NCBI RefSeq assembly: GCF_000327485.1
Contig: NC_019943.1
Location: 1 to 64,000 of the forward strand
Direction: 5' to 3'
Length of the DNA stretch: 64,000 nt
From: Methanoregula formicica SMSP
GTDB taxonomy: Archaea > Halobacteriota > Methanomicrobia > Methanomicrobiales > Methanospirillaceae
Under the pieces are notes generated by a model. That model was given only the letters and a program-made list of their open reading frames with translations, was not told the DNA's origin and did no database searches. Position numbers and translations under genes: made by a program. Positions 1-64,000 of this stretch are shown here, one piece after another; positions within the stretch are counted from its first letter, which is position 1, and each line of letters opens with the position of its first letter.

Positions 1-31
1 ATAAGACAATCCCTCCCGTACTTGGGTTCCC

Positions 32-1855
32 ATGAAGAAGATCTCCGTTCTCTATGTCGACGATGAGCCGGGGCTGCTCGAACTTACCAAGGTCTATCTC
101 GAACAATCCGACAGGTTCGAGGTTACGGTACTGCCGTCTGCGGCCTTGGCTCTCAAACACTTAAAGACCCGCTCGTACGATGCCATCATCTCCGATTACC
201 AGATGCCGGGGATAAACGGGATAGAATTCTTAAAGCAGATCCGGAAGACCAATGATGGGATCCCGTTCATCCTCTTCACAGGAAGGGGACGGGAGGAAGT
301 AGTGATCGAGGCCCTGAATCACGGCGCCGATTCCTATTTGCAAAAAGGAGGGGATCCCAAGGCCCAGTTCGCCGAACTGGAACACCGGATCCGGTCGCAC
401 GTCCAGCGGAAATGGGCGCAGGACGCACTCTCTGAATCCGAGAAAAAATACCGCCGGGTTGTCGAGAACGCTCATGAAGGTATATACATTATCCAAGATG
501 AACGGATCATATTTTCCAACCCCCACATTATCGAGAGAATTACCGAGTGTGGTATATCAGAGGCGGATTTTTTAAGCAAGCCGTTCTTTACCTTCATCCA
601 CCCGGATGACCGTCAGCTGATGCGCGATCGGTACTACCGGAGGATTGAGAATGGCGAGTCCTTTTCCCGGTACCCGTTCCGGATGGTCAATTCATCTGGG
701 GCGGTATACTGGTGGGATATCTATGCGGTAGTCATTGACTGGAACGGCAGACCCGCCACCCTCAATTTTGCCCGAAATATCACGGAACAATACTCCCTTG
801 AGGAGCGGCTCTCTGACAGTGAATGCCGGTATCGCGAACTACTGGATCTCCTACCCAAGACCGTGATCGGGATGGATACAGAATTCAACCTGACCTTCAT
901 CAACAGGTCGGGCGAGGAGAAATGGGGCTATGCCAACGGGGAGATCCTCGGCAAGCTGGCCATCACGGATCTGATCGCGGAGGCCGACCGGGGGAGGATC
1001 CGGAACGCGCTCCTGAAGGCTACCGAAGGCGAACGGATCACGGAGTTGGAGACCATCGCAACTTTACGGAACGGGCGGACATTTCCCGTGAAACTCTACC
1101 TTTCGCCCATGATCCGTAAATCCAACATCGCCGGCTTTCTTGCGGTCTGCGTGGATATCTCCGACTTCAGGGACGCACGGACAATGCTGGCGTACACGAA
1201 CAACAAGCTCGACCTGATGGGAAAGATCAACTGCCATGACCTGCACAACCAGCTTACTATTCTCGACGGATACCTGGCGCTTGCAGAGAAGAAAACCAAG
1301 GACCAAGACGTACTGCGGTACCTGCACAGAATCGGCAATGCCACGAAAACCATCCGGATCCAGATGAGTTTCATGGAGCAGTACATGAAGATTGGTTCGT
1401 CTGTCCCGCTCTGGCAGAATATTGAGGAACTCATCAGTAATATTCACCCGGACCTGCTCAGCGGAACGATCCGCATCGATATCGATCTTGGGGGGCTGGA
1501 GATCTACGGGGACCTCCTTCTCGAAAAGGTGCTGTACAATCTTTTTGACAATGCCATACGCCATGGCGGACACGTGACCGCGATCCGGATATCCTTCGAT
1601 AATACCGAGACTGGCATTGATCTGGTCTTTGAAGATAACGGGATCGGCATCCCGGAATCCGAAAAGAAAAAGATCTTCACCTGTGGATACGGGAAAAATA
1701 CCGGTCTTGGGCTGTTCGTGATCGAGCAGATCCTTTCCATCAGCGGGATCACCATTGCCGAAACTGGAGAGCCGGGCAAGGGGGCACGGTTTGTCATGCA
1801 TATCCCGGCAGGATCGTTCAGGTTCGTGCCAATACCTTCAATAAAACCCGGATAG
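32..1855 (+). CDS. Receiver-PAS-PAS-histidine kinase
   Basis: A cytosolic signalling kinase of 607 residues with no membrane segment. The receiver domain (about 4-120) has acidic residues D10/D11, phospho-acceptor D55 in SDYQMPG, T83 and K105. Two PAS domains follow (about 138-258 and 265-385). The kinase core has its probable phospho-histidine at H402 in CHDLHNQL, an N-box around N507 (DNAIRHGG), the G1 motif DNGIGIP near 535 and a G2 motif TGLGLF. A receiver at the N-terminus of a kinase is common in methanogens and suggests it takes phosphate from, or is gated by, another kinase. It is closely similar to the kinase at 54327-57155, including the receiver stretch FTGRGREEVVI. The ATG at 32 sits directly before the receiver. 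The ligand is unknown. Confidence 0.93.
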   Translation: MKKISVLYVDDEPGLLELTKVYLEQSDRFEVTVLPSAALALKHLKTRSYDAIISDYQMPGINGIEFLKQIRKTNDGIPFILFTGRGREEVVIEALNHGADSYLQKGGDPKAQFAELEHRIRSHVQRKWAQDALSESEKKYRRVVENAHEGIYIIQDERIIFSNPHIIERITECGISEADFLSKPFFTFIHPDDRQLMRDRYYRRIENGESFSRYPFRMVNSSGAVYWWDIYAVVIDWNGRPATLNFARNITEQYSLEERLSDSECRYRELLDLLPKTVIGMDTEFNLTFINRSGEEKWGYANGEILGKLAITDLIAEADRGRIRNALLKATEGERITELETIATLRNGRTFPVKLYLSPMIRKSNIAGFLAVCVDISDFRDARTMLAYTNNKLDLMGKINCHDLHNQLTILDGYLALAEKKTKDQDVLRYLHRIGNATKTIRIQMSFMEQYMKIGSSVPLWQNIEELISNIHPDLLSGTIRIDIDLGGLEIYGDLLLEKVLYNLFDNAIRHGGHVTAIRISFDNTETGIDLVFEDNGIGIPESEKKKIFTCGYGKNTGLGLFVIEQILSISGITIAETGEPGKGARFVMHIPAGSFRFVPIPSIKPG

Positions 1856-1884
1856 CGAAACTATCACCCCTAATATAAATGCGC

Positions 1885-2097
1885 TTATTCCCGGCCCATC
1901 AGGGAATGGATCCTGATGAGGCCGGCACAGGACTTGCAGGTGTAGTAATCGTCTTTCCAGCAGGCATCGCACGCCCAGCGCCCGCAGAGCACGCACTGCC
2001 GGAGCCCCGTGACCGGGTGCGGCGTTGCGCAGAGATCGCAGAGATACTGGGAGAACGTGCGGGGGTCCTTCGTTGGAGGCTCCCCCTGTTTGCGCAT
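1885..2097 (-). CDS. Small zinc-finger protein
   Basis: The last gene of the minus-strand operon that begins near 3934. About 70 residues carry at least six cysteines in CxxC pairs (CDLC, CVLC, CDAC, CKSC), so it very probably binds two zinc ions in a treble-clef or RING-like fold. I cannot assign a function. The start is uncertain: the frame stays open upstream over the end of the preceding gene, and GTG 2100 or TTG 2190 are alternatives. The TTG start would add a charged coiled-coil segment (EKFRELKKEI). It converges on the kinase gene ending at 1855. Confidence 0.6.
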   Translation of the reverse strand: MRKQGEPPTKDPRTFSQYLCDLCATPHPVTGLRQCVLCGRWACDACWKDDYYTCKSCAGLIRIHSLMGRE

Positions 2098-2143
2098 CAC
2101 CGCGATCTCTTTTTTCAGCTCGCGGAATTTTTCGGAGGGCGCG

Positions 2144-2497
2144 CTACTTTTTTGCTGCGCTGCCTTCGAGTTCTTTTTCCAGAGTGTCAAGCCGTGCCTC
2201 CAGGGATGAGATCGTTGTCCGCATGCCGGATTCAAACTGTTTCAGCTCGCTCAGCCGGACCTCCTCCTGTGCAAGATCGCGGGAGCGTTCTTCCGTGAAC
2301 CGCCGGAGCTGCGGGCCGGGGACGAGCTCCCATTCCGCGATCATCTCCTGGAACCTGCGGTCCAGGTACTCGTCCACCCGGCTCTCCACCGGGCGGGAGA
2401 GCGAGATATTCCCCTTTGCGCCGTGGAAGAACCAGTACACGATGAAGAGGACCACGACAAGGATGAGGACGAGGACAAGGAATGTGAATAGGTCCAT
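2144..2497 (-). CDS. Membrane-anchored coiled-coil protein, paralogue A
   Basis: 117 residues. The N-terminus is one hydrophobic helix (about 3-23, rich in L/V/I/F) followed by a small charged loop, then a long charged helical region predicted to form coiled coil. Residues about 38-70 contain the module VDEYLDRRF...IAEWELV...L, which recurs in the next two upstream genes (2499-2720 and 2717-3034). The gene starts 1 nt after the stop of paralogue B, so the two are almost certainly co-translated. Topology suggests a short membrane anchor with the module in the cytoplasm or at the cell surface. I know no family name. Confidence 0.8.
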   Translation of the reverse strand: MDLFTFLVLVLILVVVLFIVYWFFHGAKGNISLSRPVESRVDEYLDRRFQEMIAEWELVPGPQLRRFTEERSRDLAQEEVRLSELKQFESGMRTTISSLEARLDTLEKELEGSAAKK

Positions 2498-2498
2498 G

Positions 2499-2720
2499 TC
2501 ACCGCCTCCCCTTCAGGGCCGCGGCCCGGGCTTCGAGCGCTGTAAGTTTGTCTGCCGCTTCCTTTTCAAAGGAGGCGAAAGACGGGATCTCCCGTTCGAT
2601 CGATGCCAGCCGTGCCGTGAAGTCCGCAAGCTCGCCCTGCGTGGAGAGGTCGTACTCTTCGACAAGATACTTCATCCGCCGGTCCACGTAGGCGTTGAGG
2701 TAAGAATCCATCCCGATCAT
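2499..2720 (-). CDS. Small helical protein, paralogue B
   Basis: 73 residues, all predicted helix, no membrane segment. Residues 5-35 carry the shared module as DSYLNAYVDRRM...VEEYDLS...L, followed by a coiled-coil tail rich in E, A and K. The ATG overlaps the stop of paralogue C (ATGA), and the next gene begins 1 nt after its own stop. It is essentially the module plus a short coil, the minimal form of this little family. Function unknown; helix-helix interaction with its neighbours is an inference. Confidence 0.75.
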   Translation of the reverse strand: MIGMDSYLNAYVDRRMKYLVEEYDLSTQGELADFTARLASIEREIPSFASFEKEAADKLTALEARAAALKGRR

Positions 2721-3034
2721 TTCGACCGCTCCAGGGATGAGATCAAGCGGTCGAGATCCTGTGCCCGCGACTCAAGGGCCATCTTTCCTTCGTAGAGACG
2801 GGTGATCTCGCTGCTCACCCATTCCAGCCGGTTTTCGAGATTGTTGAGATCGCTTCCGGTCACAAGGTCCCATTCCTCGATGATGGCTGCGAAGTGCCGG
2901 TCGAAGTAGGCGTCAAGCGACCGGTCAAGGGTCGGGAGCCGGGAGCCGATGGTTGCGGGGACCTGCGAGAGCTCGTCCCAGAACGATCCGCTGGTCAGGT
3001 CCTGTTCCGGTGCGTGGTATACTGTCGGGTTCAT
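2717..3034 (-). CDS. Small helical protein, paralogue C
   Basis: 105 residues, soluble. The first ~30 residues are polar and probably disordered. The shared module follows at about 38-70 as LDAYFDRHF...IEEWDLV...L, and the C-terminus is coiled coil. It starts 1 nt after the stop of the membrane protein at 3036-3419 and overlaps the start of paralogue B by 4 nt. A, B and C are clearly homologous over about 35 residues and so arose by local duplication. No known domain recognised. Confidence 0.77.
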   Translation of the reverse strand: MNPTVYHAPEQDLTSGSFWDELSQVPATIGSRLPTLDRSLDAYFDRHFAAIIEEWDLVTGSDLNNLENRLEWVSSEITRLYEGKMALESRAQDLDRLISSLERSK

Positions 3035-3035
3035 C

Positions 3036-3419
3036 TCACTTCACCTTCTTCTCCTGCTCCCCCGCATTGGTAAGGAGGTTATCGAGCTTCTTTGCCTTCA
3101 CGATGTTCTCCAGCCGCGCCAGCCGGGCCTCGAGCAGTTTCTCTTTTGCAAAGACCGTTGTCTCGATTGCGGCAGTGTCTTCCTGCACCTGCCGGATCTC
3201 CGCGGTCTGCTCCGGCGAGAGCCGGGTGAATGGGAACGCCTTCTTTGCCTCGTGCTGCTGGAGGAGCGCAAGCTTATCCTTTTCCAGGTTCAGCTCGAGT
3301 GCCCGGTTGGAGGTCTTCATGATCCGTATCTCGCGGATGATAAGGTAGACGACCACCATGCCGAGGACAACGATCAATCCTGCAAGCATCGTGTCGCTGA
3401 TGATCATATCGGATGCCAT
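3036..3419 (-). CDS. Single-pass membrane coiled-coil protein
   Basis: 127 residues. A hydrophobic helix at about 11-28 (a run of L, I, V, G) is followed by basic residues and then an almost unbroken charged helix to the C-terminus (E/K/A/L heptad pattern). It lacks the module of the three following paralogues but has the same plan as paralogue A: a membrane anchor plus a coiled coil. It is second in the operon, 41 nt after the gene at 3461-3934. It could partner the soluble paralogues through its coil (inference). Confidence 0.75.
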   Translation of the reverse strand: MASDMIISDTMLAGLIVVLGMVVVYLIIREIRIMKTSNRALELNLEKDKLALLQQHEAKKAFPFTRLSPEQTAEIRQVQEDTAAIETTVFAKEKLLEARLARLENIVKAKKLDNLLTNAGEQEKKVK

Positions 3420-3460
3420 GGTTTCACCAGATTTTTGTACTTACTGTTGTAATGGGATGT

Positions 3461-3934
3461 TCAGAGCTCGTCCTTGCCCGAGACTTTTCGGGCAACGTCC
3501 CTGACGCCATCTGCTGTCTTCTTCGCCGCGGTGCCGATCGTTTCTGTGGCCTTCCCGGCCCCCGCCTTCACGTCGCCTGCGGCCTTTGTCAGCGCCCGGT
3601 CAAGCGAGTCCGCGCCTTTCCGGGCAACGACACCAGCTTCCCCGGCGGCTCTTTTGATCTTTTCATCCAGCGGGGGGGACTTTCTGACAAGGACGGTCTC
3701 GTTCTCGGAGAGGCCGAGCGCCGTGAGGTCTTCTGCGCTCACGCGCACCTGCCCCTCGAGGACAAGAGTGTCGGCAACGATCGTGACGGTTACGCTGGCA
3801 CCGGTCGCCTCGTTGACAAGGTCCGCCTGTTCCCCTTCGGTGATCCCAAGTTCGGGGAGGTGTGCAGCATTGAGCCGCGCCCGCCCTTCGCTTGGGAACG
3901 CCCGTTTCCGTAAGGATAACCGGATCTCCTGCAT
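3461..3934 (-). CDS. VAT-N/CDC48-N-like barrel with an Ala-rich amphipathic tail
   Basis: 157 residues and the first gene of the operon. Residues about 1-88 resemble the double-psi beta-barrel N-domain of archaeal VAT/CDC48: an RLSLRKR start, GRARLN, LPELGITEGEQADLV, and a second half with VRVSAEDLTALGLSENETVLVRK. The C-terminal ~65 residues are rich in A, K, G, T and D in an 11-residue-like rhythm, as in LEA-type or apolipoprotein-like helices. No AAA ATPase domain is attached. The open frame continues far upstream across the antisense of deoxyhypusine synthase, but that part is an artefact. The ATG at 3934 begins the domain. The fold call is from memory. Confidence 0.75.
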   Translation of the reverse strand: MQEIRLSLRKRAFPSEGRARLNAAHLPELGITEGEQADLVNEATGASVTVTIVADTLVLEGQVRVSAEDLTALGLSENETVLVRKSPPLDEKIKRAAGEAGVVARKGADSLDRALTKAAGDVKAGAGKATETIGTAAKKTADGVRDVARKVSGKDEL

Positions 3935-4060
3935 AGAGGAGAGACGACAGTGAAAAGGTAAATACCTTCCCAAAACCGGCCTGTCCCTGCCGCAGGTTGC
4001 TGAAGCACAGTTATCTGTACAGAACACCAATCTTTTAGCAACAAGTGGAAGTGCAAAAAT

Positions 4061-4996
4061 ATGACACAACCCTGTGAGATGCCAGTTACCCAGCTCCACG
4101 TGAAGCCGAAGATGACGGTGAACGAACTGGTGGTGGCGATGAGCGAGGCAGGCGCCTACAACGGCGGATCGCTCGCACGCGCCGCGGATATCTGGGAGCA
4201 GATGCTCAAAGACCGGGAGGCAACGAAGTTCTTCGGGCTTGCCGGCGCGATGGTCCCTGCGGGCATGGGCGGGATCGTCTCCGATCTCATCAGGGCCGGC
4301 CACATTGACGTGCTCGTCTCGACCGGCGCCAACCTCACGCACGATATCATCGAGGCCATCGGCTGCCACCACTTCCATGGCACTGCGTTCTGCAATGACA
4401 TCGAGCTCCGGCACGACGAGATCAACCGGATCTACGATGTCTACCTGCCAAACGACGCCTTCGAGCACTTCGAGGAGTTCATGCAGGAGGTATTCGGCCA
4501 GCTCGAACCGGGCTCCACCATCTCCATCTCGGGACTGCTCGAACATATCGGGAAGAACACGAAGTCCGGTATCCTCCACACCGCCGCCCGGAACAAGATC
4601 CCGGTCTACAATCCTGCGGTGCAGGACTCTATGATCGGCCTCCAGTACTGGCTCTTCTCCCAGACCAACAAGATCACCGTGGACGCCTTCGCAGACATGC
4701 AGTCGCTGATGGACCGGTGCTTCACAGCAACAAAGGCCGGCGCCATGCTCGTTGGCGGCGGCGTACCTAAGAATTTTATCCTCCAGAGCATGCTGATGAC
4801 GCCGAACGGGTTCACGTACGCGATCCAGCTCACGGGCGACCGGCCGGACCTGGGGGGGCTCTCGGGCGCAACGCTGGACGAAGCCCGGTCCTGGGGCAAG
4901 ATCACCGAGGACGCACAGGCCGTGACTGTGTACGGCGATGCAACGATCACCCTCCCGGTCCTTGCCGCCGCGGTGACGGAGAGGCTTTCGCAATGA
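4061..4996 (+). CDS. dys: Deoxyhypusine synthase
   Basis: Transfers the aminobutyl group of spermidine to a lysine of aIF-5A, the first step of hypusine formation, in the cytosol and using NAD. The 311-residue protein has the family blocks: GLAGAMVPAGMGG, VSTGANLTHD, a central FEEFM region, LVGGGVPKNF and the active-site lysine K280 in SWGKI. Length and motif order are normal. It overlaps pyrF by 4 nt (ATGA). The divergent neighbour begins at 3934, leaving about 126 nt for two promoters. Confidence 0.95.
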   Translation: MTQPCEMPVTQLHVKPKMTVNELVVAMSEAGAYNGGSLARAADIWEQMLKDREATKFFGLAGAMVPAGMGGIVSDLIRAGHIDVLVSTGANLTHDIIEAIGCHHFHGTAFCNDIELRHDEINRIYDVYLPNDAFEHFEEFMQEVFGQLEPGSTISISGLLEHIGKNTKSGILHTAARNKIPVYNPAVQDSMIGLQYWLFSQTNKITVDAFADMQSLMDRCFTATKAGAMLVGGGVPKNFILQSMLMTPNGFTYAIQLTGDRPDLGGLSGATLDEARSWGKITEDAQAVTVYGDATITLPVLAAAVTERLSQ

Positions 4997-5631
4997 CCGA
5001 ACTCATCCTTGCGCTGGACGTGACCGACAAGAAGCAGGCACTGAAGATCGCAGAAGCCTGCGCTCCGCATCTCGACGCCATCAAGCTCGGTTATCCCCTC
5101 ATTCTCTCAAGCGGCCTCTCGATTGCCGGTGAACTGGAGGAGCTGGACAAGCCCCTCATCGCGGACTTCAAGGTGGCCGACATCCCCAACACGAACAAGC
5201 TCATCGCGGAGCAGGTCTTCGATGCCGGTTTCTCCTCCATCATCTGCCACGGGTTCATTGGGGCTGATGCGATCCGGGCATGCGTGGATGTCGCCGCCGA
5301 TTACGGGGGGGCCTGCTTCGTTGTCGCGGAGATGAGCCACCCGGGCGCAACTGCCTTCTTCCACGGCGGGACTGCCGAGAAGATTGCCGCGCTCGCCGTA
5401 GAGTGCGAGGCTGACGGGATTATCGCCCCGGCAACGCGCCCGGAGCGCGTAACAATCCTGCGCGAAATCGTGGGGAGGCGGAAGATCCTGTCCCCGGGCG
5501 TGGGTGCCCAGGGGGGGGATGCGTCCACCGTCGCGAAGCTTGTTGACGGCATCATCGTGGGGCGGGCGATTTACGAGGCAAAGGACCCGGTAACCGCGAT
5601 AACGGAATTTTCCGCGGCCAGGACCGCGTAA
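4993..5631 (+). CDS. pyrF: Orotidine 5'-phosphate decarboxylase
   Basis: Last step of UMP synthesis. 212 residues form the usual TIM barrel: ALDVTD at the first strand (D10), the catalytic D-x-K-x-x-D signature at 58-63 in ADFKVADI, a phosphate-binding SPGVGAQGG near 170 and a VGRAIY end. It starts within the dys stop codon, so the two are translationally coupled, although the pathways are unrelated. The length matches the short archaeal form. Confidence 0.95.
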   Translation: MTELILALDVTDKKQALKIAEACAPHLDAIKLGYPLILSSGLSIAGELEELDKPLIADFKVADIPNTNKLIAEQVFDAGFSSIICHGFIGADAIRACVDVAADYGGACFVVAEMSHPGATAFFHGGTAEKIAALAVECEADGIIAPATRPERVTILREIVGRRKILSPGVGAQGGDASTVAKLVDGIIVGRAIYEAKDPVTAITEFSAARTA

Positions 5632-5721
5632 AGATTTATTAATATCCTCAAAATTTTCCCAAAACCGGATATGAACGCTATTTAAAGCGGGGATCGGCCA
5701 TTGGTCGAACCTGCTTGTTCT

Positions 5722-5735
5722 AAATATTTATTAAG
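5722..5735 (+). promoter_or_regulatory. TATA-box promoter of the NrdD-domain/cbiZ operon
   Basis: The AT-only stretch AAATATTTATTAAG lies 21-34 nt before the ATG at 5756, the spacing expected if transcription starts at or beside the start codon. No ribosome-binding site is visible, so a leaderless mRNA is likely. Confidence 0.55.
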
Positions 5736-5755
5736 AACCTGTGAGATGTTATACT

Positions 5756-6118
5756 ATGGATTGGACCGCAGAACAACGCAGACTGGCAGAGCACTACAAG
5801 ACACTATCCGACATTCCCGAGCATGACCGTAAATACAAGTGCCACACCTGCCACCTCATTGTCGAGGAGAACCCGTGTCCGAACTGCGGCGAGACACACC
5901 TCGAGATCATGTGCCCCCTCGACCACTGCAACTGCACCCATGAAGTGATCGCGGGCATCGAGTACTGCCCGCTCTGCGGCCAGGCGGTCTGCCCTGAGTG
6001 CGGCTCCCACGACGTCACCCAGATCAGCAGGGTCACGGGATACCTGCAAGACGTCTCCGGCTGGAATGCCGGCAAGCAGCAGGAGCTCAAAGACCGCACC
6101 CGCTATTCTGTTGCATGA
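5756..6118 (+). CDS. Free-standing NrdD-type zinc and glycyl-radical domain
   Basis: 120 residues matching only the C-terminal end of class III anaerobic ribonucleotide reductase, which is normally about 600-700 residues. Residues 29-83 hold a dense set of cysteine pairs (CHTC, CPNC, CNC, CPLC, CPEC) able to bind zinc. Residues 91-97 read SRVTGYL, the glycyl-radical motif with G95 as the would-be radical site, followed by WNAGKQQELKDRTRY as in NrdD tails. There is no barrel domain or substrate site. Known parallel: GrcA (YfiD), a spare glycyl-radical domain for pyruvate formate-lyase. Here it could repair or complete an NrdD encoded elsewhere, or be a zinc protein only (inference). The ATG at 5756 is preferred over GTG 5741 because of the TATA spacing. 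It overlaps cbiZ by 4 nt. Confidence 0.8.
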   Translation: MDWTAEQRRLAEHYKTLSDIPEHDRKYKCHTCHLIVEENPCPNCGETHLEIMCPLDHCNCTHEVIAGIEYCPLCGQAVCPECGSHDVTQISRVTGYLQDVSGWNAGKQQELKDRTRYSVA

Positions 6119-7005
6119 GATATTACCTCGACAAGTCCACGCTTTTTATCCGCGGGTCGTTCCGCGCAGCAAGTACCGGCATCGGGGGCGGCGTCCGTTC
6201 GGTCGATACCCTTCTCAATCATACTGTCCCTCAGGACTGGCGCGACGATGACCTGTCAAAGGAGATCGAACGCGTTGCAGCCGCAGAGGGGCTCGGCCCC
6301 GATCTCTTCGGCCTCCTGACCTCCGTCCCCGTGCAGCAGGCCTGCATCCTCCAGTACGACTTCATCACGGTTTTCATCACCGCCGGCATCCGCCGCGAAC
6401 CCCCGGCAACCGCGGGCACGATCAACATCATTGTCTGCAGCAGCGAAGGGATGGAGGACTCCGCCCTGCTCGAAACCATCATGGTCGCAACCGAGGCAAA
6501 AGCCGAGGCGCTGCTCGGGCTCGACCTTCCGGCAACCGGCACGCCCACGGATGCGGTAATCGCGGCCTCGGAGGGAGAGACGTCCCACCGGTACGCGGGA
6601 CGCATCACACCAACAGGCCTTCGTGTCCGCGAGACGGTCCTCCACGGGGTCCCGGAGGCACTCCGATGCCACGATGCCGGTATTCAGTCCGGCCGGCCGA
6701 CATTCTTCATCTACAGCCGGTTCCAGGGCGGACACTGGGCGGAGTGGAAGCCCGGGAAGGAGTGCCCCTACTATCCCTGCCATTTCGAGGGGCAGGCCTG
6801 CGACTTCTGCTACTGCCCGTTCTACCCGTGCAAAGACGAGAGTCTCGGGCAGTGGGTGGAGAGTTCCAATGGCGGGAAGATCTGGAACTGTGCGGCCTGC
6901 ACGCTCCTGCACGAGCCGGCCGTTGCGGCCTATTTCAGGAAATTCCCGAATGCATCACGCGAAGAGCTGATGCAGTACGCAGAACAACAGAAGCAGAAAA
7001 AATAA
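6115..7005 (+). CDS. cbiZ: Adenosylcobinamide amidohydrolase with a cysteine-rich C-terminal domain
   Basis: CbiZ removes the aminopropanol side chain of adenosylcobinamide to give adenosylcobyric acid for B12 salvage. Residues about 1-205 match that family: FRAASTGIGGG near the N-terminus, a central ITAGIRREPP, and the NIIV strand. Residues about 215-275 form a separate cysteine-rich module (ECPYYPCHF, CDFCYCPFYPC, NCAACTLLH), as in the Pfam cysteine-rich small domain, probably metal binding. The ATG overlaps the previous stop. Linkage to an anaerobic ribonucleotide-reductase domain is notable because B12 and glycyl-radical enzymes offer alternative routes to deoxynucleotides, though that link is inference. 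Confidence 0.85.
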   Translation: MRYYLDKSTLFIRGSFRAASTGIGGGVRSVDTLLNHTVPQDWRDDDLSKEIERVAAAEGLGPDLFGLLTSVPVQQACILQYDFITVFITAGIRREPPATAGTINIIVCSSEGMEDSALLETIMVATEAKAEALLGLDLPATGTPTDAVIAASEGETSHRYAGRITPTGLRVRETVLHGVPEALRCHDAGIQSGRPTFFIYSRFQGGHWAEWKPGKECPYYPCHFEGQACDFCYCPFYPCKDESLGQWVESSNGGKIWNCAACTLLHEPAVAAYFRKFPNASREELMQYAEQQKQKK

Positions 7006-7234
7006 TCGCCTTGTTAAATCTGAAAAGGAGAACGGAGTTTGTCGATTCCCCAGTGCCCGGGGATTCTTTTGCCCAACGAAAAGAGGGGCCTTACACCTTT
7101 ATCCTGGGCGATTGTATTGCCCGACTAAAAGAATGGTCTCACTCTTTTATGTCATGCGGTTTGCCGCACGATGAGAACAGTGATCTCAATCACTCTGCGA
7201 TGGTGAACTCCGTTAGGAGTTCATGGAGAGGAAT
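7006..7234. other. Intergenic region with a perfect hairpin
   Basis: No gene seen. It lies between the ends of cbiZ (+) and the DUF1858 gene (-). At 7205-7222 there is a perfect 7-bp stem (GAACTCC/GGAGTTC) with a GTTA loop, 13 nt beyond the DUF1858 stop, a possible terminator or RNA-processing hairpin. A second weak dyad, TGCGG...CCGCA, is near 7154-7170. Confidence 0.5.
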
Positions 7235-7429
7235 TTATTCCTTGATACCAAGCGCGTTGAGGAGCTCGGGGAGCGGGATGCCGTGTGCCTCGGCTGCCTG
7301 GCGGATGGTCTCGCCGCGGGCAATGGCGCAGCCGACACAGCCCATGCCGAACTTGAAGAGGGCCTCGGTTGCCTCAGGCTTTGCCTTGAGGAGCTCGTAG
7401 ATCGTGCTGTCAGCGGTTATCTCAGACAT
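7235..7429 (-). CDS. DUF1858 domain protein
   Basis: 64 residues, the complete DUF1858 domain: ITADSTIYELL at the N-terminus, then FGMGCVGCAIARGETI with C31 and C34, and an LNALGI end. The family occurs alone or fused to hybrid-cluster and other redox proteins. The CxxC pair may bind metal or act in redox. It is a single gene on the minus strand, convergent with cbiZ. Function of the family is not established. Confidence 0.88.
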   Translation of the reverse strand: MSEITADSTIYELLKAKPEATEALFKFGMGCVGCAIARGETIRQAAEAHGIPLPELLNALGIKE

Positions 7430-7585
7430 AGTATCTCTTAGTTCAGCTCTTGCGTGAGATAAATCTCGCGATACTACCCGACCCCTTTACCGGGGAAAGT
7501 GCGATCCAAAGCAACACTTTCACTACGCATGGTGACATACTTATCTTCACAGCATTCTGAGTTTTATAACTGGAGATGTATGAAA

Positions 7586-8830
7586 ATGGATTATTCCGAA
7601 GCAGCAAACAGAATCTCCCGAAAATTTGCCCAAGGCGAAAAGACACCTGATGTAAAGAAGATCGAAGGCAAGCTCAAAAGGCTCGTGGACGAATTCGGTG
7701 TCCAGCCCTCAGAAGCGGAGCGCAGCGTGACAAGCGAGCTGGCGAAGGAGTACAACCTCCCTGCATCGGGTTCCGGTGCCGGCGGATCGGGCGGCGGCAC
7801 GCAGGAGAAGAAGATCGCCGAGGGCATACCCGGCGAATGGGTGACCATTGAAGGAAAGATCGTGGCACTCTCGGCACCGACATCGGCATCAATTGCCCAG
7901 AGCGGGATCATTGCCGATGACTCCGGGGCGATCCGGTTCGTTGTCTGGGCGAAGTCCAATGCCCCTGCCATGGCCGAGGGATCATGGTACCGCATCGAAT
8001 CGGCTGTCGTGGACGAGTATAAGGGCGTGGCCAACCTCAAGGTCCACTCCGGAACAACCATTAAGGAGGTCGCAGAGGACCGTTCACTCATCCCGACTCC
8101 AACACCCATAAAGGACCTGCGTCCCGGTATCGGTGGCGTGCGGGCCAAGTTCGTGCAGGAGTGGGAGGCAAACCACGAGCGGATGCTCCAGTCCGGCCTG
8201 CTGGGCGACGAGACCGGTACCATCAAGTTCGTGATCTGGAAGGAGCCGGGGAAAGAGAAACTCATCCCCGGTGCCGTGTACAATATCTTCTATGCACAGG
8301 TAGACGAGTTCAACGGCCGGCTCTCACTGAATCTGAACGCGGCAACCATCCTGCAGGAGGAGGGCGAGATCGCGGTGAGCGGCGGGGAGACCTCCTTCAC
8401 CGGTGCCATCGTCCATATCGCACCGGGCTCCGGTATCATCAAGCGCTGTCCGGTGGAGGGCTGCAACCGTGCCCTCTCGCGCCAGAACTATTGCCCGGTC
8501 CACGAGATCCAGCCGAAATTCGTGTACGACCTCCGGATCAAGGGGTGGCTTGACGATGGTGAAAAGGCCCATAACGTCCTGATCCAGCGCGATGTGGTTG
8601 AGGCACTGACCGGAATCTCCCTTGCAAAGGCACAGGAGATCGCGGAGAACAACCCGCTCGGGATGGACGAGATCTTCCTCCAGATGCGGGACGCGGTACT
8701 CGGACGGTACATCACCTGCCATGGCCGCGAGATCGACGGCCGCTTGCTCGTCAACAAGTGCGATAAAGTGGCGTTCGCCTCGGGCGAGCATACAGCGCTC
8801 TTAAACCGCGCCGGGGGGGCACCCTCATGA
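7586..8830 (+). CDS. Replication protein A, large OB-fold subunit
   Basis: Single-stranded DNA-binding protein of the archaeal RPA type, about 414 residues. After a helical N-terminus and a Gly/Ser linker come two OB folds (from about 83, GEWVTIEGKIVAL, and from about 180, GVRAKF...FVIWKEPG). A zinc finger follows near 285-305 (CPVEGCN...CPVH), then a C-terminal region likely to be a further OB fold. It acts in replication and repair. The next gene overlaps by 4 nt and encodes its usual partner. ATG 7586 is chosen because GGAG at 7572-7575 lies 10 nt upstream; ATG 7580 is the alternative. Confidence 0.9.
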   Translation: MDYSEAANRISRKFAQGEKTPDVKKIEGKLKRLVDEFGVQPSEAERSVTSELAKEYNLPASGSGAGGSGGGTQEKKIAEGIPGEWVTIEGKIVALSAPTSASIAQSGIIADDSGAIRFVVWAKSNAPAMAEGSWYRIESAVVDEYKGVANLKVHSGTTIKEVAEDRSLIPTPTPIKDLRPGIGGVRAKFVQEWEANHERMLQSGLLGDETGTIKFVIWKEPGKEKLIPGAVYNIFYAQVDEFNGRLSLNLNAATILQEEGEIAVSGGETSFTGAIVHIAPGSGIIKRCPVEGCNRALSRQNYCPVHEIQPKFVYDLRIKGWLDDGEKAHNVLIQRDVVEALTGISLAKAQEIAENNPLGMDEIFLQMRDAVLGRYITCHGREIDGRLLVNKCDKVAFASGEHTALLNRAGGAPS

Positions 8831-9426
8831 GCACGAACGCCCGCGACATGCCCCGCCGCGAGGGCGCTTTCGAGCGCGAACCCGCACGCCGGGTCTTTGC
8901 CGCCGAACTCCGGGAGTGCCGGTACCAGTTCAAGGACGGCGAGGACGAGAAGAGCCCAACCTTCGCTCTGCTACCCAGCGGCCAGCGCTCGAACCGGATC
9001 TTCCTTGTCGGCACCCTGACCGAGAAGACCCGGCAGGGCGAGCAGAACATGTTCTACCGGGGCCGTGTCGTGGATCCGACAGGAACGTTCTTTGTCATGG
9101 CCGGCAGCTACCAGCCCGAGGCAATGCAGCAGCTGGCGAAGATCGAGCCCCCGCAGTTCGTTGCCGTGATTGGGAAACCGAACCTGTACCAGAAACCCGA
9201 CGGCTCGTGGCTCGTCTCGGTCCGGGTCGAGTCGATCACAGTAGTGGACAAGGAGACCCGCGACCTCTGGGTGCTCGATACCGCAAAGCACACGCTGGAC
9301 CGGGTCGATGCATTCGCTAAGGAACCGACGCCTGACATCCTGAAGGCAAAGGAGCAGTACCCCACGATCGACCCGTCGCTCTTCCGGAAGATCGCGTACG
9401 ATGCGCTGGCGCAGATCAAGATGTGA
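8827..9426 (+). CDS. RPA-associated OB-fold protein
   Basis: 199 residues, the small partner normally encoded next to archaeal RPA (COG3390 type). The N-terminus has REPARRVFAAEL; the OB fold runs from about 58 (RIFLVGTLTE) to 140 with FYRGRVVDPTG and FVAVIGKPNLY; the C-terminus is helical. Its ATG lies in the RPA stop (ATGA), so expression is coupled. It probably forms a complex with RPA on single-stranded DNA. It converges on the surface-protein gene ending at 9558. Confidence 0.88.
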   Translation: MSTNARDMPRREGAFEREPARRVFAAELRECRYQFKDGEDEKSPTFALLPSGQRSNRIFLVGTLTEKTRQGEQNMFYRGRVVDPTGTFFVMAGSYQPEAMQQLAKIEPPQFVAVIGKPNLYQKPDGSWLVSVRVESITVVDKETRDLWVLDTAKHTLDRVDAFAKEPTPDILKAKEQYPTIDPSLFRKIAYDALAQIKM

Positions 9427-9557
9427 TCCCTTTTCAGGTTAAGTACCAACTTGGCCCTTGATTATTTTCAAGCAAGAGTAAAATTTTCTTTATTTTTACT
9501 CTGTAGAAACAGGCATTGAAAGGCAATCCTGAGGTTTCTTTCCCTTACCCGTCCCGG

Positions 9558-10955
9558 TCAGTACCAGCAGAGGTCGTACGGGACAGTACCGTCAACCGAA
9601 TCTCCCGCTATCGCCACGGTCCACTTCCCCGGTTCGAGATATCCTCCGGAAATTCCGGAGATTGTCATGCGGACAGCCCGGTCCTGCCGGGAATCGTCGG
9701 CGTCGGTAAAATGCCATGTCGAACCACCCGGGCTCACCAGGGTCAGGGACAGCGAGGCACCGGGATCGTTCCACCGGAGCTCGAACGATATCTTCTTCCT
9801 GTCCAGCGAAGACTCAAGCGAATACCATTCGATCTCCCTCTTCGAGATGGTGCTGTAATAACGGACATTGGTGCCCGGTGTGGGAAAGGTTGTTGGCGTG
9901 GCAGAGTAGCCGGTTCCCTCATTCTTCCCCGAAAAATTGTTCGTGCGGTTCCCCGGATAATGGTACAGGAAGACGTCGTGCGCGTCATCGCGCCCTCCTG
10001 ACCAGACAATGAACTCCCCGGAAATTCTTGGGAATTCCATGGAGAACTGCCCCTCTGCCACGATTTTTGTCATATTCGAGGCCATGTCATAGAGCCGGAT
10101 ATCGCCGCCTCCCCGGCGGTAATTAAGAGAACCCGTTGGAGAATTCCGGTAGTCCTCCCAGACGATCAGGTCGCCCGATACATCGGGATACATCTGGAAG
10201 GAGTCCGAGGGGCTTACCGGTCCTGAAATCCCCGACTTCAGGTCATAGAGAAAGACCTGGTACGGCCCGTTGCGCCCGTCGGCCCAGACGACATGATCCC
10301 CGTCAATCGCGGACATGGCGCGGGAACACGGCCCGTCGAAAAGGACTGTCTTTTCCATGGTTGTGAGATTCAAAAGGATCATCAGGTCGTTTCCGGGCCC
10401 GGATTCACGGTAAACGACCCGGTCGCCAGAAATTGCCGGATCTCCCAGGGAACCGGCTGACGATACCACGGTCCGGTGCCCGCCCGACACCGCATCGTAC
10501 ATCACGAGGGAATATTCCTGTTTGTTGTATTCCACCCAGACGACCGTACTCCCGTCGATGCAGGGTGAGTACTGGCTTGCGGGGGAGACCAGAAACGTCA
10601 GCCTGCCCTGTGCGTTATCGTACAAAAAAATCCCCCGGCCATCGCTCCATACGTACCGGTTCCCGGAGATTGCCAGTTCGCGCTTCCACGAAGGGTCATG
10701 GATCACCAGGTCTTTTCTCCCGCCCGACACGTTATAGCGGTAGATAGCCCGTGAATAATCTCCGGAATCCGTTCCCGCTCCATACTCGACCCATGCTACA
10801 TTTCCCTCGTCGCAGGCGATTGCATTGTACTTTTCGGCATTGCTTTTTGCGATAAGGTATGACGTTTCGGGCGAATCCGCCCCGGAACCCGGGCAAATAC
10901 CAAAAAGAAGGAGAAGAACAATCCCGGTAACAAGTATTCCCCTCTTCATGGCCAT
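9558..10955 (-). CDS. Secreted TolB-like beta-propeller protein
   Basis: 465 residues. A signal peptide (about 1-26, ending PGSGA) is followed by six or seven beta-propeller blades of ~45 residues, recognised by recurring ISG(D/N)RVVW, (D/G)RNGPYQVFLYD and similar strands. The last ~110 residues form a separate beta domain (SLTLVSPGGSTWHF, GKWTVAIAG) like a proprotein-convertase P-domain. It is probably exported and stays at the surface, perhaps in protein binding. The start codon directly abuts the stop of the gene upstream (10956-12320), so they form one operon under the promoter near 12374. Confidence 0.82.
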   Translation of the reverse strand: MAMKRGILVTGIVLLLLFGICPGSGADSPETSYLIAKSNAEKYNAIACDEGNVAWVEYGAGTDSGDYSRAIYRYNVSGGRKDLVIHDPSWKRELAISGNRYVWSDGRGIFLYDNAQGRLTFLVSPASQYSPCIDGSTVVWVEYNKQEYSLVMYDAVSGGHRTVVSSAGSLGDPAISGDRVVYRESGPGNDLMILLNLTTMEKTVLFDGPCSRAMSAIDGDHVVWADGRNGPYQVFLYDLKSGISGPVSPSDSFQMYPDVSGDLIVWEDYRNSPTGSLNYRRGGGDIRLYDMASNMTKIVAEGQFSMEFPRISGEFIVWSGGRDDAHDVFLYHYPGNRTNNFSGKNEGTGYSATPTTFPTPGTNVRYYSTISKREIEWYSLESSLDRKKISFELRWNDPGASLSLTLVSPGGSTWHFTDADDSRQDRAVRMTISGISGGYLEPGKWTVAIAGDSVDGTVPYDLCWY

Positions 10956-12320
10956 TTATTTTTTCCTCAGGGTACTGACAATCACACCAAGGCAGATAAC
11001 TCCTGCCGAACACGCTATTACCGGTATCCAGGGATCTGCCGGAAGACCGTCCTTGCCGGCAGGAGTACCTGTGATAACGGTCTTTGCCTTCGGATCGACA
11101 TCGTAGGTCTTCGCGACGAGAGTCCCGTCGGATGACGCGCTCGCCTCATACAGGCTGTCGTACAGGACCATGAGCCGGGTTGCCTCAACAGAACCGTTGC
11201 GAACCTTGACGATATATTCACCGGGACTCCGCCCCGAAGTATCGATTACCGCGTGCCATGAGCCATAGCCGTTTGTCCCGTCTGCAACGGGAACCCCGGC
11301 AAGGGCAAACGCCGGCTGCTTCGGACGATCGATGTCCGCAGCGAAAACCCCGATGTCGAGGAGCGTGCCGGCATTCAGGTTCGTTGTCCCGTTAATCTCA
11401 ACAGGCGTGCCGGAGACTGCATCGGGAATTTCATTCAGATTTATCACAGGTTCTTCAAGAAGGATCATGTATTTCTGGTACGGATTCTGCTTTTCATACG
11501 TCTTCAATTTAGTTTCCAGAACATCCACTGCGAGATATGCAGACGGTTCTTTTTCATCGGGCAGGACTTTCAGGGCTTTTCCCCCTTCCACCACATAGAT
11601 AAAGTACTGGCCGGACTTCCATTCGGTTGTATTGGGGAGATCGTATACCGCAGTTCCCGATCCATCCGCTGAGATCATCTGGAACCGGGTGTACCGGGTT
11701 ACCGGTGATGCGCTGGTGATCCAGATGCCGACATGGCTGCCGGATGAGGTTGCAATGGTCATCGCCAGTGGATCTCCCTTTGCAAGGATGTTGCACCGGG
11801 TGTTGAGATCCGGTGCGGTCCTGACGATAAACGCCCCGCCGGGCGAGACATATACCGGCGATTTAAACTCTGCGCAGATGCTTCTTGCTGTCGCCACCGG
11901 CATTGGTACGGGCGTTCCTGCACCCGAAGCAAGCCGGACCTGCACGGAAACGCGATCCCCGCTCCCTTCTTTCCCGATCCTGAAAACATAGTCCGCCGGT
12001 GCATAGCCTTCCGTAAGGATCGGGACTTTCCAGATCAGACCGGCAGCTCCTTTCTCTACAGGGATTATTCCTCCTGTTCCGGAATATTCGCCATACCTGA
12101 CCGATCCGTTTCCTGTCTCTTTGCGCGAGAACTCGTACTGCAGGGTTGTCCCTTCAGGGAGGGTCGTTGTTCCGGTAAACTCGATGATCGATCCGGCCAT
12201 CAGATCCCCGGGAACCGGATCGATGGCGATCCGGTCCGTTGCAGACACCGGGCTGAGACAGAGGAGCAGTACTCCTGCAAGGAGCAGGATTTTTACCCGC
12301 AGATTTACACATTGGTTCAT
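10956..12320 (-). CDS. Cell-surface protein with a C-terminal membrane anchor
   Basis: 454 residues. A signal peptide (about 8-28) leads into tandem beta-sandwich domains typical of Methanomicrobiales surface proteins of the DUF3821 sort: AIDPVPGDLMAGSIIEFTG near the start and a second copy starting near VSGTPVEINGTTNL. The C-terminal helix (about 430-450) followed by RKK is a membrane anchor. Several N-x-S/T sequons are present. It is first in a two-gene operon with the beta-propeller protein and divergent from a membrane-bound winged-helix regulator, which likely controls it. Confidence 0.83.
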   Translation of the reverse strand: MNQCVNLRVKILLLAGVLLLCLSPVSATDRIAIDPVPGDLMAGSIIEFTGTTTLPEGTTLQYEFSRKETGNGSVRYGEYSGTGGIIPVEKGAAGLIWKVPILTEGYAPADYVFRIGKEGSGDRVSVQVRLASGAGTPVPMPVATARSICAEFKSPVYVSPGGAFIVRTAPDLNTRCNILAKGDPLAMTIATSSGSHVGIWITSASPVTRYTRFQMISADGSGTAVYDLPNTTEWKSGQYFIYVVEGGKALKVLPDEKEPSAYLAVDVLETKLKTYEKQNPYQKYMILLEEPVINLNEIPDAVSGTPVEINGTTNLNAGTLLDIGVFAADIDRPKQPAFALAGVPVADGTNGYGSWHAVIDTSGRSPGEYIVKVRNGSVEATRLMVLYDSLYEASASSDGTLVAKTYDVDPKAKTVITGTPAGKDGLPADPWIPVIACSAGVICLGVIVSTLRKK

Positions 12321-12373
12321 CTCTTCACACGTCCGTTCGGTTTTGTGGTTTTTAGATGACCGTATGGAGTGTC

Positions 12374-12381
12374 CTTATAAG
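12374..12381 (-). promoter_or_regulatory. TATA box for the surface-protein operon
   Basis: CTTATAAG, here read on the minus strand, 53 nt before the ATG at 12320 and 4 nt from the left operator arm. Transcription would start near 12350. Confidence 0.55.
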
Positions 12382-12385
12382 TGAT

Positions 12386-12446
12386 TTCTGTGAGAACGCT
12401 CACCGGATACGCAGGGACCATTGACAGGTTGAGTGTTCTCACAGAA
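12386..12446. promoter_or_regulatory. Paired inverted-repeat operator between divergent promoters
   Basis: The left arm 12386-12401 (TTCTGTGAGAACGCTC) and the right arm 12431-12446 (GAGTGTTCTCACAGAA) are reverse complements at 15 of 16 positions, 29 nt apart. Each arm contains a smaller dyad, GTGAG-N4-CTCA, as expected for a dimeric winged-helix protein. The arms lie 3-4 nt inside the two divergent TATA boxes, so one protein bound here could control both sides. The obvious candidate is the regulator starting at 12490. Confidence 0.75.
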
Positions 12447-12448
12447 CG

Positions 12449-12456
12449 TATATAAG
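12449..12456 (+). promoter_or_regulatory. TATA box for the winged-helix regulator
   Basis: TATATAAG, 2 nt beyond the right operator arm and 33 nt before ATG 12490. It excludes the upstream in-frame ATG at 12433 as a start. Confidence 0.65.
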
Positions 12457-12489
12457 ATACCGGCCCGTTCATTTTCTCAGGCATTTCCC

Positions 12490-13407
12490 ATGGATCCTAC
12501 GAAGAGGAGCGCCATCGGCCGTTTATCGCGTCTCTTTCTGGCCGCGGCCTGCCTGGTTCTTCTCATCGCTCCTGCAACAGCATATACACCGCCCTATTCC
12601 GCTCTCTCCTGGTCGGATAACCCGCCGGATGGCGAGGCAAAACTCCCGGTTCCGGTAGATGTATGGCATGTCCCCCCGGTGACGACACTCCTGGTATTCA
12701 TCGCCCTTTTCCTGCCGTTCTGCCTCGTACCTCTGGAGATCTTTCTTTCATGTGCGGGTGTTATCGTCCTGAACTTCCGGAGGGTCCGGAAAAAAGGAGT
12801 GTTCGAGAACGATTGCCGGGCGCTGGTCTATCGTCATATCGTAACGTACCCGGGTTCGGGGTTCACCGAGATCATGCGGAGCCTGCCGGTTAACCGCGGG
12901 ACACTGCACTACCACCTGAATGTCCTCTGCCGCGAGAAGCTCGTCGTTGCCTTTTCAGTGCACCGCAGGACCTGTTACTTCCAGAACGCAGGGAAATTTT
13001 CCGATCCGGAGAAGGACGCGATTGCTCGACTGAAAACCAGCGCCAGCCTCCCGATCTGCGAATTCTTATCTTCCTTCCCCGATGCATCGCGCCAAGATAT
13101 TGCACAGAGGCTGAAGACCACCGGTTCTACGGTGTCGTGGCATATGCGGAGACTCTGCGAGGCACGGCTTATCACATCGGCAAGGGAGGGAAGGACGGTC
13201 AGGTATTCGCTGACCCCCGTTGCGGTAAAGGTTATCGGCGATCTGCGGATCTACGAGAACCAACAGGCAGGGAGTGCCTGCGATGCCGGCAGGGAGCATG
13301 GCGAAAGAACGCATGCTGCGCCGTCACTATGTCCGGACAGATACCCATCAATACGGAGAGAATCTCACGGCGATCATTATGCCGGAGTCCTGGAGCCGGA
13401 GCCATGA
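12490..13407 (+). CDS. Membrane-anchored double winged-helix regulator
   Basis: 305 residues. An N-terminal hydrophobic segment (about 14-33, ending ATAYT) and a second one (about 58-90, VTTLLVFIALFLPFCLVPL) enclose a short loop that is probably outside the cell. The cytoplasmic part has two winged helix-turn-helix units: about 105-165 (FTEIMRSLPVNRGTLHYHL) and about 185-245 (DIAQRLKTTGSTVSWHMRRL). This architecture is frequent in Methanomicrobia as a membrane-tethered regulator. It is divergent from the surface-protein operon and close to the paired operator, so autoregulation and control of the surface proteins is likely (inference). The last ~45 residues are of low complexity and may not be conserved. 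Confidence 0.82.
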   Translation: MDPTKRSAIGRLSRLFLAAACLVLLIAPATAYTPPYSALSWSDNPPDGEAKLPVPVDVWHVPPVTTLLVFIALFLPFCLVPLEIFLSCAGVIVLNFRRVRKKGVFENDCRALVYRHIVTYPGSGFTEIMRSLPVNRGTLHYHLNVLCREKLVVAFSVHRRTCYFQNAGKFSDPEKDAIARLKTSASLPICEFLSSFPDASRQDIAQRLKTTGSTVSWHMRRLCEARLITSAREGRTVRYSLTPVAVKVIGDLRIYENQQAGSACDAGREHGERTHAAPSLCPDRYPSIRRESHGDHYAGVLEPEP

Positions 13408-13522
13408 CACCAGCTCAATACCGAACGTGATCGACATACGGTTACTCGGGCGCTTCCCCACCAAAATGAGTATCGCAAAAATGCTGCCGGAAGCAACTCT
13501 GAAAGCGCTGGCAAAGAAGTGA
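13298..13522 (+). CDS. Possible small overlapping ORF
   Basis: 74 residues in another frame, overlapping the last ~110 nt of the regulator and continuing past its stop. It is basic at the N-terminus (MAKERMLRRHYVR) and at the end (ATLKALAKK). No family recognised. The regulator's own tail here looks less protein-like than this frame, so it is either a real small gene or the sign of a frameshift at the regulator's end. Low confidence. Confidence 0.3.
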   Translation: MAKERMLRRHYVRTDTHQYGENLTAIIMPESWSRSHDTSSIPNVIDIRLLGRFPTKMSIAKMLPEATLKALAKK

Positions 13523-13583
13523 GCAGGGCAAAACAGGGGAATATCACCCGCCGGCAGGCAGCAGAAGTACCAGCGGAACCGTT

Positions 13584-14789
13584 TCAGTATACTTCCAGCA
13601 GCCCCTTGTTCTTCCCGGTCAGCGACCGGCCCCCATGCGGTGTTACGACAAACGTGTTCTCGATTCCCACGAGTCCCACGTGAGGGATCCCTTTCTTGGG
13701 TTCGAGGGCAAGGACCATCCCCTCCTCAAGCGGTTCATTGAAGCCTTCTGCAATGACCGGGGTCTCATCGATCCAGAGCCCGATCCCGTGGCCGAGGAAT
13801 TTTACCTGGCGGTTGCCATATCCCATGAAGTTCTTCAAAAACTCCGGCTCAAGGCCGGCCATGACCGTACGATAGATCTCTGACGGGACTGCCCCGGGTT
13901 TCAGCATCGATGCCGCCTCGTCCTGAATCCGGACGCAGCGGTGGTGCTGTTCAATCGCTGCATCGGGAATCGGCCGGCCGAACATATAGGACTGGGTCTT
14001 GTCGGTCTGGTAACCCTTGTACCCGCAGCCGATATCGATGACTACCAGATCGCCTTGTTTGAGTTTCCGGTGCGGACTGCCCATCTGGGGGGACGAGGGG
14101 TGCATACCGGAGACGCCCCCCGGGGTATCCGTGCAGGTCGGGCAGAGAGAGCTGGTCCCGAACCCGACCTGCCCAATCAGCATCTCGTTGAATCCGCCGA
14201 AACGGATGAGCCCCTGATGACCCTCCCGTACCATGACAGAATACAGCTCGCAGATCAGGGTAGCCTCGTCCATCCCTTCCGCGAGCATTTCGGGGGCGAG
14301 ATCTTCGAGTACGCGACGGTGGATCTTGCCGGCGTGCTCCATGTGTTTCAGTTCATAGGGGCTCTTTCGTGCCCTGACTGCGCTGATCTCTGCGTCCACT
14401 GCCTGGACATTAGCGAACGGCATGTGCTTTTTTATCCGCTGGAACTGCGCGATCGGCATGAGTTCCGTCTCGAGGTAAACGGTTTGCGGGACTTTCTTTG
14501 TGGCAGCAGCAATGTCCCGGTAACTGCGCATAGCCCGGATATCGGGAAAAAGCGACTCCTCCTGTGCTCTCTCGAAACTCTGCCGTACCCAGAAGACTGC
14601 CCCGTTTCCCTGAGGGATCAGAAGGAGGCCGTCCTGCATGGTTCCGGTGAAATAATAAAGCGGGACTTTGCCGGTGATGGCTGCCAGTTCCCACCCGGGC
14701 TGGTACCTATCCATCCGTTCCCGGAAACGGTTCATACGGTCATTCAGTTCTGCTGCCGGGACTTTCATATCCATAAAATAGGACTCCAT
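13584..14789 (-). CDS. M24 family metallopeptidase (Xaa-Pro peptidase-like)
   Basis: 401 residues: a creatinase-like N-terminal domain (about 1-145) and a pita-bread catalytic domain (about 150-401). Metal ligands of the family are visible: D in VVIDIGCGY, D in YQTDKTQ, H in LGHGIGL, E in ALEPKKG and E in GIENTF. It should cleave N-terminal residues before proline or small dipeptides in the cytosol. An insertion with SSLCPTCTDTPGG lies before the first aspartate. In-frame ATGs at 14774 and 14768 fit an upstream TATA better than 14789. Monocistronic. Confidence 0.9.
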   Translation of the reverse strand: MESYFMDMKVPAAELNDRMNRFRERMDRYQPGWELAAITGKVPLYYFTGTMQDGLLLIPQGNGAVFWVRQSFERAQEESLFPDIRAMRSYRDIAAATKKVPQTVYLETELMPIAQFQRIKKHMPFANVQAVDAEISAVRARKSPYELKHMEHAGKIHRRVLEDLAPEMLAEGMDEATLICELYSVMVREGHQGLIRFGGFNEMLIGQVGFGTSSLCPTCTDTPGGVSGMHPSSPQMGSPHRKLKQGDLVVIDIGCGYKGYQTDKTQSYMFGRPIPDAAIEQHHRCVRIQDEAASMLKPGAVPSEIYRTVMAGLEPEFLKNFMGYGNRQVKFLGHGIGLWIDETPVIAEGFNEPLEEGMVLALEPKKGIPHVGLVGIENTFVVTPHGGRSLTGKNKGLLEVY

Positions 14790-14881
14790 GAACTAATAAG
14801 AATACTGAAACGGGGCGGATAGTGCACCAGACACAAAAATCCGCTATATTAAGAACGTTTTACGGTACCGAGAGGCTGTTT

Positions 14882-15379
14882 TCACTGTATTTCGGGGCCG
14901 GTATTCTCTGCCCGCTCCTTCAGCGCCGCATTCATATCAGTAAATCCGCGGGCGGTGCCACCATTTAGCATCTGTGTAAAGAGCGGGAGGAGGAAGCTCG
15001 AGAAGATTTCGCGCTGGACAAACCGGCACCTGCCCGTGCCTGCCGGATGGATCTCGAAAACGTGCTTCCCGTTAAAGAGACCGCTGATAAAGAGGTGTCC
15101 CATCCACCGGAACTCCCGGGGCGGGTCCATCTTCACAAGGACCGGCCGTATGGTCATCCCTGCTGAACCCGGGGGCCGGAGCTCCGCCGTGATACGCCCA
15201 CCCACAACAAGGTCACCCCGGATACTCCGGATAAACGGGTTCCATTCAGGGTACCAGGGGAAAACCGTGAGGATCTCCCAGATCCGCCCGGGCGAGGCAT
15301 GGATCTCGATCTCGCTATACAACTCTCTGCCGGCTTTTGTGTTTCGGTATTCCGGCGGGAGCGCGATCTCCGGTACCAT
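14882..15379 (-). CDS. SRPBCC (START-like) family protein
   Basis: 165 residues with the helix-grip layout of polyketide cyclase/SRPBCC proteins: SEIEIHASPGRIWEIL, then WYPEWNPFI, RITAELRPPGS and FEIHPAGTGRCRFVQREIF. The fold holds hydrophobic ligands. Substrate unknown. Its stop is 93 nt before the M24 peptidase start, so co-transcription is possible. Confidence 0.8.
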   Translation of the reverse strand: MVPEIALPPEYRNTKAGRELYSEIEIHASPGRIWEILTVFPWYPEWNPFIRSIRGDLVVGGRITAELRPPGSAGMTIRPVLVKMDPPREFRWMGHLFISGLFNGKHVFEIHPAGTGRCRFVQREIFSSFLLPLFTQMLNGGTARGFTDMNAALKERAENTGPEIQ

Positions 15380-15466
15380 ATCACGGTGATACTCGGGAAT
15401 GAAACGTAATAAAACACGATGAAAAAAGCCGGATGAAAACGAGTAGGAGAGAAGAACGTGGGGGGG

Positions 15467-16147
15467 TTATTTCCTGTCTTTCTTTGCCTTGTCCCACGCT
15501 TCCAGCACTTCTGACCCCTCGATAAACTCGAGTTTGTGCTTGCGGGCGTAGAGTTTTGCGTCCTCTTTCGAGAGTGCGTAACCGGACTCGTCGTCCAGCA
15601 TCTCGCAGATCGTTATTGACGGGGTGATACCGGCCATCTGCGCCATCGCGATGGAGAGCTCGGTCTGGCCACGGCGGACGTCGAGAAGCCCGTCAGCGGC
15701 CCGGAGGAGGGCCATGTGGCCCGGAGTGCGGAAGGTCTCGTGGAAATTCACATTGCCGCCATTCATCGCCCGCTTCACCTGCTCGGCGATCGCGTTCACG
15801 GTCAGGGTGCGGTCCCGGTCGGTAATGCCGGTGAAGGTGTTGCGGTGGTTCACCCAGAGCGAGAAGGAGGAGTGGTTCTTCCGGTCGTACGGGATGTCAC
15901 CCTCGCGTTCGGCAACCGCGATCGCCCGCAGGGCGTCGCTTGCGAACGGGAGGCCGAGTTTCTGGGCAGCAACCGGGTGGACGGCTGTGCAGATGAGGCC
16001 GCCGCCGTCTTTTCTCATCCTTACGATATCCTTCGGCGTGACGGCATCGGACCGGATCGCAAAGTCCGTCTCGCCCTCGCGGTCATCGAAATCGTAGAGC
16101 AGGATAAATTTCCCGTCACGGAGTGCCGCAAGGGCCTTGTCAATCAC
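15467..16147 (-). CDS. ribB: 3,4-Dihydroxy-2-butanone 4-phosphate synthase
   Basis: Makes the four-carbon unit of riboflavin from ribulose 5-phosphate. 226 residues with the typical blocks: FILLYDFDDREGETDF (acidic metal site), MRKDGGGLICTAV, NHRNTFTGITDRDRTLT and FHETFRTPGHMALLRA. No GTP cyclohydrolase II domain is fused, as is usual in archaea. The start is GTG, overlapping the stop of ribK (GTGA), giving a two-gene riboflavin/FMN operon. Confidence 0.95.
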   Translation of the reverse strand: MIDKALAALRDGKFILLYDFDDREGETDFAIRSDAVTPKDIVRMRKDGGGLICTAVHPVAAQKLGLPFASDALRAIAVAEREGDIPYDRKNHSSFSLWVNHRNTFTGITDRDRTLTVNAIAEQVKRAMNGGNVNFHETFRTPGHMALLRAADGLLDVRRGQTELSIAMAQMAGITPSITICEMLDDESGYALSKEDAKLYARKHKLEFIEGSEVLEAWDKAKKDRK

Positions 16148-16809
16148 GGCCCCACCTCGACGTTGATGCTGTCGTTGTCCTCAACACCCAGCTTGCGCCT
16201 GAGGGCTATCGGGGCGATGACCTCGATGAGGTCTTCGGGATAATGAGTCCGGCCCGGCACCACGATGCCGCACTTGATCGTGCCGATCTGGCAGGGGATG
16301 CAGCGGGCGTCACCGAACGTGCGGCCGTCGGTGGAGAAACCCTTGATCCGGGTCCAGTCGAGCGCATCGATCTTCTTCCGGACCGTGACACTCGAAGGCG
16401 CAAGCTTGATGTTCAGCGTGCCGGGGTACGGCTCGAATCCGAGGGCTGTAGCAAACTGCTCCTTATACGGCTTGAGGCTCATGTAATACTTGCCCTCACC
16501 AATTCCGCTCACAACGGCGCCGCTCAGCTGGTAGGACTTGCCGCCTTCCGCAAAGATCCGGCAGTATTCCTGGTACTCCCGCCGGAGCACTTCCTCGCCG
16601 GCCTTCGTCACGGTTACGTGCTGGCCGTCGGCCGAGAGCACCCGGGTGATGAGCCCGGCCGTCTCAAGCCCCTTCAGCCGCCGGGACGCTGTCTGCTGGC
16701 TGATCCCGAGCATCTCGCCGATGCTCTGCGTTGATACAAAGATGGGCCCGTGGCACCCGCCCCGTACCGCGAGCGCCTTGAGACACTGGAGATCCTCCGC
16801 TGCTATCAT
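16144..16809 (-). CDS. ribK: CTP-dependent riboflavin kinase with an N-terminal HTH
   Basis: Phosphorylates riboflavin to FMN using CTP, the archaeal enzyme (DUF120). An N-terminal winged helix (about 1-85; SQQTASRRLKGLE) precedes the kinase domain (about 90-221), which shows GAVVSGIGEGKYYM, FEPYPGTLNIKL and HYPEDLIEVIAP. The HTH suggests it may also regulate the riboflavin operon, as known for the fused RbkR-type proteins. ATG 16809 is preferred over a TTG at 16818. It overlaps ribB. Confidence 0.93.
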   Translation of the reverse strand: MIAAEDLQCLKALAVRGGCHGPIFVSTQSIGEMLGISQQTASRRLKGLETAGLITRVLSADGQHVTVTKAGEEVLRREYQEYCRIFAEGGKSYQLSGAVVSGIGEGKYYMSLKPYKEQFATALGFEPYPGTLNIKLAPSSVTVRKKIDALDWTRIKGFSTDGRTFGDARCIPCQIGTIKCGIVVPGRTHYPEDLIEVIAPIALRRKLGVEDNDSINVEVGP

Positions 16810-16921
16810 GCTTATCAAAATTGAGATGCTTATTATTTATGAGTTGCTCTTGGCGTTGTTCCCCGTCGGGATTCGTTTCTTGTCGAAATTACGTTCGTTA
16901 ATTATTTAACACCCGGGCTCA

Positions 16922-17644
16922 ATGGTTATGAGCATGAAATCCGGTTTGCGGAACCAGCTTGCCGAGAAGATGGCAGGCGAAATTACGCTGTCGGACTCAC
17001 CGGGACACGCGCTCAAGAAATGGCGCATGAACTTCGAGATCGCCCCGGGCGTCCTTTCAGAACGCCTGGGCGTCTCTCCGTCGGTCATCTCCGACTACGA
17101 GAGCGGCCGGCGGAAAAGCCCCGGAACTGCCGTTGTCGGCAAGATCGTCGACACCATCCTTGCCATTGACGAGGAGGACGGCGGAAAACACATCCAGAAA
17201 TACTCAACCATGCTCTTTTCGAATGTCGAGGATGACGTGATCTACGACCTCCACGAGTATGAGAACCCGGTTGCCCTGCAGGAATTCGCAGACGTGATCG
17301 GGTGCTCGCTGCTCTGCGGGTCGGCCGACCAAGCCATCTTCGGCTACACGGTGGTCAACAGCCTGAACGCGATCATGCAGCTCTCTTCTGACGAGTTCAA
17401 CCGCATTTATGGCTGGAGCACCGAGCGGGCGCTGGTCTTCACCAACGTCTCGACCGGCAAGTCGCCGATGGTCGCGATCCGTGTCACGCCGTTCAAGCCG
17501 CGGTGCGTGGTGCTGCAGGGGATCGATGCCCCTGACGTGCACCCCATCGTGGCCAAGATGGCGGAGAAGGATCGCATCACCGTCTTCTGCACGAGCATGG
17601 ACGTGGACAAAATCGTGAGTGCCCTGAGGGAACAGAAATGGTAG
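16922..17644 (+). CDS. HTH regulator upstream of HMG-CoA synthase
   Basis: 240 residues. The XRE-type helix-turn-helix at about 40-72 ([20 protein letters not shown]) is followed by a larger domain with a [12 protein letters not shown] end. This is the COG1709-type regulator typically encoded next to HMG-CoA synthase in methanogens. The stop overlaps the HMG-CoA synthase start, so it is part of the operon and may sense flux into the mevalonate pathway (inference). ATGs at 16922, 16928 and 16934 are all possible. Confidence 0.85.
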
Positions 17645-18687
17645 GCATCATTACGTACGGTGTATACATACCGAGATACCGTATCAAGGTCGAGGAGATT
17701 GCCCGGGTCTGGGGTGCAAACGCATCGGATATTACCGGTGGCCTGGGCGTTTTCGAGAAATCTGTACCGGACATGGACGAGGACGCGGCGACTATCGCCG
17801 TAGAGGCTGCACGAAACGCGCTGCGCCGCCGGGCCATTAACCCGGAAGAGATCGGTGCCGTGTACGTGGGCAGCGAGTCCCACCCGTATGCGGTGAAACC
17901 GACCGCGTGTACGGTGGGAGAGGCGATCGGTGCAACACCGGTCATGACCGCTGCTGACTACGAGTTTGCCTGCAAAGCGGGAACCGCCGCAATCCAGACC
18001 TGCATGGGCATGGTCAAGAGCGGGATGATCAAGTACGGTCTTGCGATCGGCTCCGATGTGTCGCAGGGTGCGCCGGGCGATGCGCTCGAATACACCGCGG
18101 CAGCGGGTGGGGCAGCCTTCATCATCGGCAACGATGATCCGATCGCAACCCTCAACCACACCTGTTCATTCACCACGGACACGCCCGACTTCTGGCGCCG
18201 CGAGGGGCAGGACTATCCCCGCCACGGCGGCCGGTTCACCGGCGATCCGGGATACTTCAAGCACGTGAAGGGTGCAAGCAGGCTCATGTTCGAGCAGATG
18301 AAGACAACGGCCAAGGACTACACCTACGCGGTCTTCCACCAGCCCAACGCGAAGTTCCCGCAGAAGGTGGCAAAGGACCTCGGCTTTTCGATGGAGCAGA
18401 TCAAGCCGGGCCTTGCCGTCCCGCGCCTTGGCAACACCTACTCGGGCGCATCCCCGATCGGTCTGGCCGCAACGCTCGACATCGCAAAACCGGGCGACCA
18501 CATCTTTGTCTGCTCGTTCGGCTCCGGTGCCGGCAGCGATGCCTTCGACATCACCGTGACCGATGCAATCAAGGACAAGATCAACCGTGCTGCAGCACCT
18601 TCCGTTGAGAAGCTGCTGGCAAACCCGATCTACCTGGATTATGCGAAATATGCAAAACACAAGGGGAAACTGGTGATGCAGGCATGA
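17638..18687 (+). CDS. Hydroxymethylglutaryl-CoA synthase
   Basis: Condenses acetyl-CoA with acetoacetyl-CoA to HMG-CoA for isoprenoid lipids. 349 residues in the archaeal size range. The acylated cysteine is C112 in FACKAGTAA, with E80 (VGSES) as general acid and a histidine in VFHQPNAKF. It overlaps the thiolase start by 4 nt (ATGA). Known from methanogens: this enzyme, the thiolase and a DUF35 protein form one channelled complex, and the gene order here is the same. Confidence 0.95.
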
Positions 18688-19850
18688 GAGACGTTGCTGT
18701 AATCGGTATCGGGTGCACGAAATTCGGCGAGCACTGGAACCGCTCGTTCCGTGACCTCTTCGTCGAGGCAGGGGCACTCGCTCTTGAAGACGCGAAGATG
18801 TCCGGTGAGAAGATCGATGCGATGTACGTCGGTAACATGAGCGCCGGCCGGTTCGTGGAACAGGAGCACATCGGCGCCCTGATCGCGGACTATGCGGGCA
18901 TGGCGTCACGCCACATCCCCTCGACCCGTGTCGAGGCAGCCTGCGCATCGGGAGGCCTTGCTTTCCGGCAGGCCGTGATCGCGGTCGCGAGCGGCATGGA
19001 AGACATTGTTGTCGCAGCCGGTGTCGAGAAGATGACCGATGTCGAGCCCAGCGCGAGCACCGACGCCCTGACCGGCGCGGCCGACCGCGAGTGGGAAGGG
19101 TTTGTCGGCGCAACGTTCCCTGGCCTGTACGCGATGATCGCAAAGGACTACATGCACAAGTACGGCATGACCCGGGAGCAGCTGGCGCACGTTGCGGTGA
19201 AGAACCACTACAACGGAGCCCGCAACCCGATCGCCCAGTTCCCTTCGGAGATTACGCTCGACACTGTGCTGAAGTCCACGATGGTTGCCGAGCCCCTCCG
19301 GCTCTTCGACTGCTCGCCCATTACCGATGGCGCAGCAGCCGTGATCGTTGCCCCACTCGAGCGGGCAAAGGAGTTCACAGACACGCCGATCAAGGTGCTT
19401 GCGACTGCACAGGCAAGCGACTCGATCGCCCTGCACGACAGGCGCGATATCTCGACCCTGGACGCATCCGTTGCCGCAGGGCAGCGGGCGTTCAGGATGG
19501 CCAGGCTCACCCAGAAGGACATCAACATGGTGGAAGTCCACGACTGTTTCTCGATTGCGGAGATCTGCGCCATCGAGGACCTCGGGTTCTGCAAGAAGGG
19601 CACGGCCGGCAAGTTCACTGCCGATGGCGAAACCGCGCTCGGCGGCAAGATTCCGGTCAACACGAGCGGCGGCCTCAAGTCCTGCGGCCACCCGGTCGGG
19701 GCAACCGGCATCAAGCAGGTGTGCGAGATCGTCACGCAGCTTCGCGGCGATGCGGGCAGGCGCCAGATCGAGAATGCAAAGATCGGCATGACCCACAACG
19801 TGGGCGGCACCGGTGCCACCGTGGCCGTGCACATTCTTGGGAGGGTGTAA
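18684..19850 (+). CDS. Acetoacetyl-CoA thiolase
   Basis: Makes acetoacetyl-CoA from two acetyl-CoA. 388 residues, thiolase fold: nucleophile C87 in EAACASGG, then HDCFSIAEI and the C-terminal GHPVGATG with the catalytic histidine. The usual second cysteine region reads GLKSCGHP. It sits between HMG-CoA synthase and the DUF35 gene (1 nt gap), which acts as a scaffold in the known complex. Normal length. Confidence 0.93.
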
Positions 19851-19851
19851 G

Positions 19852-20244
19852 ATGACCGTTGCACGATTCTGGAGAAAGATCCCCCAGCGCTACAACCTGA
19901 TCGGCACGAAATGCACGACCTGCGGCCGGCATTTCTTCCCCCCGCGGACGTTCTGCCCGGACTGCCGCCGGAACGGGAAGATTATTGACCACAAGTTTGC
20001 CGGCCTCGGCACGGTCGTGACCTACACGGTCATCATGACCGAGCCCGACCAGTTCGCATCCCCCGGTCCGTACATCCTTGCCATCATCAAGCTCGACGAA
20101 GGCCCGCAGATGACCTCGCAGGTTATCTGCGACCCGAAGGAAGCGAAGATCGGCATGCGGGTAAAAAGCGTCTTCCGCCGGATCGCCACCGATGGCGAGA
20201 GCGGCATCATCCACTATGGCACGAAGTTCGTGCCGGTGGAATAA
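19852..20244 (+). CDS. DUF35 zinc-ribbon/OB-fold scaffold protein
   Basis: 130 residues. An N-terminal helix (RFWRKIPQRYNLIG) is followed by a zinc ribbon with C21, C24, C35 and C38 and an OB fold (about 45-125, GTVVTYTVI). In methanogens this protein bridges thiolase and HMG-CoA synthase so that acetoacetyl-CoA is passed on directly. Last gene of the operon. Confidence 0.92.
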   Translation: MTVARFWRKIPQRYNLIGTKCTTCGRHFFPPRTFCPDCRRNGKIIDHKFAGLGTVVTYTVIMTEPDQFASPGPYILAIIKLDEGPQMTSQVICDPKEAKIGMRVKSVFRRIATDGESGIIHYGTKFVPVE

Positions 20245-20319
20245 TCCTCCGTTTTTATTACATTAGGCAGCCCGTCAGCATCCCGGGTGCCCTTCCATTC
20301 TCCATCGGAATTTGTACCG

Positions 20320-21255
20320 TCACGTCTCTGGTACAGCAACATCGTACACCGCATGCCACTGGGCGGGCGAGTACGAACGCACGACCCGTTCAGCGGTAAC
20401 CGTGCCGCAGAGTTCCCGGATCCGGGCCGTGTGCTCCCCTTCGGCAGAGACAAGCGAATAGAAGTGGATGGCCCCGCCCGGCCGCACCAGCCGGAACGCT
20501 TCCGGTAAAAATTCCGTGCCGGCAAGGGGCAGGTTCATGACCACCCGGTCGAATCGCCACGGGAGGATCCGGGCGAGGTGTCGGGCGTCCACAAGAAGCG
20601 GGAGGACATTTGCTGTCCGGCTCCGGTGCAGGTTCTCGAGCATCAGGGCAACCGCTTTTGGGTTGAGATCCGCGGCAACGACAAGCGATGCCCGCTCTGC
20701 GAGCGTGATCGCAAACGGACCGACCCCGGCGAACATGTCGAGCACCAGCTCCCCCTCCCTCACCTGCGTAAGGATGCGCTGGCGCTCGGTAGAGAGCCGG
20801 GCCGAGAAGTAAGCACCGGCAAGGTCCACGACAAAGGTGTGCCCATGCTCGGTCACAAGCGTGCGGGTCGTCGGTTCCCCGGCAAGGTGGGAGAACTCCC
20901 GGGTCCGGTACTCCCCGTGGACCTCGCCCTGTGCAAAGACAACCGTGTGAAGCGAGGGGCGGGATTTGAGGAGTGCCTCCGCTCCCGAGGGGTCCTCTTC
21001 CTGCATGATGGCTATCCCGCCCACCAGCTCGTGCCGCGGCAGCGGTTCCCTGCCCGTGTGCGCCTCGAACTCGAACCAGGCTGCCCCCTTGCGTTCCTTA
21101 CGGAGCGGTAGGATGAGGTCGGATCCATCGCGCAGGACCTTGAGCGAGGGATCGAGCGCGCCCTCACGTATGAGCACCTGCCTTAACTCCTCGCCCTGCC
21201 GTGCGGGGACGCGGATCCCCCACCCGCCTGCCGTCCTTCCGACCACGTGTATCAT
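20320..21255 (-). CDS. Class I SAM methyltransferase, Trm5/Met-10+ type
   Basis: About 311 residues. An N-terminal domain leads into a Rossmann domain with DMFAGVGPFAI (motif I), VVAADLNPKAV (motif II) and VVMNLPLAGTEFL (the NPP-like catalytic motif, here NLP). This is the COG2520 family that methylates or modifies G37 of tRNA: Trm5 (m1G37) or a related wyosine enzyme. The start is uncertain. ATG 21276 would leave only 5 nt to the divergent HMG-CoA reductase; ATG 21255 (MIHVVGR) leaves room for a promoter and is used here. Confidence 0.85.
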   Translation of the reverse strand: MIHVVGRTAGGWGIRVPARQGEELRQVLIREGALDPSLKVLRDGSDLILPLRKERKGAAWFEFEAHTGREPLPRHELVGGIAIMQEEDPSGAEALLKSRPSLHTVVFAQGEVHGEYRTREFSHLAGEPTTRTLVTEHGHTFVVDLAGAYFSARLSTERQRILTQVREGELVLDMFAGVGPFAITLAERASLVVAADLNPKAVALMLENLHRSRTANVLPLLVDARHLARILPWRFDRVVMNLPLAGTEFLPEAFRLVRPGGAIHFYSLVSAEGEHTARIRELCGTVTAERVVRSYSPAQWHAVYDVAVPET

Positions 21256-21281
21256 AAGAGTATAGGTGCTAACCATTAATC

Positions 21282-22562
21282 ATGGCTGATGATGCACAGC
21301 GCCGCCCGGAGGGGCAGGCCGGCGGCGCACAATCAGGTCAGGACAGGGAAAGGGATGCCGTTATTCACGCAAAACTGAAAGACGGGACGTTGAAGATCTA
21401 CGAACTGGAAAAGGAGCTCATGCCCATCGACGCCATCCGCGTCCGGCGTGGGTTCATCGAGCAGGAGACCGGTACAAAACTCGAGAACCTCGGCATTTTC
21501 AGTATCGATGTGGACCGCGTGACGAAACGCAACTGCGAGAACATGATCGGTACCGTGCAGGTGCCGGTCGGTGTTGCCGGGCCGGTCCTCGTCAACGGGG
21601 GCTGTGCCAGCGGGAAGTACTGGCTGCCGCTCGCAACGACCGAGGGGGCCCTAGTCGCCTCGGTTAACCGGGGCTGCAGTGCCATCACGAAGGCCGGCGG
21701 CGCTGACGTGCGGATCATCCACGACGGCATGACCCGGGCACCGGTATTTGCAACAGACAGCGTTTCCCACGCAGCGCAGGTCGGCGACTGGGTGACTGTT
21801 CACCGCGACGAGCTGAAGGCCGCAGCCGAGAGCACGACATCGCACGGGAAACTGACCGATATCGTGACGTTTGTTGCCGGCACCAGCGTCTATGTCCGGC
21901 TCGAGTTCGATACCAAGGACGCCATGGGCATGAACATGGTGACCATCGCAAGCGCGAAGGTTGCCGACCTGATCGCGCAGGGCACCGGCGCCCGGCTCAT
22001 CGCCCTCTCGGGTAACATGTGCACCGACAAGAAACCCGCAGCCATCAACGGTATCATGGGCCGGGGACGAAGCGTTGTAGCCGGCGTTGCCCTGACGAAC
22101 GAGCAGATCAGCACCATCTTAAAGACTGATGCGAAGTCCCTTTTCGAAGTGAACTACCGGAAGAACCTGGTCGGCTCCGCCCGGGCCGGTGCCATGGGGT
22201 TCAATGCGCATGCCGCAAACATCGTTGCGGCCATGTTCATTGCCTGTGGCCAGGACGCAGCCCACGCAATCGACGGGAGCACCTGCATCACCACGGTCGA
22301 CCAGACAGAGACCGGGGCATACGTCTCCGTCACGCTGCCATCCCTTCCGGTGGGGACCGTTGGCGGAGGGACGGGAGTTGACACCCAGCAGGAATGCTTA
22401 CGCCTCCTCGGCGTTGCCGGCAGCGGGACACCCCCGGGCACGAATGCGAAGAAGCTCGCCGAGATCATCGGTGCAGGCGTCCTTGCCGGCGAACTCTCCC
22501 TTCTTGGCGCCCTTGCAGCTCAGCACCTGGCCCGCGCCCACCAGCAGCTCGGACGGGGATAA
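21282..22562 (+). CDS. hmgA: HMG-CoA reductase (class I)
   Basis: NADPH-dependent reduction of HMG-CoA to mevalonate. 426 residues with the catalytic set: E in ATTEGALVAS, K in CTDKKPAAIN, D in CGQDAAHA and H in LARAHQQLGR near the C-terminus; ENLGIF/VPVGVAGPV and GTVGGGTG are the substrate and cofactor blocks. The first ~27 residues are polar, rich in Q, G and D, and not typical of the family. A TATA-like stretch at about 21253-21263 is placed for a leaderless start. It is close to the HMG-CoA synthase operon. Confidence 0.95.
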   Translation: MADDAQRRPEGQAGGAQSGQDRERDAVIHAKLKDGTLKIYELEKELMPIDAIRVRRGFIEQETGTKLENLGIFSIDVDRVTKRNCENMIGTVQVPVGVAGPVLVNGGCASGKYWLPLATTEGALVASVNRGCSAITKAGGADVRIIHDGMTRAPVFATDSVSHAAQVGDWVTVHRDELKAAAESTTSHGKLTDIVTFVAGTSVYVRLEFDTKDAMGMNMVTIASAKVADLIAQGTGARLIALSGNMCTDKKPAAINGIMGRGRSVVAGVALTNEQISTILKTDAKSLFEVNYRKNLVGSARAGAMGFNAHAANIVAAMFIACGQDAAHAIDGSTCITTVDQTETGAYVSVTLPSLPVGTVGGGTGVDTQQECLRLLGVAGSGTPPGTNAKKLAEIIGAGVLAGELSLLGALAAQHLARAHQQLGRG

Positions 22563-22613
22563 AATAATCTCCCGCTTTTTAGTGTTTTCCTGCACTTCAG
22601 AAAAAAAGAGTGA

Positions 22614-23303
22614 TTACTGCTTGACCCGCTTGTCCGGGAAGAGCTCGTCGAAGGTCTTCTCATCGGGATTCAGGTACTTGAAGGGCTTGAGCCTGCCGGT
22701 GCGTCTTCCGATCTAGTAGAGGATCATCGGGACACAGACAACCGGCACCGAGAGGTAGAGGGCCCCGGAGAGGTCTGGGTTGAACGCAAGTACGACAAGG
22801 GCGATGACTTCCAGCACCACCCCAACGATAATTGGCATCCATGGCGAGAGAGGTGCGGGGGCAATGATGTCCGTATCGGTATACCCGCACTTGTAAATCT
22901 TCCTGCGGAAGACCACCTGCACCCAGCAGATAGAGATCCAGCAGATGGCGCCGGTGAACGCTGAGACAGACAGGAGCCAGATGTAGATCTGGCCCTCGCC
23001 GTTCGTGAACCACCAGAGGGAGAGGACGAGCCAGCAGCACGCAAGCGTGACGAGTGTCCCGACCATGGGGACGCAGTTGCGGTTCAGCCGCGCAAGGAAC
23101 CGGGATGCCATCCTTTCGATGGAGAGGCCGTACAGGGCACGGATCGCCCCATAGAACCCGCTGTTGGCGCAGGAGAACGCCGCGGTCAGGACAATGAAGA
23201 AGAGGACGGCTGCTGTCTCTTGGAAGCCGTACCTGGCAAGTGCCGTTGAGAAGACGCTGTCCGTGAGCCCAGCCTCGGCAAACGGGAGGGGGTTACACGG
23301 CAT
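22614..23303 (-). pseudogene. Amino-acid permease remnant with an in-frame TAG
   Basis: The C-terminal part of an APC-type amino-acid permease, with four or five hydrophobic helices (FFIVLTAAFSCANSGFYGA, LVTLACCWLVLSL, IIVGVVLEVIALVVLAF). Two defects are visible. The 5' half of the gene is missing: a family member should be about 450-500 residues, and a stop precedes the first ATG. A single TAG at 22713-22715 interrupts the frame after PMILY, yet the same frame continues for 32 codons as a normal-looking basic tail (IGRRTGRLKPFKYLNPDE...) to TAA at 22614. Inactive as a transporter. Confidence 0.85.
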
Positions 23304-23404
23304 TCACTTGTTCCATGATCAGTAGACCATACATGATGCATCCGGGAAAAAACCGTTTTCATTTGATGCACACGGTCTAAGATCGCAACCACAGAATTGG
23401 ACTG

Positions 23405-23890
23405 TTAGAACCGGAACCATTTCATCATGACAATGGCATCCTCGCCATTCGCGTAATAATGCTCAATCCCGAAGACTTCCCGGTACCTCATCCTGCGATA
23501 GAACCGCTGGGCGGTGGTGTTGGAGACACGAACTTCCAGCTGGACACCGGTGGCGAGTTCCAGCGCAAACTGGTGCTCGACCCGGTTCACGAGCAGCTTT
23601 GCGATCCCCCGCCGGCGGTACCGCGGGCTGACCCCGAGATTGCAGAGGTGGCCGTAGATGTTCTCACCGGTGTCCTCGAGGCCCCCGACAACGAATCCGA
23701 CAACCGCGCCATCGCACTCGGCGACAAAATAGGTAGTAGGGTAATACGTCAGCGCTTCAAGAAAGACCGCCTGCTCCCAGGGATCGATGAACGACTCCTT
23801 CTCTATGGCAACGATCGCCGCGATATCGGCGGGTGTCGCCCGGCGGATCTGGGGCAGCGGGAAGAGAGCGAGGTCATGGGGCCGGATCAT
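23405..23890 (-). CDS. rimI: RimI-type N-acetyltransferase (GNAT)
   Basis: 161 residues with the GNAT fold: RRATPADIAAIVAIEKESF at the N-terminus, the acetyl-CoA loop RYRRRGIAKLL, and the RimI C-terminal pattern LEVRVSNTTAQRFYRRM. Archaeal members acetylate N-terminal alanine or serine of proteins. ATG 23890 is chosen because AGGAG lies 8 nt upstream; the frame is open further upstream but reads unlike protein. Confidence 0.88.
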   Translation of the reverse strand: MIRPHDLALFPLPQIRRATPADIAAIVAIEKESFIDPWEQAVFLEALTYYPTTYFVAECDGAVVGFVVGGLEDTGENIYGHLCNLGVSPRYRRRGIAKLLVNRVEHQFALELATGVQLEVRVSNTTAQRFYRRMRYREVFGIEHYYANGEDAIVMMKWFRF

Positions 23891-24065
23891 GGGACAGTCT
23901 CCTGGTGCCTGCCGGATTCTGGTAAACATCCTGAGCGCTTGGTATTCATAGCATTTGCCCTGCCGGAGCAGGAAGCGCCCGGCATACCGGGGTGAGTCGG
24001 CGTTATATGGGATCACACACAATAATGAGAGCACGTAAACGTACTGTCAATGCGCGGGGTCTTGC

Positions 24066-25331
24066 ATGGTGAGGATATATCGTTTTTCAGGGGTGCGGCC
24101 GGTGAAGGAGGCTGCGCCGGAGATCGCGGCAGTGCCGTATGACGTGGTGACTGCTAACGAGGCAAAGGCGATCATTGCACAGAACCCGAAGAGTTTCCTG
24201 CGCGTGAGCAGGCCCGATGCCGAACTCCCGGGCATTCCCCCCCATGATGACCGCGTGTACCAACGGGCGCGGGAGATGTTCCTTCTCCTGGAGCGCGAGG
24301 GGCTCTTGAAGAAGGACCCGGAACCCGGCATGTACCTGTACCGGGCACAGCAGAACGGGGATACATTCCTTGGCCTCTGCTGTTGTCTCGATGTGGACGA
24401 TTACCGGAACAATAAGATCCGTCGCCATGAACTGACACGGTATGACAAGGAGGAAGACCGGACCCGGCATATCGAAGCCGTCCGTGCGCACAACGGACCG
24501 GTGGTCCTCCTCTATCGCGACGATGCGGGTCTCTTCTCCTTCATCGAATCACAAGTAGCCCGCACACAGCCGCCAGTCGCCGACGTGTGGACGGAACAGG
24601 GAGCACTCCACCAGATATTCCGGATCGCGGATCCCGGGGTCCTGGCTGAACTCGAACAACGCTTCGCCGCGGTCCCGGCGCTCTATATCGCCGACGGGCA
24701 CCACCGCGCCAAGGCATCGGTGAACCTTGCCGATAAGATCCTCGCCTCCGGCAACCAGCCGGGCGACGAGGTCTGCCGGTTCATGGGGGTCATATTCGCC
24801 CACAACCGGGTGAAGATCCACGGGTACAGCCGCCTCCTTACTGACCTGGATCCCTATACTCCCGATACGTTCCTCAAAAAACTTGGCGAGCATTACACGG
24901 TCCGGCCATACGCGGCTGTCGATGGCAGCGTGTATAATATCACCCCCGCGATTACCGATCCGGAAAAGTACCATGTTGTCCATCTCTATCTCAGGGGAAC
25001 GTGGTACGAGTGCACACGTCCGCGGGAGACCGGTCCTGAAACACCCAACACGCTTGATGTGGCTGTGCTCCAGAAGCACGTGCTCGAAGGGATGCTGGGC
25101 ATCACCGACCCCCGGGGCGACGCACGCCTCCAGTACCTGGGAGGGGCCCGCCCGGTCTCCGACCTTGAAAAACTCGTGGATGACGGGACCTACCGGCTCG
25201 CGTTTGCCATGCAGCCGGTGAAGGTGGAAACGGTCCTTTCCATTGCCGACGCAGGGGGCATCATGCCGCCAAAATCCACCTGGTTCGAACCCAAACTGCT
25301 GAGCGGTCTCGTTGTCCATTCATTCGATTGA
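24066..25331 (+). CDS. DUF1015 family protein
   Basis: 421 residues, full-length DUF1015: RPVKEAAPEIAAVPYDVV at the start, SFLRVSRPDAELPG, and the strongly conserved YIADGHHRAKAS near 210. The family is widespread in bacteria and archaea, sometimes linked to serine or amino-acid metabolism, but its activity is not settled. Soluble. It may be transcribed with hisG downstream (60 nt gap). Confidence 0.9.
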   Translation: MVRIYRFSGVRPVKEAAPEIAAVPYDVVTANEAKAIIAQNPKSFLRVSRPDAELPGIPPHDDRVYQRAREMFLLLEREGLLKKDPEPGMYLYRAQQNGDTFLGLCCCLDVDDYRNNKIRRHELTRYDKEEDRTRHIEAVRAHNGPVVLLYRDDAGLFSFIESQVARTQPPVADVWTEQGALHQIFRIADPGVLAELEQRFAAVPALYIADGHHRAKASVNLADKILASGNQPGDEVCRFMGVIFAHNRVKIHGYSRLLTDLDPYTPDTFLKKLGEHYTVRPYAAVDGSVYNITPAITDPEKYHVVHLYLRGTWYECTRPRETGPETPNTLDVAVLQKHVLEGMLGITDPRGDARLQYLGGARPVSDLEKLVDDGTYRLAFAMQPVKVETVLSIADAGGIMPPKSTWFEPKLLSGLVVHSFD

Positions 25332-25391
25332 GACACCCCGCCGCTTTTTCATCCAATCCTTTATTGTTTTTTAACAGCGATGGTGTATGGT

Positions 25392-26264
25392 ATGATCACC
25401 ATCGCACTCCCGAAGGGCAGCCTTGAGGCGCAGACCCTCCAGCTGTTCAAGGAGGCAGACCTCGAGGTCCGACGCACGGACCGCGACTACAACCCCCGTA
25501 TTGATGACCCCCGGATCGGAAAGGTCAAGATCCTCCGCCCGCAGGAGATCCCGACCTATGTTGACAAGGGATATTTCGACCTCGGCATCTCGGGCCTTGA
25601 CTGGATCACCGAAACCGGTTCCGATGTCGTTGAGGTGGCAGACCTCTCCTACAGTAAGACCGGCGAGGGAAATGTCAAGATCGTTGTCGCGGTGCACCGT
25701 GACGAGCCCATCGAGAACGTCACCCAGATCCGGCCGGGCAGCCGGGTCACAACCGAATACCCGGGCCTGACAAAGAAGTTCTTCGAGGACCTGAAGATCC
25801 CGGTCCAGCTCTTCCACTCTTTTGGTGCATCGGAGGCGAAAGTCCCCGATCTGATGGACGTAGTCGTTGATCTAACCGAGACCGGGACAACACTCAGGAA
25901 GAACGGCCTCAAGATCATCGGCCAGATCATGGAGTCCCACACGGCGATCATCGCGAACAAGGCAAGCTGGGCAGACCCGGAGAAACGGCGCGAGATCGAG
26001 GAGATCCGGACCCTGCTCTTCGGTGTTATCGATGCCCGGCACAAGGTTCTCCTGACCATGAATGTCCCGACCGCATCTATGGAGAAGATCGTTGCGGCAT
26101 TGCCGGCGATGAAGAAGCCGACGGTCAGCCGGCTCCATGGGATCGATTACTACAGCATCCAGACTGTTGTTCCCAAGAATTCGGTCAACGGGCTTATCCC
26201 GAAGCTCAAGAAGTGCGGCGCCGAGGACATCCTTGAGATACCAATCTCGAAGATTGTGCCGTGA
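25392..26264 (+). CDS. hisG: ATP phosphoribosyltransferase, long form
   Basis: First committed step of histidine synthesis. 290 residues, so the long form with a C-terminal regulatory (histidine-binding) domain and no need for HisZ. Visible blocks: ITIALPKGSLE, GYFDLGISGLDWI, VTEYPGLTKKFF and DLTETGTTLRKNGL; the regulatory domain begins near 215. ATG 25392 starts the family's usual sequence; ATG 25380 is in frame 4 codons earlier. Confidence 0.94.
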   Translation: MITIALPKGSLEAQTLQLFKEADLEVRRTDRDYNPRIDDPRIGKVKILRPQEIPTYVDKGYFDLGISGLDWITETGSDVVEVADLSYSKTGEGNVKIVVAVHRDEPIENVTQIRPGSRVTTEYPGLTKKFFEDLKIPVQLFHSFGASEAKVPDLMDVVVDLTETGTTLRKNGLKIIGQIMESHTAIIANKASWADPEKRREIEEIRTLLFGVIDARHKVLLTMNVPTASMEKIVAALPAMKKPTVSRLHGIDYYSIQTVVPKNSVNGLIPKLKKCGAEDILEIPISKIVP

Positions 26265-26424
26265 TGCCGGCACCAAAAAACTCCCGTGATTTTTTTAGTA
26301 CGTCCACAGGTAACTGTGGCAGAATATAGCGCGGTTTAGCGGAAAAATGCACGGAGCTACCGGCAATCCGCGTTATCATGAAGAACCCCAAAAACCGCTG
26401 CCTCTTCCGATCGCACGGGAAAAA
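26265..26424. other. Convergent intergenic region
   Basis: 160 nt between the ends of hisG and the large surface-protein gene. It has one T-run (TTTTTTT near 26290) that could end hisG transcription. No gene or strong hairpin seen. Confidence 0.4.
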
Positions 26425-29400
26425 TTATTCGAGTTTGATATAGATCGTTCCTCCCGATGCACTGATGCAGGTTGAACCGGATTGTGTTACCGAATCATCG
26501 GTACCCTCTGCCTGGGCAACGACCCGGAACTCGTAACATTTCCCTTTTACCCAGAGCGACGTATCCGACAGGGATAGTGTATAGTACGAGGGTGAATTGA
26601 CCACCTGACTGCTGATCATCGTTATGCCACCGGGGATTGTCTGCCATGCCGCAGCACTATCCGCCACCCGGGACTGCAGCGTTTCTGTAACGGTTTTATC
26701 GCCGTCATAGGAGGTCTTCCATGCCAGCTTCCACACGGTTGGATCGGATGTAGTGACCGTGAGATCGCTGACTTGGAGTGTTTTTGTACCAAACACGGGA
26801 TTTTCTCCCACCGGATATACCTTGCACTGCATTTCCGGGATGAACGCTGTCTGTGTCACCGGATTCGTGGTATCACTCATGTCGGTGAATGTAATAGAGG
26901 AGGTGCTGTCAGGGCCGAAGAGATCGAACGACCCCGCCTGGGTCAGTCTGAGGCGTAACGTTGCACTCCAGGTCTCGTTGAGCTTGATTGTTCCAACATT
27001 GTAGTTTATCTGGCGGGCACTCCATCCTGCTGTGTCGTCTTGGACTGTACTGAAGAGCTGGTGAAAGATACCGTGCTTGGTGATATTGGTCTTGTTGATA
27101 TAGGTCGAACTGTCAGCAACAGGCGTCTTCACCTCATACACGTAGTCCATATACTGGGTGATGTCGCCTCCCGTATTGTCGTCGATTGTCACGGTCCCGA
27201 AATCGAGGGACACTTCCGTGTCACCTCCAGCGGTTTCCTGAAGATCGCCGGCAATCGCAATATACACGTCTTCGATATTTGCCGAAGAAGCTTCAAAGTA
27301 CCTTCCACCGGTGGCTGTGGCAAGTGTTTCAAGCGTTGTCTTCCCGCCGCTGGAGATACTATCGCCGAATGCAATGGAATAGATTTTAATCCCGTTATAG
27401 CTTGCGTATGCAGCCATGTTCTGGTATCCGTCGGTATCGGAATAGGACATATATGATTCCGTTAAATCCTCAAAGTCCGTAGGACGCCACGATGTATAGC
27501 CGCGCCCCCGTGCAAGCGGGTCGCCATAGTAATTATAATCCCCATCGGAGAGGACGATAATGGCCTTGATCGCATTGGATCGAGCCCTCGCTGATTTCAG
27601 TTCCTGGACCGCTTTCCGGAGACCATCCCTCAGGGGGGTACCCGAGTAGGGAACCATGGAATTGATCGCCGTCTTGGCATCTGCAGGAACAGAAGTCAGT
27701 TCCCGGTCTACTGTTGCATAGTAGAGATAGGATGTCGGAGAGGACTTATAATGTTCATCTCTATACGATTGGTCGTCATGTGTATCCAGATCAATTCCGG
27801 GGCCCAGACCAGAATAGGTTGTGGCGGAAGTGTAATCACCTTTGTTTCCAAACGAGACAACCCCGATTTTGTCGTTCGTTCCCATCTCGTCGACAAATGC
27901 CGAAGATGCTGCCATAACGTTGACCATCCTGTCCGGGTTACCCTTCATCATACTTCCGGAACGATCGGTGGTGAGGACGACATCGATGGGATTCGGTTTG
28001 AGCGCTATGCCGTCGCCTTTGAGCTGGATAGTAAGGTTAAGTTCATCCCCGACATGAGCATTGTCGCATTTCATGGACGAATAGGTACTGAGATAAGGGT
28101 AGTTCTTCCAGACAAGAAGGATATCCCGCGATTTGGTGATAGTACCTGCCGTGTTCGTCCACCGTGCTGTCACGACCACCTGGCCGGTGGCCGTCGGATC
28201 GAATCCGGGCTGTCCTTCAGCTGCAAATGCCCCGGGGCTGAATTCTGTGGTTGCATACCCGTCGTCGCCAACCAGAACCGCTTCGGTCGGCCCGACTGCA
28301 AGCACCGGATCGGTTGCCCCAATATACACGGCATCATAGGTTGTGGTACCGAGCGAGAAATACACCTTCTCGTTTTTCACCGGGTTGCCCTTCGCATCGA
28401 CAACCCGTGCCTGGAGAATGGCCCGGGTCGTACTGTCAACATCGAGACTTGCCATGGACTGCGGGTTGGCCGTAAACAGCAGGTCCACCGGATCGGTATT
28501 GTAGTATTCAATCTGCTGGCTGCAGTACCCTGCACTATAGGGATCCCGGCAGGTCGCGGCCGGATTAGCGGGGGAAGAGGCATTGAGCGTAAACACCCTC
28601 GCTTCATCCTGTGCCGGGAAGATAACCGTGACCTTGCCGTTGAGATTGGTATACTGTGTTGCACTCTGCCCGTCGGAGGATGTGCAGAGCACGGGCGCAC
28701 TATGAATCGGGTTGCCGAATTTGTCGGTGAGCGTGTAGGTAATGGTCACATCGTTGACCGGGAGACCGTCTGCCGGGAGGGGTGATTTCGTTCCTTCCAT
28801 GTTGATGGCGCGGGTCTGCTCGATATACGAGGGCGTCTCCTCTGCAACACCGATAACCGTTTTGGAGGGCATTATCACCATATTGCCGATACGATACATC
28901 CAGAGCTTGTTCTCTCCTGCAACGGTGGAGAGCCTTAAGTCAATGGATACATTACCCTCTGTATCTGTATAATACGTTTTTTCGGTTACGAAATTTGTAC
29001 CATCCTTTAATCCGACACCATCCTCTCCGGTAACGGTGATCTGGACAGCCTCAGGGGCATTCTTACTATCAACGCGGTTATTCCAGTAATCGTAAACAGT
29101 AAGATTTACCCGGGTCTCCGAACCAACGGGTAACTCTGTCGGATACGCATCAAAACTCGCTTTTTCAGGGATGCCGTGATCGATCCGCTGGAATGTCGTG
29201 AACGTAACGGGAAGTGTCTGGCCATCGTTGACGGACACCGTTGCATGAATGGTAGCATTGCCACTGATCGTTTTAACAGAAAATACTGCTGTTGCCACTC
29301 CATTCACATCGGTTTTGACAGGTGTTGTCGGAGAGATCGTCCCCAGAACCTGCGAGGCAGTATCGAGGGTGAAGGTTACATCCGCATTCGCGACAGGCGC

Positions 29401-29562
29401 AGTCGCCGTATCCACTACCGTCACGGTGATGACGGAACTGTCCGCACCGTTTGCAGTGATCCATCCCGGGGCACTTATCGTCGATAAGGAAAGATCCAGT
29501 GCTGCTACTGCAGAACTGCTCAGGAGGAGAAGTCCGAATAGAACCAGAATTGTTTGTTTCAC
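26425..29562 (-). CDS. Large surface protein with Ig-like domains and a von Willebrand A domain
   Basis: 1045 residues. The signal peptide is about 1-23 (IVLFGLLLLSSS-type, ending VAA). Several bacterial-Ig/invasin-like domains follow (GWITANGADSSVITVTVVD; LPADGLPVNDVTITYTLTD), then a vWA domain from about 525 with MIDAS motif DRSGSM (D533), SGTPLRDGL and VLSDGDYNY. Beta domains make up the C-terminus, with no obvious anchor. It should be exported and may act as a metal-dependent adhesin. Start: GTG 29562 is preceded by GGAGG at 7 nt, better than GTG 29595. It is divergent from the pilin-like operon at 29979. Confidence 0.87.
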   Translation of the reverse strand: MKQTILVLFGLLLLSSSAVAALDLSLSTISAPGWITANGADSSVITVTVVDTATAPVANADVTFTLDTASQVLGTISPTTPVKTDVNGVATAVFSVKTISGNATIHATVSVNDGQTLPVTFTTFQRIDHGIPEKASFDAYPTELPVGSETRVNLTVYDYWNNRVDSKNAPEAVQITVTGEDGVGLKDGTNFVTEKTYYTDTEGNVSIDLRLSTVAGENKLWMYRIGNMVIMPSKTVIGVAEETPSYIEQTRAINMEGTKSPLPADGLPVNDVTITYTLTDKFGNPIHSAPVLCTSSDGQSATQYTNLNGKVTVIFPAQDEARVFTLNASSPANPAATCRDPYSAGYCSQQIEYYNTDPVDLLFTANPQSMASLDVDSTTRAILQARVVDAKGNPVKNEKVYFSLGTTTYDAVYIGATDPVLAVGPTEAVLVGDDGYATTEFSPGAFAAEGQPGFDPTATGQVVVTARWTNTAGTITKSRDILLVWKNYPYLSTYSSMKCDNAHVGDELNLTIQLKGDGIALKPNPIDVVLTTDRSGSMMKGNPDRMVNVMAASSAFVDEMGTNDKIGVVSFGNKGDYTSATTYSGLGPGIDLDTHDDQSYRDEHYKSSPTSYLYYATVDRELTSVPADAKTAINSMVPYSGTPLRDGLRKAVQELKSARARSNAIKAIIVLSDGDYNYYGDPLARGRGYTSWRPTDFEDLTESYMSYSDTDGYQNMAAYASYNGIKIYSIAFGDSISSGGKTTLETLATATGGRYFEASSANIEDVYIAIAGDLQETAGGDTEVSLDFGTVTIDDNTGGDITQYMDYVYEVKTPVADSSTYINKTNITKHGIFHQLFSTVQDDTAGWSARQINYNVGTIKLNETWSATLRLRLTQAGSFDLFGPDSTSSITFTDMSDTTNPVTQTAFIPEMQCKVYPVGENPVFGTKTLQVSDLTVTTSDPTVWKLAWKTSYDGDKTVTETLQSRVADSAAAWQTIPGGITMISSQVVNSPSYYTLSLSDTSLWVKGKCYEFRVVAQAEGTDDSVTQSGSTCISASGGTIYIKLE

Positions 29563-29978
29563 TATCCTGCCTCCGTTCTGAGCAAGTTTCTCCACGTAAT
29601 AGTATATATAATTTTTTATTTAAAATTTTGGTCAATTTATTGTTAGATTTGTGAAAAAACAAAAATTTTCACATTTATTGATATTATACCGCACTATTTC
29701 TGACCGTTTGGGACACAAGAATCAGATTGCTGGCCGGGCTCTTCCAGGGAACAAGTTAATTTTATAAGAGTGCAATTTTTCTCGATTTGTTTTCTGACAG
29801 GAAATGGGCTAAAGGGAGGGATTGCCGGTATCTTTTCTTCAGGTATACATGAGTAAGCGGTTTTGTGAAAAAATCCACCCGGTTGTTCTTAATCAGGATA
29901 ATAAATGGAAAATTCGACCTACCGCAATTAACGAATGTTTATATCCCTGATCTCTCTTATAAACCATTGGGCAATCTC
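29563..29978. promoter_or_regulatory. AT-rich divergent promoter region
   Basis: About 410 nt between the adhesin and the pilin-like operon. For the minus strand, a TATA box (TATATATAA, about 29603-29612) gives transcription near 29585 and a short leader with GGAGG before GTG 29562. For the plus strand, CTTATAAA at 29956-29963 lies just before ATG 29979; its spacing fits a start at ATG 29988 even better. Another TATA-like TTTTATAAG is near 29760. A 33-codon frame (29849-29950) is open but looks random. Confidence 0.55.
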
Positions 29979-30581
29979 ATGAAAAGAATGAAATATCTTC
30001 TTTTTTTTATCGTGATAGCAGTCGCTGTTCTTGGAGTACTTGGCATTATTTCCCTGCCATCACTCACAGTCTTTCCTGATACCACGGAGCCAAAAGCCAA
30101 TACGAGTTTCATTATGCTCAACAAGTCTGATCCGTTCACCGGGATCAGTTTTGATGATGTGGCATCCCGCATACCGGTGAGCATGTCTGGTATGGAAGAA
30201 AACGCTACTGCAACACCCAGTATCCGGATGATCCAAGGATATGGTCTCGATCCCACGGGCAATGCCAGCAGTTGGGATGTCATTATCTGCCAATCTGGGC
30301 AGACAACCCTGGTGACCTATAACCACCATGGAGAGAGAACGTATAACTGGTCAGGCACATGCCCGGAACAGGATATTAACCTCGGCCGTATAATAACGCC
30401 GCGGGATCTGTTCCTGAAAAACAGGGACAGGATCTTCCTGCAACCGGACTCGGCCGCAAACGAGTCGCGGGAACTGGCTCTCGCAGGGAGTACTTACTTC
30501 CTTACCATCACCAGCACAGGACGGCAACGGGATCTCAGATTCGATGCAATAACAGGAGCGCTGACTTCCACCAATGACTGA
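29979..30581 (+). CDS. Membrane-anchored extracytoplasmic protein, first of the pilin-like operon
   Basis: About 200 residues. One N-terminal hydrophobic helix (about 4-25, LLFFIVIAVAVLGVLG) is followed by an extracytoplasmic domain with N-x-S/T sequons (NTS, NAT, NAS, NWS). Unlike the next five genes, the helix is preceded only by basic residues (MKRMK), as in a plain signal anchor. It overlaps the next gene by 8 nt. It is probably an assembly or accessory subunit (inference). ATG 29988 is an alternative start. Confidence 0.7.
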   Translation: MKRMKYLLFFIVIAVAVLGVLGIISLPSLTVFPDTTEPKANTSFIMLNKSDPFTGISFDDVASRIPVSMSGMEENATATPSIRMIQGYGLDPTGNASSWDVIICQSGQTTLVTYNHHGERTYNWSGTCPEQDINLGRIITPRDLFLKNRDRIFLQPDSAANESRELALAGSTYFLTITSTGRQRDLRFDAITGALTSTND

Positions 30582-31680
30582 CGATACCGGTGCAATGTCG
30601 ATTGACTTTCTGGTCGGATTCACCATATTCATGCTTGCATTCATCTGGGTAGCAACCATGATTCCCGGACTGTTCATCGGGCTCCAGTCCCACACAATCG
30701 ATTTCGATGCCGTTGCGTACCGGACAGGAGTCATCCTTGCAGAGGATCCCGGGGATGTCGGTTCTTTGGCAGCAGCCGGCATTCCCTGGGAGCTGCAGTC
30801 GAACCCGGGCCAGTACCCGGACAAAATTGCCCGGTTCGGTCTTGCCGTCTCAAAAGACACCCCGGGAATTCTCGATGAAACCAAGGTAGACCGGTTTTTC
30901 AACACCACGGAGTTTGTCTATCCCACGGACTACCAGAAATGGGCGATATTCGGGGATTTCCCTTACCGGTTCAATATCTCCCTGAAAGAGGAAGGAAAAG
31001 ATACCCTCAGGTCAGTCGGTGACATAATTCCCGTCAATTACCCGTATGGCTACATACGCAGGGACGTAAAAATCCGGAGCGGGAGCAATACGACGATCGG
31101 TGAGACAATAATCAAGACATACCACTATAACAATACCGAAGAAGTGTTTAATCACCGGTTCTCCATCATGATCAATACATCGTCCCTGTTATTCGACGAT
31201 GTAGGAATGCTGAAGAGTCCGACCGGGGATGCAGCGTACCGCTTCAACCCCATGAGGGACAGGATCATCATCAATATCACGGATTTTGATAAAATGCCGG
31301 AACCGTTAAAACCGGGAACCACCAAGTCAGTGTCAAACGTCCAGTTTTACACGAGATCCTATGCGATGTCCACGCTCGACCCGTTACCGGCAGTGTCCCC
31401 CAGCAGGTTCCTCTATATGGATGGGGAAACGACAGCAGTTCCTGCATTCCCGGCGGTTTTTTCAAATGGCATATCGATGGTATTTGAACCGGGCTTTTTC
31501 AATACAATTGGCGATATAGGTACCGACGATACGATCTTCATCAACCTGACATTTACGGTAAATCAAAAGCAGCAGTTCCTGAACAACACACACACCGAGC
31601 CGTTCCCGTATGACTATAACCCCGTGAATGTCACCCAGCCCGAACTGGCCGATGCGGTGATGGAGGTGGCGGTATGGTAA
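30574..31680 (+). CDS. Pilin-like protein 1 (large)
   Basis: 368 residues. The N-terminus reads DTGAMSIDFLVGFTIFMLAF: a Gly, then a polar stretch with an acidic residue at the fifth place, then a hydrophobic helix, as in archaeal type IV pilins with a class III signal peptide. The rest is a long beta-rich, extracytoplasmic domain with several sequons. It is far larger than a normal pilin, so it may be a tip or minor subunit. It overlaps both neighbours (8 and 7 nt). Similar operons with DUF72xx names occur in haloarchaea; I cannot confirm a family without a profile. Confidence 0.72.
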   Translation: MTDDTGAMSIDFLVGFTIFMLAFIWVATMIPGLFIGLQSHTIDFDAVAYRTGVILAEDPGDVGSLAAAGIPWELQSNPGQYPDKIARFGLAVSKDTPGILDETKVDRFFNTTEFVYPTDYQKWAIFGDFPYRFNISLKEEGKDTLRSVGDIIPVNYPYGYIRRDVKIRSGSNTTIGETIIKTYHYNNTEEVFNHRFSIMINTSSLLFDDVGMLKSPTGDAAYRFNPMRDRIIINITDFDKMPEPLKPGTTKSVSNVQFYTRSYAMSTLDPLPAVSPSRFLYMDGETTAVPAFPAVFSNGISMVFEPGFFNTIGDIGTDDTIFINLTFTVNQKQQFLNNTHTEPFPYDYNPVNVTQPELADAVMEVAVW

Positions 31681-32174
31681 ATGCAGACGGGCAGCTGTAC
31701 ACCATCGAGGGGGTTGCAGCAGCGCTCATCCTCCTCCTGACCGCGTACATTGTGGTGAACTCCACATCCGTATATACCGCGGGGGACACCCACATCAGCG
31801 ATATGCAGCTTGAAGTCGTGGGGGACGATGCACTGAAGATGATGAACACTGCGCCCAACATCTCGGTTGACAAAACCTCCCTGCAAACCATTGTTGAGAC
31901 GGGCGATTCTGCGCAGTTCCGGACGATGTTTGATACTATCGTGAATGCAAAGACCGGCACAGACCGGGATCGTATCCAGTTCATGGCAAACGTTACCTGC
32001 GAACGGGACGGAGTTGTCAGCAGTGTACCTTTAAGTGAGTCTTCCCATATGTTTACGGGAGGAGAACATGCTGTGCGGGTATCCGAGTGGGTCATTGTTG
32101 ACAGTTCTGACTGTACGGATCCCTCATCCGGTAAACATGCCGTTTTAGTGGAGGCATTAGTATGGCGCGACTGA
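31674..32174 (+). CDS. Pilin-like protein 2
   Basis: 166 residues. N-terminus NADGQLYTIEGVAAALILL: G-Q at a likely class III cleavage site, E six residues on, then the hydrophobic helix (about 11-28). The remainder is an exported domain of ~135 residues with two cysteines (CERD, SDCTD) that could form a disulfide. It overlaps the next gene by 13 nt. Probably a minor pilin-like subunit. Confidence 0.72.
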   Translation: MVNADGQLYTIEGVAAALILLLTAYIVVNSTSVYTAGDTHISDMQLEVVGDDALKMMNTAPNISVDKTSLQTIVETGDSAQFRTMFDTIVNAKTGTDRDRIQFMANVTCERDGVVSSVPLSESSHMFTGGEHAVRVSEWVIVDSSDCTDPSSGKHAVLVEALVWRD

Positions 32175-32533
32175 ACGATGATGCGCAGTGGATTGTGCTT
32201 ATGGGGTTTGTCGTGAGTTTTGCCCTGTTCTTTATCGCGATCCTGATCAACCAGTCAACGGTTGTAGGGCAGACCACCGCCGAGGCGGTATCGGAATTCC
32301 CCAAAACGGATATCCGTGAGGTACGGGGCATGATCATCCAGTCTGAATTCCTTGATGACGAAAACGACAAAACCACCGTGCAGAGGGAGATACGGAACCT
32401 TTCCTTAAGCAGGCATAATGCCGTGGTAAATTTCTCCTCAAACCGGCCGGGAGGATCGGATCCCTACACGTATATTGAAATTCACTACAACAACGGGGTG
32501 ACAGCATATAATGAGACGTGGAGATCAGAATAA
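32162..32533 (+). CDS. Pilin-like protein 3
   Basis: 123 residues. A short N-terminus with NDDAQ is followed by a hydrophobic helix (about 10-30, IVLMGFVVSFALFFIAILI) and a small exported domain with sequons (NLS, NFS, NET). It has the operon's plan but lacks the glycine of the motif. It overlaps the next gene by 23 nt, the longest overlap in the cluster. Confidence 0.7.
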   Translation: MARLNDDAQWIVLMGFVVSFALFFIAILINQSTVVGQTTAEAVSEFPKTDIREVRGMIIQSEFLDDENDKTTVQREIRNLSLSRHNAVVNFSSNRPGGSDPYTYIEIHYNNGVTAYNETWRSE

Positions 32534-32984
32534 ACAATACCCGGGCGGGACTGATGACGGGGTGGCAACCCTGATCGAGTATATCCTGATCTCCGGTGTC
32601 CTTACTGGCCTGTTTGTTGTCGTACTCCTTCTCACGAATACTCACTTTATGGAAATGCCGTCGAAAACAATCACGTACTCGGCATATACTGACATCAGCA
32701 ACGGCATCTCCACAAGGATCGTTGATATCTACTCCATCGCGCCTGCCAACGGGAATATCACGTCGCGGTTCGATATCCCGGATGAGGTTGCCGGGAGGGA
32801 ATACCTTGTTGAAGTCGGGAATCTTTACGGTGAGGACCTCACGGCTCAGACCGTACGCATCAGCGGGAATTCTGTCATCGCCAATGTGGCAATCGCGGGG
32901 ATAGGATCCACGCGGAGGGCCGGGGGGAACACGACGAGCAGCGGTTTGAACAGGATCAGTTACAATTCCGGAGGATTTGTATGA
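32511..32984 (+). CDS. Pilin-like protein 4
   Basis: 157 residues. A 17-residue polar leader ends in DDGVATLIEYILISGVL, a good class III-type site: G before the cut, E six residues on, then the helix (about 19-42). The exported domain is a beta-rich ~110 residues (VEVGNLYGEDLTAQTVRISG). It overlaps the next gene by 4 nt (ATGA). Confidence 0.72.
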   Translation: MRRGDQNKQYPGGTDDGVATLIEYILISGVLTGLFVVVLLLTNTHFMEMPSKTITYSAYTDISNGISTRIVDIYSIAPANGNITSRFDIPDEVAGREYLVEVGNLYGEDLTAQTVRISGNSVIANVAIAGIGSTRRAGGNTTSSGLNRISYNSGGFV

Positions 32985-33793
32985 CAACGAGGGCATTCCA
33001 GGAATCGTGCACAGACGGCGTATCGGAGTCCATCGGGTTTCTCCTCATTTTCACGCTGATGATGGCGGGCATCGGCCTTGTGACCCTGTACGGGTACCCG
33101 CTGCTGATGCAGCAGCAGACCGGCGCCGATGAGCAGATCATGGAAAAGAACATGATCGTGCTCCAGAATGATGTCAAAAGCCTTGCCTACAAGACGGTCC
33201 CCTACAAGGAGACCGCACTCAAGATCGGCGGGGGTTCGCTGACGGTATTCAATTCGAGCACAACACCCCAGGTTTTCACCATCAGCATTCATGATTCCTC
33301 CACAACATACGTGAACGAATTCCATCCCGGGGATCTCCGGTACGTGTCTGAGAGCGCAAGGACCGACCTCTCCCTCCAGAACGGGGCGGTCGTGAAACGG
33401 GACCGTGCCGGCCAGGGATCCGTGATGCTTGCCGAGCCACGCTGGTTCTATGACTCCGCGGCCAATATGATGGTGATCAATCTCATCTCCTTCAACAGCA
33501 CGGATCTCATGGGACGCTCAGGAATTGGGATGGTTCAGATGGCACTCAAGGACAACAGTTATTCCAGCATACCGGTCCCCGCCACAACAACCGTCCTTCT
33601 CGATTATACGTCGCCCGATCCCACTGACGCGGATTTCTCCATTGCCTGGGACAATTATTTCACCAATACTGTAAAGATGGAGCGCCAGTCTTCCGCTGCT
33701 GGTCCCACCATAACCTACAAACTGCCCCTGGATTCCACGAGAGATGGCACCCTTGTGATAAAAAAATACGACATTCTGATCAAATCCGTGTAA
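32981..33793 (+). CDS. Pilin-like protein 5
   Basis: 270 residues. The leader ends in CTDGVSESIGFLLIFTLMM, again D-G-V-S then the hydrophobic helix (about 19-40). A beta-rich exported domain follows, with sequons NSS and NST and paired strand-like segments (GGSLTVFNSS, MVINLISFNS). Last gene of the operon. No secretion ATPase, PilC-like membrane protein or prepilin peptidase is in the window, so those must be elsewhere if this is a pilus system. Confidence 0.72.
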   Translation: MTTRAFQESCTDGVSESIGFLLIFTLMMAGIGLVTLYGYPLLMQQQTGADEQIMEKNMIVLQNDVKSLAYKTVPYKETALKIGGGSLTVFNSSTTPQVFTISIHDSSTTYVNEFHPGDLRYVSESARTDLSLQNGAVVKRDRAGQGSVMLAEPRWFYDSAANMMVINLISFNSTDLMGRSGIGMVQMALKDNSYSSIPVPATTTVLLDYTSPDPTDADFSIAWDNYFTNTVKMERQSSAAGPTITYKLPLDSTRDGTLVIKKYDILIKSV

Positions 33794-33860
33794 GCATGTC
33801 GGCGATATATCGACACTGTTTTTCTTCATCCTGATAAAGAATAAAACAAGAGAGACGAGT

Positions 33861-34169
33861 TTACAGGTAATTATTCCGCCGTAGCCACTCCACCTGCGGG
33901 CCGGTGTAGCGGTACACGATATCGCATTTCTCGTCCTGGAAGTTCCACGGGATGACAATCAGGATATCGCCTTCCCGGATCCAGACTTTCTTTTTGATCT
34001 TTCCCTTGATCCTTCCCATTCGGGTCACGCCGTCAAAGCAGCGGATGCGGATGTGATTTGCACCCATCATGAGCTCGGCACTGCCGAACATCTCCCGGTT
34101 GCGTTTCTGGGGCAGCCTGACCCTGATGATCTCATCGCCGGGGGGTGCTGCCGGTTTCTTCTCTGTCAG
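33861..34169 (-). CDS. Translation initiation factor aIF-1A, apparent CTG start
   Basis: Archaeal eIF1A, which promotes scanning-like start selection on the small ribosomal subunit. The OB fold is complete from REMFGSAELMMGANHIRIRC to VEWLRRNNYL. The first ATG in the frame (34091) would remove the conserved strand EIIRVRLPQKRNRE just upstream. Between the upstream in-frame TAA and that ATG the frame holds no ATG, GTG or TTG. A CTG at 34167-34169 follows GGAG by 9 nt and gives the family-like N-terminus TEKKPAAPPGDEIIRV. ATT 34175 is the other candidate. I therefore place the start at CTG. Confidence 0.85.
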   Translation of the reverse strand: MTEKKPAAPPGDEIIRVRLPQKRNREMFGSAELMMGANHIRIRCFDGVTRMGRIKGKIKKKVWIREGDILIVIPWNFQDEKCDIVYRYTGPQVEWLRRNNYL

Positions 34170-34269
34170 TGGAATCTCTCCCTTGATCCCGTTAAGACGG
34201 CTGGTACGTGCTTAATTGTTGGCGTTTGGGAAAATATAGTTATTCTTACGGGGTTTGGACTGCACATTG

Positions 34270-34911
34270 TTACGGGCCGGTAAACCCCGCCAGTGCGAGG
34301 ACCGGCGCGAGGATCATGACCGCACCAACACCGGCAATGAAGATACCGGATGCATGGTTGATCAGCGTCAGGTTCCTTTCCGTGAGCCATGCCCGGAGCG
34401 ACCCGACCATCCCGCACAGGATGATCCACCATAACGCCGAACCGGCAACGAAACCGGAGACAAACCAGCCTGCGGATACCAGCGATGTCCCGCCAAAGAC
34501 AAAACCATAGCCCGGCAGGGTGACCATGAGAAAGACCAGCGTCATCGGGTTTGCCAGGGCAAGGGCGAGCATCGAGAAAAAATCTTTTGAATACCGCTTC
34601 TGGCCGGTCTTGTCCTGCCTGCGGTCAGGAACAAACCCGATAATCCTCACACCGACAACAATGAGGACCAGCCCGGCAAAGATCCTGAGCGGGACTTCAA
34701 AGGAGAGGATAAATCCGGAGATGGCGGCAAGCCCGAGGAATGCAATGACCGCATAGACAGAATCGGCAACGGTAATGCCAAACCCGGAGAGAAGGCCGTG
34801 AAGCCTGCCGGACAAGAGGGTCCGCTGGATGCAGATGAGAGACAACGGCCCGACTGGTACGGCAAGGATGAGGCCAACGATGATCCCCTGAATGACAAGC
34901 CCTATGTCCAT
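34270..34911 (-). CDS. LysE family transporter
   Basis: 213 residues with six hydrophobic helices and the LysE opening GLILAVPVGPLSLICIQRTL. A basic loop (DRRQDKTGQKRYSK) separates helices 3 and 4, and ANPMTLVFLMVTLPG is typical of the family. These proteins export amino acids or related small molecules; the substrate cannot be told from sequence. Single gene. Confidence 0.88.
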   Translation of the reverse strand: MDIGLVIQGIIVGLILAVPVGPLSLICIQRTLLSGRLHGLLSGFGITVADSVYAVIAFLGLAAISGFILSFEVPLRIFAGLVLIVVGVRIIGFVPDRRQDKTGQKRYSKDFFSMLALALANPMTLVFLMVTLPGYGFVFGGTSLVSAGWFVSGFVAGSALWWIILCGMVGSLRAWLTERNLTLINHASGIFIAGVGAVMILAPVLALAGFTGP

Positions 34912-35041
34912 AGCGCAAATCCGGTGTACCGGGTACTCTGTTGACTGTGTCCCGTCATCAATGTTGCAGTGTCATGCCAGAAAAGCGTCGGGCCGGCACG
35001 GAAGGCTGCTGCCCGGCACACCAATGCGATAAAAACCCGGG

Positions 35042-36856
35042 TCACATAACGACCCGGGTCACGACACCGTGGATCTTCTCCGGGGGAAGGGCATAGAACT
35101 GGATAAACGGCGGGGTGTTCTTCTTGATGATGCCGTAGATCTTCCAGATGAGCGTATCGGAGACCACGCTCTCGATGCCGTAGAAGATCGTCTTCTCGTC
35201 GATCCCCTTCTCCTGCAATAGTTTCACCACGTCCACGATCTCCATGTACCCGCATTCCACCCGGAAGATGTGGAGGCCGGGAGCGATCGCGGTGTCAAAA
35301 TCCGTTGTAATGCCAAATGGCTTCTCCGTGATCTGGATGGAGACAAGGATATTATTCTCGTACAAAATCTCGTTTTTGAAGATGACCTGGGGGAGGTAGG
35401 GAGAGAGCCTGTGGACATCCCCGACGAAATAAAGAGCAGTCCCGCGGATCTTGTGCAGGTTCGCGTAGCTCTCCTTGTACTTCGGGAGGAACTCCTCGAT
35501 GGGAACTGGGCGGAGGATCGCGTGGAGCCGGTCCTGGCCGAGGATGAACGTGACGATAACGATGAGCGGGATGGTGGCGATGAAGAACGACCAGTATGCA
35601 CCATGGGGGATCTTGAAGAGCGTGGAAATGAAGAAGATCGCGTCGAGGGCGATCAGGGTGCCGGCAATGAGCATCTTTATCTTCTGGTCCCGCTTGAAGA
35701 AGATGATCGTCATCAGGATAGCGGAGATCATCATCGAGCCCGAGACGGCGAGGCCGTACGCGGCCGAGAGGTTCTCCGATGACTGGAACTCAAAGATGAC
35801 AAGGAGGACGCCAAAGAGGAGCATCCAGTTGACCGCGTCGATGTAGATCTGGGACCGGAGCTCCGGGGAGGTGTACTCGACCTTCATCTTGGGGATGATC
35901 TTTTTCATCATTCCCTGGTACATGATCGAGAACATCCCGGAGATCATCGCCTGCGAGGCAATGACCGTAGCGCAGATGGAGAGGATTAAAAACGGGACCA
36001 GGAACAGGGGATTGATGTGGTTGATCATGGAGAAGAGGACATTATGGGTATTGTCCGTCTGCATGACGTACGCCCCCTGCCCGAGATAACTGAGCACGAG
36101 AGCCGGGAAGACCACCGCCCAGCCCTTGACAATCGGTTCCCGGCCCAGGTGCCCCATGTCTGCGTACAGTGCTTCGCCACCGGTGACACAGAGGATGACG
36201 GCCGACATGACCATCAGCGATGCCCAACCGTTGTCGATAATGAAATCGATGGCATAGGTCGGGCTTAAGGCAAAGAGCACCTGCGGGGCAGCGATGATCG
36301 AGATTACCCCGGAGAAGGCAAGGGCAGCGAACCAGACCACCATGATGGGCCCGAAGGTCCAGGCAACGCGATCAGTCCCGCGTTTCTGGAAGAGGAAGAG
36401 CCCGATGGCAATTACGGCAGCGATGAGGAGGAGCGTGAACTGCGGGATCCCTTCAAACCCGGGTATCAGGGTAATCCCCTCGACCGCCGAGAGGATACTG
36501 ATCGCCGGGGTGATTACCCCGTCGCCGATGAAGAGGGCAATCCCGATGATGGTGAGAACAGAGACCACGGACGCGGCAATGCCGGGCTGCAGGAGCGTAT
36601 CAACGATATTTTTCAAAACGATGGTCCCGCCCTCACCCTTGTCGGAAAGAGACATCGCAAGCCAGATGTACTGGACCGAGATGACGATAAGGAGCGTCCA
36701 GGTGACAAGGGAGAGGAGACCAAAGATGTTGAACGAGGACGGGATCATAAAGAGCATGACCGCACCCATCGTGTAGATAGGGCTCGTCCCGATATCCCCG
36801 AACACGAGGCCGAGGGACTTGACGATCTTCGATAAAGGACTCCCCGTCTCGCCCAT
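35042..36856 (-). CDS. kup: Kup-type potassium uptake protein
   Basis: 604 residues, KUP/HAK family: LGLVFGDIGTSPIYTMGAV in the first helix, twelve hydrophobic helices to about 430, then a soluble C-terminal domain of ~170 residues. Blocks such as GEALYADMGHLG, PALVLSYLGQGAY and SQAMISGMFS are diagnostic. It should be a K+/H+ symporter. ATG 36856 (MGETGSPL) is the family start; the upstream in-frame stretch is not conserved-looking. Confidence 0.95.
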   Translation of the reverse strand: MGETGSPLSKIVKSLGLVFGDIGTSPIYTMGAVMLFMIPSSFNIFGLLSLVTWTLLIVISVQYIWLAMSLSDKGEGGTIVLKNIVDTLLQPGIAASVVSVLTIIGIALFIGDGVITPAISILSAVEGITLIPGFEGIPQFTLLLIAAVIAIGLFLFQKRGTDRVAWTFGPIMVVWFAALAFSGVISIIAAPQVLFALSPTYAIDFIIDNGWASLMVMSAVILCVTGGEALYADMGHLGREPIVKGWAVVFPALVLSYLGQGAYVMQTDNTHNVLFSMINHINPLFLVPFLILSICATVIASQAMISGMFSIMYQGMMKKIIPKMKVEYTSPELRSQIYIDAVNWMLLFGVLLVIFEFQSSENLSAAYGLAVSGSMMISAILMTIIFFKRDQKIKMLIAGTLIALDAIFFISTLFKIPHGAYWSFFIATIPLIVIVTFILGQDRLHAILRPVPIEEFLPKYKESYANLHKIRGTALYFVGDVHRLSPYLPQVIFKNEILYENNILVSIQITEKPFGITTDFDTAIAPGLHIFRVECGYMEIVDVVKLLQEKGIDEKTIFYGIESVVSDTLIWKIYGIIKKNTPPFIQFYALPPEKIHGVVTRVVM

Positions 36857-36931
36857 TATCCCATTGGTTGGGGCTGGGATTGGGTAAACCTTTTCATTTC
36901 CTGCGCCGTGAGGGAACACCGGAAAAAAGGA

Positions 36932-37333
36932 TTAATCAAGCCCGAACCTGCGGATGATCTTCTCCCGTATCGCATCCTTGGGATACGCTCCGATAACCCG
37001 GTCCACCAGCTGGCCGCGGGAGAAGAGCATGATCGCCGGGATGGCATCGATGTTGAACTGCATGGCAATCCGCCTGTTATCGTCGGTGTTGCATTTGCCA
37101 AAAGCGACCCTGCCTGCAAATTCAATGGAGAGCTCGTCCATGACCGGCGCAATCCTCCGGCAGGGTCCGCACCATTCCGCCCAGAAATCGATGACCGCAA
37201 ACGGGTTTGTGGTCACGAATTGCTGGAAGTGCATCTCATCAACGTTCTGTACTCCGCCCCTGCCTGCGTCCTGCATTTTTCCGGTCAACTCCTGCATCCG
37301 CTTCTCCCGTATACGGGCAAGCTCGTCATCCAT
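36932..37333 (-). CDS. Thioredoxin with a PDCD5-like N-terminal helix
   Basis: 133 residues. The thioredoxin fold starts near 32 and has the active site WCGPC (C55, C58) and the cis-proline in AIPAIMLF. The first ~25 residues (DDELARIREKRMQEL) are extra compared with plain thioredoxin and closely resemble the N-terminal helix of archaeal PDCD5-like proteins. It should reduce protein disulfides in the cytosol. Its stop lies 75 nt before the kup start, so co-transcription is possible. Confidence 0.92.
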   Translation of the reverse strand: MDDELARIREKRMQELTGKMQDAGRGGVQNVDEMHFQQFVTTNPFAVIDFWAEWCGPCRRIAPVMDELSIEFAGRVAFGKCNTDDNRRIAMQFNIDAIPAIMLFSRGQLVDRVIGAYPKDAIREKIIRRFGLD

Positions 37334-37430
37334 GGATTCACTATACCGTTGTGCCGATATAATGCTAGCGGAGATGGCGGGAGAAGCCGGGACGGGAGAG
37401 TGAGTAAAGTATATCAGCGCCGCCTGACTA

Positions 37431-37438
37431 TATTATAA
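37431..37438 (+). promoter_or_regulatory. TATA box for tRNA-Met
   Basis: TATTATAA, 15-23 nt before the first base of the tRNA, the only clear TATA in the gap. Confidence 0.5.
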
Positions 37439-37453
37439 CCCTGATTACAAGGA

Positions 37454-37528
37454 AGCGAGGTAGGGTAGTCAGGATATCCCGACGGGCTCATAACCCGTAG
37501 ATCGATGGTTCAAATCCATCCCTCGCTA
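37454..37528 (+). tRNA. Initiator tRNA-Met (CAT)
   Basis: 75 nt, no encoded CCA. The acceptor stem AGCGAGG pairs with CCTCGCT, with A73 at 37528. Anticodon CAT is at 37489-37491 in the loop CTCATAA. The T-arm has GGTTCAAATCC. Two initiator marks are present: an A1-U72 end pair and three G-C pairs (GGG/CCC) closing the anticodon stem. No intron. It lies just before the convergent TPR gene. Confidence 0.95.
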
Positions 37529-37560
37529 CTGGCTGTTTTAAAAAATCATTGTGCGGGAGA

Positions 37561-38367
37561 TTACTTTCTCCAGCCAAAGGCGATGACTGCAAAGGCAGCA
37601 CCGGTAACTGCAATCCATCCCAGCGGGGATTTTGCCGGCATTGTCCCGGCAGGAGCGGGACCGCAGCCTGTTTTCACGGCAGCAATTTTTTCTTCTGCAG
37701 TGCCAAAGCCCGGCCAGGGAAGCACGTACTCCCTGTCGAGCGCGATCGAGTGTTCCAGTGCTGCCTCTGCACCTTTACAGTCTCCCATGGCGGAAAGAAT
37801 CACGCCCTTTACGTGCCAGTAATGGGCGTTTTCAGGAGACTGCGCAAGTGCAGCATCAATAGCAGCCAGGGCCTCGGTATTTCGCCCCAAGCCACTTTCG
37901 GACAATGCCTTCACGCCATAGTTTGCCGTATAGTTTGCATCCAAAGAGATGCCAGTCTCCGCATCGTTGAGGGCCGCAGAATAATTCTCAAGCGCGAGAT
38001 ACCCGTATCCCCGGTTCGCGTACCGGACTGCCTTTGGGTCCAGCGGGATCGCTTTTGAGACAATCTCAACAGACTTCTGGTACTGTCCCATCTTCCGGTA
38101 CGTGTAGCCCTGGAGGCAGAGGAGGTCCGGGTTGTCCGGGTACCATGCAAGGCCCCGGGTCGTGACGGTAAGCGCAAGCGTCCAGTTCGACTCCGCGACT
38201 GCTTCCTTTGCTTCCGCACTATATGCCGCAGCATCCTGAGGGGGGGTACCCGATGTATCGGCTGCGGCAGATGAAACCCCGGCAACGGCCGGGGCCGCGG
38301 CAGCAGCGGCGATCAACAGGCAGAGCGAGAACAGGATGACGGTGACGAGTCTGGCGGGCACTCTCAT
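37561..38367 (-). CDS. Exported TPR protein with a C-terminal anchor
   Basis: 268 residues. A signal peptide (about 1-29) is followed by an Ala-rich linker and four or five tetratricopeptide repeats (NWTLALTVTTRGLAWYPDNP; QKSVEIVSKAIPLDPKAV; SAALNDAETGISLDANYT; EALAAIDAALAQSPENA). The end has a hydrophobic helix (IAVTGAAFAVIAFG) and RK, a membrane anchor. It probably mediates protein contacts outside the membrane. Partner unknown. Confidence 0.82.
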   Translation of the reverse strand: MRVPARLVTVILFSLCLLIAAAAAAPAVAGVSSAAADTSGTPPQDAAAYSAEAKEAVAESNWTLALTVTTRGLAWYPDNPDLLCLQGYTYRKMGQYQKSVEIVSKAIPLDPKAVRYANRGYGYLALENYSAALNDAETGISLDANYTANYGVKALSESGLGRNTEALAAIDAALAQSPENAHYWHVKGVILSAMGDCKGAEAALEHSIALDREYVLPWPGFGTAEEKIAAVKTGCGPAPAGTMPAKSPLGWIAVTGAAFAVIAFGWRK

Positions 38368-38444
38368 GAAGGATCACTGAGGAGAGGTACAACGCGGGAC
38401 TACATAGTCCTGCGGTCGGAAAACGGGATCCCGAGATGGGTTCC

Positions 38445-39131
38445 TTACGGCGTCCCGCCTTTCCGGGCAACGGTGACAATGAATGTCCGGTTCCGGTACA
38501 CCACGTCCACATCAGAGAATCCGGCTTCCTTCAGCCATGCGAGCTGGTCGGAGAGCTTCTCGTTCTTGTCCAGCGTGTCCCGGCGTCTCAGGATCTCGGC
38601 ATGCTGCTCTGCACTCATCGGGCCGGATTTCAAAAAATCGTTCCAGTACTCCAGGTACCGCTCCCGGAAGTACGGTGTCTCACCGTCAGCCTGGTCGGCA
38701 TTGACAAACATGCCGCCGGGCCGGAGCGCCGTGTAGATCCGTGCAAAGAGCCGGCGCTTGTCTTCCGGAGCAAGATGGTGGATCGAGAGCGCCGAGCAGG
38801 CAATATCGTACGGCCCGCCGAGATCGCCCGAGGAGTAATCGCGCAAAATATACTCCGTGTGCTCCCGGCCGGCGAACCGCTGCCGTGCCATCTCCAGCAT
38901 GTTCTCGGCAATGTCAATAAGTGTCAGGTGCGCCTCCGGGAACTTTTCCAGCAGATACGCAGAGAAGAGGCCGGTCCCGGCACCGATGTCGAGGATTGCA
39001 GGCAGGTCCGAATCCGATTCCGCGGCCCAGACGGCGGTATCGTAAAAGTCCCGGAGATCCGGGATGATATGCTCCCGCTGCCGGTCATAGTCCTGCGCAA
39101 AACGGTTGAACGCGTGCCGGATGTGTTGCAT
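38445..39131 (-). CDS. Class I SAM-dependent methyltransferase
   Basis: 228 residues. The Rossmann motifs are ILDIGAGTGLFSAYLL (motif I), LTLIDIAENML (motif II) and IACSALSIHHL; the first ~45 residues form a helical lid (FNRFAQDYDRQREHIIP). It is of the general methyltransferase type acting on small molecules; substrate unknown. ATG 39131 follows GGGAGAAGG; the longer frame upstream overlaps the neighbouring regulator. It lies 16 nt after the REC-PAS gene, so the two form an operon. Confidence 0.87.
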   Translation of the reverse strand: MQHIRHAFNRFAQDYDRQREHIIPDLRDFYDTAVWAAESDSDLPAILDIGAGTGLFSAYLLEKFPEAHLTLIDIAENMLEMARQRFAGREHTEYILRDYSSGDLGGPYDIACSALSIHHLAPEDKRRLFARIYTALRPGGMFVNADQADGETPYFRERYLEYWNDFLKSGPMSAEQHAEILRRRDTLDKNEKLSDQLAWLKEAGFSDVDVVYRNRTFIVTVARKGGTP

Positions 39132-39147
39132 GAATCCTTCTCCCACG

Positions 39148-39933
39148 TTACTGGGGCATCCCGGGTTTCGGCGTCTTCTCGCGGATGGAGACCATGACGG
39201 CAAGGAACTGCCCTCTGTTGTCCAGAAGCGGCCGGACATTGATCCGTACCTTGCGGCGCTTGGATGTCGTTGTCACCATCGCGGTATTGGATTCGTGGAC
39301 TACGCCGGTCATGTGGTTTGCGCATTCGGCAACCGGATCCTTGAGCTGCTCGTCGGTCTTGTCGTTGATGAACATCATGACCTCGCGCCAGTGCTTCAGG
39401 TAAATGTCCTTTGCCGGGATATCCATGTACCAGAGCGCTGTCGGGTTGAAGTAGATGATCCGGCCCCGCTTGTCGGTCATGATGACCGCGTCGAGCATCT
39501 CCTTGATCTTGCCGGGTTCTCCCGCGGGATACTGCCTCGCGGACTTCGGCCGCTGGTTGTGGTTGTAGATCGCAAGATCCACGTTGGTCGCGATCTCGAT
39601 GGGGGTGAACGGCTTGAAGATTACCCCATATGGCTGGGAGAACTTTGCCCTGCTGATCTTCCCCTCATCAGTGCAGCCGGTGACGAACAGGATGGGGTAG
39701 GAGAAGAGCTGGAAGATGTAATGCGCTGCCTCAAGGCCATCCATCTTCCCTGCAAGGCCCACGTCCATGATGATGAGATCGGGGTCAAGCTCGGCCGATT
39801 TGATCACTGCCTCCTCGCCCGTGGTGACGACGCCTGCCACCGAGTATCCCTTCTTCTGGAGCATGGTTGCAAGAAGATGCGTGATGATAGTGTCGTCTTC
39901 GACAATGAGGATACGGGAGGCAGAGGGAGGCAT
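39148..39933 (-). CDS. Response regulator with receiver and PAS domains
   Basis: 261 residues. Receiver about 6-122: ILIVEDD, phospho-acceptor in LIIMDVGLAG, T in LFVTG and K in FKPF. A PAS domain follows at about 140-255 (LDAVIMTDKRGRIIYFNPTALW). There is no kinase or DNA-binding domain, so it probably relays or senses a signal for a kinase elsewhere. Co-transcribed with the methyltransferase downstream. Confidence 0.9.
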   Translation of the reverse strand: MPPSASRILIVEDDTIITHLLATMLQKKGYSVAGVVTTGEEAVIKSAELDPDLIIMDVGLAGKMDGLEAAHYIFQLFSYPILFVTGCTDEGKISRAKFSQPYGVIFKPFTPIEIATNVDLAIYNHNQRPKSARQYPAGEPGKIKEMLDAVIMTDKRGRIIYFNPTALWYMDIPAKDIYLKHWREVMMFINDKTDEQLKDPVAECANHMTGVVHESNTAMVTTTSKRRKVRINVRPLLDNRGQFLAVMVSIREKTPKPGMPQ

Positions 39934-40012
39934 GGATCACTCAGGACCGGTTTGTCCCTTAAAGGTTATCGCCGGATCTATAAAATATTTGGATTTCTAT
40001 GGATGGCACTGA

Positions 40013-41434
40013 TCAGGCCTCGAACGTCCCGAGCTTGGTCTGGTACGTTGCATCAACAAAGTCCACCTGGCTGGGCCGTGCATTCTCGCCTTCAATGGGG
40101 AGCGGATAGCAGCCGGTCAGGCAGCCAAGGCAGAGGTTCTCACCTTCAAACCCGGTCGCCTTAATCAGGCCCTCAAGCGAGATGTGGTGGAGGGTGGTTG
40201 CAGTGATGCTCTTCCGCACCTCTTCCTCGGTCCGGTTGTGGGCGATGAGTTCTTCCCGTGTGGGGAAATCCGTTCCAAGGTAACAGGGGGCCTTGATGGC
40301 CGGTGAGCCGATCCTCACGTGGATCTCCCGTGCACCGGCATCCCGGACAATGCCGATTATCCGCTTCGATGTCGTGCCCCGGACGATGCTGTCGTCAACG
40401 AGGACGACCGACTTGTCCTTCAGGTGCGCCGGGATCGGGTTGAGTTTCATCCGCACGGCCCGCTCCCGTTCCTTCTGTGTGGGCATGATGAAGGTCCGCC
40501 CCATGTACCGGTTCTTCATCAGGCACTCGACAAACGGGATCTTCGAGCCCTCGGCATACCCGATCGCGTGTGCGGTCCCGGAGTCCGGGACCGAGGAGAC
40601 CGAGTCCGCCTTCACCGGATCCTCCTCATACAGCGTTTTTCCGATCTTGCGCCGCACATCGTACACGAGCACCCCGTCGATGATCGAGTCTGCCCGGGCA
40701 AAGTAGATGTACTCAAAGACGCAGTGTGCACGCCGGCCGGCCACCGCCACCTGCATGCACCGGATCCCCTCTGCATCGATCCGGATTAGCTCGCCGGGCT
40801 TCACGTCCCGGAGGAACTTTGCGGAGAGGGCGTCCATGGCAACACTCTCGGAGGCAAGCATGTATCCGTTCTCGGTCTTCCCGATGCCCAGGGGCTTGAT
40901 CCCGAGCGGGTCGCGGAAGCCGTACATAACCCCGTCAATCATGATGAGGGTGGCGTACGACCCCACGAGCTTGTGCATGCAGGTCCTGACCGCGTCCTCG
41001 ACCGACCCTGAGTTGCTGAGCGCGTTGATCAGGATCTTTGCGATGATCTCCGTGTCGGTGGTGGTGATGAAGATCTGGCCTGAGCGTTCATAGCCGGCCC
41101 GGAGCTCACTCGTATTGACAAGGTTCCCGTTGTGGGCAATGGAGATGAAATGCTCCTGGAACCGGAAGTTCAATGGCTGGATATTTTCCGGAAGGTTCTG
41201 GCCCGTGGTCGGGTACCGCACATGGCCGATACCGATCGTTCCTTTCAGGTCAGTCAAAACAGAAGGAGAGAAGACATCGGCAACCAGACCGCTCCCCTTG
41301 AATTTATGGAGGCTGGTGCCGTCAAACGTGGAGATCCCGGCGCTCTCCTGCCCGCGGTGCTGGAGAGCGTACAGGGCATAATAGAGCTGGATTGAGACAC
41401 CGCCAGCATCCACGATGCCAACGATTCCACACAT
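40013..41434 (-). CDS. purF: Amidophosphoribosyltransferase
   Basis: First committed step of purine synthesis. 473 residues. It begins MCGIVGIVDAG, where Cys2 becomes the N-terminal nucleophile after Met removal. A glutamine amidotransferase domain (about 2-235) is followed by a phosphoribosyltransferase domain with the PRPP loop VVLVDDSIVRGTT. The C-terminal cysteines in CLGCLTGCYP match those that hold a 4Fe-4S cluster in some PurF enzymes. It starts 12 nt after the L37e gene, in the operon LSm-L37e-purF. Confidence 0.96.
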   Translation of the reverse strand: MCGIVGIVDAGGVSIQLYYALYALQHRGQESAGISTFDGTSLHKFKGSGLVADVFSPSVLTDLKGTIGIGHVRYPTTGQNLPENIQPLNFRFQEHFISIAHNGNLVNTSELRAGYERSGQIFITTTDTEIIAKILINALSNSGSVEDAVRTCMHKLVGSYATLIMIDGVMYGFRDPLGIKPLGIGKTENGYMLASESVAMDALSAKFLRDVKPGELIRIDAEGIRCMQVAVAGRRAHCVFEYIYFARADSIIDGVLVYDVRRKIGKTLYEEDPVKADSVSSVPDSGTAHAIGYAEGSKIPFVECLMKNRYMGRTFIMPTQKERERAVRMKLNPIPAHLKDKSVVLVDDSIVRGTTSKRIIGIVRDAGAREIHVRIGSPAIKAPCYLGTDFPTREELIAHNRTEEEVRKSITATTLHHISLEGLIKATGFEGENLCLGCLTGCYPLPIEGENARPSQVDFVDATYQTKLGTFEA

Positions 41435-41446
41435 GGTACAACCCTA

Positions 41447-41629
41447 TTAATGCGTCGGGACTTTTGGTCTCTTCGTATCCCACTTGTAGCTCGAGATCTT
41501 CGTGCTCTTGCCGAATCCGCAGGCAGAGCAGACTTTCTTGTTGGCGTGGAACGAGATCTTCCCGCAGCGCCGGCAGGCGATGTGGGTGAACTTGTTCCGC
41601 TTACCCATTGACGGAGTGCCTTTTGACAT
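41447..41629 (-). CDS. Ribosomal protein L37e
   Basis: 60 residues of the large subunit. Opening [12 protein letters not shown] and a zinc finger (CRRCGK, CSACGFG) are diagnostic; the tail is basic. Second gene of the operon after LSm, an order conserved in many archaea. Confidence 0.97.
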
Positions 41630-41641
41630 GTTTGTTTCACC

Positions 41642-41881
<240 letters not shown>

Positions 41882-42048
41882 TTACCATCGCTCTGGAGTA
41901 ATATATGTGTGCGAGCGGATCACTTAAACATACCGTAGATCCCAGCATGGCAATAAAATTTCCTGCACAAGCGTCCCCTTGCAGTTGTGAAAAACAGGCC
42001 GGGATGCAAATTTTTTTCATGCCTCCGCTCTGAATGATGTGCAGAACG

Positions 42049-42546
42049 ATGAAAAAGATTGTCGTAAAGAAGCGCCACTCGATCCGGAAGAGCCAGGCGC
42101 AGGATTTGCTCACCCGCTTATCGGAGCAGATCGGTCCCTCGGCAAAGCTGTTCAGCGCCGATATGATCGAGGTCCTCGAGACCACGGCGAATGTCTCGCT
42201 CTACATGGTGAATAAAAAGCCGGTCCTGATGGCCACGGAAACGTGGGTCTTCCCGACGCTCAAAGGGGCGGTGCAGTACCCGTTTCCCGAGCGCCGGGTC
42301 GTGGTGGACGCCGGCGCGATCCCGTACGTGGTGAACGGCGCCGACATCATGCGCCCCGGGATCGTCTCGTGCACGGACGACATAACTGCCGGGATGCCGG
42401 TCCAGATCGTGGACGAGCGGCACGGTAAGGCACTGGCCATCGGAATTGCCCTCTTTGATGCGCCCGGGTTGCGTGCTGCAACGGCAGGAAAGATGGTAAA
42501 AAAGTTCCATCACGTCGGTGACGAGATCTGGAACATGGAAATATGA
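42049..42546 (+). CDS. PUA-domain RNA-binding protein (MCT-1/Tma20 type)
   Basis: 165 residues. An N-terminal domain (about 1-78; KKRHSIRKSQAQDLLTRL) precedes a PUA domain (about 80-155; RRVVVDAGAIPYVVNGADIMRPGI). The layout matches archaeal relatives of MCT-1/Tma20, linked in eukaryotes to translation re-initiation and ribosome recycling. ATG 42049 is preferred to the upstream ATG 42034 on family length. Confidence 0.87.
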   Translation: MKKIVVKKRHSIRKSQAQDLLTRLSEQIGPSAKLFSADMIEVLETTANVSLYMVNKKPVLMATETWVFPTLKGAVQYPFPERRVVVDAGAIPYVVNGADIMRPGIVSCTDDITAGMPVQIVDERHGKALAIGIALFDAPGLRAATAGKMVKKFHHVGDEIWNMEI

Positions 42547-42638
42547 GCCGGAACCGGATCCGGCGGGCATGCGGAAAAACGGCCGATTTGCCCTTTTTTT
42601 TAGGAAAAATCCCTTACCGGCGGGCTCTGAATAGATAC

Positions 42639-42648
42639 TATTAAATAA
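42639..42648 (+). promoter_or_regulatory. TATA box for sepF
   Basis: TATTAAATAA, 22-31 nt before ATG 42670, with only a T-rich stretch between. This fits a leaderless mRNA. Confidence 0.55.
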
Positions 42649-42669
42649 TTTTCTTCATTAAGTTTTTTT

Positions 42670-43032
42670 ATGGTTAAGATCATAGACACCCTCCTTGGAA
42701 AGAGCGCCTCCCACGCGGACGACGAATACATGGAACTGGACCTTGCCTCGTACGAGGAACACGGCGGCGGTCCGGCCCTTCTTGTGAAGATTGCAACGAT
42801 CAGCGACCTCAAGGACACGCCCCGTGTCAAGGACGAGGTCTACTCCGGCAACATCGTGATCGTTGATATTTCCCGGCTCAAGATGGACAAGATCTCGTAC
42901 GAGCGTGTCTTAAAGGACTTGAAGGAAGTCGCAAAGGACGTCAACGGGGACATCATCGGCCTCGGCGACCAGCGCTATGTTGTCTTAACGCCCATGTCGG
43001 TCAAGATCTCCCGCGACAAGATCGGTGGATAA
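42670..43032 (+). CDS. sepF: Archaeal SepF
   Basis: FtsZ membrane anchor in archaeal division. 120 residues: a short N-terminal amphipathic helix (MVKIIDTLLGK) that would bind the membrane, a linker, and the SepF core (about 40-115) with DEVYSGNIVIVDISRLK and GDIIGLGDQRYVVLTP. Overlaps the ZPR1-like gene by 8 nt. Confidence 0.93.
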   Translation: MVKIIDTLLGKSASHADDEYMELDLASYEEHGGGPALLVKIATISDLKDTPRVKDEVYSGNIVIVDISRLKMDKISYERVLKDLKEVAKDVNGDIIGLGDQRYVVLTPMSVKISRDKIGG

Positions 43033-43561
43033 TCGCGTGGAGACGAAAGTCCCGGGACCGTGTCCAAGCTGCAATACTGAAATCGACTATCTCTACAAGA
43101 CAGAGAATATTCCCTATTTTTCCGATATCCTCATCATCTCCGCCATCTGCCCGTCCTGCGGGTACAAGTTCGTGGACACCCAGCTCTTAAAGCATGGCGA
43201 ACCGGCGCGGTACACACTCCCCGTTGAGAAGGAGGACGACCTCGCGGCCCGCGTTGTCCGGAGCATGAGCGCCAGCATCGAGATCCCCGAGCTCGGCGTC
43301 CGCATCGACCCCGGCCCCCAGTGCCAAGGATTTGTCTCGAACGTGGAAGGGGTGCTCGACCGGATCGAGCAGGTTGTCAAGGGTGCTCTGAAATGGGGAA
43401 CCGATGTGGAGAAAGAAAACGCTGCGGAGCTTTTAGCTGACATTGCAAGGGTGAAGGCCGGACTGTACCCGATTACGCTGATTGTTGAAGATCCAAGTGG
43501 GAACAGTGGAATTGAGAGCGAGAGGGTCGTGAAGGAAAAGTACGAACCGGAAGAGGAATAA
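43025..43561 (+). CDS. ZPR1-type zinc-finger protein
   Basis: 178 residues. The zinc finger has C13, C16, C42 and C45 (CPSC...CPSCGY), followed by the ZPR1 beta-domain with IEIPELGVRIDPGPQCQGFVS and a helix (VEGVLDRIEQVVKGAL). One ZPR1 module, as usual in archaea; in eukaryotes ZPR1 assists eEF1A folding. The start is GTG. Coupled to sepF. It marks the end of the housekeeping block before the AT-rich island. Confidence 0.9.
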   Translation: MDNRVETKVPGPCPSCNTEIDYLYKTENIPYFSDILIISAICPSCGYKFVDTQLLKHGEPARYTLPVEKEDDLAARVVRSMSASIEIPELGVRIDPGPQCQGFVSNVEGVLDRIEQVVKGALKWGTDVEKENAAELLADIARVKAGLYPITLIVEDPSGNSGIESERVVKEKYEPEEE

Positions 43562-43676
43562 TTCCTAATACAGGAAAACTGTTATTTTTTGATTTCTGAA
43601 TCTTTTTTATTGCAATTCATCACAAACGGCAAGCATCCTGATCAATCTTACAGGGAGACGATAATTGGGGTGGCAA

Positions 43677-43787
43677 GTGAAAAACAAACTCATGAAAAAC
43701 AAACTCATTGTTTTAGTTTTGCTAGTTTTATGGTTGAGCCCTTCCCATGGGAGCTTGAGGTTCAGGATACTCTGTGATAGAATTTAA
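43677..43787 (+). CDS. Possible tiny secreted peptide at the island edge
   Basis: A 36-codon frame from GTG 43677, or 31 codons from ATG 43692, reading like a bare signal peptide (MKNKLIVLVLLVLWLSPSHG). The start region is a tandem 15-bp repeat (43678-43692 and 43693-43707). It overlaps the end of the antisense gene at 43728. It could equally be the remnant of a larger secreted protein. Confidence 0.25.
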   Translation: MKNKLMKNKLIVLVLLVLWLSPSHGSLRFRILCDRI

Positions 43788-44162
43788 TGTCTCCAATTTT
43801 TTTGGGGGATTTTGGAAATCCCAAACCGTCATACAATAAATTACTATCATTAATCCCAATGTAATCATCAATGCAAAATATCCAAGTGAAACCAACAAAG
43901 ACTGGCCATCTCCGACAAGAAAGTACACAAGAATACAAATTTCGGAAATAAAAAAGCAAATTACCAAAAATAATGTATTATATATAACTTTTGTCCATGC
44001 TGCTTTAGAGTCTGTTGTAAAAAGAGTGGGATCACCAAGATTATTTTTTATTGAAAATTCGTGTCTGCCTAAATCAAACATACTTTTTACACCAGTCATC
44101 GATAGCGTCATTCCTGCGATACCGCCGACAATAACTGGGGTGCTAGGATCAAAAATTATCAT
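43728..44162 (-). CDS. Island membrane protein
   Basis: 144 residues with three hydrophobic helices (about 8-24, 58-82 and 88-112) and a short soluble tail. AT-rich codons set it apart from its neighbours. No family recognised. It lies 21 nt after the gene at 44184, so the pair is one operon. Confidence 0.65.
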   Translation of the reverse strand: MIIFDPSTPVIVGGIAGMTLSMTGVKSMFDLGRHEFSIKNNLGDPTLFTTDSKAAWTKVIYNTLFLVICFFISEICILVYFLVGDGQSLLVSLGYFALMITLGLMIVIYCMTVWDFQNPPKKLETLNSITEYPEPQAPMGRAQP

Positions 44163-44183
44163 TTATACCAAAACCACTCGATT

Positions 44184-44726
44184 TTATTCTATTGTATTTA
44201 ACTGACCTATTTCTTCAGGTGTGGCAATGATTTTAATACGTCTCTTGTTCTTATATTCTTCAAAATATTTTTTGACGAGACTAATATTTTCTTTTTCTGC
44301 ATTTTCAACAGCTGTTGCACACCCATAGTTATCTACATCGGAATGAGGATCTTCGTAAAGAATATTACCATTGATTATACAGAAGTGTTTTTCGGGCCGT
44401 TCTTCTGCGACCATTAGTGTAAGTTTATCCGGATAATCTATCTTCAATTGCTTTAATTTCTCTTTTGTGGCCACATTTCGTAATTTGGGGCCAGTGATTA
44501 TTTCAACACTATATCCATTATAAATGGCTTCTTGAATATTCTGAACTAACGAACACTCACCCACAATAAAAATTATTTTTTTATCACGTTTGCTTTTAGG
44601 AGTGTCAACAATCCATGAGCGTCGCAATAGCCGCGGTAAACTTACACCATGCTTGTTATGATGTTCCACTCGGTATATATTGCCTAATTTGGCATATGGT
44701 GAAAACAAAGATATAAGACCGGGCAT
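44184..44726 (-). CDS. Island protein with a PLD-like C-terminal motif
   Basis: 180 residues, AT-rich. It may begin with a short hydrophobic stretch. A Rossmann-like segment follows (KKIIFIVGECSLVQNIQEAI, YSVEIITGPKL), then EERPEKHFCIINGNILYEDPH near 108-128. The RPxxHF motif followed by a beta hairpin is reminiscent of the phospholipase-D-like fold in nuclease-type proteins, but the full HxKxxxxD signature is absent. Possibly a sensor or effector working with the membrane protein downstream (inference). Confidence 0.6.
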   Translation of the reverse strand: MPGLISLFSPYAKLGNIYRVEHHNKHGVSLPRLLRRSWIVDTPKSKRDKKIIFIVGECSLVQNIQEAIYNGYSVEIITGPKLRNVATKEKLKQLKIDYPDKLTLMVAEERPEKHFCIINGNILYEDPHSDVDNYGCATAVENAEKENISLVKKYFEEYKNKRRIKIIATPEEIGQLNTIE

Positions 44727-45391
44727 TCCTCATCTCATCATTTTTGGCGAGCTCAATATGGCGGGTTCAATATGTTTGCATTTCAAAGATTTAAATATGA
44801 CTTTTTAGTTTGCTGAGTGTTGATTTAAACAATAACCACTCTGTAGCAATGATATATAAATATTTTTAAAAAATTATCGGATTCGCCTTAGAATTCCAAT
44901 TAATTGGAAAATACACTCACGGATTTATTTTATTTTTGATTCTCTCACTTAAATAAAGAGGAAAATACCGATTTGCGCAATATATGTCTATCCTTCTATC
45001 ACCAACCACTATCTATGAGTGACATGTGAATTTAGAAACCTTCGTGCAACACCAATCGTTTGAGCAGTGGATCAACCGCTACCGCAATAGAACCATTTTT
45101 GAAAAATTTTTATGCGATAAAACATTTTCAGAGATCTGATTTCCCCTTCTGCTGCAACCATTCATCCATGTCAAAAATATAAAGTATTATTATATAATAA
45201 ATTGGCGATGGAAATTTCCCGAGAAATCTTTTAAATTTTCGGAACAAGCGCAAATTCACGCCATTATATCCAGAACACAACAGAGGCAAAGAGCCATCAT
45301 CATAGGAGCCACCATCAATGGACAATAACAATACCTCAACATCTACTAGCCCGACCATTAATAAAAAACACAAACCGCAGAGGCCTTAGCC
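44727..45391. other. AT-rich island stretch with short ORFs
   Basis: 665 nt, very AT-rich, no substantial gene. Two short frames stand out. The first is 45026-45139 (+), 37 codons from GTG, product with FEQWINRYRNRTIFEKFLC, protein-like and possibly the start of a lost transposase or similar. The second is 45318-45389 (+), 23 codons (Ser/Thr/Asn-rich, then KKHKPQRP) with AGGAG 9 nt before its ATG, ending 2 nt before the gene at 45392. TATA-like sequences are near 44850 and 44980. Confidence 0.4.
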
Positions 45392-45871
45392 ATGAAACGC
45401 GGCCGCCCATCAACAATCGGCATCGACAACGCCATCCCCATCGCAAAGAAACGCGGCTGCATGATGAGAGTAACGTACTCTTCCGACAGCGTCTGCGATT
45501 TTTTTATCCGGCCCGTAACGCACGTGGCTTTTATCCGGCTTATTCGCATTGAAAAGATCGTGGCGCCGGTCAACGAGATCGAGCACGAGTACCGCTAGAT
45601 CATTGCCGAGCTCCGGTTATTCCCGCAATCGCTGCAGATCCAGAAAGAACTCTGGGTCTACAACAAGTACGGAACGTATCGTTTCTTCCGGCTGACCGAT
45701 GATGGCCTGGAAGAAATCCCGCAGAGCGGGGAGCTGGCCAAGAACAAAAAACCGGAACCTAATGCCAGGACAGATGGGTGGAACAATCCGGATACGAAAC
45801 CGCTACCGGGAAGGTCAACAAGGAGACCCTTGGGAAGCCTCCGTCGTAGACTATGGTCTGTCCCTGGATGA
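45392..45871 (+). pseudogene. AT-hook-like protein gene interrupted by an in-frame TAG
   Basis: The frame opens MKRGRPSTIG, an AT-hook-like KRGRP, and runs 68 codons to TAG at 45596-45598 after EIEHEYR. The same frame then continues with convincing protein (IIAELRLFPQSLQIQKELW, YGTYRFFRLTDDGLEEIP) before degrading into the repeat region; the next stop is TGA at 45869. A single change such as CAG or GAG to TAG would explain it. Family not recognised; DNA binding is inferred from the AT-hook only. Confidence 0.6.
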
Positions 45872-46580
45872 GGGATCCTCCTCGGATACCAGACAGAGGG
45901 TTATCTGTCGAAGAATTCCCATTGGGGAATTCTTCTCCTGCTTCAGGTCTTATGACCTGTCGCACGTCGGAGAATTCTGACCCGACAAGACCCTTTAGGA
46001 CTAAGTACCCCAAAAAGCAGGACTAAATCGCGAAAATACAGAACTAAGTCCCTCATTTTTCCCGTTTTTACGTCGTAAAAAAAGAGACGCAAATAGCGCT
46101 AAGACAGCCGCGAAAGTCAGGTCCGGACAGGCTGAGGGATGTCGTTTTGGAGAGAATGGGGTGTCCGGATCGAGTCTGCCGACGAGGGAGTTGCCCTCCC
46201 TTGTGCCTCCGACTAGTTCGAAAACCAGGAGGATGAGAAGAACTCGCAAGAGTTCTTCGAAGCAGAGAGTCGAAGAGCCTTCGGCTCAGGTGAAGGTTGT
46301 TGACCTTCTCCTGCCGCGAGTCAGAACACTCGCGGCATTCTCCTGCTTCGGGTCTGATGACCCTCATCACCCCCAAGAGCGTCAAACCTCCGGAAGATCT
46401 TCAGAAAGTTTCCCTTAACGATTGATCGGATTTTTTTTCACGATCCTAATCGCAAAAATTTTTCAAAATTTTTTTAATTTTTCTGATTTAGAGAAGTTGA
46501 AAAAAATTTCTGACATCCGGATCAAATCATCAATCCTCATCGCCCGGCAAACAAAACAATCACGCAAAGGAGTCTCCCCC
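45872..46580. repeat. Hairpin-rich repeat region
   Basis: At least seven near-perfect hairpins. 45910-45935: 11-bp stem, ATTG loop. 45944-45959: CAGGTC/GACCTG. 46237-46258: 9-bp stem, GCAA tetraloop. 46275-46287: GAGCC/GGCTC. 46292-46308: GAAGGT/ACCTTC. 46312-46337: 10-bp stem, 6-nt loop. 46350-46363: GGGTC/GACCC. A 25-nt segment at 45933-45957 recurs at 46338-46362 with two differences, both within or beside the hairpin loops. Short frames here read as shadows of the repeats. The end (46420-46560) is T/A-rich with no gene. Confidence 0.65.
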
Positions 46581-46991
46581 ATGTCCTTCCCCCTCACCTC
46601 AATCTGGCGCTGCCGTCTGGTCGGCGCCTTCCTGACCTGGCTCGTCCCGTTTGTCTGCGCCATCCCGTTCTACGGGCCGAGCGGCCTGCTGATTGATCCG
46701 CAGCTCTTCAAGTCGATCATGATCGTGGTCGGATCGATCACGGCCGCGATCCTGATCGTCTGGTGCTTCCGGCCGGTCGAGAGTAATTTTACGCACGAAG
46801 CGATCGTGACCGGCATTGTCTGGCTGCTTGCGAACTGGGTGCTCGACCTCATCGTGCTTGTCGGACTGCTGGGAATGGCGCTGCCGGATTATGCCGGGCA
46901 GATTGGGCTGCGGTATCTCGTGATTCCGGCGATGGTGATCGCGGCCGGGGTCGTGGCAGATGAGGCATCGGCGGGGAAAGTCCCGCAATAA
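46581..46991 (+). CDS. Four-helix membrane protein
   Basis: 136 residues with four hydrophobic helices (about 12-30, 45-65, 78-98 and 112-128) and short loops. ATG 46581 is preceded by AAAGGAG at 8 nt, which decides the start; the longer frame upstream is AT-rich shadow. Normal GC content returns here, so this gene marks the end of the island. Family not assigned. Confidence 0.75.
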   Translation: MSFPLTSIWRCRLVGAFLTWLVPFVCAIPFYGPSGLLIDPQLFKSIMIVVGSITAAILIVWCFRPVESNFTHEAIVTGIVWLLANWVLDLIVLVGLLGMALPDYAGQIGLRYLVIPAMVIAAGVVADEASAGKVPQ

Positions 46992-47005
46992 TTTTCCCGG
47001 TGACT

Positions 47006-47530
47006 TCAAATCTCTTTCTGGTACATCACGACATCGAGGACCTTCCCGAACTTTTCACCGATATTCTTCAGGTGTGCACACTTCGAGAAGCCGGCTTTCT
47101 CCATCAGCCGGATGCTTGCCTGGTTCTCCCCGCAGATGGTTCCGACCAGTACATGAATGCCGGCCTCTTTTGCAGCTGCTTCAAGATGGTCGAGGGCAGA
47201 AAGACCGATCCCCTTGCCGGTGAATCCCGGTTTCAGGTAGATGCTCAGTTCGGCCGACCGGTCGTATGCCTGCCGCTTTTTGTACTGCGTAAGAAAACAA
47301 TACCCGATCATCTCGCCTTTTTCCGTAATCAGGAATGCGGGATATTTTAGGTGCGAGAGGAAAAGAAATTCTTCCAGATCGGTTCTGGACAGTTTCTCGC
47401 TGTGAAAGGTCGCGGTCGAATTCAGGATATAGTGGTTATAAATCTCAAGGATTGCATCCATATCGGTGTCCTTGACCGGGAAAAATTCCACCACCAGGGA
47501 ACTCTTCTCTTGTTTCTCGTATGAATGCAT
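47006..47530 (-). CDS. GNAT acetyltransferase (phosphinothricin-type)
   Basis: 174 residues. FFPVKDTDMDAILEIYNHYILNS-like opening, the acetyl-CoA loop GFTGKGIGLSAL and the C-terminal NQASIRLMEKAGF are those of the PAT/MnaT subgroup, which acetylates small amines or methionine analogues. Cytosolic. Substrate not predictable. Convergent with the membrane protein. Confidence 0.85.
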   Translation of the reverse strand: MHSYEKQEKSSLVVEFFPVKDTDMDAILEIYNHYILNSTATFHSEKLSRTDLEEFLFLSHLKYPAFLITEKGEMIGYCFLTQYKKRQAYDRSAELSIYLKPGFTGKGIGLSALDHLEAAAKEAGIHVLVGTICGENQASIRLMEKAGFSKCAHLKNIGEKFGKVLDVVMYQKEI

Positions 47531-47603
47531 TGCGATCCAGCGGAGGGTGTAATCGTGCTGTGTCCAATCCGAACGGAGAAAAAATTTTAGGTTGATGAGG
47601 TTG

Positions 47604-48698
47604 TTACGTTATCTCCATCTCCCCGAGCCACGCCCCCGGTTCCTTCACGACTTCCCCAACAACCTTCGCCCCTTTTACCATCTTCGTGATGCACGCAACG
47701 CTCTTCTCCGGCACCACGTACGCATAGCCCATGCCCATATTGAAGGTCCGGTACATCTCCTCGTCCGCAATATCACCCTTCTTCTGGATCCAGTCGAAGA
47801 CCTCGGGAGGCTTGATCGGGTTGTCGAAGACGAAGCCGTATTTCGAAAGCCGCTTGAAGTTCAGGAGGCCGCCACCGGTCACGTGACACATCCCGTGCAC
47901 GGTGCACTTCGCGGTCACCTTCAGCACTTCGCTGTAGATCCGGGTCGGGGTGAGGAGCTCGGCTCCGAGCGTCTTTTTGTTCTTCAGCTTCTCATCGTAG
48001 CTCCCGTACTTTTCAACAACGCGGCGGGAGAGCGAGAGGCCGTTGCTGTGGATGCCGGTCGAGGGAACGCCAACAATCTTGTTTCCGGGCCGGATCTTCT
48101 CGCCCGTGATGATCTTCTTCTTGTCCTGGACGCCGAGGCAGGCACCGGCAAGGTCGAGGCCGTGGACAAGCCCGCGGAGCGACGCAGTCTCTCCACCTAC
48201 GATATCGATGTTCGCCTGCTTTGCGCCCTCATTCAAACCCTTCCCGATCTGGGCCATCTTCTCCATCGAGAGCTTGTCGGTCGCGATGTAGTCCACGAAC
48301 GAGACCGGCTCCATGTTCATCACGTAGAGATCGTTCACGTTCATCGCGATGCAGTCGATACCGACTGTTGTCCAGTCCTCCTGCTGGTCGGCGACAAGCA
48401 TCTTGGTGCCCACGCCATCCGTTGTCAGGGCCAGGGCGAGCGGGCCGAAGTCGATGAGGCCGGCGAAGTGGCCGACAGCCCCCATCATCGTGTATTTACC
48501 CTTCCGCCGGTACTTCAGGTTTTTAATGAGGGCTTTGATCGCTGTTGCCTCGAGATCGATGTCCACACCGGCCTGTGCATAGGCACTCTTTGCCGGAACG
48601 GATTTCGCCGGCGTTTTCTTCGCGGCCGGTTTTTTTCCTGTCATCTTCTTAACGGTTATCTTCTTTGCCGCAGGCTTCTTTATCACAGTCTTACTCAT
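47604..48698 (-). CDS. purM: Phosphoribosylformylglycinamidine cyclo-ligase with a Lys/Ala tail
   Basis: AIR synthetase, fifth step of purine synthesis. The catalytic protein begins near SAYAQAGVDIDL and has TTDGVGTKM, CIAMNVNDLYVMN, VGGETASLRG, GIHSNGLSLSR and HVTGGGLLNF. About 40 extra residues precede it, made of repeats like KKPAAKK and KKTPAKS, resembling histone H1 tails; normal PurM lacks this. ATG 48698 overlaps the lysC stop by 8 nt, so the tail is translated with the gene. It may bind nucleic acid or partners (inference). Confidence 0.93.
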   Translation of the reverse strand: MSKTVIKKPAAKKITVKKMTGKKPAAKKTPAKSVPAKSAYAQAGVDIDLEATAIKALIKNLKYRRKGKYTMMGAVGHFAGLIDFGPLALALTTDGVGTKMLVADQQEDWTTVGIDCIAMNVNDLYVMNMEPVSFVDYIATDKLSMEKMAQIGKGLNEGAKQANIDIVGGETASLRGLVHGLDLAGACLGVQDKKKIITGEKIRPGNKIVGVPSTGIHSNGLSLSRRVVEKYGSYDEKLKNKKTLGAELLTPTRIYSEVLKVTAKCTVHGMCHVTGGGLLNFKRLSKYGFVFDNPIKPPEVFDWIQKKGDIADEEMYRTFNMGMGYAYVVPEKSVACITKMVKGAKVVGEVVKEPGAWLGEMEIT

Positions 48699-50091
48699 CG
48701 CTCGCCTCCGAGAGCCGGAACTCATCATGGAGCACCCGGACCGCCCGGGGGCCGTCGCTCTGGCTCACAACAAAGGAGATGTTCGCCTCGCTCGACCCCT
48801 GCGAGATCATCATCACGTTGACACCTGCCTTGCCAAGGGCCGTGAAGATCCTGCCGCCGGTTCCAGGCGCCCCAGCCATGCCTGCCCCGACAACGGCCAC
48901 CGCACAGACATCGTGATTGTGGGAGACCTGCCGTACCACCCCTTCCTTTGCCAGCTCTGAAAGGGCCTTCACGGCTGCAGAGACATGCGTCTCGTCCACG
49001 ATGAGCGAGATGTTCGCCTCGCTCGATCCCTGCGAGATCATCATCACGTTCACCTCGTTGTCGGCAAGGATGGAAAAGATCGCCTTCGCAACACCGGGCC
49101 GCCCAATCATCTGGGCGCCGCAGATGTTGATGGCGGCAACCTTCTCGATATACGTCAGGGCCTTCACTACGCGGTGGTCCCGCTTGCCGGTCCGGACAAT
49201 GACCGTGCCGGCGTGGGATGGGTTGAAGGTGTTCTTAACCCGCACGAGAATGCCCTTCCGCATCGCCGGCTCGATCGAGCGGGGGTGCATGACCTTTGCG
49301 CCGAAGTACGAGAGCTCCATGACCTCGAGGTACGAGAGCGAGGGCATGACCCGGGCATCGTTGATCACGCGGGGGTCGCAGGTCATGATCCCGTCTACAT
49401 CGGTCCAGATCCAGATCTCATCCGCATCAATGCCGGCACCGACAATCGATGCGGAATAGTCCGAGCCGCTCCGGCCGAGCGTGGTCAGGATCCCTTCCCG
49501 GGTGCAGCCCATGAAGCCCATGATCACCGGGATCTCCTTCCCGAGCAGCGGGCCGATCCGGCGCTTGATCCGCTCGTCGCTCTCCGGGAGGGAGGTGGAC
49601 TCGCCATGCTGGGGTGTGGTGAGGATGCCGGCCTCGCAGCCGTCCATCACCGAGGAGGGGATGCCCCGCTGTTTTATTGCAGCGGAGAGGATGGGGGCGA
49701 GGAGCCGTTCGCCGAACGAGATGATGTAGTCCTTCGAGCGGGGAGTGAGTTCCCGCAGGTTGTAGATCGCATTCAGGATATTCTCGAGCCGGATGAGGTT
49801 CTCCTCCATCGCAGCCCCGACCTCCGCGACATGGTCGGGTGCTGCACCCTCGAGCGTTGTGATATGGCGCTTTGACAGCGACTGGATCAGCGGGGCAATA
49901 GCGCTGTTGTCCTTTGCCGTCGGGAGGGCGGTTGCGACCTCGATGAGCTGGTCGGTCACGCCACGCTGGGCCGATACGACCACGGCAAGTTCGTCTCCCG
50001 CTTTGTGGTGTTTTGCTAAAATATCGACAACCTCTCCGATGCATTGTGCATCGGCAACGGATGTCCCGCCGAATTTCATTAAGAGTTTCAT
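48691..50091 (-). CDS. lysC: Aspartate kinase
   Basis: Phosphorylates aspartate, entry to lysine, threonine and methionine synthesis. 466 residues from ATG 50091: MKFGGTSVAD, SFGERLLAP, GRSGSDYSA and an aspartate-binding DVDGIMTCDPR. Two ACT domains follow, each with the near-identical run MMISQGSSEANIS, the allosteric part. ATG 50112 is in frame 7 codons upstream but lies too close to a TATA-like AAATAAATA. Overlaps purM. Confidence 0.95.
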   Translation of the reverse strand: MKLLMKFGGTSVADAQCIGEVVDILAKHHKAGDELAVVVSAQRGVTDQLIEVATALPTAKDNSAIAPLIQSLSKRHITTLEGAAPDHVAEVGAAMEENLIRLENILNAIYNLRELTPRSKDYIISFGERLLAPILSAAIKQRGIPSSVMDGCEAGILTTPQHGESTSLPESDERIKRRIGPLLGKEIPVIMGFMGCTREGILTTLGRSGSDYSASIVGAGIDADEIWIWTDVDGIMTCDPRVINDARVMPSLSYLEVMELSYFGAKVMHPRSIEPAMRKGILVRVKNTFNPSHAGTVIVRTGKRDHRVVKALTYIEKVAAINICGAQMIGRPGVAKAIFSILADNEVNVMMISQGSSEANISLIVDETHVSAAVKALSELAKEGVVRQVSHNHDVCAVAVVGAGMAGAPGTGGRIFTALGKAGVNVMMISQGSSEANISFVVSQSDGPRAVRVLHDEFRLSEASDE

Positions 50092-50155
50092 GCTCTTGCT
50101 CACTCGTGCCATTTGCTATTTATTTATCTAACTATACGATCCACTCTGTAATAAG

Positions 50156-51799
50156 ATGCGTGCAGATGAGGTCACAGACTGCCACGTTCTGGTGATTGGC
50201 AGCGGGGGTGCGGGAGTCCGTGCTGCAATCGAGGCATCGCAGTACGGGGAGACGGTGCTCATCTCGAAGACCATCGTGGGCAAGGGAGGGTGCACCACAA
50301 TGGCGGAGGGCGGGTACAACGCGGTGCTCCGGGACGTGGACACCTGCGGGGGCCATTATGAAGACACGATGAAGGGTGGGGCGTTCTTAAACGAACACGG
50401 GCTCGTGGATATTCTCACGAAAGAAGCTCCCCTGAGGATGGGCGACCTCGTGAAGTGGGGAGCGGTCTTCGACTTCACCGAGAACGACGAGGTTGCCCAG
50501 CGGCCGTTCGGGGGCCAGCGGTTCCCCCGGACCTGCTATGCGGGCGACCGGACCGGCCACGAGATGATGATGACGCTCACAGACCGGCTCTTATACGTGA
50601 TGGAGCACGCAAAGAATGTCACGGTCCTGCAGGAGTACACGGTCATCGACCTGTTGAAAGACGGGGATTCGGTCATCGGGGCACTGGCGCTGGACGAGAA
50701 GGGCGACATTGTTGTCATGAAAGCGGACAGCACCATCCTTGCAACGGGCGGCGGGACGCGGGTGTACGACATCTCGACCAATTCGTCGAGCGGCACGGGC
50801 GACGGGTACGCGATGGGGTACCGGGCCGGCGCGGAACTGATCGACATGGAGATGGTCCAGTTCCACCCGACTGGCGCAATCATTCCCTACGATGCCCGGG
50901 GCCGGCTCGTGACCGAGGCGGTCCGGGGCGAGGGAGGGGTCCTGAAGAACGCAAACGGCGAGCGGTTCATGAAGGCCTACGACCCGGCACGGATGGAACT
51001 CTCCACCCGCGACGTGGTGGCCCGTGCCATCGCAACCGAGATCCAGAAAGGCCGGGGCACGAAGAACGGCGGGGTGTACCTCGACGTCACGCACCTCTCC
51101 CGCGAGCAGATTGAGACCCGCCTCCCCGTGATGCTTGAACAATTCCTCAAATTCGGCGTAGACATCCGGACAACCCCGATGGAAGTGGCCCCGACGGCCC
51201 ACCACATCATGGGCGGCCTCCGGATCACGCCCGAGTGCCGGACAACCCTCGCCGGCCTCTTTGCCTGCGGCGAGGTCTCCGGGGGAGTGCACGGCGCCAA
51301 CCGGCTTGGCGGCAATGCCCTTGCCGAGACGCAGGTCTTCGGCAAGCGGGCCGGTGAGGCGGCCGGGAAGGCCCCGGTGCGGAAGAAGAGTGTGGACGAG
51401 CGGCAGGTGGACGCCTGCCGGAAGCGGCTCGATGCATTTCTCTCGGGCAGCACGAACCCGGTGCAGGTCCGGACAAAGCTCCAGCTCGCGATGTGGGAAG
51501 GGGCCGGGATCTTCCGGACCGCGATCACGCTCGAAGAGACGCTGCACACGATCCGTCACCTCCAGACCATGAACCTGAAGGCTGCGTCGGCCAGGAACCT
51601 TGCCGAGTGCTGCATTGTCCAGAACATGTGCCTGACCGCTTCGCTCATCTGCCGGTCCGCCCTGCTCCGCACGGAATCTCGCGGGGCCCATGTCCGGACC
51701 GATGTCGCGGCAACCCATGACGCAGAACACTCGCCGTTCGGCCACACGTTCGTCTCGGTCACCCGCGAAGGAATCGAGACCCACGAGGTGAAAACATGA
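50156..51799 (+). CDS. tfrA: CoM/CoB thiol:fumarate reductase subunit A
   Basis: Flavoprotein subunit of the enzyme that reduces fumarate with CoM-SH and CoB-SH, giving succinate and the heterodisulfide, which feeds the incomplete reductive citrate route of methanogens. 547 residues: FAD site VLVIGSGGAGVRAAIEA, GEVSGGVHGANRLGGNALAE, and fumarate-site HPTGA and TRDVVARAI. A helical C-terminus ends the chain. Overlaps tfrB by 4 nt. Confidence 0.94.
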   Translation: MRADEVTDCHVLVIGSGGAGVRAAIEASQYGETVLISKTIVGKGGCTTMAEGGYNAVLRDVDTCGGHYEDTMKGGAFLNEHGLVDILTKEAPLRMGDLVKWGAVFDFTENDEVAQRPFGGQRFPRTCYAGDRTGHEMMMTLTDRLLYVMEHAKNVTVLQEYTVIDLLKDGDSVIGALALDEKGDIVVMKADSTILATGGGTRVYDISTNSSSGTGDGYAMGYRAGAELIDMEMVQFHPTGAIIPYDARGRLVTEAVRGEGGVLKNANGERFMKAYDPARMELSTRDVVARAIATEIQKGRGTKNGGVYLDVTHLSREQIETRLPVMLEQFLKFGVDIRTTPMEVAPTAHHIMGGLRITPECRTTLAGLFACGEVSGGVHGANRLGGNALAETQVFGKRAGEAAGKAPVRKKSVDERQVDACRKRLDAFLSGSTNPVQVRTKLQLAMWEGAGIFRTAITLEETLHTIRHLQTMNLKAASARNLAECCIVQNMCLTASLICRSALLRTESRGAHVRTDVAATHDAEHSPFGHTFVSVTREGIETHEVKT

Positions 51800-53250
51800 A
51801 GGAGCTGACGGTCACGGTGCGCCGGTTCGACCCGGAGACGGACAAGGAGCCCCGGTACGTGACCTACCGGGTGAAAGTGAACGACGGCGCACGCGTCCTC
51901 AACGTGCTGCACGCGATTCACGACTCCATCGACCCCACGCTCTCGTACCGCTACTCCTGCGCCTCGGGCCAGTGCGGCTCGTGCGCCGTACGGGTAAACG
52001 GCGAACCGGTGCTTGCCTGCATGGAGGAAGCAAAGGACAACATGAAGGTCGAGCCGCTGAACCTTGATGTGAAGAAGGATCTCGTGACTGACCTCATCCC
52101 CCGGCTCGAACAGATCGCTTCGCTCATCCCGAAGAAAGATGCCGTGATGCCGAAGAAGGCCGACATCGATGCGATGAAGCCCTTGAAAGACTGTATCGAG
52201 TGCCTCTGCTGCGTCTCGGTCTGCCCGGCGGTCGATGTGACAAAATTTATTGGCCCGACCGCCATGCGCCAGCAGATGCGGCTCGTGCTCGATCCCCGTG
52301 ACAGCGGCGACCGTATCTCCGATGCGGTCCGGGACGGGCTCTTCACGTGCACTACCTGCCAGGCCTGCTGGAGAGTCTGCCCGAAGGAGATCCAGACACC
52401 GGCCAAGGCCATCGAGAAACTCCGGGCCCACGCAAACCGGCGCGGGTTCACCCTGCCCCGGCACAAGGAAGTGGCAGCCATGGTGCAGGAGACCGGCAGG
52501 AGCATTCCCCGGACTTCGGAATCGTTCCTGGAGAAGGTGCCCGGTGTTATCGAGCCGGTCGGCCCCGTGAAGGCAACGGTCGGGCTCTTCATCGGCTGTG
52601 TGTACAACCTCCGGCAGCAGCAGTCCGCTCTCGACGCAATGGAAGTGCTGAAGAGAAATGGCATCCGGGTCATCATCCCGAAAGAGCAGGTCTGCTGCGG
52701 CTCGCCACTCATCCGGACCGGGCAGCTCACGTACATCGATGAGCTGAAACGGCGGAACATTGAGACATTCACGTCACGGAAGATCGACACCGTCCTCACT
52801 ATGTGTGCCGGTTGCGGCAGCACGCTCAAGCACGACTACGAGACACCCTTTACGGTCATCGACATCAACGAGCTCCTTACTAAGTACGGCATCGAGGCCC
52901 CGGTAAAACTTCCCATTAAAGCGACCTATCACGACCCCTGCCACCTGATGCGGGGGCAGGGTGTGAAGGACGAACCCCGGCAGCTGATCCGGCAGGTCGT
53001 GGAGCTCGTGGAGATGCCAGCCATCTGCTGCGGTTCCGGTGGCGGCGTAAGGTCCGGGAACCCGGACGAGGCTGCGGCACTCGGGAAGAAGCGGGGCGAG
53101 GAGATCAGAAAGACCGGGGCGGAGATCGTCATCACGTCCTGCCCGTTCTGCGAGTTCCACATTGCCGGCAACACCGACAAGCCGGTCAAAAATATCATGA
53201 CCGTGCTGCTCGAAGGCTACCGTGAGAAAGACAAAAAGGCGAAAAACTAA
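51796..53250 (+). CDS. tfrB: CoM/CoB thiol:fumarate reductase subunit B
   Basis: 484 residues. An N-terminal 2Fe-2S ferredoxin domain has C55, C60, C63 and C75; two 4Fe-4S motifs follow (CIECLCCVSVCP, CTTCQACWRVCP). The second half is the CCG-domain unit seen in heterodisulfide reductase HdrB: CCGSPLIR, CAGCGSTLKHDYE, YHDPCHLMRGQG and CCGSGGG. This half is the thiol/heterodisulfide site, linked by the clusters to the FAD in TfrA. Typical length. Confidence 0.95.
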   Translation: MKELTVTVRRFDPETDKEPRYVTYRVKVNDGARVLNVLHAIHDSIDPTLSYRYSCASGQCGSCAVRVNGEPVLACMEEAKDNMKVEPLNLDVKKDLVTDLIPRLEQIASLIPKKDAVMPKKADIDAMKPLKDCIECLCCVSVCPAVDVTKFIGPTAMRQQMRLVLDPRDSGDRISDAVRDGLFTCTTCQACWRVCPKEIQTPAKAIEKLRAHANRRGFTLPRHKEVAAMVQETGRSIPRTSESFLEKVPGVIEPVGPVKATVGLFIGCVYNLRQQQSALDAMEVLKRNGIRVIIPKEQVCCGSPLIRTGQLTYIDELKRRNIETFTSRKIDTVLTMCAGCGSTLKHDYETPFTVIDINELLTKYGIEAPVKLPIKATYHDPCHLMRGQGVKDEPRQLIRQVVELVEMPAICCGSGGGVRSGNPDEAAALGKKRGEEIRKTGAEIVITSCPFCEFHIAGNTDKPVKNIMTVLLEGYREKDKKAKN

Positions 53251-53350
53251 AGCCGCCATAGCCCTCTTGGCCCGGCTCATCAAAAGTGCTATTCATCGTC
53301 ACTTTTTCCGGTACCAAATGCATAAATTTCCGGCCTGCGTTTTTCAGTAC

Positions 53351-54151
53351 ATGAAGGTCATTATCCCCCTCGTCGTTTTCCTTGTTATCGGATGCATTGC
53401 GGCTGCCGGATGCACCTCTGCCCTGAACAGCACGGCACCGGTCACGACTACACCCATCCCGCAGGAACCCCGTCCGCAGTATGTCATTGGTGTCGATGCA
53501 GACTTCCCGCCGTTTTCATCGCAGGACAGTACCGGGAACTTCTCCGGCTTTGATATCGATACCGCCCGCCGCGTTGCGGAGATCGAAGGCTTCGATGTGA
53601 CCTTCGTGGCAATTCCCTGGGACAGCGCAATTTCTTCCCTTGAGAGCGGAAAGGTCGATATGATCTGGTCGGGCATGACGGTCTCCCCCGAACGGAGCGC
53701 CTGGGTGAACTTCTCGGTTCCGTACTACCGCGTGACCCGGAGCATTGCTGTCCGCGAGGGATCCGGGTTCACGATGGAGGATTTCAACACGGGGAAGATC
53801 CGGATCGGTGCCCAGGCGGGATCGACCGAGCAGGAGTGGGTTGAAGTGAACCTCATCGAAACCGGCAGGCTGCCGGAGGCAAACCTCTCCCTGTACAAGG
53901 ATATCTCCAGCATGACGGGGGCTCTCGTGAACGGCACCGTTGATGCCACCCTTGTCCAGGCCCCGACGCAGGCCCGCGCCATCCATGGAAAACCGTTAGT
54001 TGTCATCGGGAATACCATGGACGAGGACACGTACGCGGTGGCGATCCGGAACAACGATACCCGCCTGCAGGCAACAATCGATCACGGGCTTGGCATTCTG
54101 ATGAGTGATCCCGTGTGGCAGGAGATGAAGGCAAAGCACGGGCTGCAGTAG
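53351..54151 (+). CDS. Family 3 solute-binding lipoprotein
   Basis: 266 residues. Signal peptide and lipobox IAAAGC, with the lipidated cysteine at about 21, then a Thr/Pro linker (STAPVTTTPIPQEP) to hold the domain off the membrane. The periplasmic-binding fold begins YVIGVDADFPPFSSQD and has FDIDTARRVAEIEGF and VDMIWSGMTVSPER, an amino-acid-binding type. No permease or ATPase is adjacent. ATG 53351 starts the signal peptide. Confidence 0.9.
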   Translation: MKVIIPLVVFLVIGCIAAAGCTSALNSTAPVTTTPIPQEPRPQYVIGVDADFPPFSSQDSTGNFSGFDIDTARRVAEIEGFDVTFVAIPWDSAISSLESGKVDMIWSGMTVSPERSAWVNFSVPYYRVTRSIAVREGSGFTMEDFNTGKIRIGAQAGSTEQEWVEVNLIETGRLPEANLSLYKDISSMTGALVNGTVDATLVQAPTQARAIHGKPLVVIGNTMDEDTYAVAIRNNDTRLQATIDHGLGILMSDPVWQEMKAKHGLQ

Positions 54152-54326
54152 CGGGCAGATCCCTTAGTGCGGGTATCCTTGCGATCAGCCTTACATTTTT
54201 CACCCTGTTTTTTCACCAGTCATTCCCAAACGAAGAGGTATTTTACAAATGCATCCTTCCCTTTAGGCGCGTCTGCCGGTCGCCGGTAGCGAAAGGGATA
54301 TACTGCGCAGAAGAAATGGATTACTG

Positions 54327-57155
54327 ATGCCGGACAGCATTCGCGTCCTCTATGTTGATGACGAGAGCGACCTGCTTGAGGTGGGAAAACTCTTTCTTGA
54401 GGAGAGCGGGGAATTTTCGGTCACGACCATTGTCTCGCCGAAGGCAGCCTTGGATCTCCTCCACAAGGAGCATTTCGACGCGATTATCTCGGATTACCAG
54501 ATGGATGAACTGGATGGGATCCGGTTCTTGCAGGCTGTCCGCGAGCGGTTCCCTATTGTCCCCTTCATCCTCTTCACCGGACGAGGCCGTGAAGAGGTTG
54601 TAATCCAGGCCCTCAACAACGGCGCCGATTTCTATCTTCAGAAAGGTGGAGATCCTGAGGCGCAGTTTGCCGAGCTTGCCCACAAAATCCGGCAGGCTGT
54701 CCGGACAAAGCAGGCAGAACAGTCCCTTGCCGAAAACCGGGATTATCTCGAGCGGATCTATGCCTCTGTCCAGGGGGGGATCCTCATCATCGATGCAAAA
54801 ACCCACGAAATCCTCGACCTGAACCCTGCGGCCGAAAAGATGATGGGGAGGGCAAAGGACCAGATCCTTGGCAGGGTCTGCCACGAGTTCATCTGCCCGG
54901 CAGAACAGGGCCGGTGCCCGATCACGGACCTGCACCTGGAAGTGGATAACTCCGAGCGCATCATCCTGACGGCAGATGGCGGGAAGCGGGATATCATCAA
55001 GTACGTGGTCCCGTTCAACCTCCACGGCCGGGAGTGCCTGCTGGAAACTTTCCTCGATAATACCGAGCGGAAACAAGCAACGGATAACCTGAAAGAGGCA
55101 TATGAGAGACTGACCGTTGCCGAAGAGGAACTCCGGCAGAATTACGAGGCTATCAGTAAAAAAGAGCTGGCGCTCCGGGGCCGGGAGAAGCAGCTTGCGG
55201 AGACCAACACCTATCTCTCCAACCTCACCTCGTATGCGGCAAACCCAATCGTGATTTGGGATGTCAATTCGCGCATCACCGGGTTCAACAAGGCGTTTGA
55301 GAAGCTGACCGGCTTTGCCGAATCGAACGTGCTGGGGCGTGACTTCGATGTCCTGTTCCCCGATGAGTCGCGCAAAAGTTCCCTCGACCTCGTCTGCCGG
55401 GCGCTGTTCGGCGAGAAATGGGAAGGCGTCGAGATCCCGGTCAAGACAATCCATGGCGCGACCCGGACGGTGCTCTGGAACTCGGCAAACATCTATGCAG
55501 AAGACGGGATCACCCCGGTTGCCACCATTGCGATGGGGACCGACATAACCGAGCGGAAAAAAGCAGAAGTGGAACTGCTCCAGAGTAATACGGAACTCCA
55601 TAACGCGTACGAGCAGATTGCCCAGACAGAAGAAGAACTCCGGCAGAATTACGAGCAGCTGAGCGCCACCGAGGAGGAGCTGCGGCAGAATTATGAGACA
55701 CTCTCTCACCAGGAACAAGCACTCAGGGAGAGCGAGGAAAAGTTCCGGGTGCTGGTCGAGAGTTCGCTTGACGGTATTGTGATCACGGACTTTTCCGGGA
55801 TCCTGCTTTTCTCAAACGCAGCTGCCGGCCGCATTGTCGAGGCTGCCGATTACCCTTCCCTCATCGGCAAGATGAACATTCTGGAGTTTATCGCTCCCGC
55901 CTTCCGGCCTGAGGTGCTCCGTGACTTTGCCCAGGTGATGGGAGGCCGGGATGCTTATCTTGTCACCTATCAGCTCGTCACCGAGAAAGGAAGGGTGATT
56001 TGGGCCGAATGTATCGGGAGGAAAATTACTTTCGGGAAAATCCCCGCAATGCTTGTCTCCTTCCGGGATGTTACAAGCCGGAAGGAGGCGGAAGAAGTAC
56101 TCCGCGAGTCTGAAAAAAAATTTGTCACGGTCTTTCAGAACAATCCCGTTCCCCTCACCCTCACATCAGCGGATGGCGGGATGTTTGCCGATGTCAATGA
56201 GGCGTTCCTGAGCAGCACCGGGTACCTGCGGGAGGAAGTGATCGGAAAAACCCCAAGGGAGCTGGGGCTTTTTGTCAGCCCGGATGACATACCCCGGCTG
56301 GTCACGGAACTCCGTACAAAGCACCAGGTCAGCGGAATGGACCTGCCCTGCCGGACAAAGAATGGCGAGGTTCGTATCTGCCGGTTCTCCTCGCGGATCA
56401 TCATGATGGGCAGCACACCCCATGTTATCTCAACCGTAGAGGACGTCTCAGAGCGCATGAAAACCGAAGAAGCGCTTCAGCAGGCAAACAAGAAGCTCCA
56501 CCTCCTCTCGAGTATCACCCGGCACGATATCAAAAACCAGCTCATGACCCTGGACGGGTACATCAGCCTCATTGATAAGAAGAGCCCTGCCGGCTGCGAG
56601 CAGGAGATTGCCCGACTCAGGAAGGTGAGCAGGCAGATCTCAAGCATGATCCAGTTCACGAAGGACTACCAGCAGGTGGGAATAACAAGCCCCGTCTGGA
56701 CGGACCTCAGATCCCTGGTAGACGATGCAAAAAAGGGCGTTTCCCAAATGACTGCCACGGTCGGGAACGATATTCCGGCCGGGGCGGAAATCTATGCCGA
56801 TCCGCTTATCGCAAAAGTTTTCTTCAATCTTGTTGACAATGCCGTGCGCCACGGGGGGTCGGTCACCACCATCCGGTTTTCGCTTGCATCACGTAACGGT
56901 GACAGCACGATCGTCTGCGAAGACGATGGTACAGGCATTGCACCCGAGATGAGAAAGAAACTCTTCCGCAAAGGGTTCGGAAAGAACAACGGCTTTGGGC
57001 TGTTCCTCTCCCGCGAGGTCCTTGACATCACCGGTATAACGATACAGGAGACCGGTGAGCCGGGGAAAGGGGCACGATTCGAGATGAACATCCCAAAGGA
57101 GTCATTCCGGATGGCTGCCGGAAAAGACAATCGATCTCTTCCGGCTATTCCGTGA
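54327..57155 (+). CDS. Receiver-multiPAS-histidine kinase (large paralogue)
   Basis: 942 residues, soluble. Receiver about 5-120 with D56 and the same FTGRGREEVVIQ block as the kinase at 32-1855. Four PAS domains follow (about 145-250, 295-410, 475-595, 605-715). Two coiled-coil linkers carry repeats of EEELRQNYE (near 265 and 430-450), as in signalling helices. The kinase core has H733 in RHDIKNQLMTLDGY, N-box DNAVRHGG near 837, DDGTGIAP and a G2 motif FGLFLSRE. TATA-like GGATATACT at 54297-54304 fits a leaderless start at 54327. Signal unknown. Confidence 0.93.
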   Translation: MPDSIRVLYVDDESDLLEVGKLFLEESGEFSVTTIVSPKAALDLLHKEHFDAIISDYQMDELDGIRFLQAVRERFPIVPFILFTGRGREEVVIQALNNGADFYLQKGGDPEAQFAELAHKIRQAVRTKQAEQSLAENRDYLERIYASVQGGILIIDAKTHEILDLNPAAEKMMGRAKDQILGRVCHEFICPAEQGRCPITDLHLEVDNSERIILTADGGKRDIIKYVVPFNLHGRECLLETFLDNTERKQATDNLKEAYERLTVAEEELRQNYEAISKKELALRGREKQLAETNTYLSNLTSYAANPIVIWDVNSRITGFNKAFEKLTGFAESNVLGRDFDVLFPDESRKSSLDLVCRALFGEKWEGVEIPVKTIHGATRTVLWNSANIYAEDGITPVATIAMGTDITERKKAEVELLQSNTELHNAYEQIAQTEEELRQNYEQLSATEEELRQNYETLSHQEQALRESEEKFRVLVESSLDGIVITDFSGILLFSNAAAGRIVEAADYPSLIGKMNILEFIAPAFRPEVLRDFAQVMGGRDAYLVTYQLVTEKGRVIWAECIGRKITFGKIPAMLVSFRDVTSRKEAEEVLRESEKKFVTVFQNNPVPLTLTSADGGMFADVNEAFLSSTGYLREEVIGKTPRELGLFVSPDDIPRLVTELRTKHQVSGMDLPCRTKNGEVRICRFSSRIIMMGSTPHVISTVEDVSERMKTEEALQQANKKLHLLSSITRHDIKNQLMTLDGYISLIDKKSPAGCEQEIARLRKVSRQISSMIQFTKDYQQVGITSPVWTDLRSLVDDAKKGVSQMTATVGNDIPAGAEIYADPLIAKVFFNLVDNAVRHGGSVTTIRFSLASRNGDSTIVCEDDGTGIAPEMRKKLFRKGFGKNNGFGLFLSREVLDITGITIQETGEPGKGARFEMNIPKESFRMAAGKDNRSLPAIP

Positions 57156-57194
57156 ATCCTCACCGATCCGGCAATCCGGGTCCGGATACCGGTC

Positions 57195-58343
57195 TCACTG
57201 CGCCATCAGGTACTCGTATGCCTCGAGCGCTGCTTTTGCCCCATCCCCGGATGCGATGATGATCTGTTTGCTCTTTTCATTGGTGACATCGCCTGCGGCA
57301 AAGACGCCGGGCTGGCTTGTGCAGCCGTTGATATCGACAATGACCTCCCCGCGATCGTTCAGGTTCACAAAACCGTCCAGGATATCAGTATTGGGGATCC
57401 AGCCAATCTCGACAAAAATGCCGTCAAGACTGATCTGACGCTCCACACCATTCGCGTCGCGGATCGTGACACCGGTCAGGAACGGGTCTCCGTGAAGAGC
57501 GGTGACATACGTGTGCTCGTGAACTGCGATGCTGCCAATGGTTTTCAGCCGTTCCAGGTAGATCGGGTCCGCCCTGATGCTGCTGCGCACAATGAGATTG
57601 ACTGACAATGCAATCCGGCTCATCTCGATTGCGGTCTGGACTGCAGAGTTCCCGCCGCCAACGACCGCGATTTTTTTTCCTTTATAGAGGGGTCCGTCGC
57701 AGGTTGAACAGATCGAGATCCCGCGCCCGATGAAACGCTCCTCCCCGAGAACATCAAGCTTCCGCGGCCGCTTGCCCTGCGTGAGGATAAGTGCCCTGGC
57801 CCGGATGGTCTTGCCCGTGGCTGTCGTTACGGTGAAATCCTGCTGGTTGCGTGTAACCGAGGTAACCCTGTCCAGTTGCAGCCGTATGTTGAATGTACGG
57901 ACCTGCTCTTCGAACTTCTTCATCAGGTCTTCCCCCGTGATCATCCGGTAGCCCATGTAGTTCTCGATCGCCCACGACTCCAGCGCCTGCCCGCCGATGT
58001 TCTCGCTGATAATCAGGGTATTGAGCATCTTCCTTGCACAATAGACTCCCGCCGTGAGGCCGGCCGGGCCGGCCCCGACAATCAGGACGTCATACTTGTC
58101 CGGGGCCTTTTCCTTCCCAAAGAGTTCCGTCAGGCGCTCGGCATCGAACCCGACGATCACTTCGCTGTCCACAACAATGACCGGGACGCCCCGCTGGCCG
58201 GAGATCTCGATCATTTTTTGTGCCTTTTCAGCATCGGCACCCACATCGATGCTCTCGTAGGGGACGCCATTCTTGTCAAGGAACGCCTTGGCCATCCGGC
58301 AGTAGGGGCAGTTCTGGGTAGAATAGACGGTGACTCTGGTCAT
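57195..58343 (-). CDS. Glutaredoxin-thioredoxin reductase fusion
   Basis: 382 residues. Glutaredoxin-like domain about 1-80 with CPYC (C12, C15) and GVPVIVV. Then a thioredoxin-reductase-like flavoprotein: FAD motif VGAGPAGLTAGVY, redox pair C212/C215 in ICSTCDGPLY, the second nucleotide motif VVGGGNSAVQTA and a C-terminal VFAAGDVTNE. The fused domain could receive electrons from the reductase and pass them to target disulfides. ATG 58343 begins the glutaredoxin; the in-frame region upstream is not protein-like. Confidence 0.92.
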   Translation of the reverse strand: MTRVTVYSTQNCPYCRMAKAFLDKNGVPYESIDVGADAEKAQKMIEISGQRGVPVIVVDSEVIVGFDAERLTELFGKEKAPDKYDVLIVGAGPAGLTAGVYCARKMLNTLIISENIGGQALESWAIENYMGYRMITGEDLMKKFEEQVRTFNIRLQLDRVTSVTRNQQDFTVTTATGKTIRARALILTQGKRPRKLDVLGEERFIGRGISICSTCDGPLYKGKKIAVVGGGNSAVQTAIEMSRIALSVNLIVRSSIRADPIYLERLKTIGSIAVHEHTYVTALHGDPFLTGVTIRDANGVERQISLDGIFVEIGWIPNTDILDGFVNLNDRGEVIVDINGCTSQPGVFAAGDVTNEKSKQIIIASGDGAKAALEAYEYLMAQ

Positions 58344-58489
58344 TAAGCCGGAAAGGGTTCCGGAATGATATAAACATATTGCCGGCAGCATGAGGCGGGT
58401 GGCGGTCGTCCTTATCGCAACCTTCTTTTTGGACAAGTCCCAATACACCTTTGGATACATCCATGGACACCGCCTGTTCCGTTCCGGGG

Positions 58490-59818
58490 ATGAGGAGATA
58501 CGCCCTTTTCTTTCTTGTACTGCTCCTCGCTCTCTGCATCCCCGTGACAGGGGCGGAACCCTCCCCCACGCCCGATCCGGCGATATACCTCAACTTCAAC
58601 GAGGAGGGAGGGATGACGGCTCTCGATGCCTCGGGCCATTACAACCCCGGCATTATCATGGGGGCCGAGCGAACCCGGTCCGGGATGTGCTGGGGAGCGC
58701 TCCTCTTCAATGGCACGGGAGAGTACGTCAGCATCCCGTACACGGAGCGAAACCATCCGCGGCAAAACATCACGGTCTCGACATGGTTCTACGTAGACTC
58801 CTACAACCCCCAGACCCTTGTCTCCAGTTACCAGAACGGGGGCTACTGGCTGGGATTCGGTGACGGGAACGACCTATGGTGGACCATTACTACCGAACGC
58901 TCAGGAGCTGTCTCCGTCCCGGTCCTTCACGAAGGAATTGCGCTCCGGCAGTGGCATCATGTCACCGGCACCTATGACGGCACATCCGCGAAGATCTACC
59001 TGGACGGGTCTCTCCGGAACCGGGCCAATGCCTCCGGGCCCCTCCACTATGAGTACCAGAATTCCGTTCTCCTCGGAGCGGATGCCGGAGAGGGAGAAAC
59101 GCCTGACACCGCCTGCCCGCGTTTCCTGAAGGGTGGGCTCGATGATGTGAGGATCTATGACACGGCGCTGACCTACTCTGAGGTTATGGAAGACCGGTTC
59201 CGCTGCTCTGCCGAGCCGGGAAAGATCCCGCGTGTTGTGGAGAACGAGACCTTCGCCCTCCCCTCCTGCCTCTCCAGTTCCGGGTCGCTCGTGCTTGCCG
59301 AAGGGCAGTCTGCGAAGAGGACACTCCTTTTTTCCGACATCGCAGAGAACGGGACCTGGTCGGTTTCCGTGCCGCCGGGCTCGGTGCTGGTTGTCAAAGC
59401 CCGCGATCTCTATTCCTCGTCGTACCCCGATGCCTGGTATGTCGAGATCGCTGACGGGAACCAGCGCGTTGACCGGTCGATTGCCTTCCCCGGCACCAAC
59501 AATGCACCGGTAGACGGTGTGATACCGTCAGGGAATGCTATGGTCACAATCCGGTATTATGACGGCAAGTACCGCTTCCCGGCCAGTGTCGAGGTGACAT
59601 TCGAGTGCCGTGCTGCCCCACCCCATCCCGTCCAAGTCATCCCGAAAAATATCCTTGCAAATACCGGGATCGTGATCTATTCTGCCTCCTGGGCAACCCT
59701 GATCGCCGTGCTGGTTGTCGTTGTCTGGCTGCACCGGAGAAAGGTTGCACGGAAAGCAGCCATGGAAAAAGAAGACCCCTGCAACACACCTGAGGAGACC
59801 GGGAAAAAAGAGGATTAA
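58490..59818 (+). CDS. Surface LamG-domain protein with a C-terminal anchor
   Basis: 442 residues. Signal peptide (about 1-21, RRYALFFLVLLLALCIP) and a LamG/concanavalin-type domain from about 28 to 225 (AIYLNFNEEGGMTALDASG, YVSIPYTE, QWHHVTGTYDGTSAKIYLDG, GGLDDVRIYDTALT). A beta domain (about 235-385), one hydrophobic helix near 395-420 and a basic-acidic tail complete it. Exposed at the cell surface, perhaps carbohydrate-binding. ATG 58463 and 58451 are in frame upstream; 58490 gives the cleaner signal peptide. Confidence 0.84.
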   Translation: MRRYALFFLVLLLALCIPVTGAEPSPTPDPAIYLNFNEEGGMTALDASGHYNPGIIMGAERTRSGMCWGALLFNGTGEYVSIPYTERNHPRQNITVSTWFYVDSYNPQTLVSSYQNGGYWLGFGDGNDLWWTITTERSGAVSVPVLHEGIALRQWHHVTGTYDGTSAKIYLDGSLRNRANASGPLHYEYQNSVLLGADAGEGETPDTACPRFLKGGLDDVRIYDTALTYSEVMEDRFRCSAEPGKIPRVVENETFALPSCLSSSGSLVLAEGQSAKRTLLFSDIAENGTWSVSVPPGSVLVVKARDLYSSSYPDAWYVEIADGNQRVDRSIAFPGTNNAPVDGVIPSGNAMVTIRYYDGKYRFPASVEVTFECRAAPPHPVQVIPKNILANTGIVIYSASWATLIAVLVVVVWLHRRKVARKAAMEKEDPCNTPEETGKKED

Positions 59819-59823
59819 GACCC

Positions 59824-60327
59824 TTACAGCGTGATTTCCTTAAACTGCTTGCCAAAGACCCCGCAGATCGGGCACTTATCGGGGACTTTACCCAGTTCTA
59901 TGTTTCCGCAGACAGGGCAGAGGAATACCTTCTCCCGCCCGATGTCATGGCCTGCTTTGATGGCGTCAAGCGCCTTCTTGTAGAGCGCTGCATGGACCTG
60001 CTCGGCCTTCATCGCGTGCGTGAACGCCAGGACCGCATCAGTCTTCTTCTCGGCCTCGGCTTCTTTGATGAACCCGGGGTACATGGACTCGTACTCATGG
60101 GTCTCCCCCCCGATTGCACCTTCAAGGTTAGCTGCCGTTGTGCCGACAGCGGACATGACCTTTAACAGCTTCTTTGCGTGGATGGCCTCGGCCTCGGAGG
60201 CTGCGAAAAAGAGCGTGGCTACACCCTTGAACCCCTCCTCGGCGGCCTTGTCGGAGAAGGCTTTGTACTTGCGGTTGGCCTGCGATTCGCCGGCATACGC
60301 TTCCTTTACATTGTCGATGGTTGCCAT
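59824..60327 (-). CDS. Rubrerythrin
   Basis: Reduces peroxide with a diiron centre; 167 residues. The four-helix ferritin-like part has the iron ligands in GESQANRKY, FAASEAEAIHAKKL and MKAEQVHAALY. A C-terminal rubredoxin domain has CPVCGN and CPICG. Layout and length are normal. The gene is within a group of redox genes (57195-64000), a plausible oxygen-defence set. Single gene, convergent with the LamG gene. Confidence 0.95.
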   Translation of the reverse strand: MATIDNVKEAYAGESQANRKYKAFSDKAAEEGFKGVATLFFAASEAEAIHAKKLLKVMSAVGTTAANLEGAIGGETHEYESMYPGFIKEAEAEKKTDAVLAFTHAMKAEQVHAALYKKALDAIKAGHDIGREKVFLCPVCGNIELGKVPDKCPICGVFGKQFKEITL

Positions 60328-60484
60328 AGGGGATGATATGGAGACGGGTTCATTTAAAGATTATTTATGAGGCAGGGGGCCCCGAAAGAGATATTTTCAG
60401 GTGAGATAATTTAAGATGTATAAAATGCAACCTTAAAGCCATGTCCATGATCCGGGCGGGCAGGGGGCTGATGGTATAAGGAAG

Positions 60485-61138
60485 ATGAAAGATATTCCGG
60501 CGCTTGATCGTCCCCGGGAGAAGATTGCCCGTAAGGGGGCCGTTGCCCTCACGGACGCAGAACTCGTGGAGGCGATCCTCGGGAGGGGAACGCGGCAGCG
60601 GGATGTCAGGGAGATAGCCCGGGACATCTGCGGCCTGCTGAAAGATAGGGAGCCGATGCGGTACGAGGAGATCTGTGCCATCGAGGGGATCGGCCCGACA
60701 AAAGCCTCGCAGATCCTGGCCTGCTTTGAGATCGGGAGGCGGTACTATTCAAAGGACCATGATACTGCCCGAGTGACACGGCCGGATGACATCCTCCCCC
60801 TCGTCGCCCACCTGCGGGACAAGCGGCAGGAGCACTTCTGCTGTATCACGCTCAACGGGGCGGGGGAGGTTCTGGGAAACCGCATCATCACCATCGGGCT
60901 CTTAAACCACAGCCTTGTCCACCCGCGCGAAGTCTTTGCCGATGCGATCCTGGACCGGGCAGCCTCGATCATCTGCGTCCACAACCACCCCTCGGGATCC
61001 CTTGAGCCAAGCTCGCAGGACATCGCCATCACGGCCCAGCTGAAGGAGGCGGGAGCGCTTGTGGGCATCCAGCTCATCGACCACCTTATTGTCACAAAGA
61101 CCGGGCACCTGAGCATGCGGGAACGCGGGCTCGTGTGA
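60485..61138 (+). CDS. radC: RadC family JAB/MPN protein
   Basis: 217 residues. A helix-hairpin-helix region (about 45-90, IEGIGPTKASQILACFEIG) is followed by the JAB1/MPN metalloprotease-like domain with HNHPSGSLEPSSQD (the metal-binding HxHPS...D motif) and GALVGIQLIDHLIV. The N-terminal block IPALDRPREKIARKGAVALTDAELVEAILG is as in bacterial RadC. Its role in repair is not established despite the name. RadC is mainly bacterial, so transfer is likely. Confidence 0.92.
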   Translation: MKDIPALDRPREKIARKGAVALTDAELVEAILGRGTRQRDVREIARDICGLLKDREPMRYEEICAIEGIGPTKASQILACFEIGRRYYSKDHDTARVTRPDDILPLVAHLRDKRQEHFCCITLNGAGEVLGNRIITIGLLNHSLVHPREVFADAILDRAASIICVHNHPSGSLEPSSQDIAITAQLKEAGALVGIQLIDHLIVTKTGHLSMRERGLV

Positions 61139-61172
61139 GACGATAAGCTACAGGAAAAATGGGAGCTGCCCT

Positions 61173-61766
61173 TCAGGGATTGAGCGCGTTTCCGAGCGCC
61201 TGGCCCTTCTGGTAGGCGGCATCCAGGAGTTCCGGGTGGCGGGTAACATCGACGAGGGTGTCCATGTCGTTGATGAGAAGCTCGTCTGCGTACCTGGAGT
61301 CGATGATGTCACAGAACGCTTTGGCCGTGAGCCGGGCACCGACAAATGTCTCCGGGATCTTCATGCCGGATATGCAGATGAAGAGCACACGCCGGGTCGC
61401 CCGTTTCTCCGCGGGAATGAGCGATTCTTTACGGAGATACTTGGCCATGTAGAAGACCTGGCAGCGGTCCATGAAGGACTTGAGCTTGCCGGGAATGCCC
61501 ATACACATGATCGGCGTTGCGATGATGATGCCGTCCGCATCCCGGATCTTCGGGTAGAGCTCCTGCATGTCGTCGTCCATGGTGCAGGTCTCGTGATCCT
61601 TGCAGAAAAACATCTCCTGACAGTCCTCAAAACAGAGGGTTGCAAGGCTGATCTTCTCGACGCTGCAGCCTGCGTCTTCTGCCCCTTTTAGCGCCCGGTC
61701 GAGCAGCCGGGCTGTGTTTCCTTCAGGAAGCGGGCTCCCGAGGAACCCGATGATCCGGCCGGCCAT
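61173..61766 (-). CDS. Flavodoxin-fold NAD(P)H:FMN reductase-like protein
   Basis: 197 residues: IGFLGSPLPEGNTARLLD (FMN phosphate loop), cysteine-rich CFEDCQEMFFCKDHETC near 50, and IIIATPIMCMGIPGKLKSFMDR. It resembles the iron-sulfur flavoprotein family but the cysteine spacing departs from the usual C-x2-C-x2-C, so a 4Fe-4S cluster is not certain. ATG 61766 starts the flavodoxin fold. Compare the relative at 63601. Confidence 0.85.
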   Translation of the reverse strand: MAGRIIGFLGSPLPEGNTARLLDRALKGAEDAGCSVEKISLATLCFEDCQEMFFCKDHETCTMDDDMQELYPKIRDADGIIIATPIMCMGIPGKLKSFMDRCQVFYMAKYLRKESLIPAEKRATRRVLFICISGMKIPETFVGARLTAKAFCDIIDSRYADELLINDMDTLVDVTRHPELLDAAYQKGQALGNALNP

Positions 61767-61887
61767 ACTACAACTGGAGGAAAAGAGGACATATAGTTTT
61801 GCAAAAATTCCCTGAAGCCCCGTCGGAAACCTCCGACCGGGACTGGCATCAACACAACTCATATATATCATTCCGCCAGAGTGAAGG

Positions 61888-62130
61888 TTGGTGGTCCTTT
61901 TGACCGAACAGAAAACCTACAATGCCGGCCAGAAAGTAGGCCCTGGCAAATATGTCTGCATCGACTGCGGAAAAGAGCTGACGCTCGACAAGAGCGAGCA
62001 GGACCTCCGGAAGTGCCCGGCCTGTGCCTGCGAAGAGTACCAGTGCTTCCCGATGACGCACATCCGCCCGGACATCAAATCCGCGGATGATGTCAAGAAC
62101 CCGCCCAAGCGGGGAAAGAGCAACATTTAA
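61888..62130 (+). CDS. Small zinc-ribbon protein
   Basis: About 76-80 residues with a zinc ribbon CIDCGKEL...[11 protein letters not shown] and a basic C-terminus (PPKRGKSNI). Similar to the zinc-ribbon proteins with a YVCIDCGKE core; may be a rubredoxin-like electron carrier or zinc chaperone. The start is unclear: TTG 61888, GTG 61891 and TTG 61900 are in frame, and a TATA (ATATATAT, near 61860) sits ahead of them. Confidence 0.75.
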
Positions 62131-62234
62131 TCGCACATTTTTCTTTTCGCACCGACCGTGTGAACGCTGGTGCCCTGCCGGGAATCGCCGGCACGAAGAT
62201 GCGTACCAGGACCAGACAGGATCATGGAGACAGC

Positions 62235-62360
62235 ATGGTAAATGTTTCAAAGGAAGGACAGGTCTTCAAGTGCGAGATCTGCGGTAACGTTGTTGTGGTG
62301 AAAGAGGCAGGCGGCGGAGAACTGATCTGCTGCGGCGAACCCATGGTTTTGGAGGAGTAA
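62235..62360 (+). CDS. Desulforedoxin-like mini-protein
   Basis: 41 residues, only the iron-binding domain of desulforedoxin/desulfoferrodoxin: KCEICGNVV...LICCGEPM, with the four cysteines that hold one Fe. The superoxide-reductase domain is absent. ATG 62235 follows GGAGA at 8 nt. It ends 3 nt before the AhpD-like gene, so the two are one operon. Confidence 0.85.
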
Positions 62361-62363
62361 ACA

Positions 62364-62771
62364 ATGGTAGTGAAGAAAAAAACTGTCAGAAAAGCCCCGG
62401 TAAAAAAGCCGGCGGTGAAAGCAGCTGCGGGAAGGGGACTGAAGAAGCTTGAGACGAAAATTGGCAAGGTGCCGAAGTTCTTCAAGGAACTGACCACGAA
62501 CGAGCCCGAGATGTTCAAGATGGTGATGCGGTTTGAGGAGCACATCTGGGAGGACGGGGCGATCTCGAAGAAGACCAAGAAGCTGATTGCCATCGCCATC
62601 GCTGCGGCCCTCCGGGACCAGCACGCGGTTCGCGCCCAGCTGGCCGGCGCCGCAAACCTCGGCGTGACCAAGAGAGAGATCGAGGAAGCACTTCGCGTCA
62701 CGTTCCTCCTCTCGGGCATGCCCGCCTACGTGTACGGCAAGGCCCAGCTTGACGAAGTGATGAAGAAGTAA
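62364..62771 (+). CDS. AhpD/carboxymuconolactone decarboxylase-like protein with a Lys-rich tail
   Basis: 135 residues. The CMD domain covers about 45-135 (KTKKLIAIAIAAAL, GVTKREIEEALRVTFLLSGMP). The CxxC pair of peroxidase-active AhpD is missing; its place reads ALRDQHAVRAQL, so only the histidine is left. The first ~30 residues (VKKKTVRKAPVKKPAVK) are a basic tail like that of PurM in this window. Linked to desulforedoxin, which suggests an oxidative-stress role, but without the cysteines the chemistry is unclear. Confidence 0.85.
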   Translation: MVVKKKTVRKAPVKKPAVKAAAGRGLKKLETKIGKVPKFFKELTTNEPEMFKMVMRFEEHIWEDGAISKKTKKLIAIAIAAALRDQHAVRAQLAGAANLGVTKREIEEALRVTFLLSGMPAYVYGKAQLDEVMKK

Positions 62772-62879
62772 CGAGAGCCGGACTAAGCTCTCCCGCTTCT
62801 TTTGTTTATATTCTTTTTTGAAACCGGGCTTTTGATCGCGGGTTTCATCTGCTCCCGTGACGATCTCGTATGGAACACG

Positions 62880-63533
62880 ATGGCGGATGATATCCCTGGT
62901 TTTGGGAATGGCGAAAAGAAGCCGATCCTCACCGATCCCCCCTTCTATCTCCCGGAATTCGAACAGTCATACCGCTATATCATTGACGAGTACGCTGTAG
63001 CCCCAAAGGATATCGCCATCTTCATGCCGTGTGCAGTCCGGAAACCGTACAGTCAAAGCCCGAGCCACCAGCTGATCCGGATGGTCATCTCGCAGGTATT
63101 CTCCGAGCCGCAATACCATATCGTCATCTTCGGCACCTGCGGCATCGTCCCTCAGGAGCTCGAGGAGATGTACCCGTACGCCCACTACAAGTACATGCTC
63201 GGGAAATGTAAAGATCCAAAAATTCTCGAGGATTTTCTCAGGATCGAGACCGACCGGGTGGCAGGATACCTGGACAAGACGCGAGACACCTACAAATACC
63301 GGATCGCGTACTGCATCGGGCTCTTTCGCGAGGCGCTCATCCGGGGATCAGAAAAGTCCGGTGTGAAGATCGACCTCATCCTCCCTACCCGCGACATGAT
63401 CAACAAAGTCATTGAGGAGGGGGACTGTGTCTTCGAGGAGGGTAGCCTCTCGATGGACGAGTACCTGGGCGAGTTCACCGACGAGCTGATCCGGTTCCGG
63501 AATGCGCACTTTAACGAGAGGTATAAGGCCTGA
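62880..63533 (+). CDS. DUF5591 domain protein (archaeosine-synthase related)
   Basis: 217 residues. AIFMPCAVRKPYSQSPSHQL and IFGTCGIVPQELEEMYPYAHYKYML mark the DUF5591 domain, which also forms part of archaeosine synthase ArcS and relatives. Here it stands alone without TGT or PUA domains. Possible role in tRNA modification, but a stand-alone copy is hard to place. ATG 62880 starts the acidic N-terminus (MADDIPG). Confidence 0.85.
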   Translation: MADDIPGFGNGEKKPILTDPPFYLPEFEQSYRYIIDEYAVAPKDIAIFMPCAVRKPYSQSPSHQLIRMVISQVFSEPQYHIVIFGTCGIVPQELEEMYPYAHYKYMLGKCKDPKILEDFLRIETDRVAGYLDKTRDTYKYRIAYCIGLFREALIRGSEKSGVKIDLILPTRDMINKVIEEGDCVFEEGSLSMDEYLGEFTDELIRFRNAHFNERYKA

Positions 63534-63600
63534 GCGGATAGTGGCCCAACGCTTGAGCTTATCCAATTGTTTTTGAACACGGATGACCTAGAACACAGTA

Positions 63601-64000
63601 ATGACAATCAAGGTCCTTGCCTTTGCCGGGAGCCCGCGCCGGCACGGGAACTCGGAGACGCTGCTCGACTGGGTGCTTGCCCCGATGGCAATGGACCCGG
63701 AGGTAGCAGTAGAGAAAGTCCCGCTTACCGAGGCGAACATCAACATCTGCCGGGGGTGCAATGCCTGCGAGAAACTGAATAAGTGCGTCCAGCGCGACGG
63801 GATGGATATCTACCACGATAAAATCGTTGACGCGGATATCATTCTCCTCTCTTCGCCGATCTTCTGCATGGGGATCGCTTCCCTGCCCAAGGCACTCATC
63901 GACCGGATGCAGGTCTTCCGGTCCCGGAAGTACGTGCTCAAACTCCCCGTTGTTCCGCCCGAACGGAAAGGGAAACGCCTCGGGACTTTCCTTTCCACTG
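63601..64000 (+). CDS. Iron-sulfur flavoprotein-like reductase (cut by the window end)
   Basis: The first 133 residues of a flavodoxin-fold protein: VLAFAGSPRRHGNSETLLD, cysteine motif CRGCNACEKLNKC (C-x2-C-x2-C-x5-C, close to the 4Fe-4S motif of iron-sulfur flavoproteins) and LLSSPIFCMGIASLPKALIDR. The reading frame is open at the right edge, so the C-terminus is missing. Compare the relative at 61173-61766. Confidence 0.88.
   Translation, partial: MTIKVLAFAGSPRRHGNSETLLDWVLAPMAMDPEVAVEKVPLTEANINICRGCNACEKLNKCVQRDGMDIYHDKIVDADIILLSSPIFCMGIASLPKALIDRMQVFRSRKYVLKLPVVPPERKGKRLGTFLST

Follow-up and report, generated by a model that had tools for sequence, protein, structure and literature searches.

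Organization of the Locus

The window, by which we mean the whole stretch of DNA analyzed here, covers the initial 64 kb of a single-contig genome of 2,820,858 bp, in which the arms described below were searched for and whose nearest named relatives are Methanoregula. Two adjoining genes on the minus strand encode an exported 454-aa S-layer-like protein with N- and C-terminal hydrophobic segments (10956–12320) and an exported 465-aa beta-propeller protein with a C-terminal domain at residues ~365–465 (9558–10955), and a 305-aa regulator is encoded on the plus strand (12490–13407), directly to the right of the arms. The 465-aa protein matches TIGR04275 at 6.2e-43 and has orthologues in the same gene order. 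The match of the 454-aa protein to NCBIfam NF041431 is partial (1.6e-19, with 69.9 bits in three stretches and a cut-off of 600) and its best fold match, from a moderate-confidence model (pLDDT 66), is the S-layer protein 7ptp; it is a distant relative, not a member, of the MEMAR-type S-layer glycoproteins.

The sequence-only reading of this DNA had described two 16-nt arms, 15/16 complementary and 29 nt apart, and exactly such an inverted repeat was found (TTCTGTGAGAACGCTC at 12386–12401 and GAGTGTTCTCACAGAA at 12431–12446). It can also be read with 17-nt arms at 12386–12402 and 12430–12446, of which 16/17 positions match with 27 nt between them; the surface-gene-side arm then reads TTCTGTGAGAACGCTCA on the plus strand, with the core TTCTGTGAGAA, and the regulator-side arm reads TTCTGTGAGAACACTCA on the minus strand. 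When the 170-nt intergenic region was shuffled (n = 300), the best 17-nt repeat was 13/17 or less and none of the 300 shuffles reached the observed 16/17. The left arm contains a perfect GTGAG-N4-CTCAC dyad (12390–12403) and the right arm a TTGAG-N4-CTCAC dyad matching at 4/5 positions (12429–12442), with an alternative odd dyad, GTTCT-CAC-AGAAC, also present in the right arm (12435–12447). Both arms had been placed 3–4 nt from a TATA box, which holds on the left, where 4 nt separate the arm from the surface-protein operon TATA box (CTTATAAG, 12374–12381, minus strand), but not on the right, where the regulator-gene TATA box (TATATAAG, 12449–12456, plus strand) is 2 nt away.

The short dyad alone is not rare, as 12 copies with one mismatch allowed occur in the window compared to 14 expected. 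The whole arm is found with fewer than 3 mismatches at just these two places in the 2.82 Mb genome, the next best place having 3, and since no third full copy was found in the whole genome, the switch proposed below appears to be local, with the exception of a variant box at a paralogous module. A structured RNA was also considered for the region and rejected, with no Rfam match within 12200–12700.

The Regulator Protein

The sequence-only reading had named a membrane-bound winged-helix protein immediately to the right, and this is what the predictions describe. Pfam matches (PF24266 and HTH_24), an AlphaFold2 model, and homologues give a layout of membrane helices at residues 7–26 and 63–104, tandem winged helices at 108–165 and 172–241, and a C-terminal helix at 243–265. 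In the model (pLDDT 80), an N-terminal helix leads into an outside loop of ~36 residues and a long helix region ending near RRVRKK, after which come the two winged helices and the C-terminal helix; this topology would place the DNA-binding domains inside the cell. By prediction from sequence and model, membrane segments and a DNA-binding domain are thus combined in one chain, as in a membrane-bound one-component regulator.

The first winged helix scores 43.2 bits against PF24266 (cut-off 31), making it a member of the HVO_0163-type HTH. The score for ArsR/SmtB (NF033788, 51.5 bits) is under the NCBIfam cut-off of 55, the second winged helix being similar in fold, and that for HTH_Crp_2 (21.2 bits) is under the cut-off of 27. 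The recognition helix of the first winged helix is NRGTL, and this motif accompanies the box found in the arms: the helix starts with NRG in 21/22 box-bearing regulators and with NKG in the remaining one (1/22). Among the other regulators, NRG is found in L080, L082, and L099, all of which have the divergent arrangement, and in L095.

Conservation of the Arms and the Core Element

The regulator is also encoded, at 69–72% identity, in three further Methanoregula genomes, where the intergenic region retains the two arms and the two TATA boxes around a diverged inter-arm spacer. The left-arm N4 in the four Methanoregula genomes reads AACG, AGAT, GGAA, and AGGT between unchanged GTGAG and CTCAC flanks, and this variation of the center between fixed ends argues for a protein-binding dyad. 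At the level of the order, the pattern TTCTGTGAG-N30-60-CTCACAGAA occurs at six places in six of the 232 genomes searched, with 0 matches to the reversed control pattern in the same 232 genomes. Each of the six is flanked on one side by a regulator orthologue (48–73% identity, or that of the window) and on the other, divergently, by an orthologue of the 454-aa surface protein (42–73% identity outside the window); three genera are represented, with two of the places found in other genera of the family. Tested in related species, the arms are therefore kept, always beside the regulator and usually beside a divergent surface-protein gene.

A matrix made from the twelve arms was run on the 420 nt before 44 regulator homologues. 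Regulators of 31–47% identity from other families have TTCTGTG(A/C) beside a TATA box, the distance between TATA and the core (T)CTCACAGAA being nearly constant, and same-genome paralogues of 27–33% identity are without the box. The box follows the maximum-likelihood tree of the regulators, its label needing 2 changes compared to a shuffled mean of 15, a result that we take as support rather than proof because the operator label was partly assigned by reading the sequences. Most box-bearing regulators across the order have the 454-aa/465-aa pair, or genes related to it, in divergent orientation. In the second subclade and the f5 genomes mostly the surface-side box alone was found, G029 and one G139 locus (L073, L076) have only the regulator-side box, and the G036 and G117 homologues (L080, L082) have a degenerate box at most.

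In these comparisons the deeply conserved element is TCTCACAGAA beside TATA at a near-fixed distance, which corrects the emphasis previously given to GTGAG-N4-CTCA. That dyad, claimed for each arm, is real, but its inner half is kept mainly in the genus, as well as on the regulator side of some others. Its center, TGA-N6-TCA, is present in 11/34 boxes, compared to 0–2 for other spacers, and is thus a genuine yet optional feature. Most of the 34 boxes retain TCT-CAC-AGA, and the most constant part is the outer half adjoining TATA. The combination TCTCACAGAA-N1-7-TATA gives 20 matches in 20 genomes. One match reads the same box a second time, three fall outside the intergenic module, two of these apparently by chance and one before a neighboring gene for a lipoprotein-like protein, and all others are at the module. 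Extra regulon members were rejected for two off-module matches, one inside an ABC-transporter gene and another in a repeat.

Gaps were measured between the core and the best TATA octamer: across the regulator homologues, that of the surface-side box is 4 nt in most of the first subclade and 2 nt in the second, and that of the regulator-side box is 0–2 nt. The AGAA end of the core is 0–4 nt from TATA and, on the regulator side, covers the BRE position, whereas on the surface side the box is 4 nt upstream of TATA and the BRE is not replaced. The outer span of the arm pair is 61, 61, 61, 62, 62, and 65 nt at six loci. Fixed helical phasing of the arms, as for looping, was rejected on this variation of 61–65 nt, and strict phasing is therefore not needed.

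A Candidate Switch for Surface-Protein Genes

We put at about 0.83 the probability that the two arms form a pair of binding sites for the membrane-anchored regulator with its tandem winged helices (12490–13407). The regulator very probably owns the boxes because relatives with the same arrangement of regulator and surface genes usually carry the same boxes beside TATA. The earlier suggestion of a compact switch for surface-protein genes likewise gains support from the conservation of the arms, tied as it is to the regulator and the divergent surface genes, insofar as sequence comparison can speak to it. In the switch we propose, the first winged helix would read the TTCTGTG core through its NRGTL recognition helix, and the regulator would sit next to the BRE/TATA of both divergent promoters and control its own gene and the divergent operon for the S-layer-like and beta-propeller proteins as a local one-component switch. 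The surface operon would be activated by recruitment of TBP/TFB and the regulator gene would be autorepressed. The likely input is a signal from the cell envelope, which the regulator would sense through its short outside loop.

Ownership of the boxes by some other trans-acting regulator, for example a Crp-like factor co-controlling both genes, is improbable. In its favor, the left arm at 12390–12403 (TGTGAG-N4-CTCAC, or TGTGA-N6-TCAC, containing GTGA-N6-TCAC) resembles the E. coli lac CRP site, and several winged-helix proteins do match HTH_Crp_2. These matches are partial, however (profile positions 18–61), and the regulator itself is among them; moreover, the genome has no other full arm, which is unlikely for a global factor, and the box tracks the clade and neighborhood of the regulator. 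With neither further full copies in the genome nor a full Crp match, a global Crp-like site was rejected, and the likeness to the lac CRP site is probably convergence. Even less credible is a reading of the conserved core as chiefly a reinforced promoter element (BRE plus TATA) and not a regulator site. The position of AGAA 0–4 nt from TATA, overlapping the BRE position on the regulator side, fits such an element, but a BRE would recur genome-wide and TCACAGAA-N0-6-TTATA was found just once in the genome, on which count a generic promoter element was rejected. In addition, conservation extends past the BRE (TCTCAC and the inner dyad), and the TATA gap is unequal on the two sides, which puts the core out of BRE register on the surface side.

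The sign of regulation is a separate matter from the assignment of the operator to the membrane-anchored regulator. The archaeal activators described in PMC4158304 and PMC10665913 bind upstream of BRE/TATA, and the repressors at or below it. Activation of the surface operon is favored because its box is upstream of TATA with a 4-nt gap and the BRE is not replaced, and autorepression is favored because the regulator-side box overlaps the BRE position. Position is compatible with activation as well as with repression, and on the regulator side the AGAA part of the core might serve as the BRE. With the same operator and regulator, both promoters might instead be repressed by a block of TFB/TBP that an envelope signal releases, which competes only with the sign and which we would put somewhat short of an even chance. 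Sites touching BRE/TATA can repress, as TrmB does at malE (PMC4158304), and the ArsR family, which the second winged helix resembles, contains many repressors. On the other hand, the surface-side box is upstream of TATA, a position from which TrmBL1, Tgr, Ptr2, TFB-RF1, and EarA activate (PMC4158304, PMC10665913). Between surface-gene activation with autorepression and repression of both promoters, we regard the odds as about even.

A feedback loop, in which the outside loop of the regulator senses the C-terminal domain of the secreted beta-propeller protein so that the cell reads its coat and adjusts its coat genes, is a speculative idea that we think rather unlikely to be correct. A homologue of that domain is also encoded directly before many paralogous membrane regulators.

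Comparison With Known Archaeal Regulators

The closest functional likeness is to ArnR and ArnR1, the membrane-bound one-component archaellum activators of Sulfolobus acidocaldarius, which are also archaeal HTH proteins in the membrane and which also have two inverted-repeat boxes in the promoter of surface-structure genes (PMC6396743). In ArnR a single HTH is N-terminal, a HAMP-like and a sensor domain are present, and the two TM helices are C-terminal (PMC6396743), whereas the regulator here has N-terminal membrane segments and two winged helices, with no HAMP seen. The ArnR boxes are TCGAC-N5-GTCGA and those here TTCTGTGAGAACRCTCA, and each of the two divergent promoters here is served by one box. 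The regulator would work like ArnR but, since domain order and box differ, belongs to another family.

EarA of Methanococcus and Pyrococcus, another winged-helix protein of Euryarchaeota, likewise regulates surface genes and has a short motif upstream of the BRE; this motif, TACATA, is 9–11 bp from the BRE and repeated on one side, and membrane segments like those of the regulator here are not reported for it in the portion of the source used (PMC10665913). The TrmB family (TrmB, TrmBL1, Tgr) shares the archaeal winged helix and palindromic sites close to BRE/TATA, with a link between site position and sign, but has different motifs and characterized members that respond to sugars (PMC4158304); no TrmB model is among the Pfam or NCBIfam matches of the regulator. 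The first winged helix is a significant match to the PF24266 proteins (HVO_0163 N-terminal HTH). A literature search found no study of HVO_0163 function or operator, the sole paper naming it being an acetylome, and no paper on the regulator, the box, or Methanomicrobiales operators.

DNA sites are known for few of the membrane-bound transcription regulators of archaea. In this case comparative genomics by itself ties a family of membrane winged-helix proteins, a motif in their recognition helix, and an operator to genes for S-layer-like and beta-propeller proteins across an order of methanogens. Control of the archaeal cell surface becomes testable with one 90-bp probe, and the unequal box–TATA distances would make activation and autorepression by one protein comparable.

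Paralogous Modules

At 363–364 kb in the genome of the window, a paralogous regulator with the NRGTL helix (L099) is divergent from a gene for a 427-aa beta-propeller protein. The exact sequence TTCTGTGACAGAA occurs once in the genome, between these two genes (G000:C1:364041-364053), and the locus is probably a second module with a compact box. In G029, an TCTCACAGAA-TATA box (L113, G029:C1:1173310-1173330) stands before a 392-aa lipoprotein-like gene that lies upstream of the regulator, and this gene may be an extra target.

Other paralogous membrane winged-helix regulators (L088, L090–L092, L094–L096, L106, L107, and L110) lie directly 3' of a gene for a small exported protein related to residues 365–465, the C-terminal 100, of the 465-aa beta-propeller protein of the window. 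No shared box was found at these downstream-placed regulators, and as many box-less regulators follow the gene for that domain, it is the regulator family as a whole that goes with the domain. Two of these pairs of regulator and small exported-protein gene, L091 and L092 (G000, near 1.16 Mb and 0.10 Mb), are near-identical and represent a recent duplication in the same genome.
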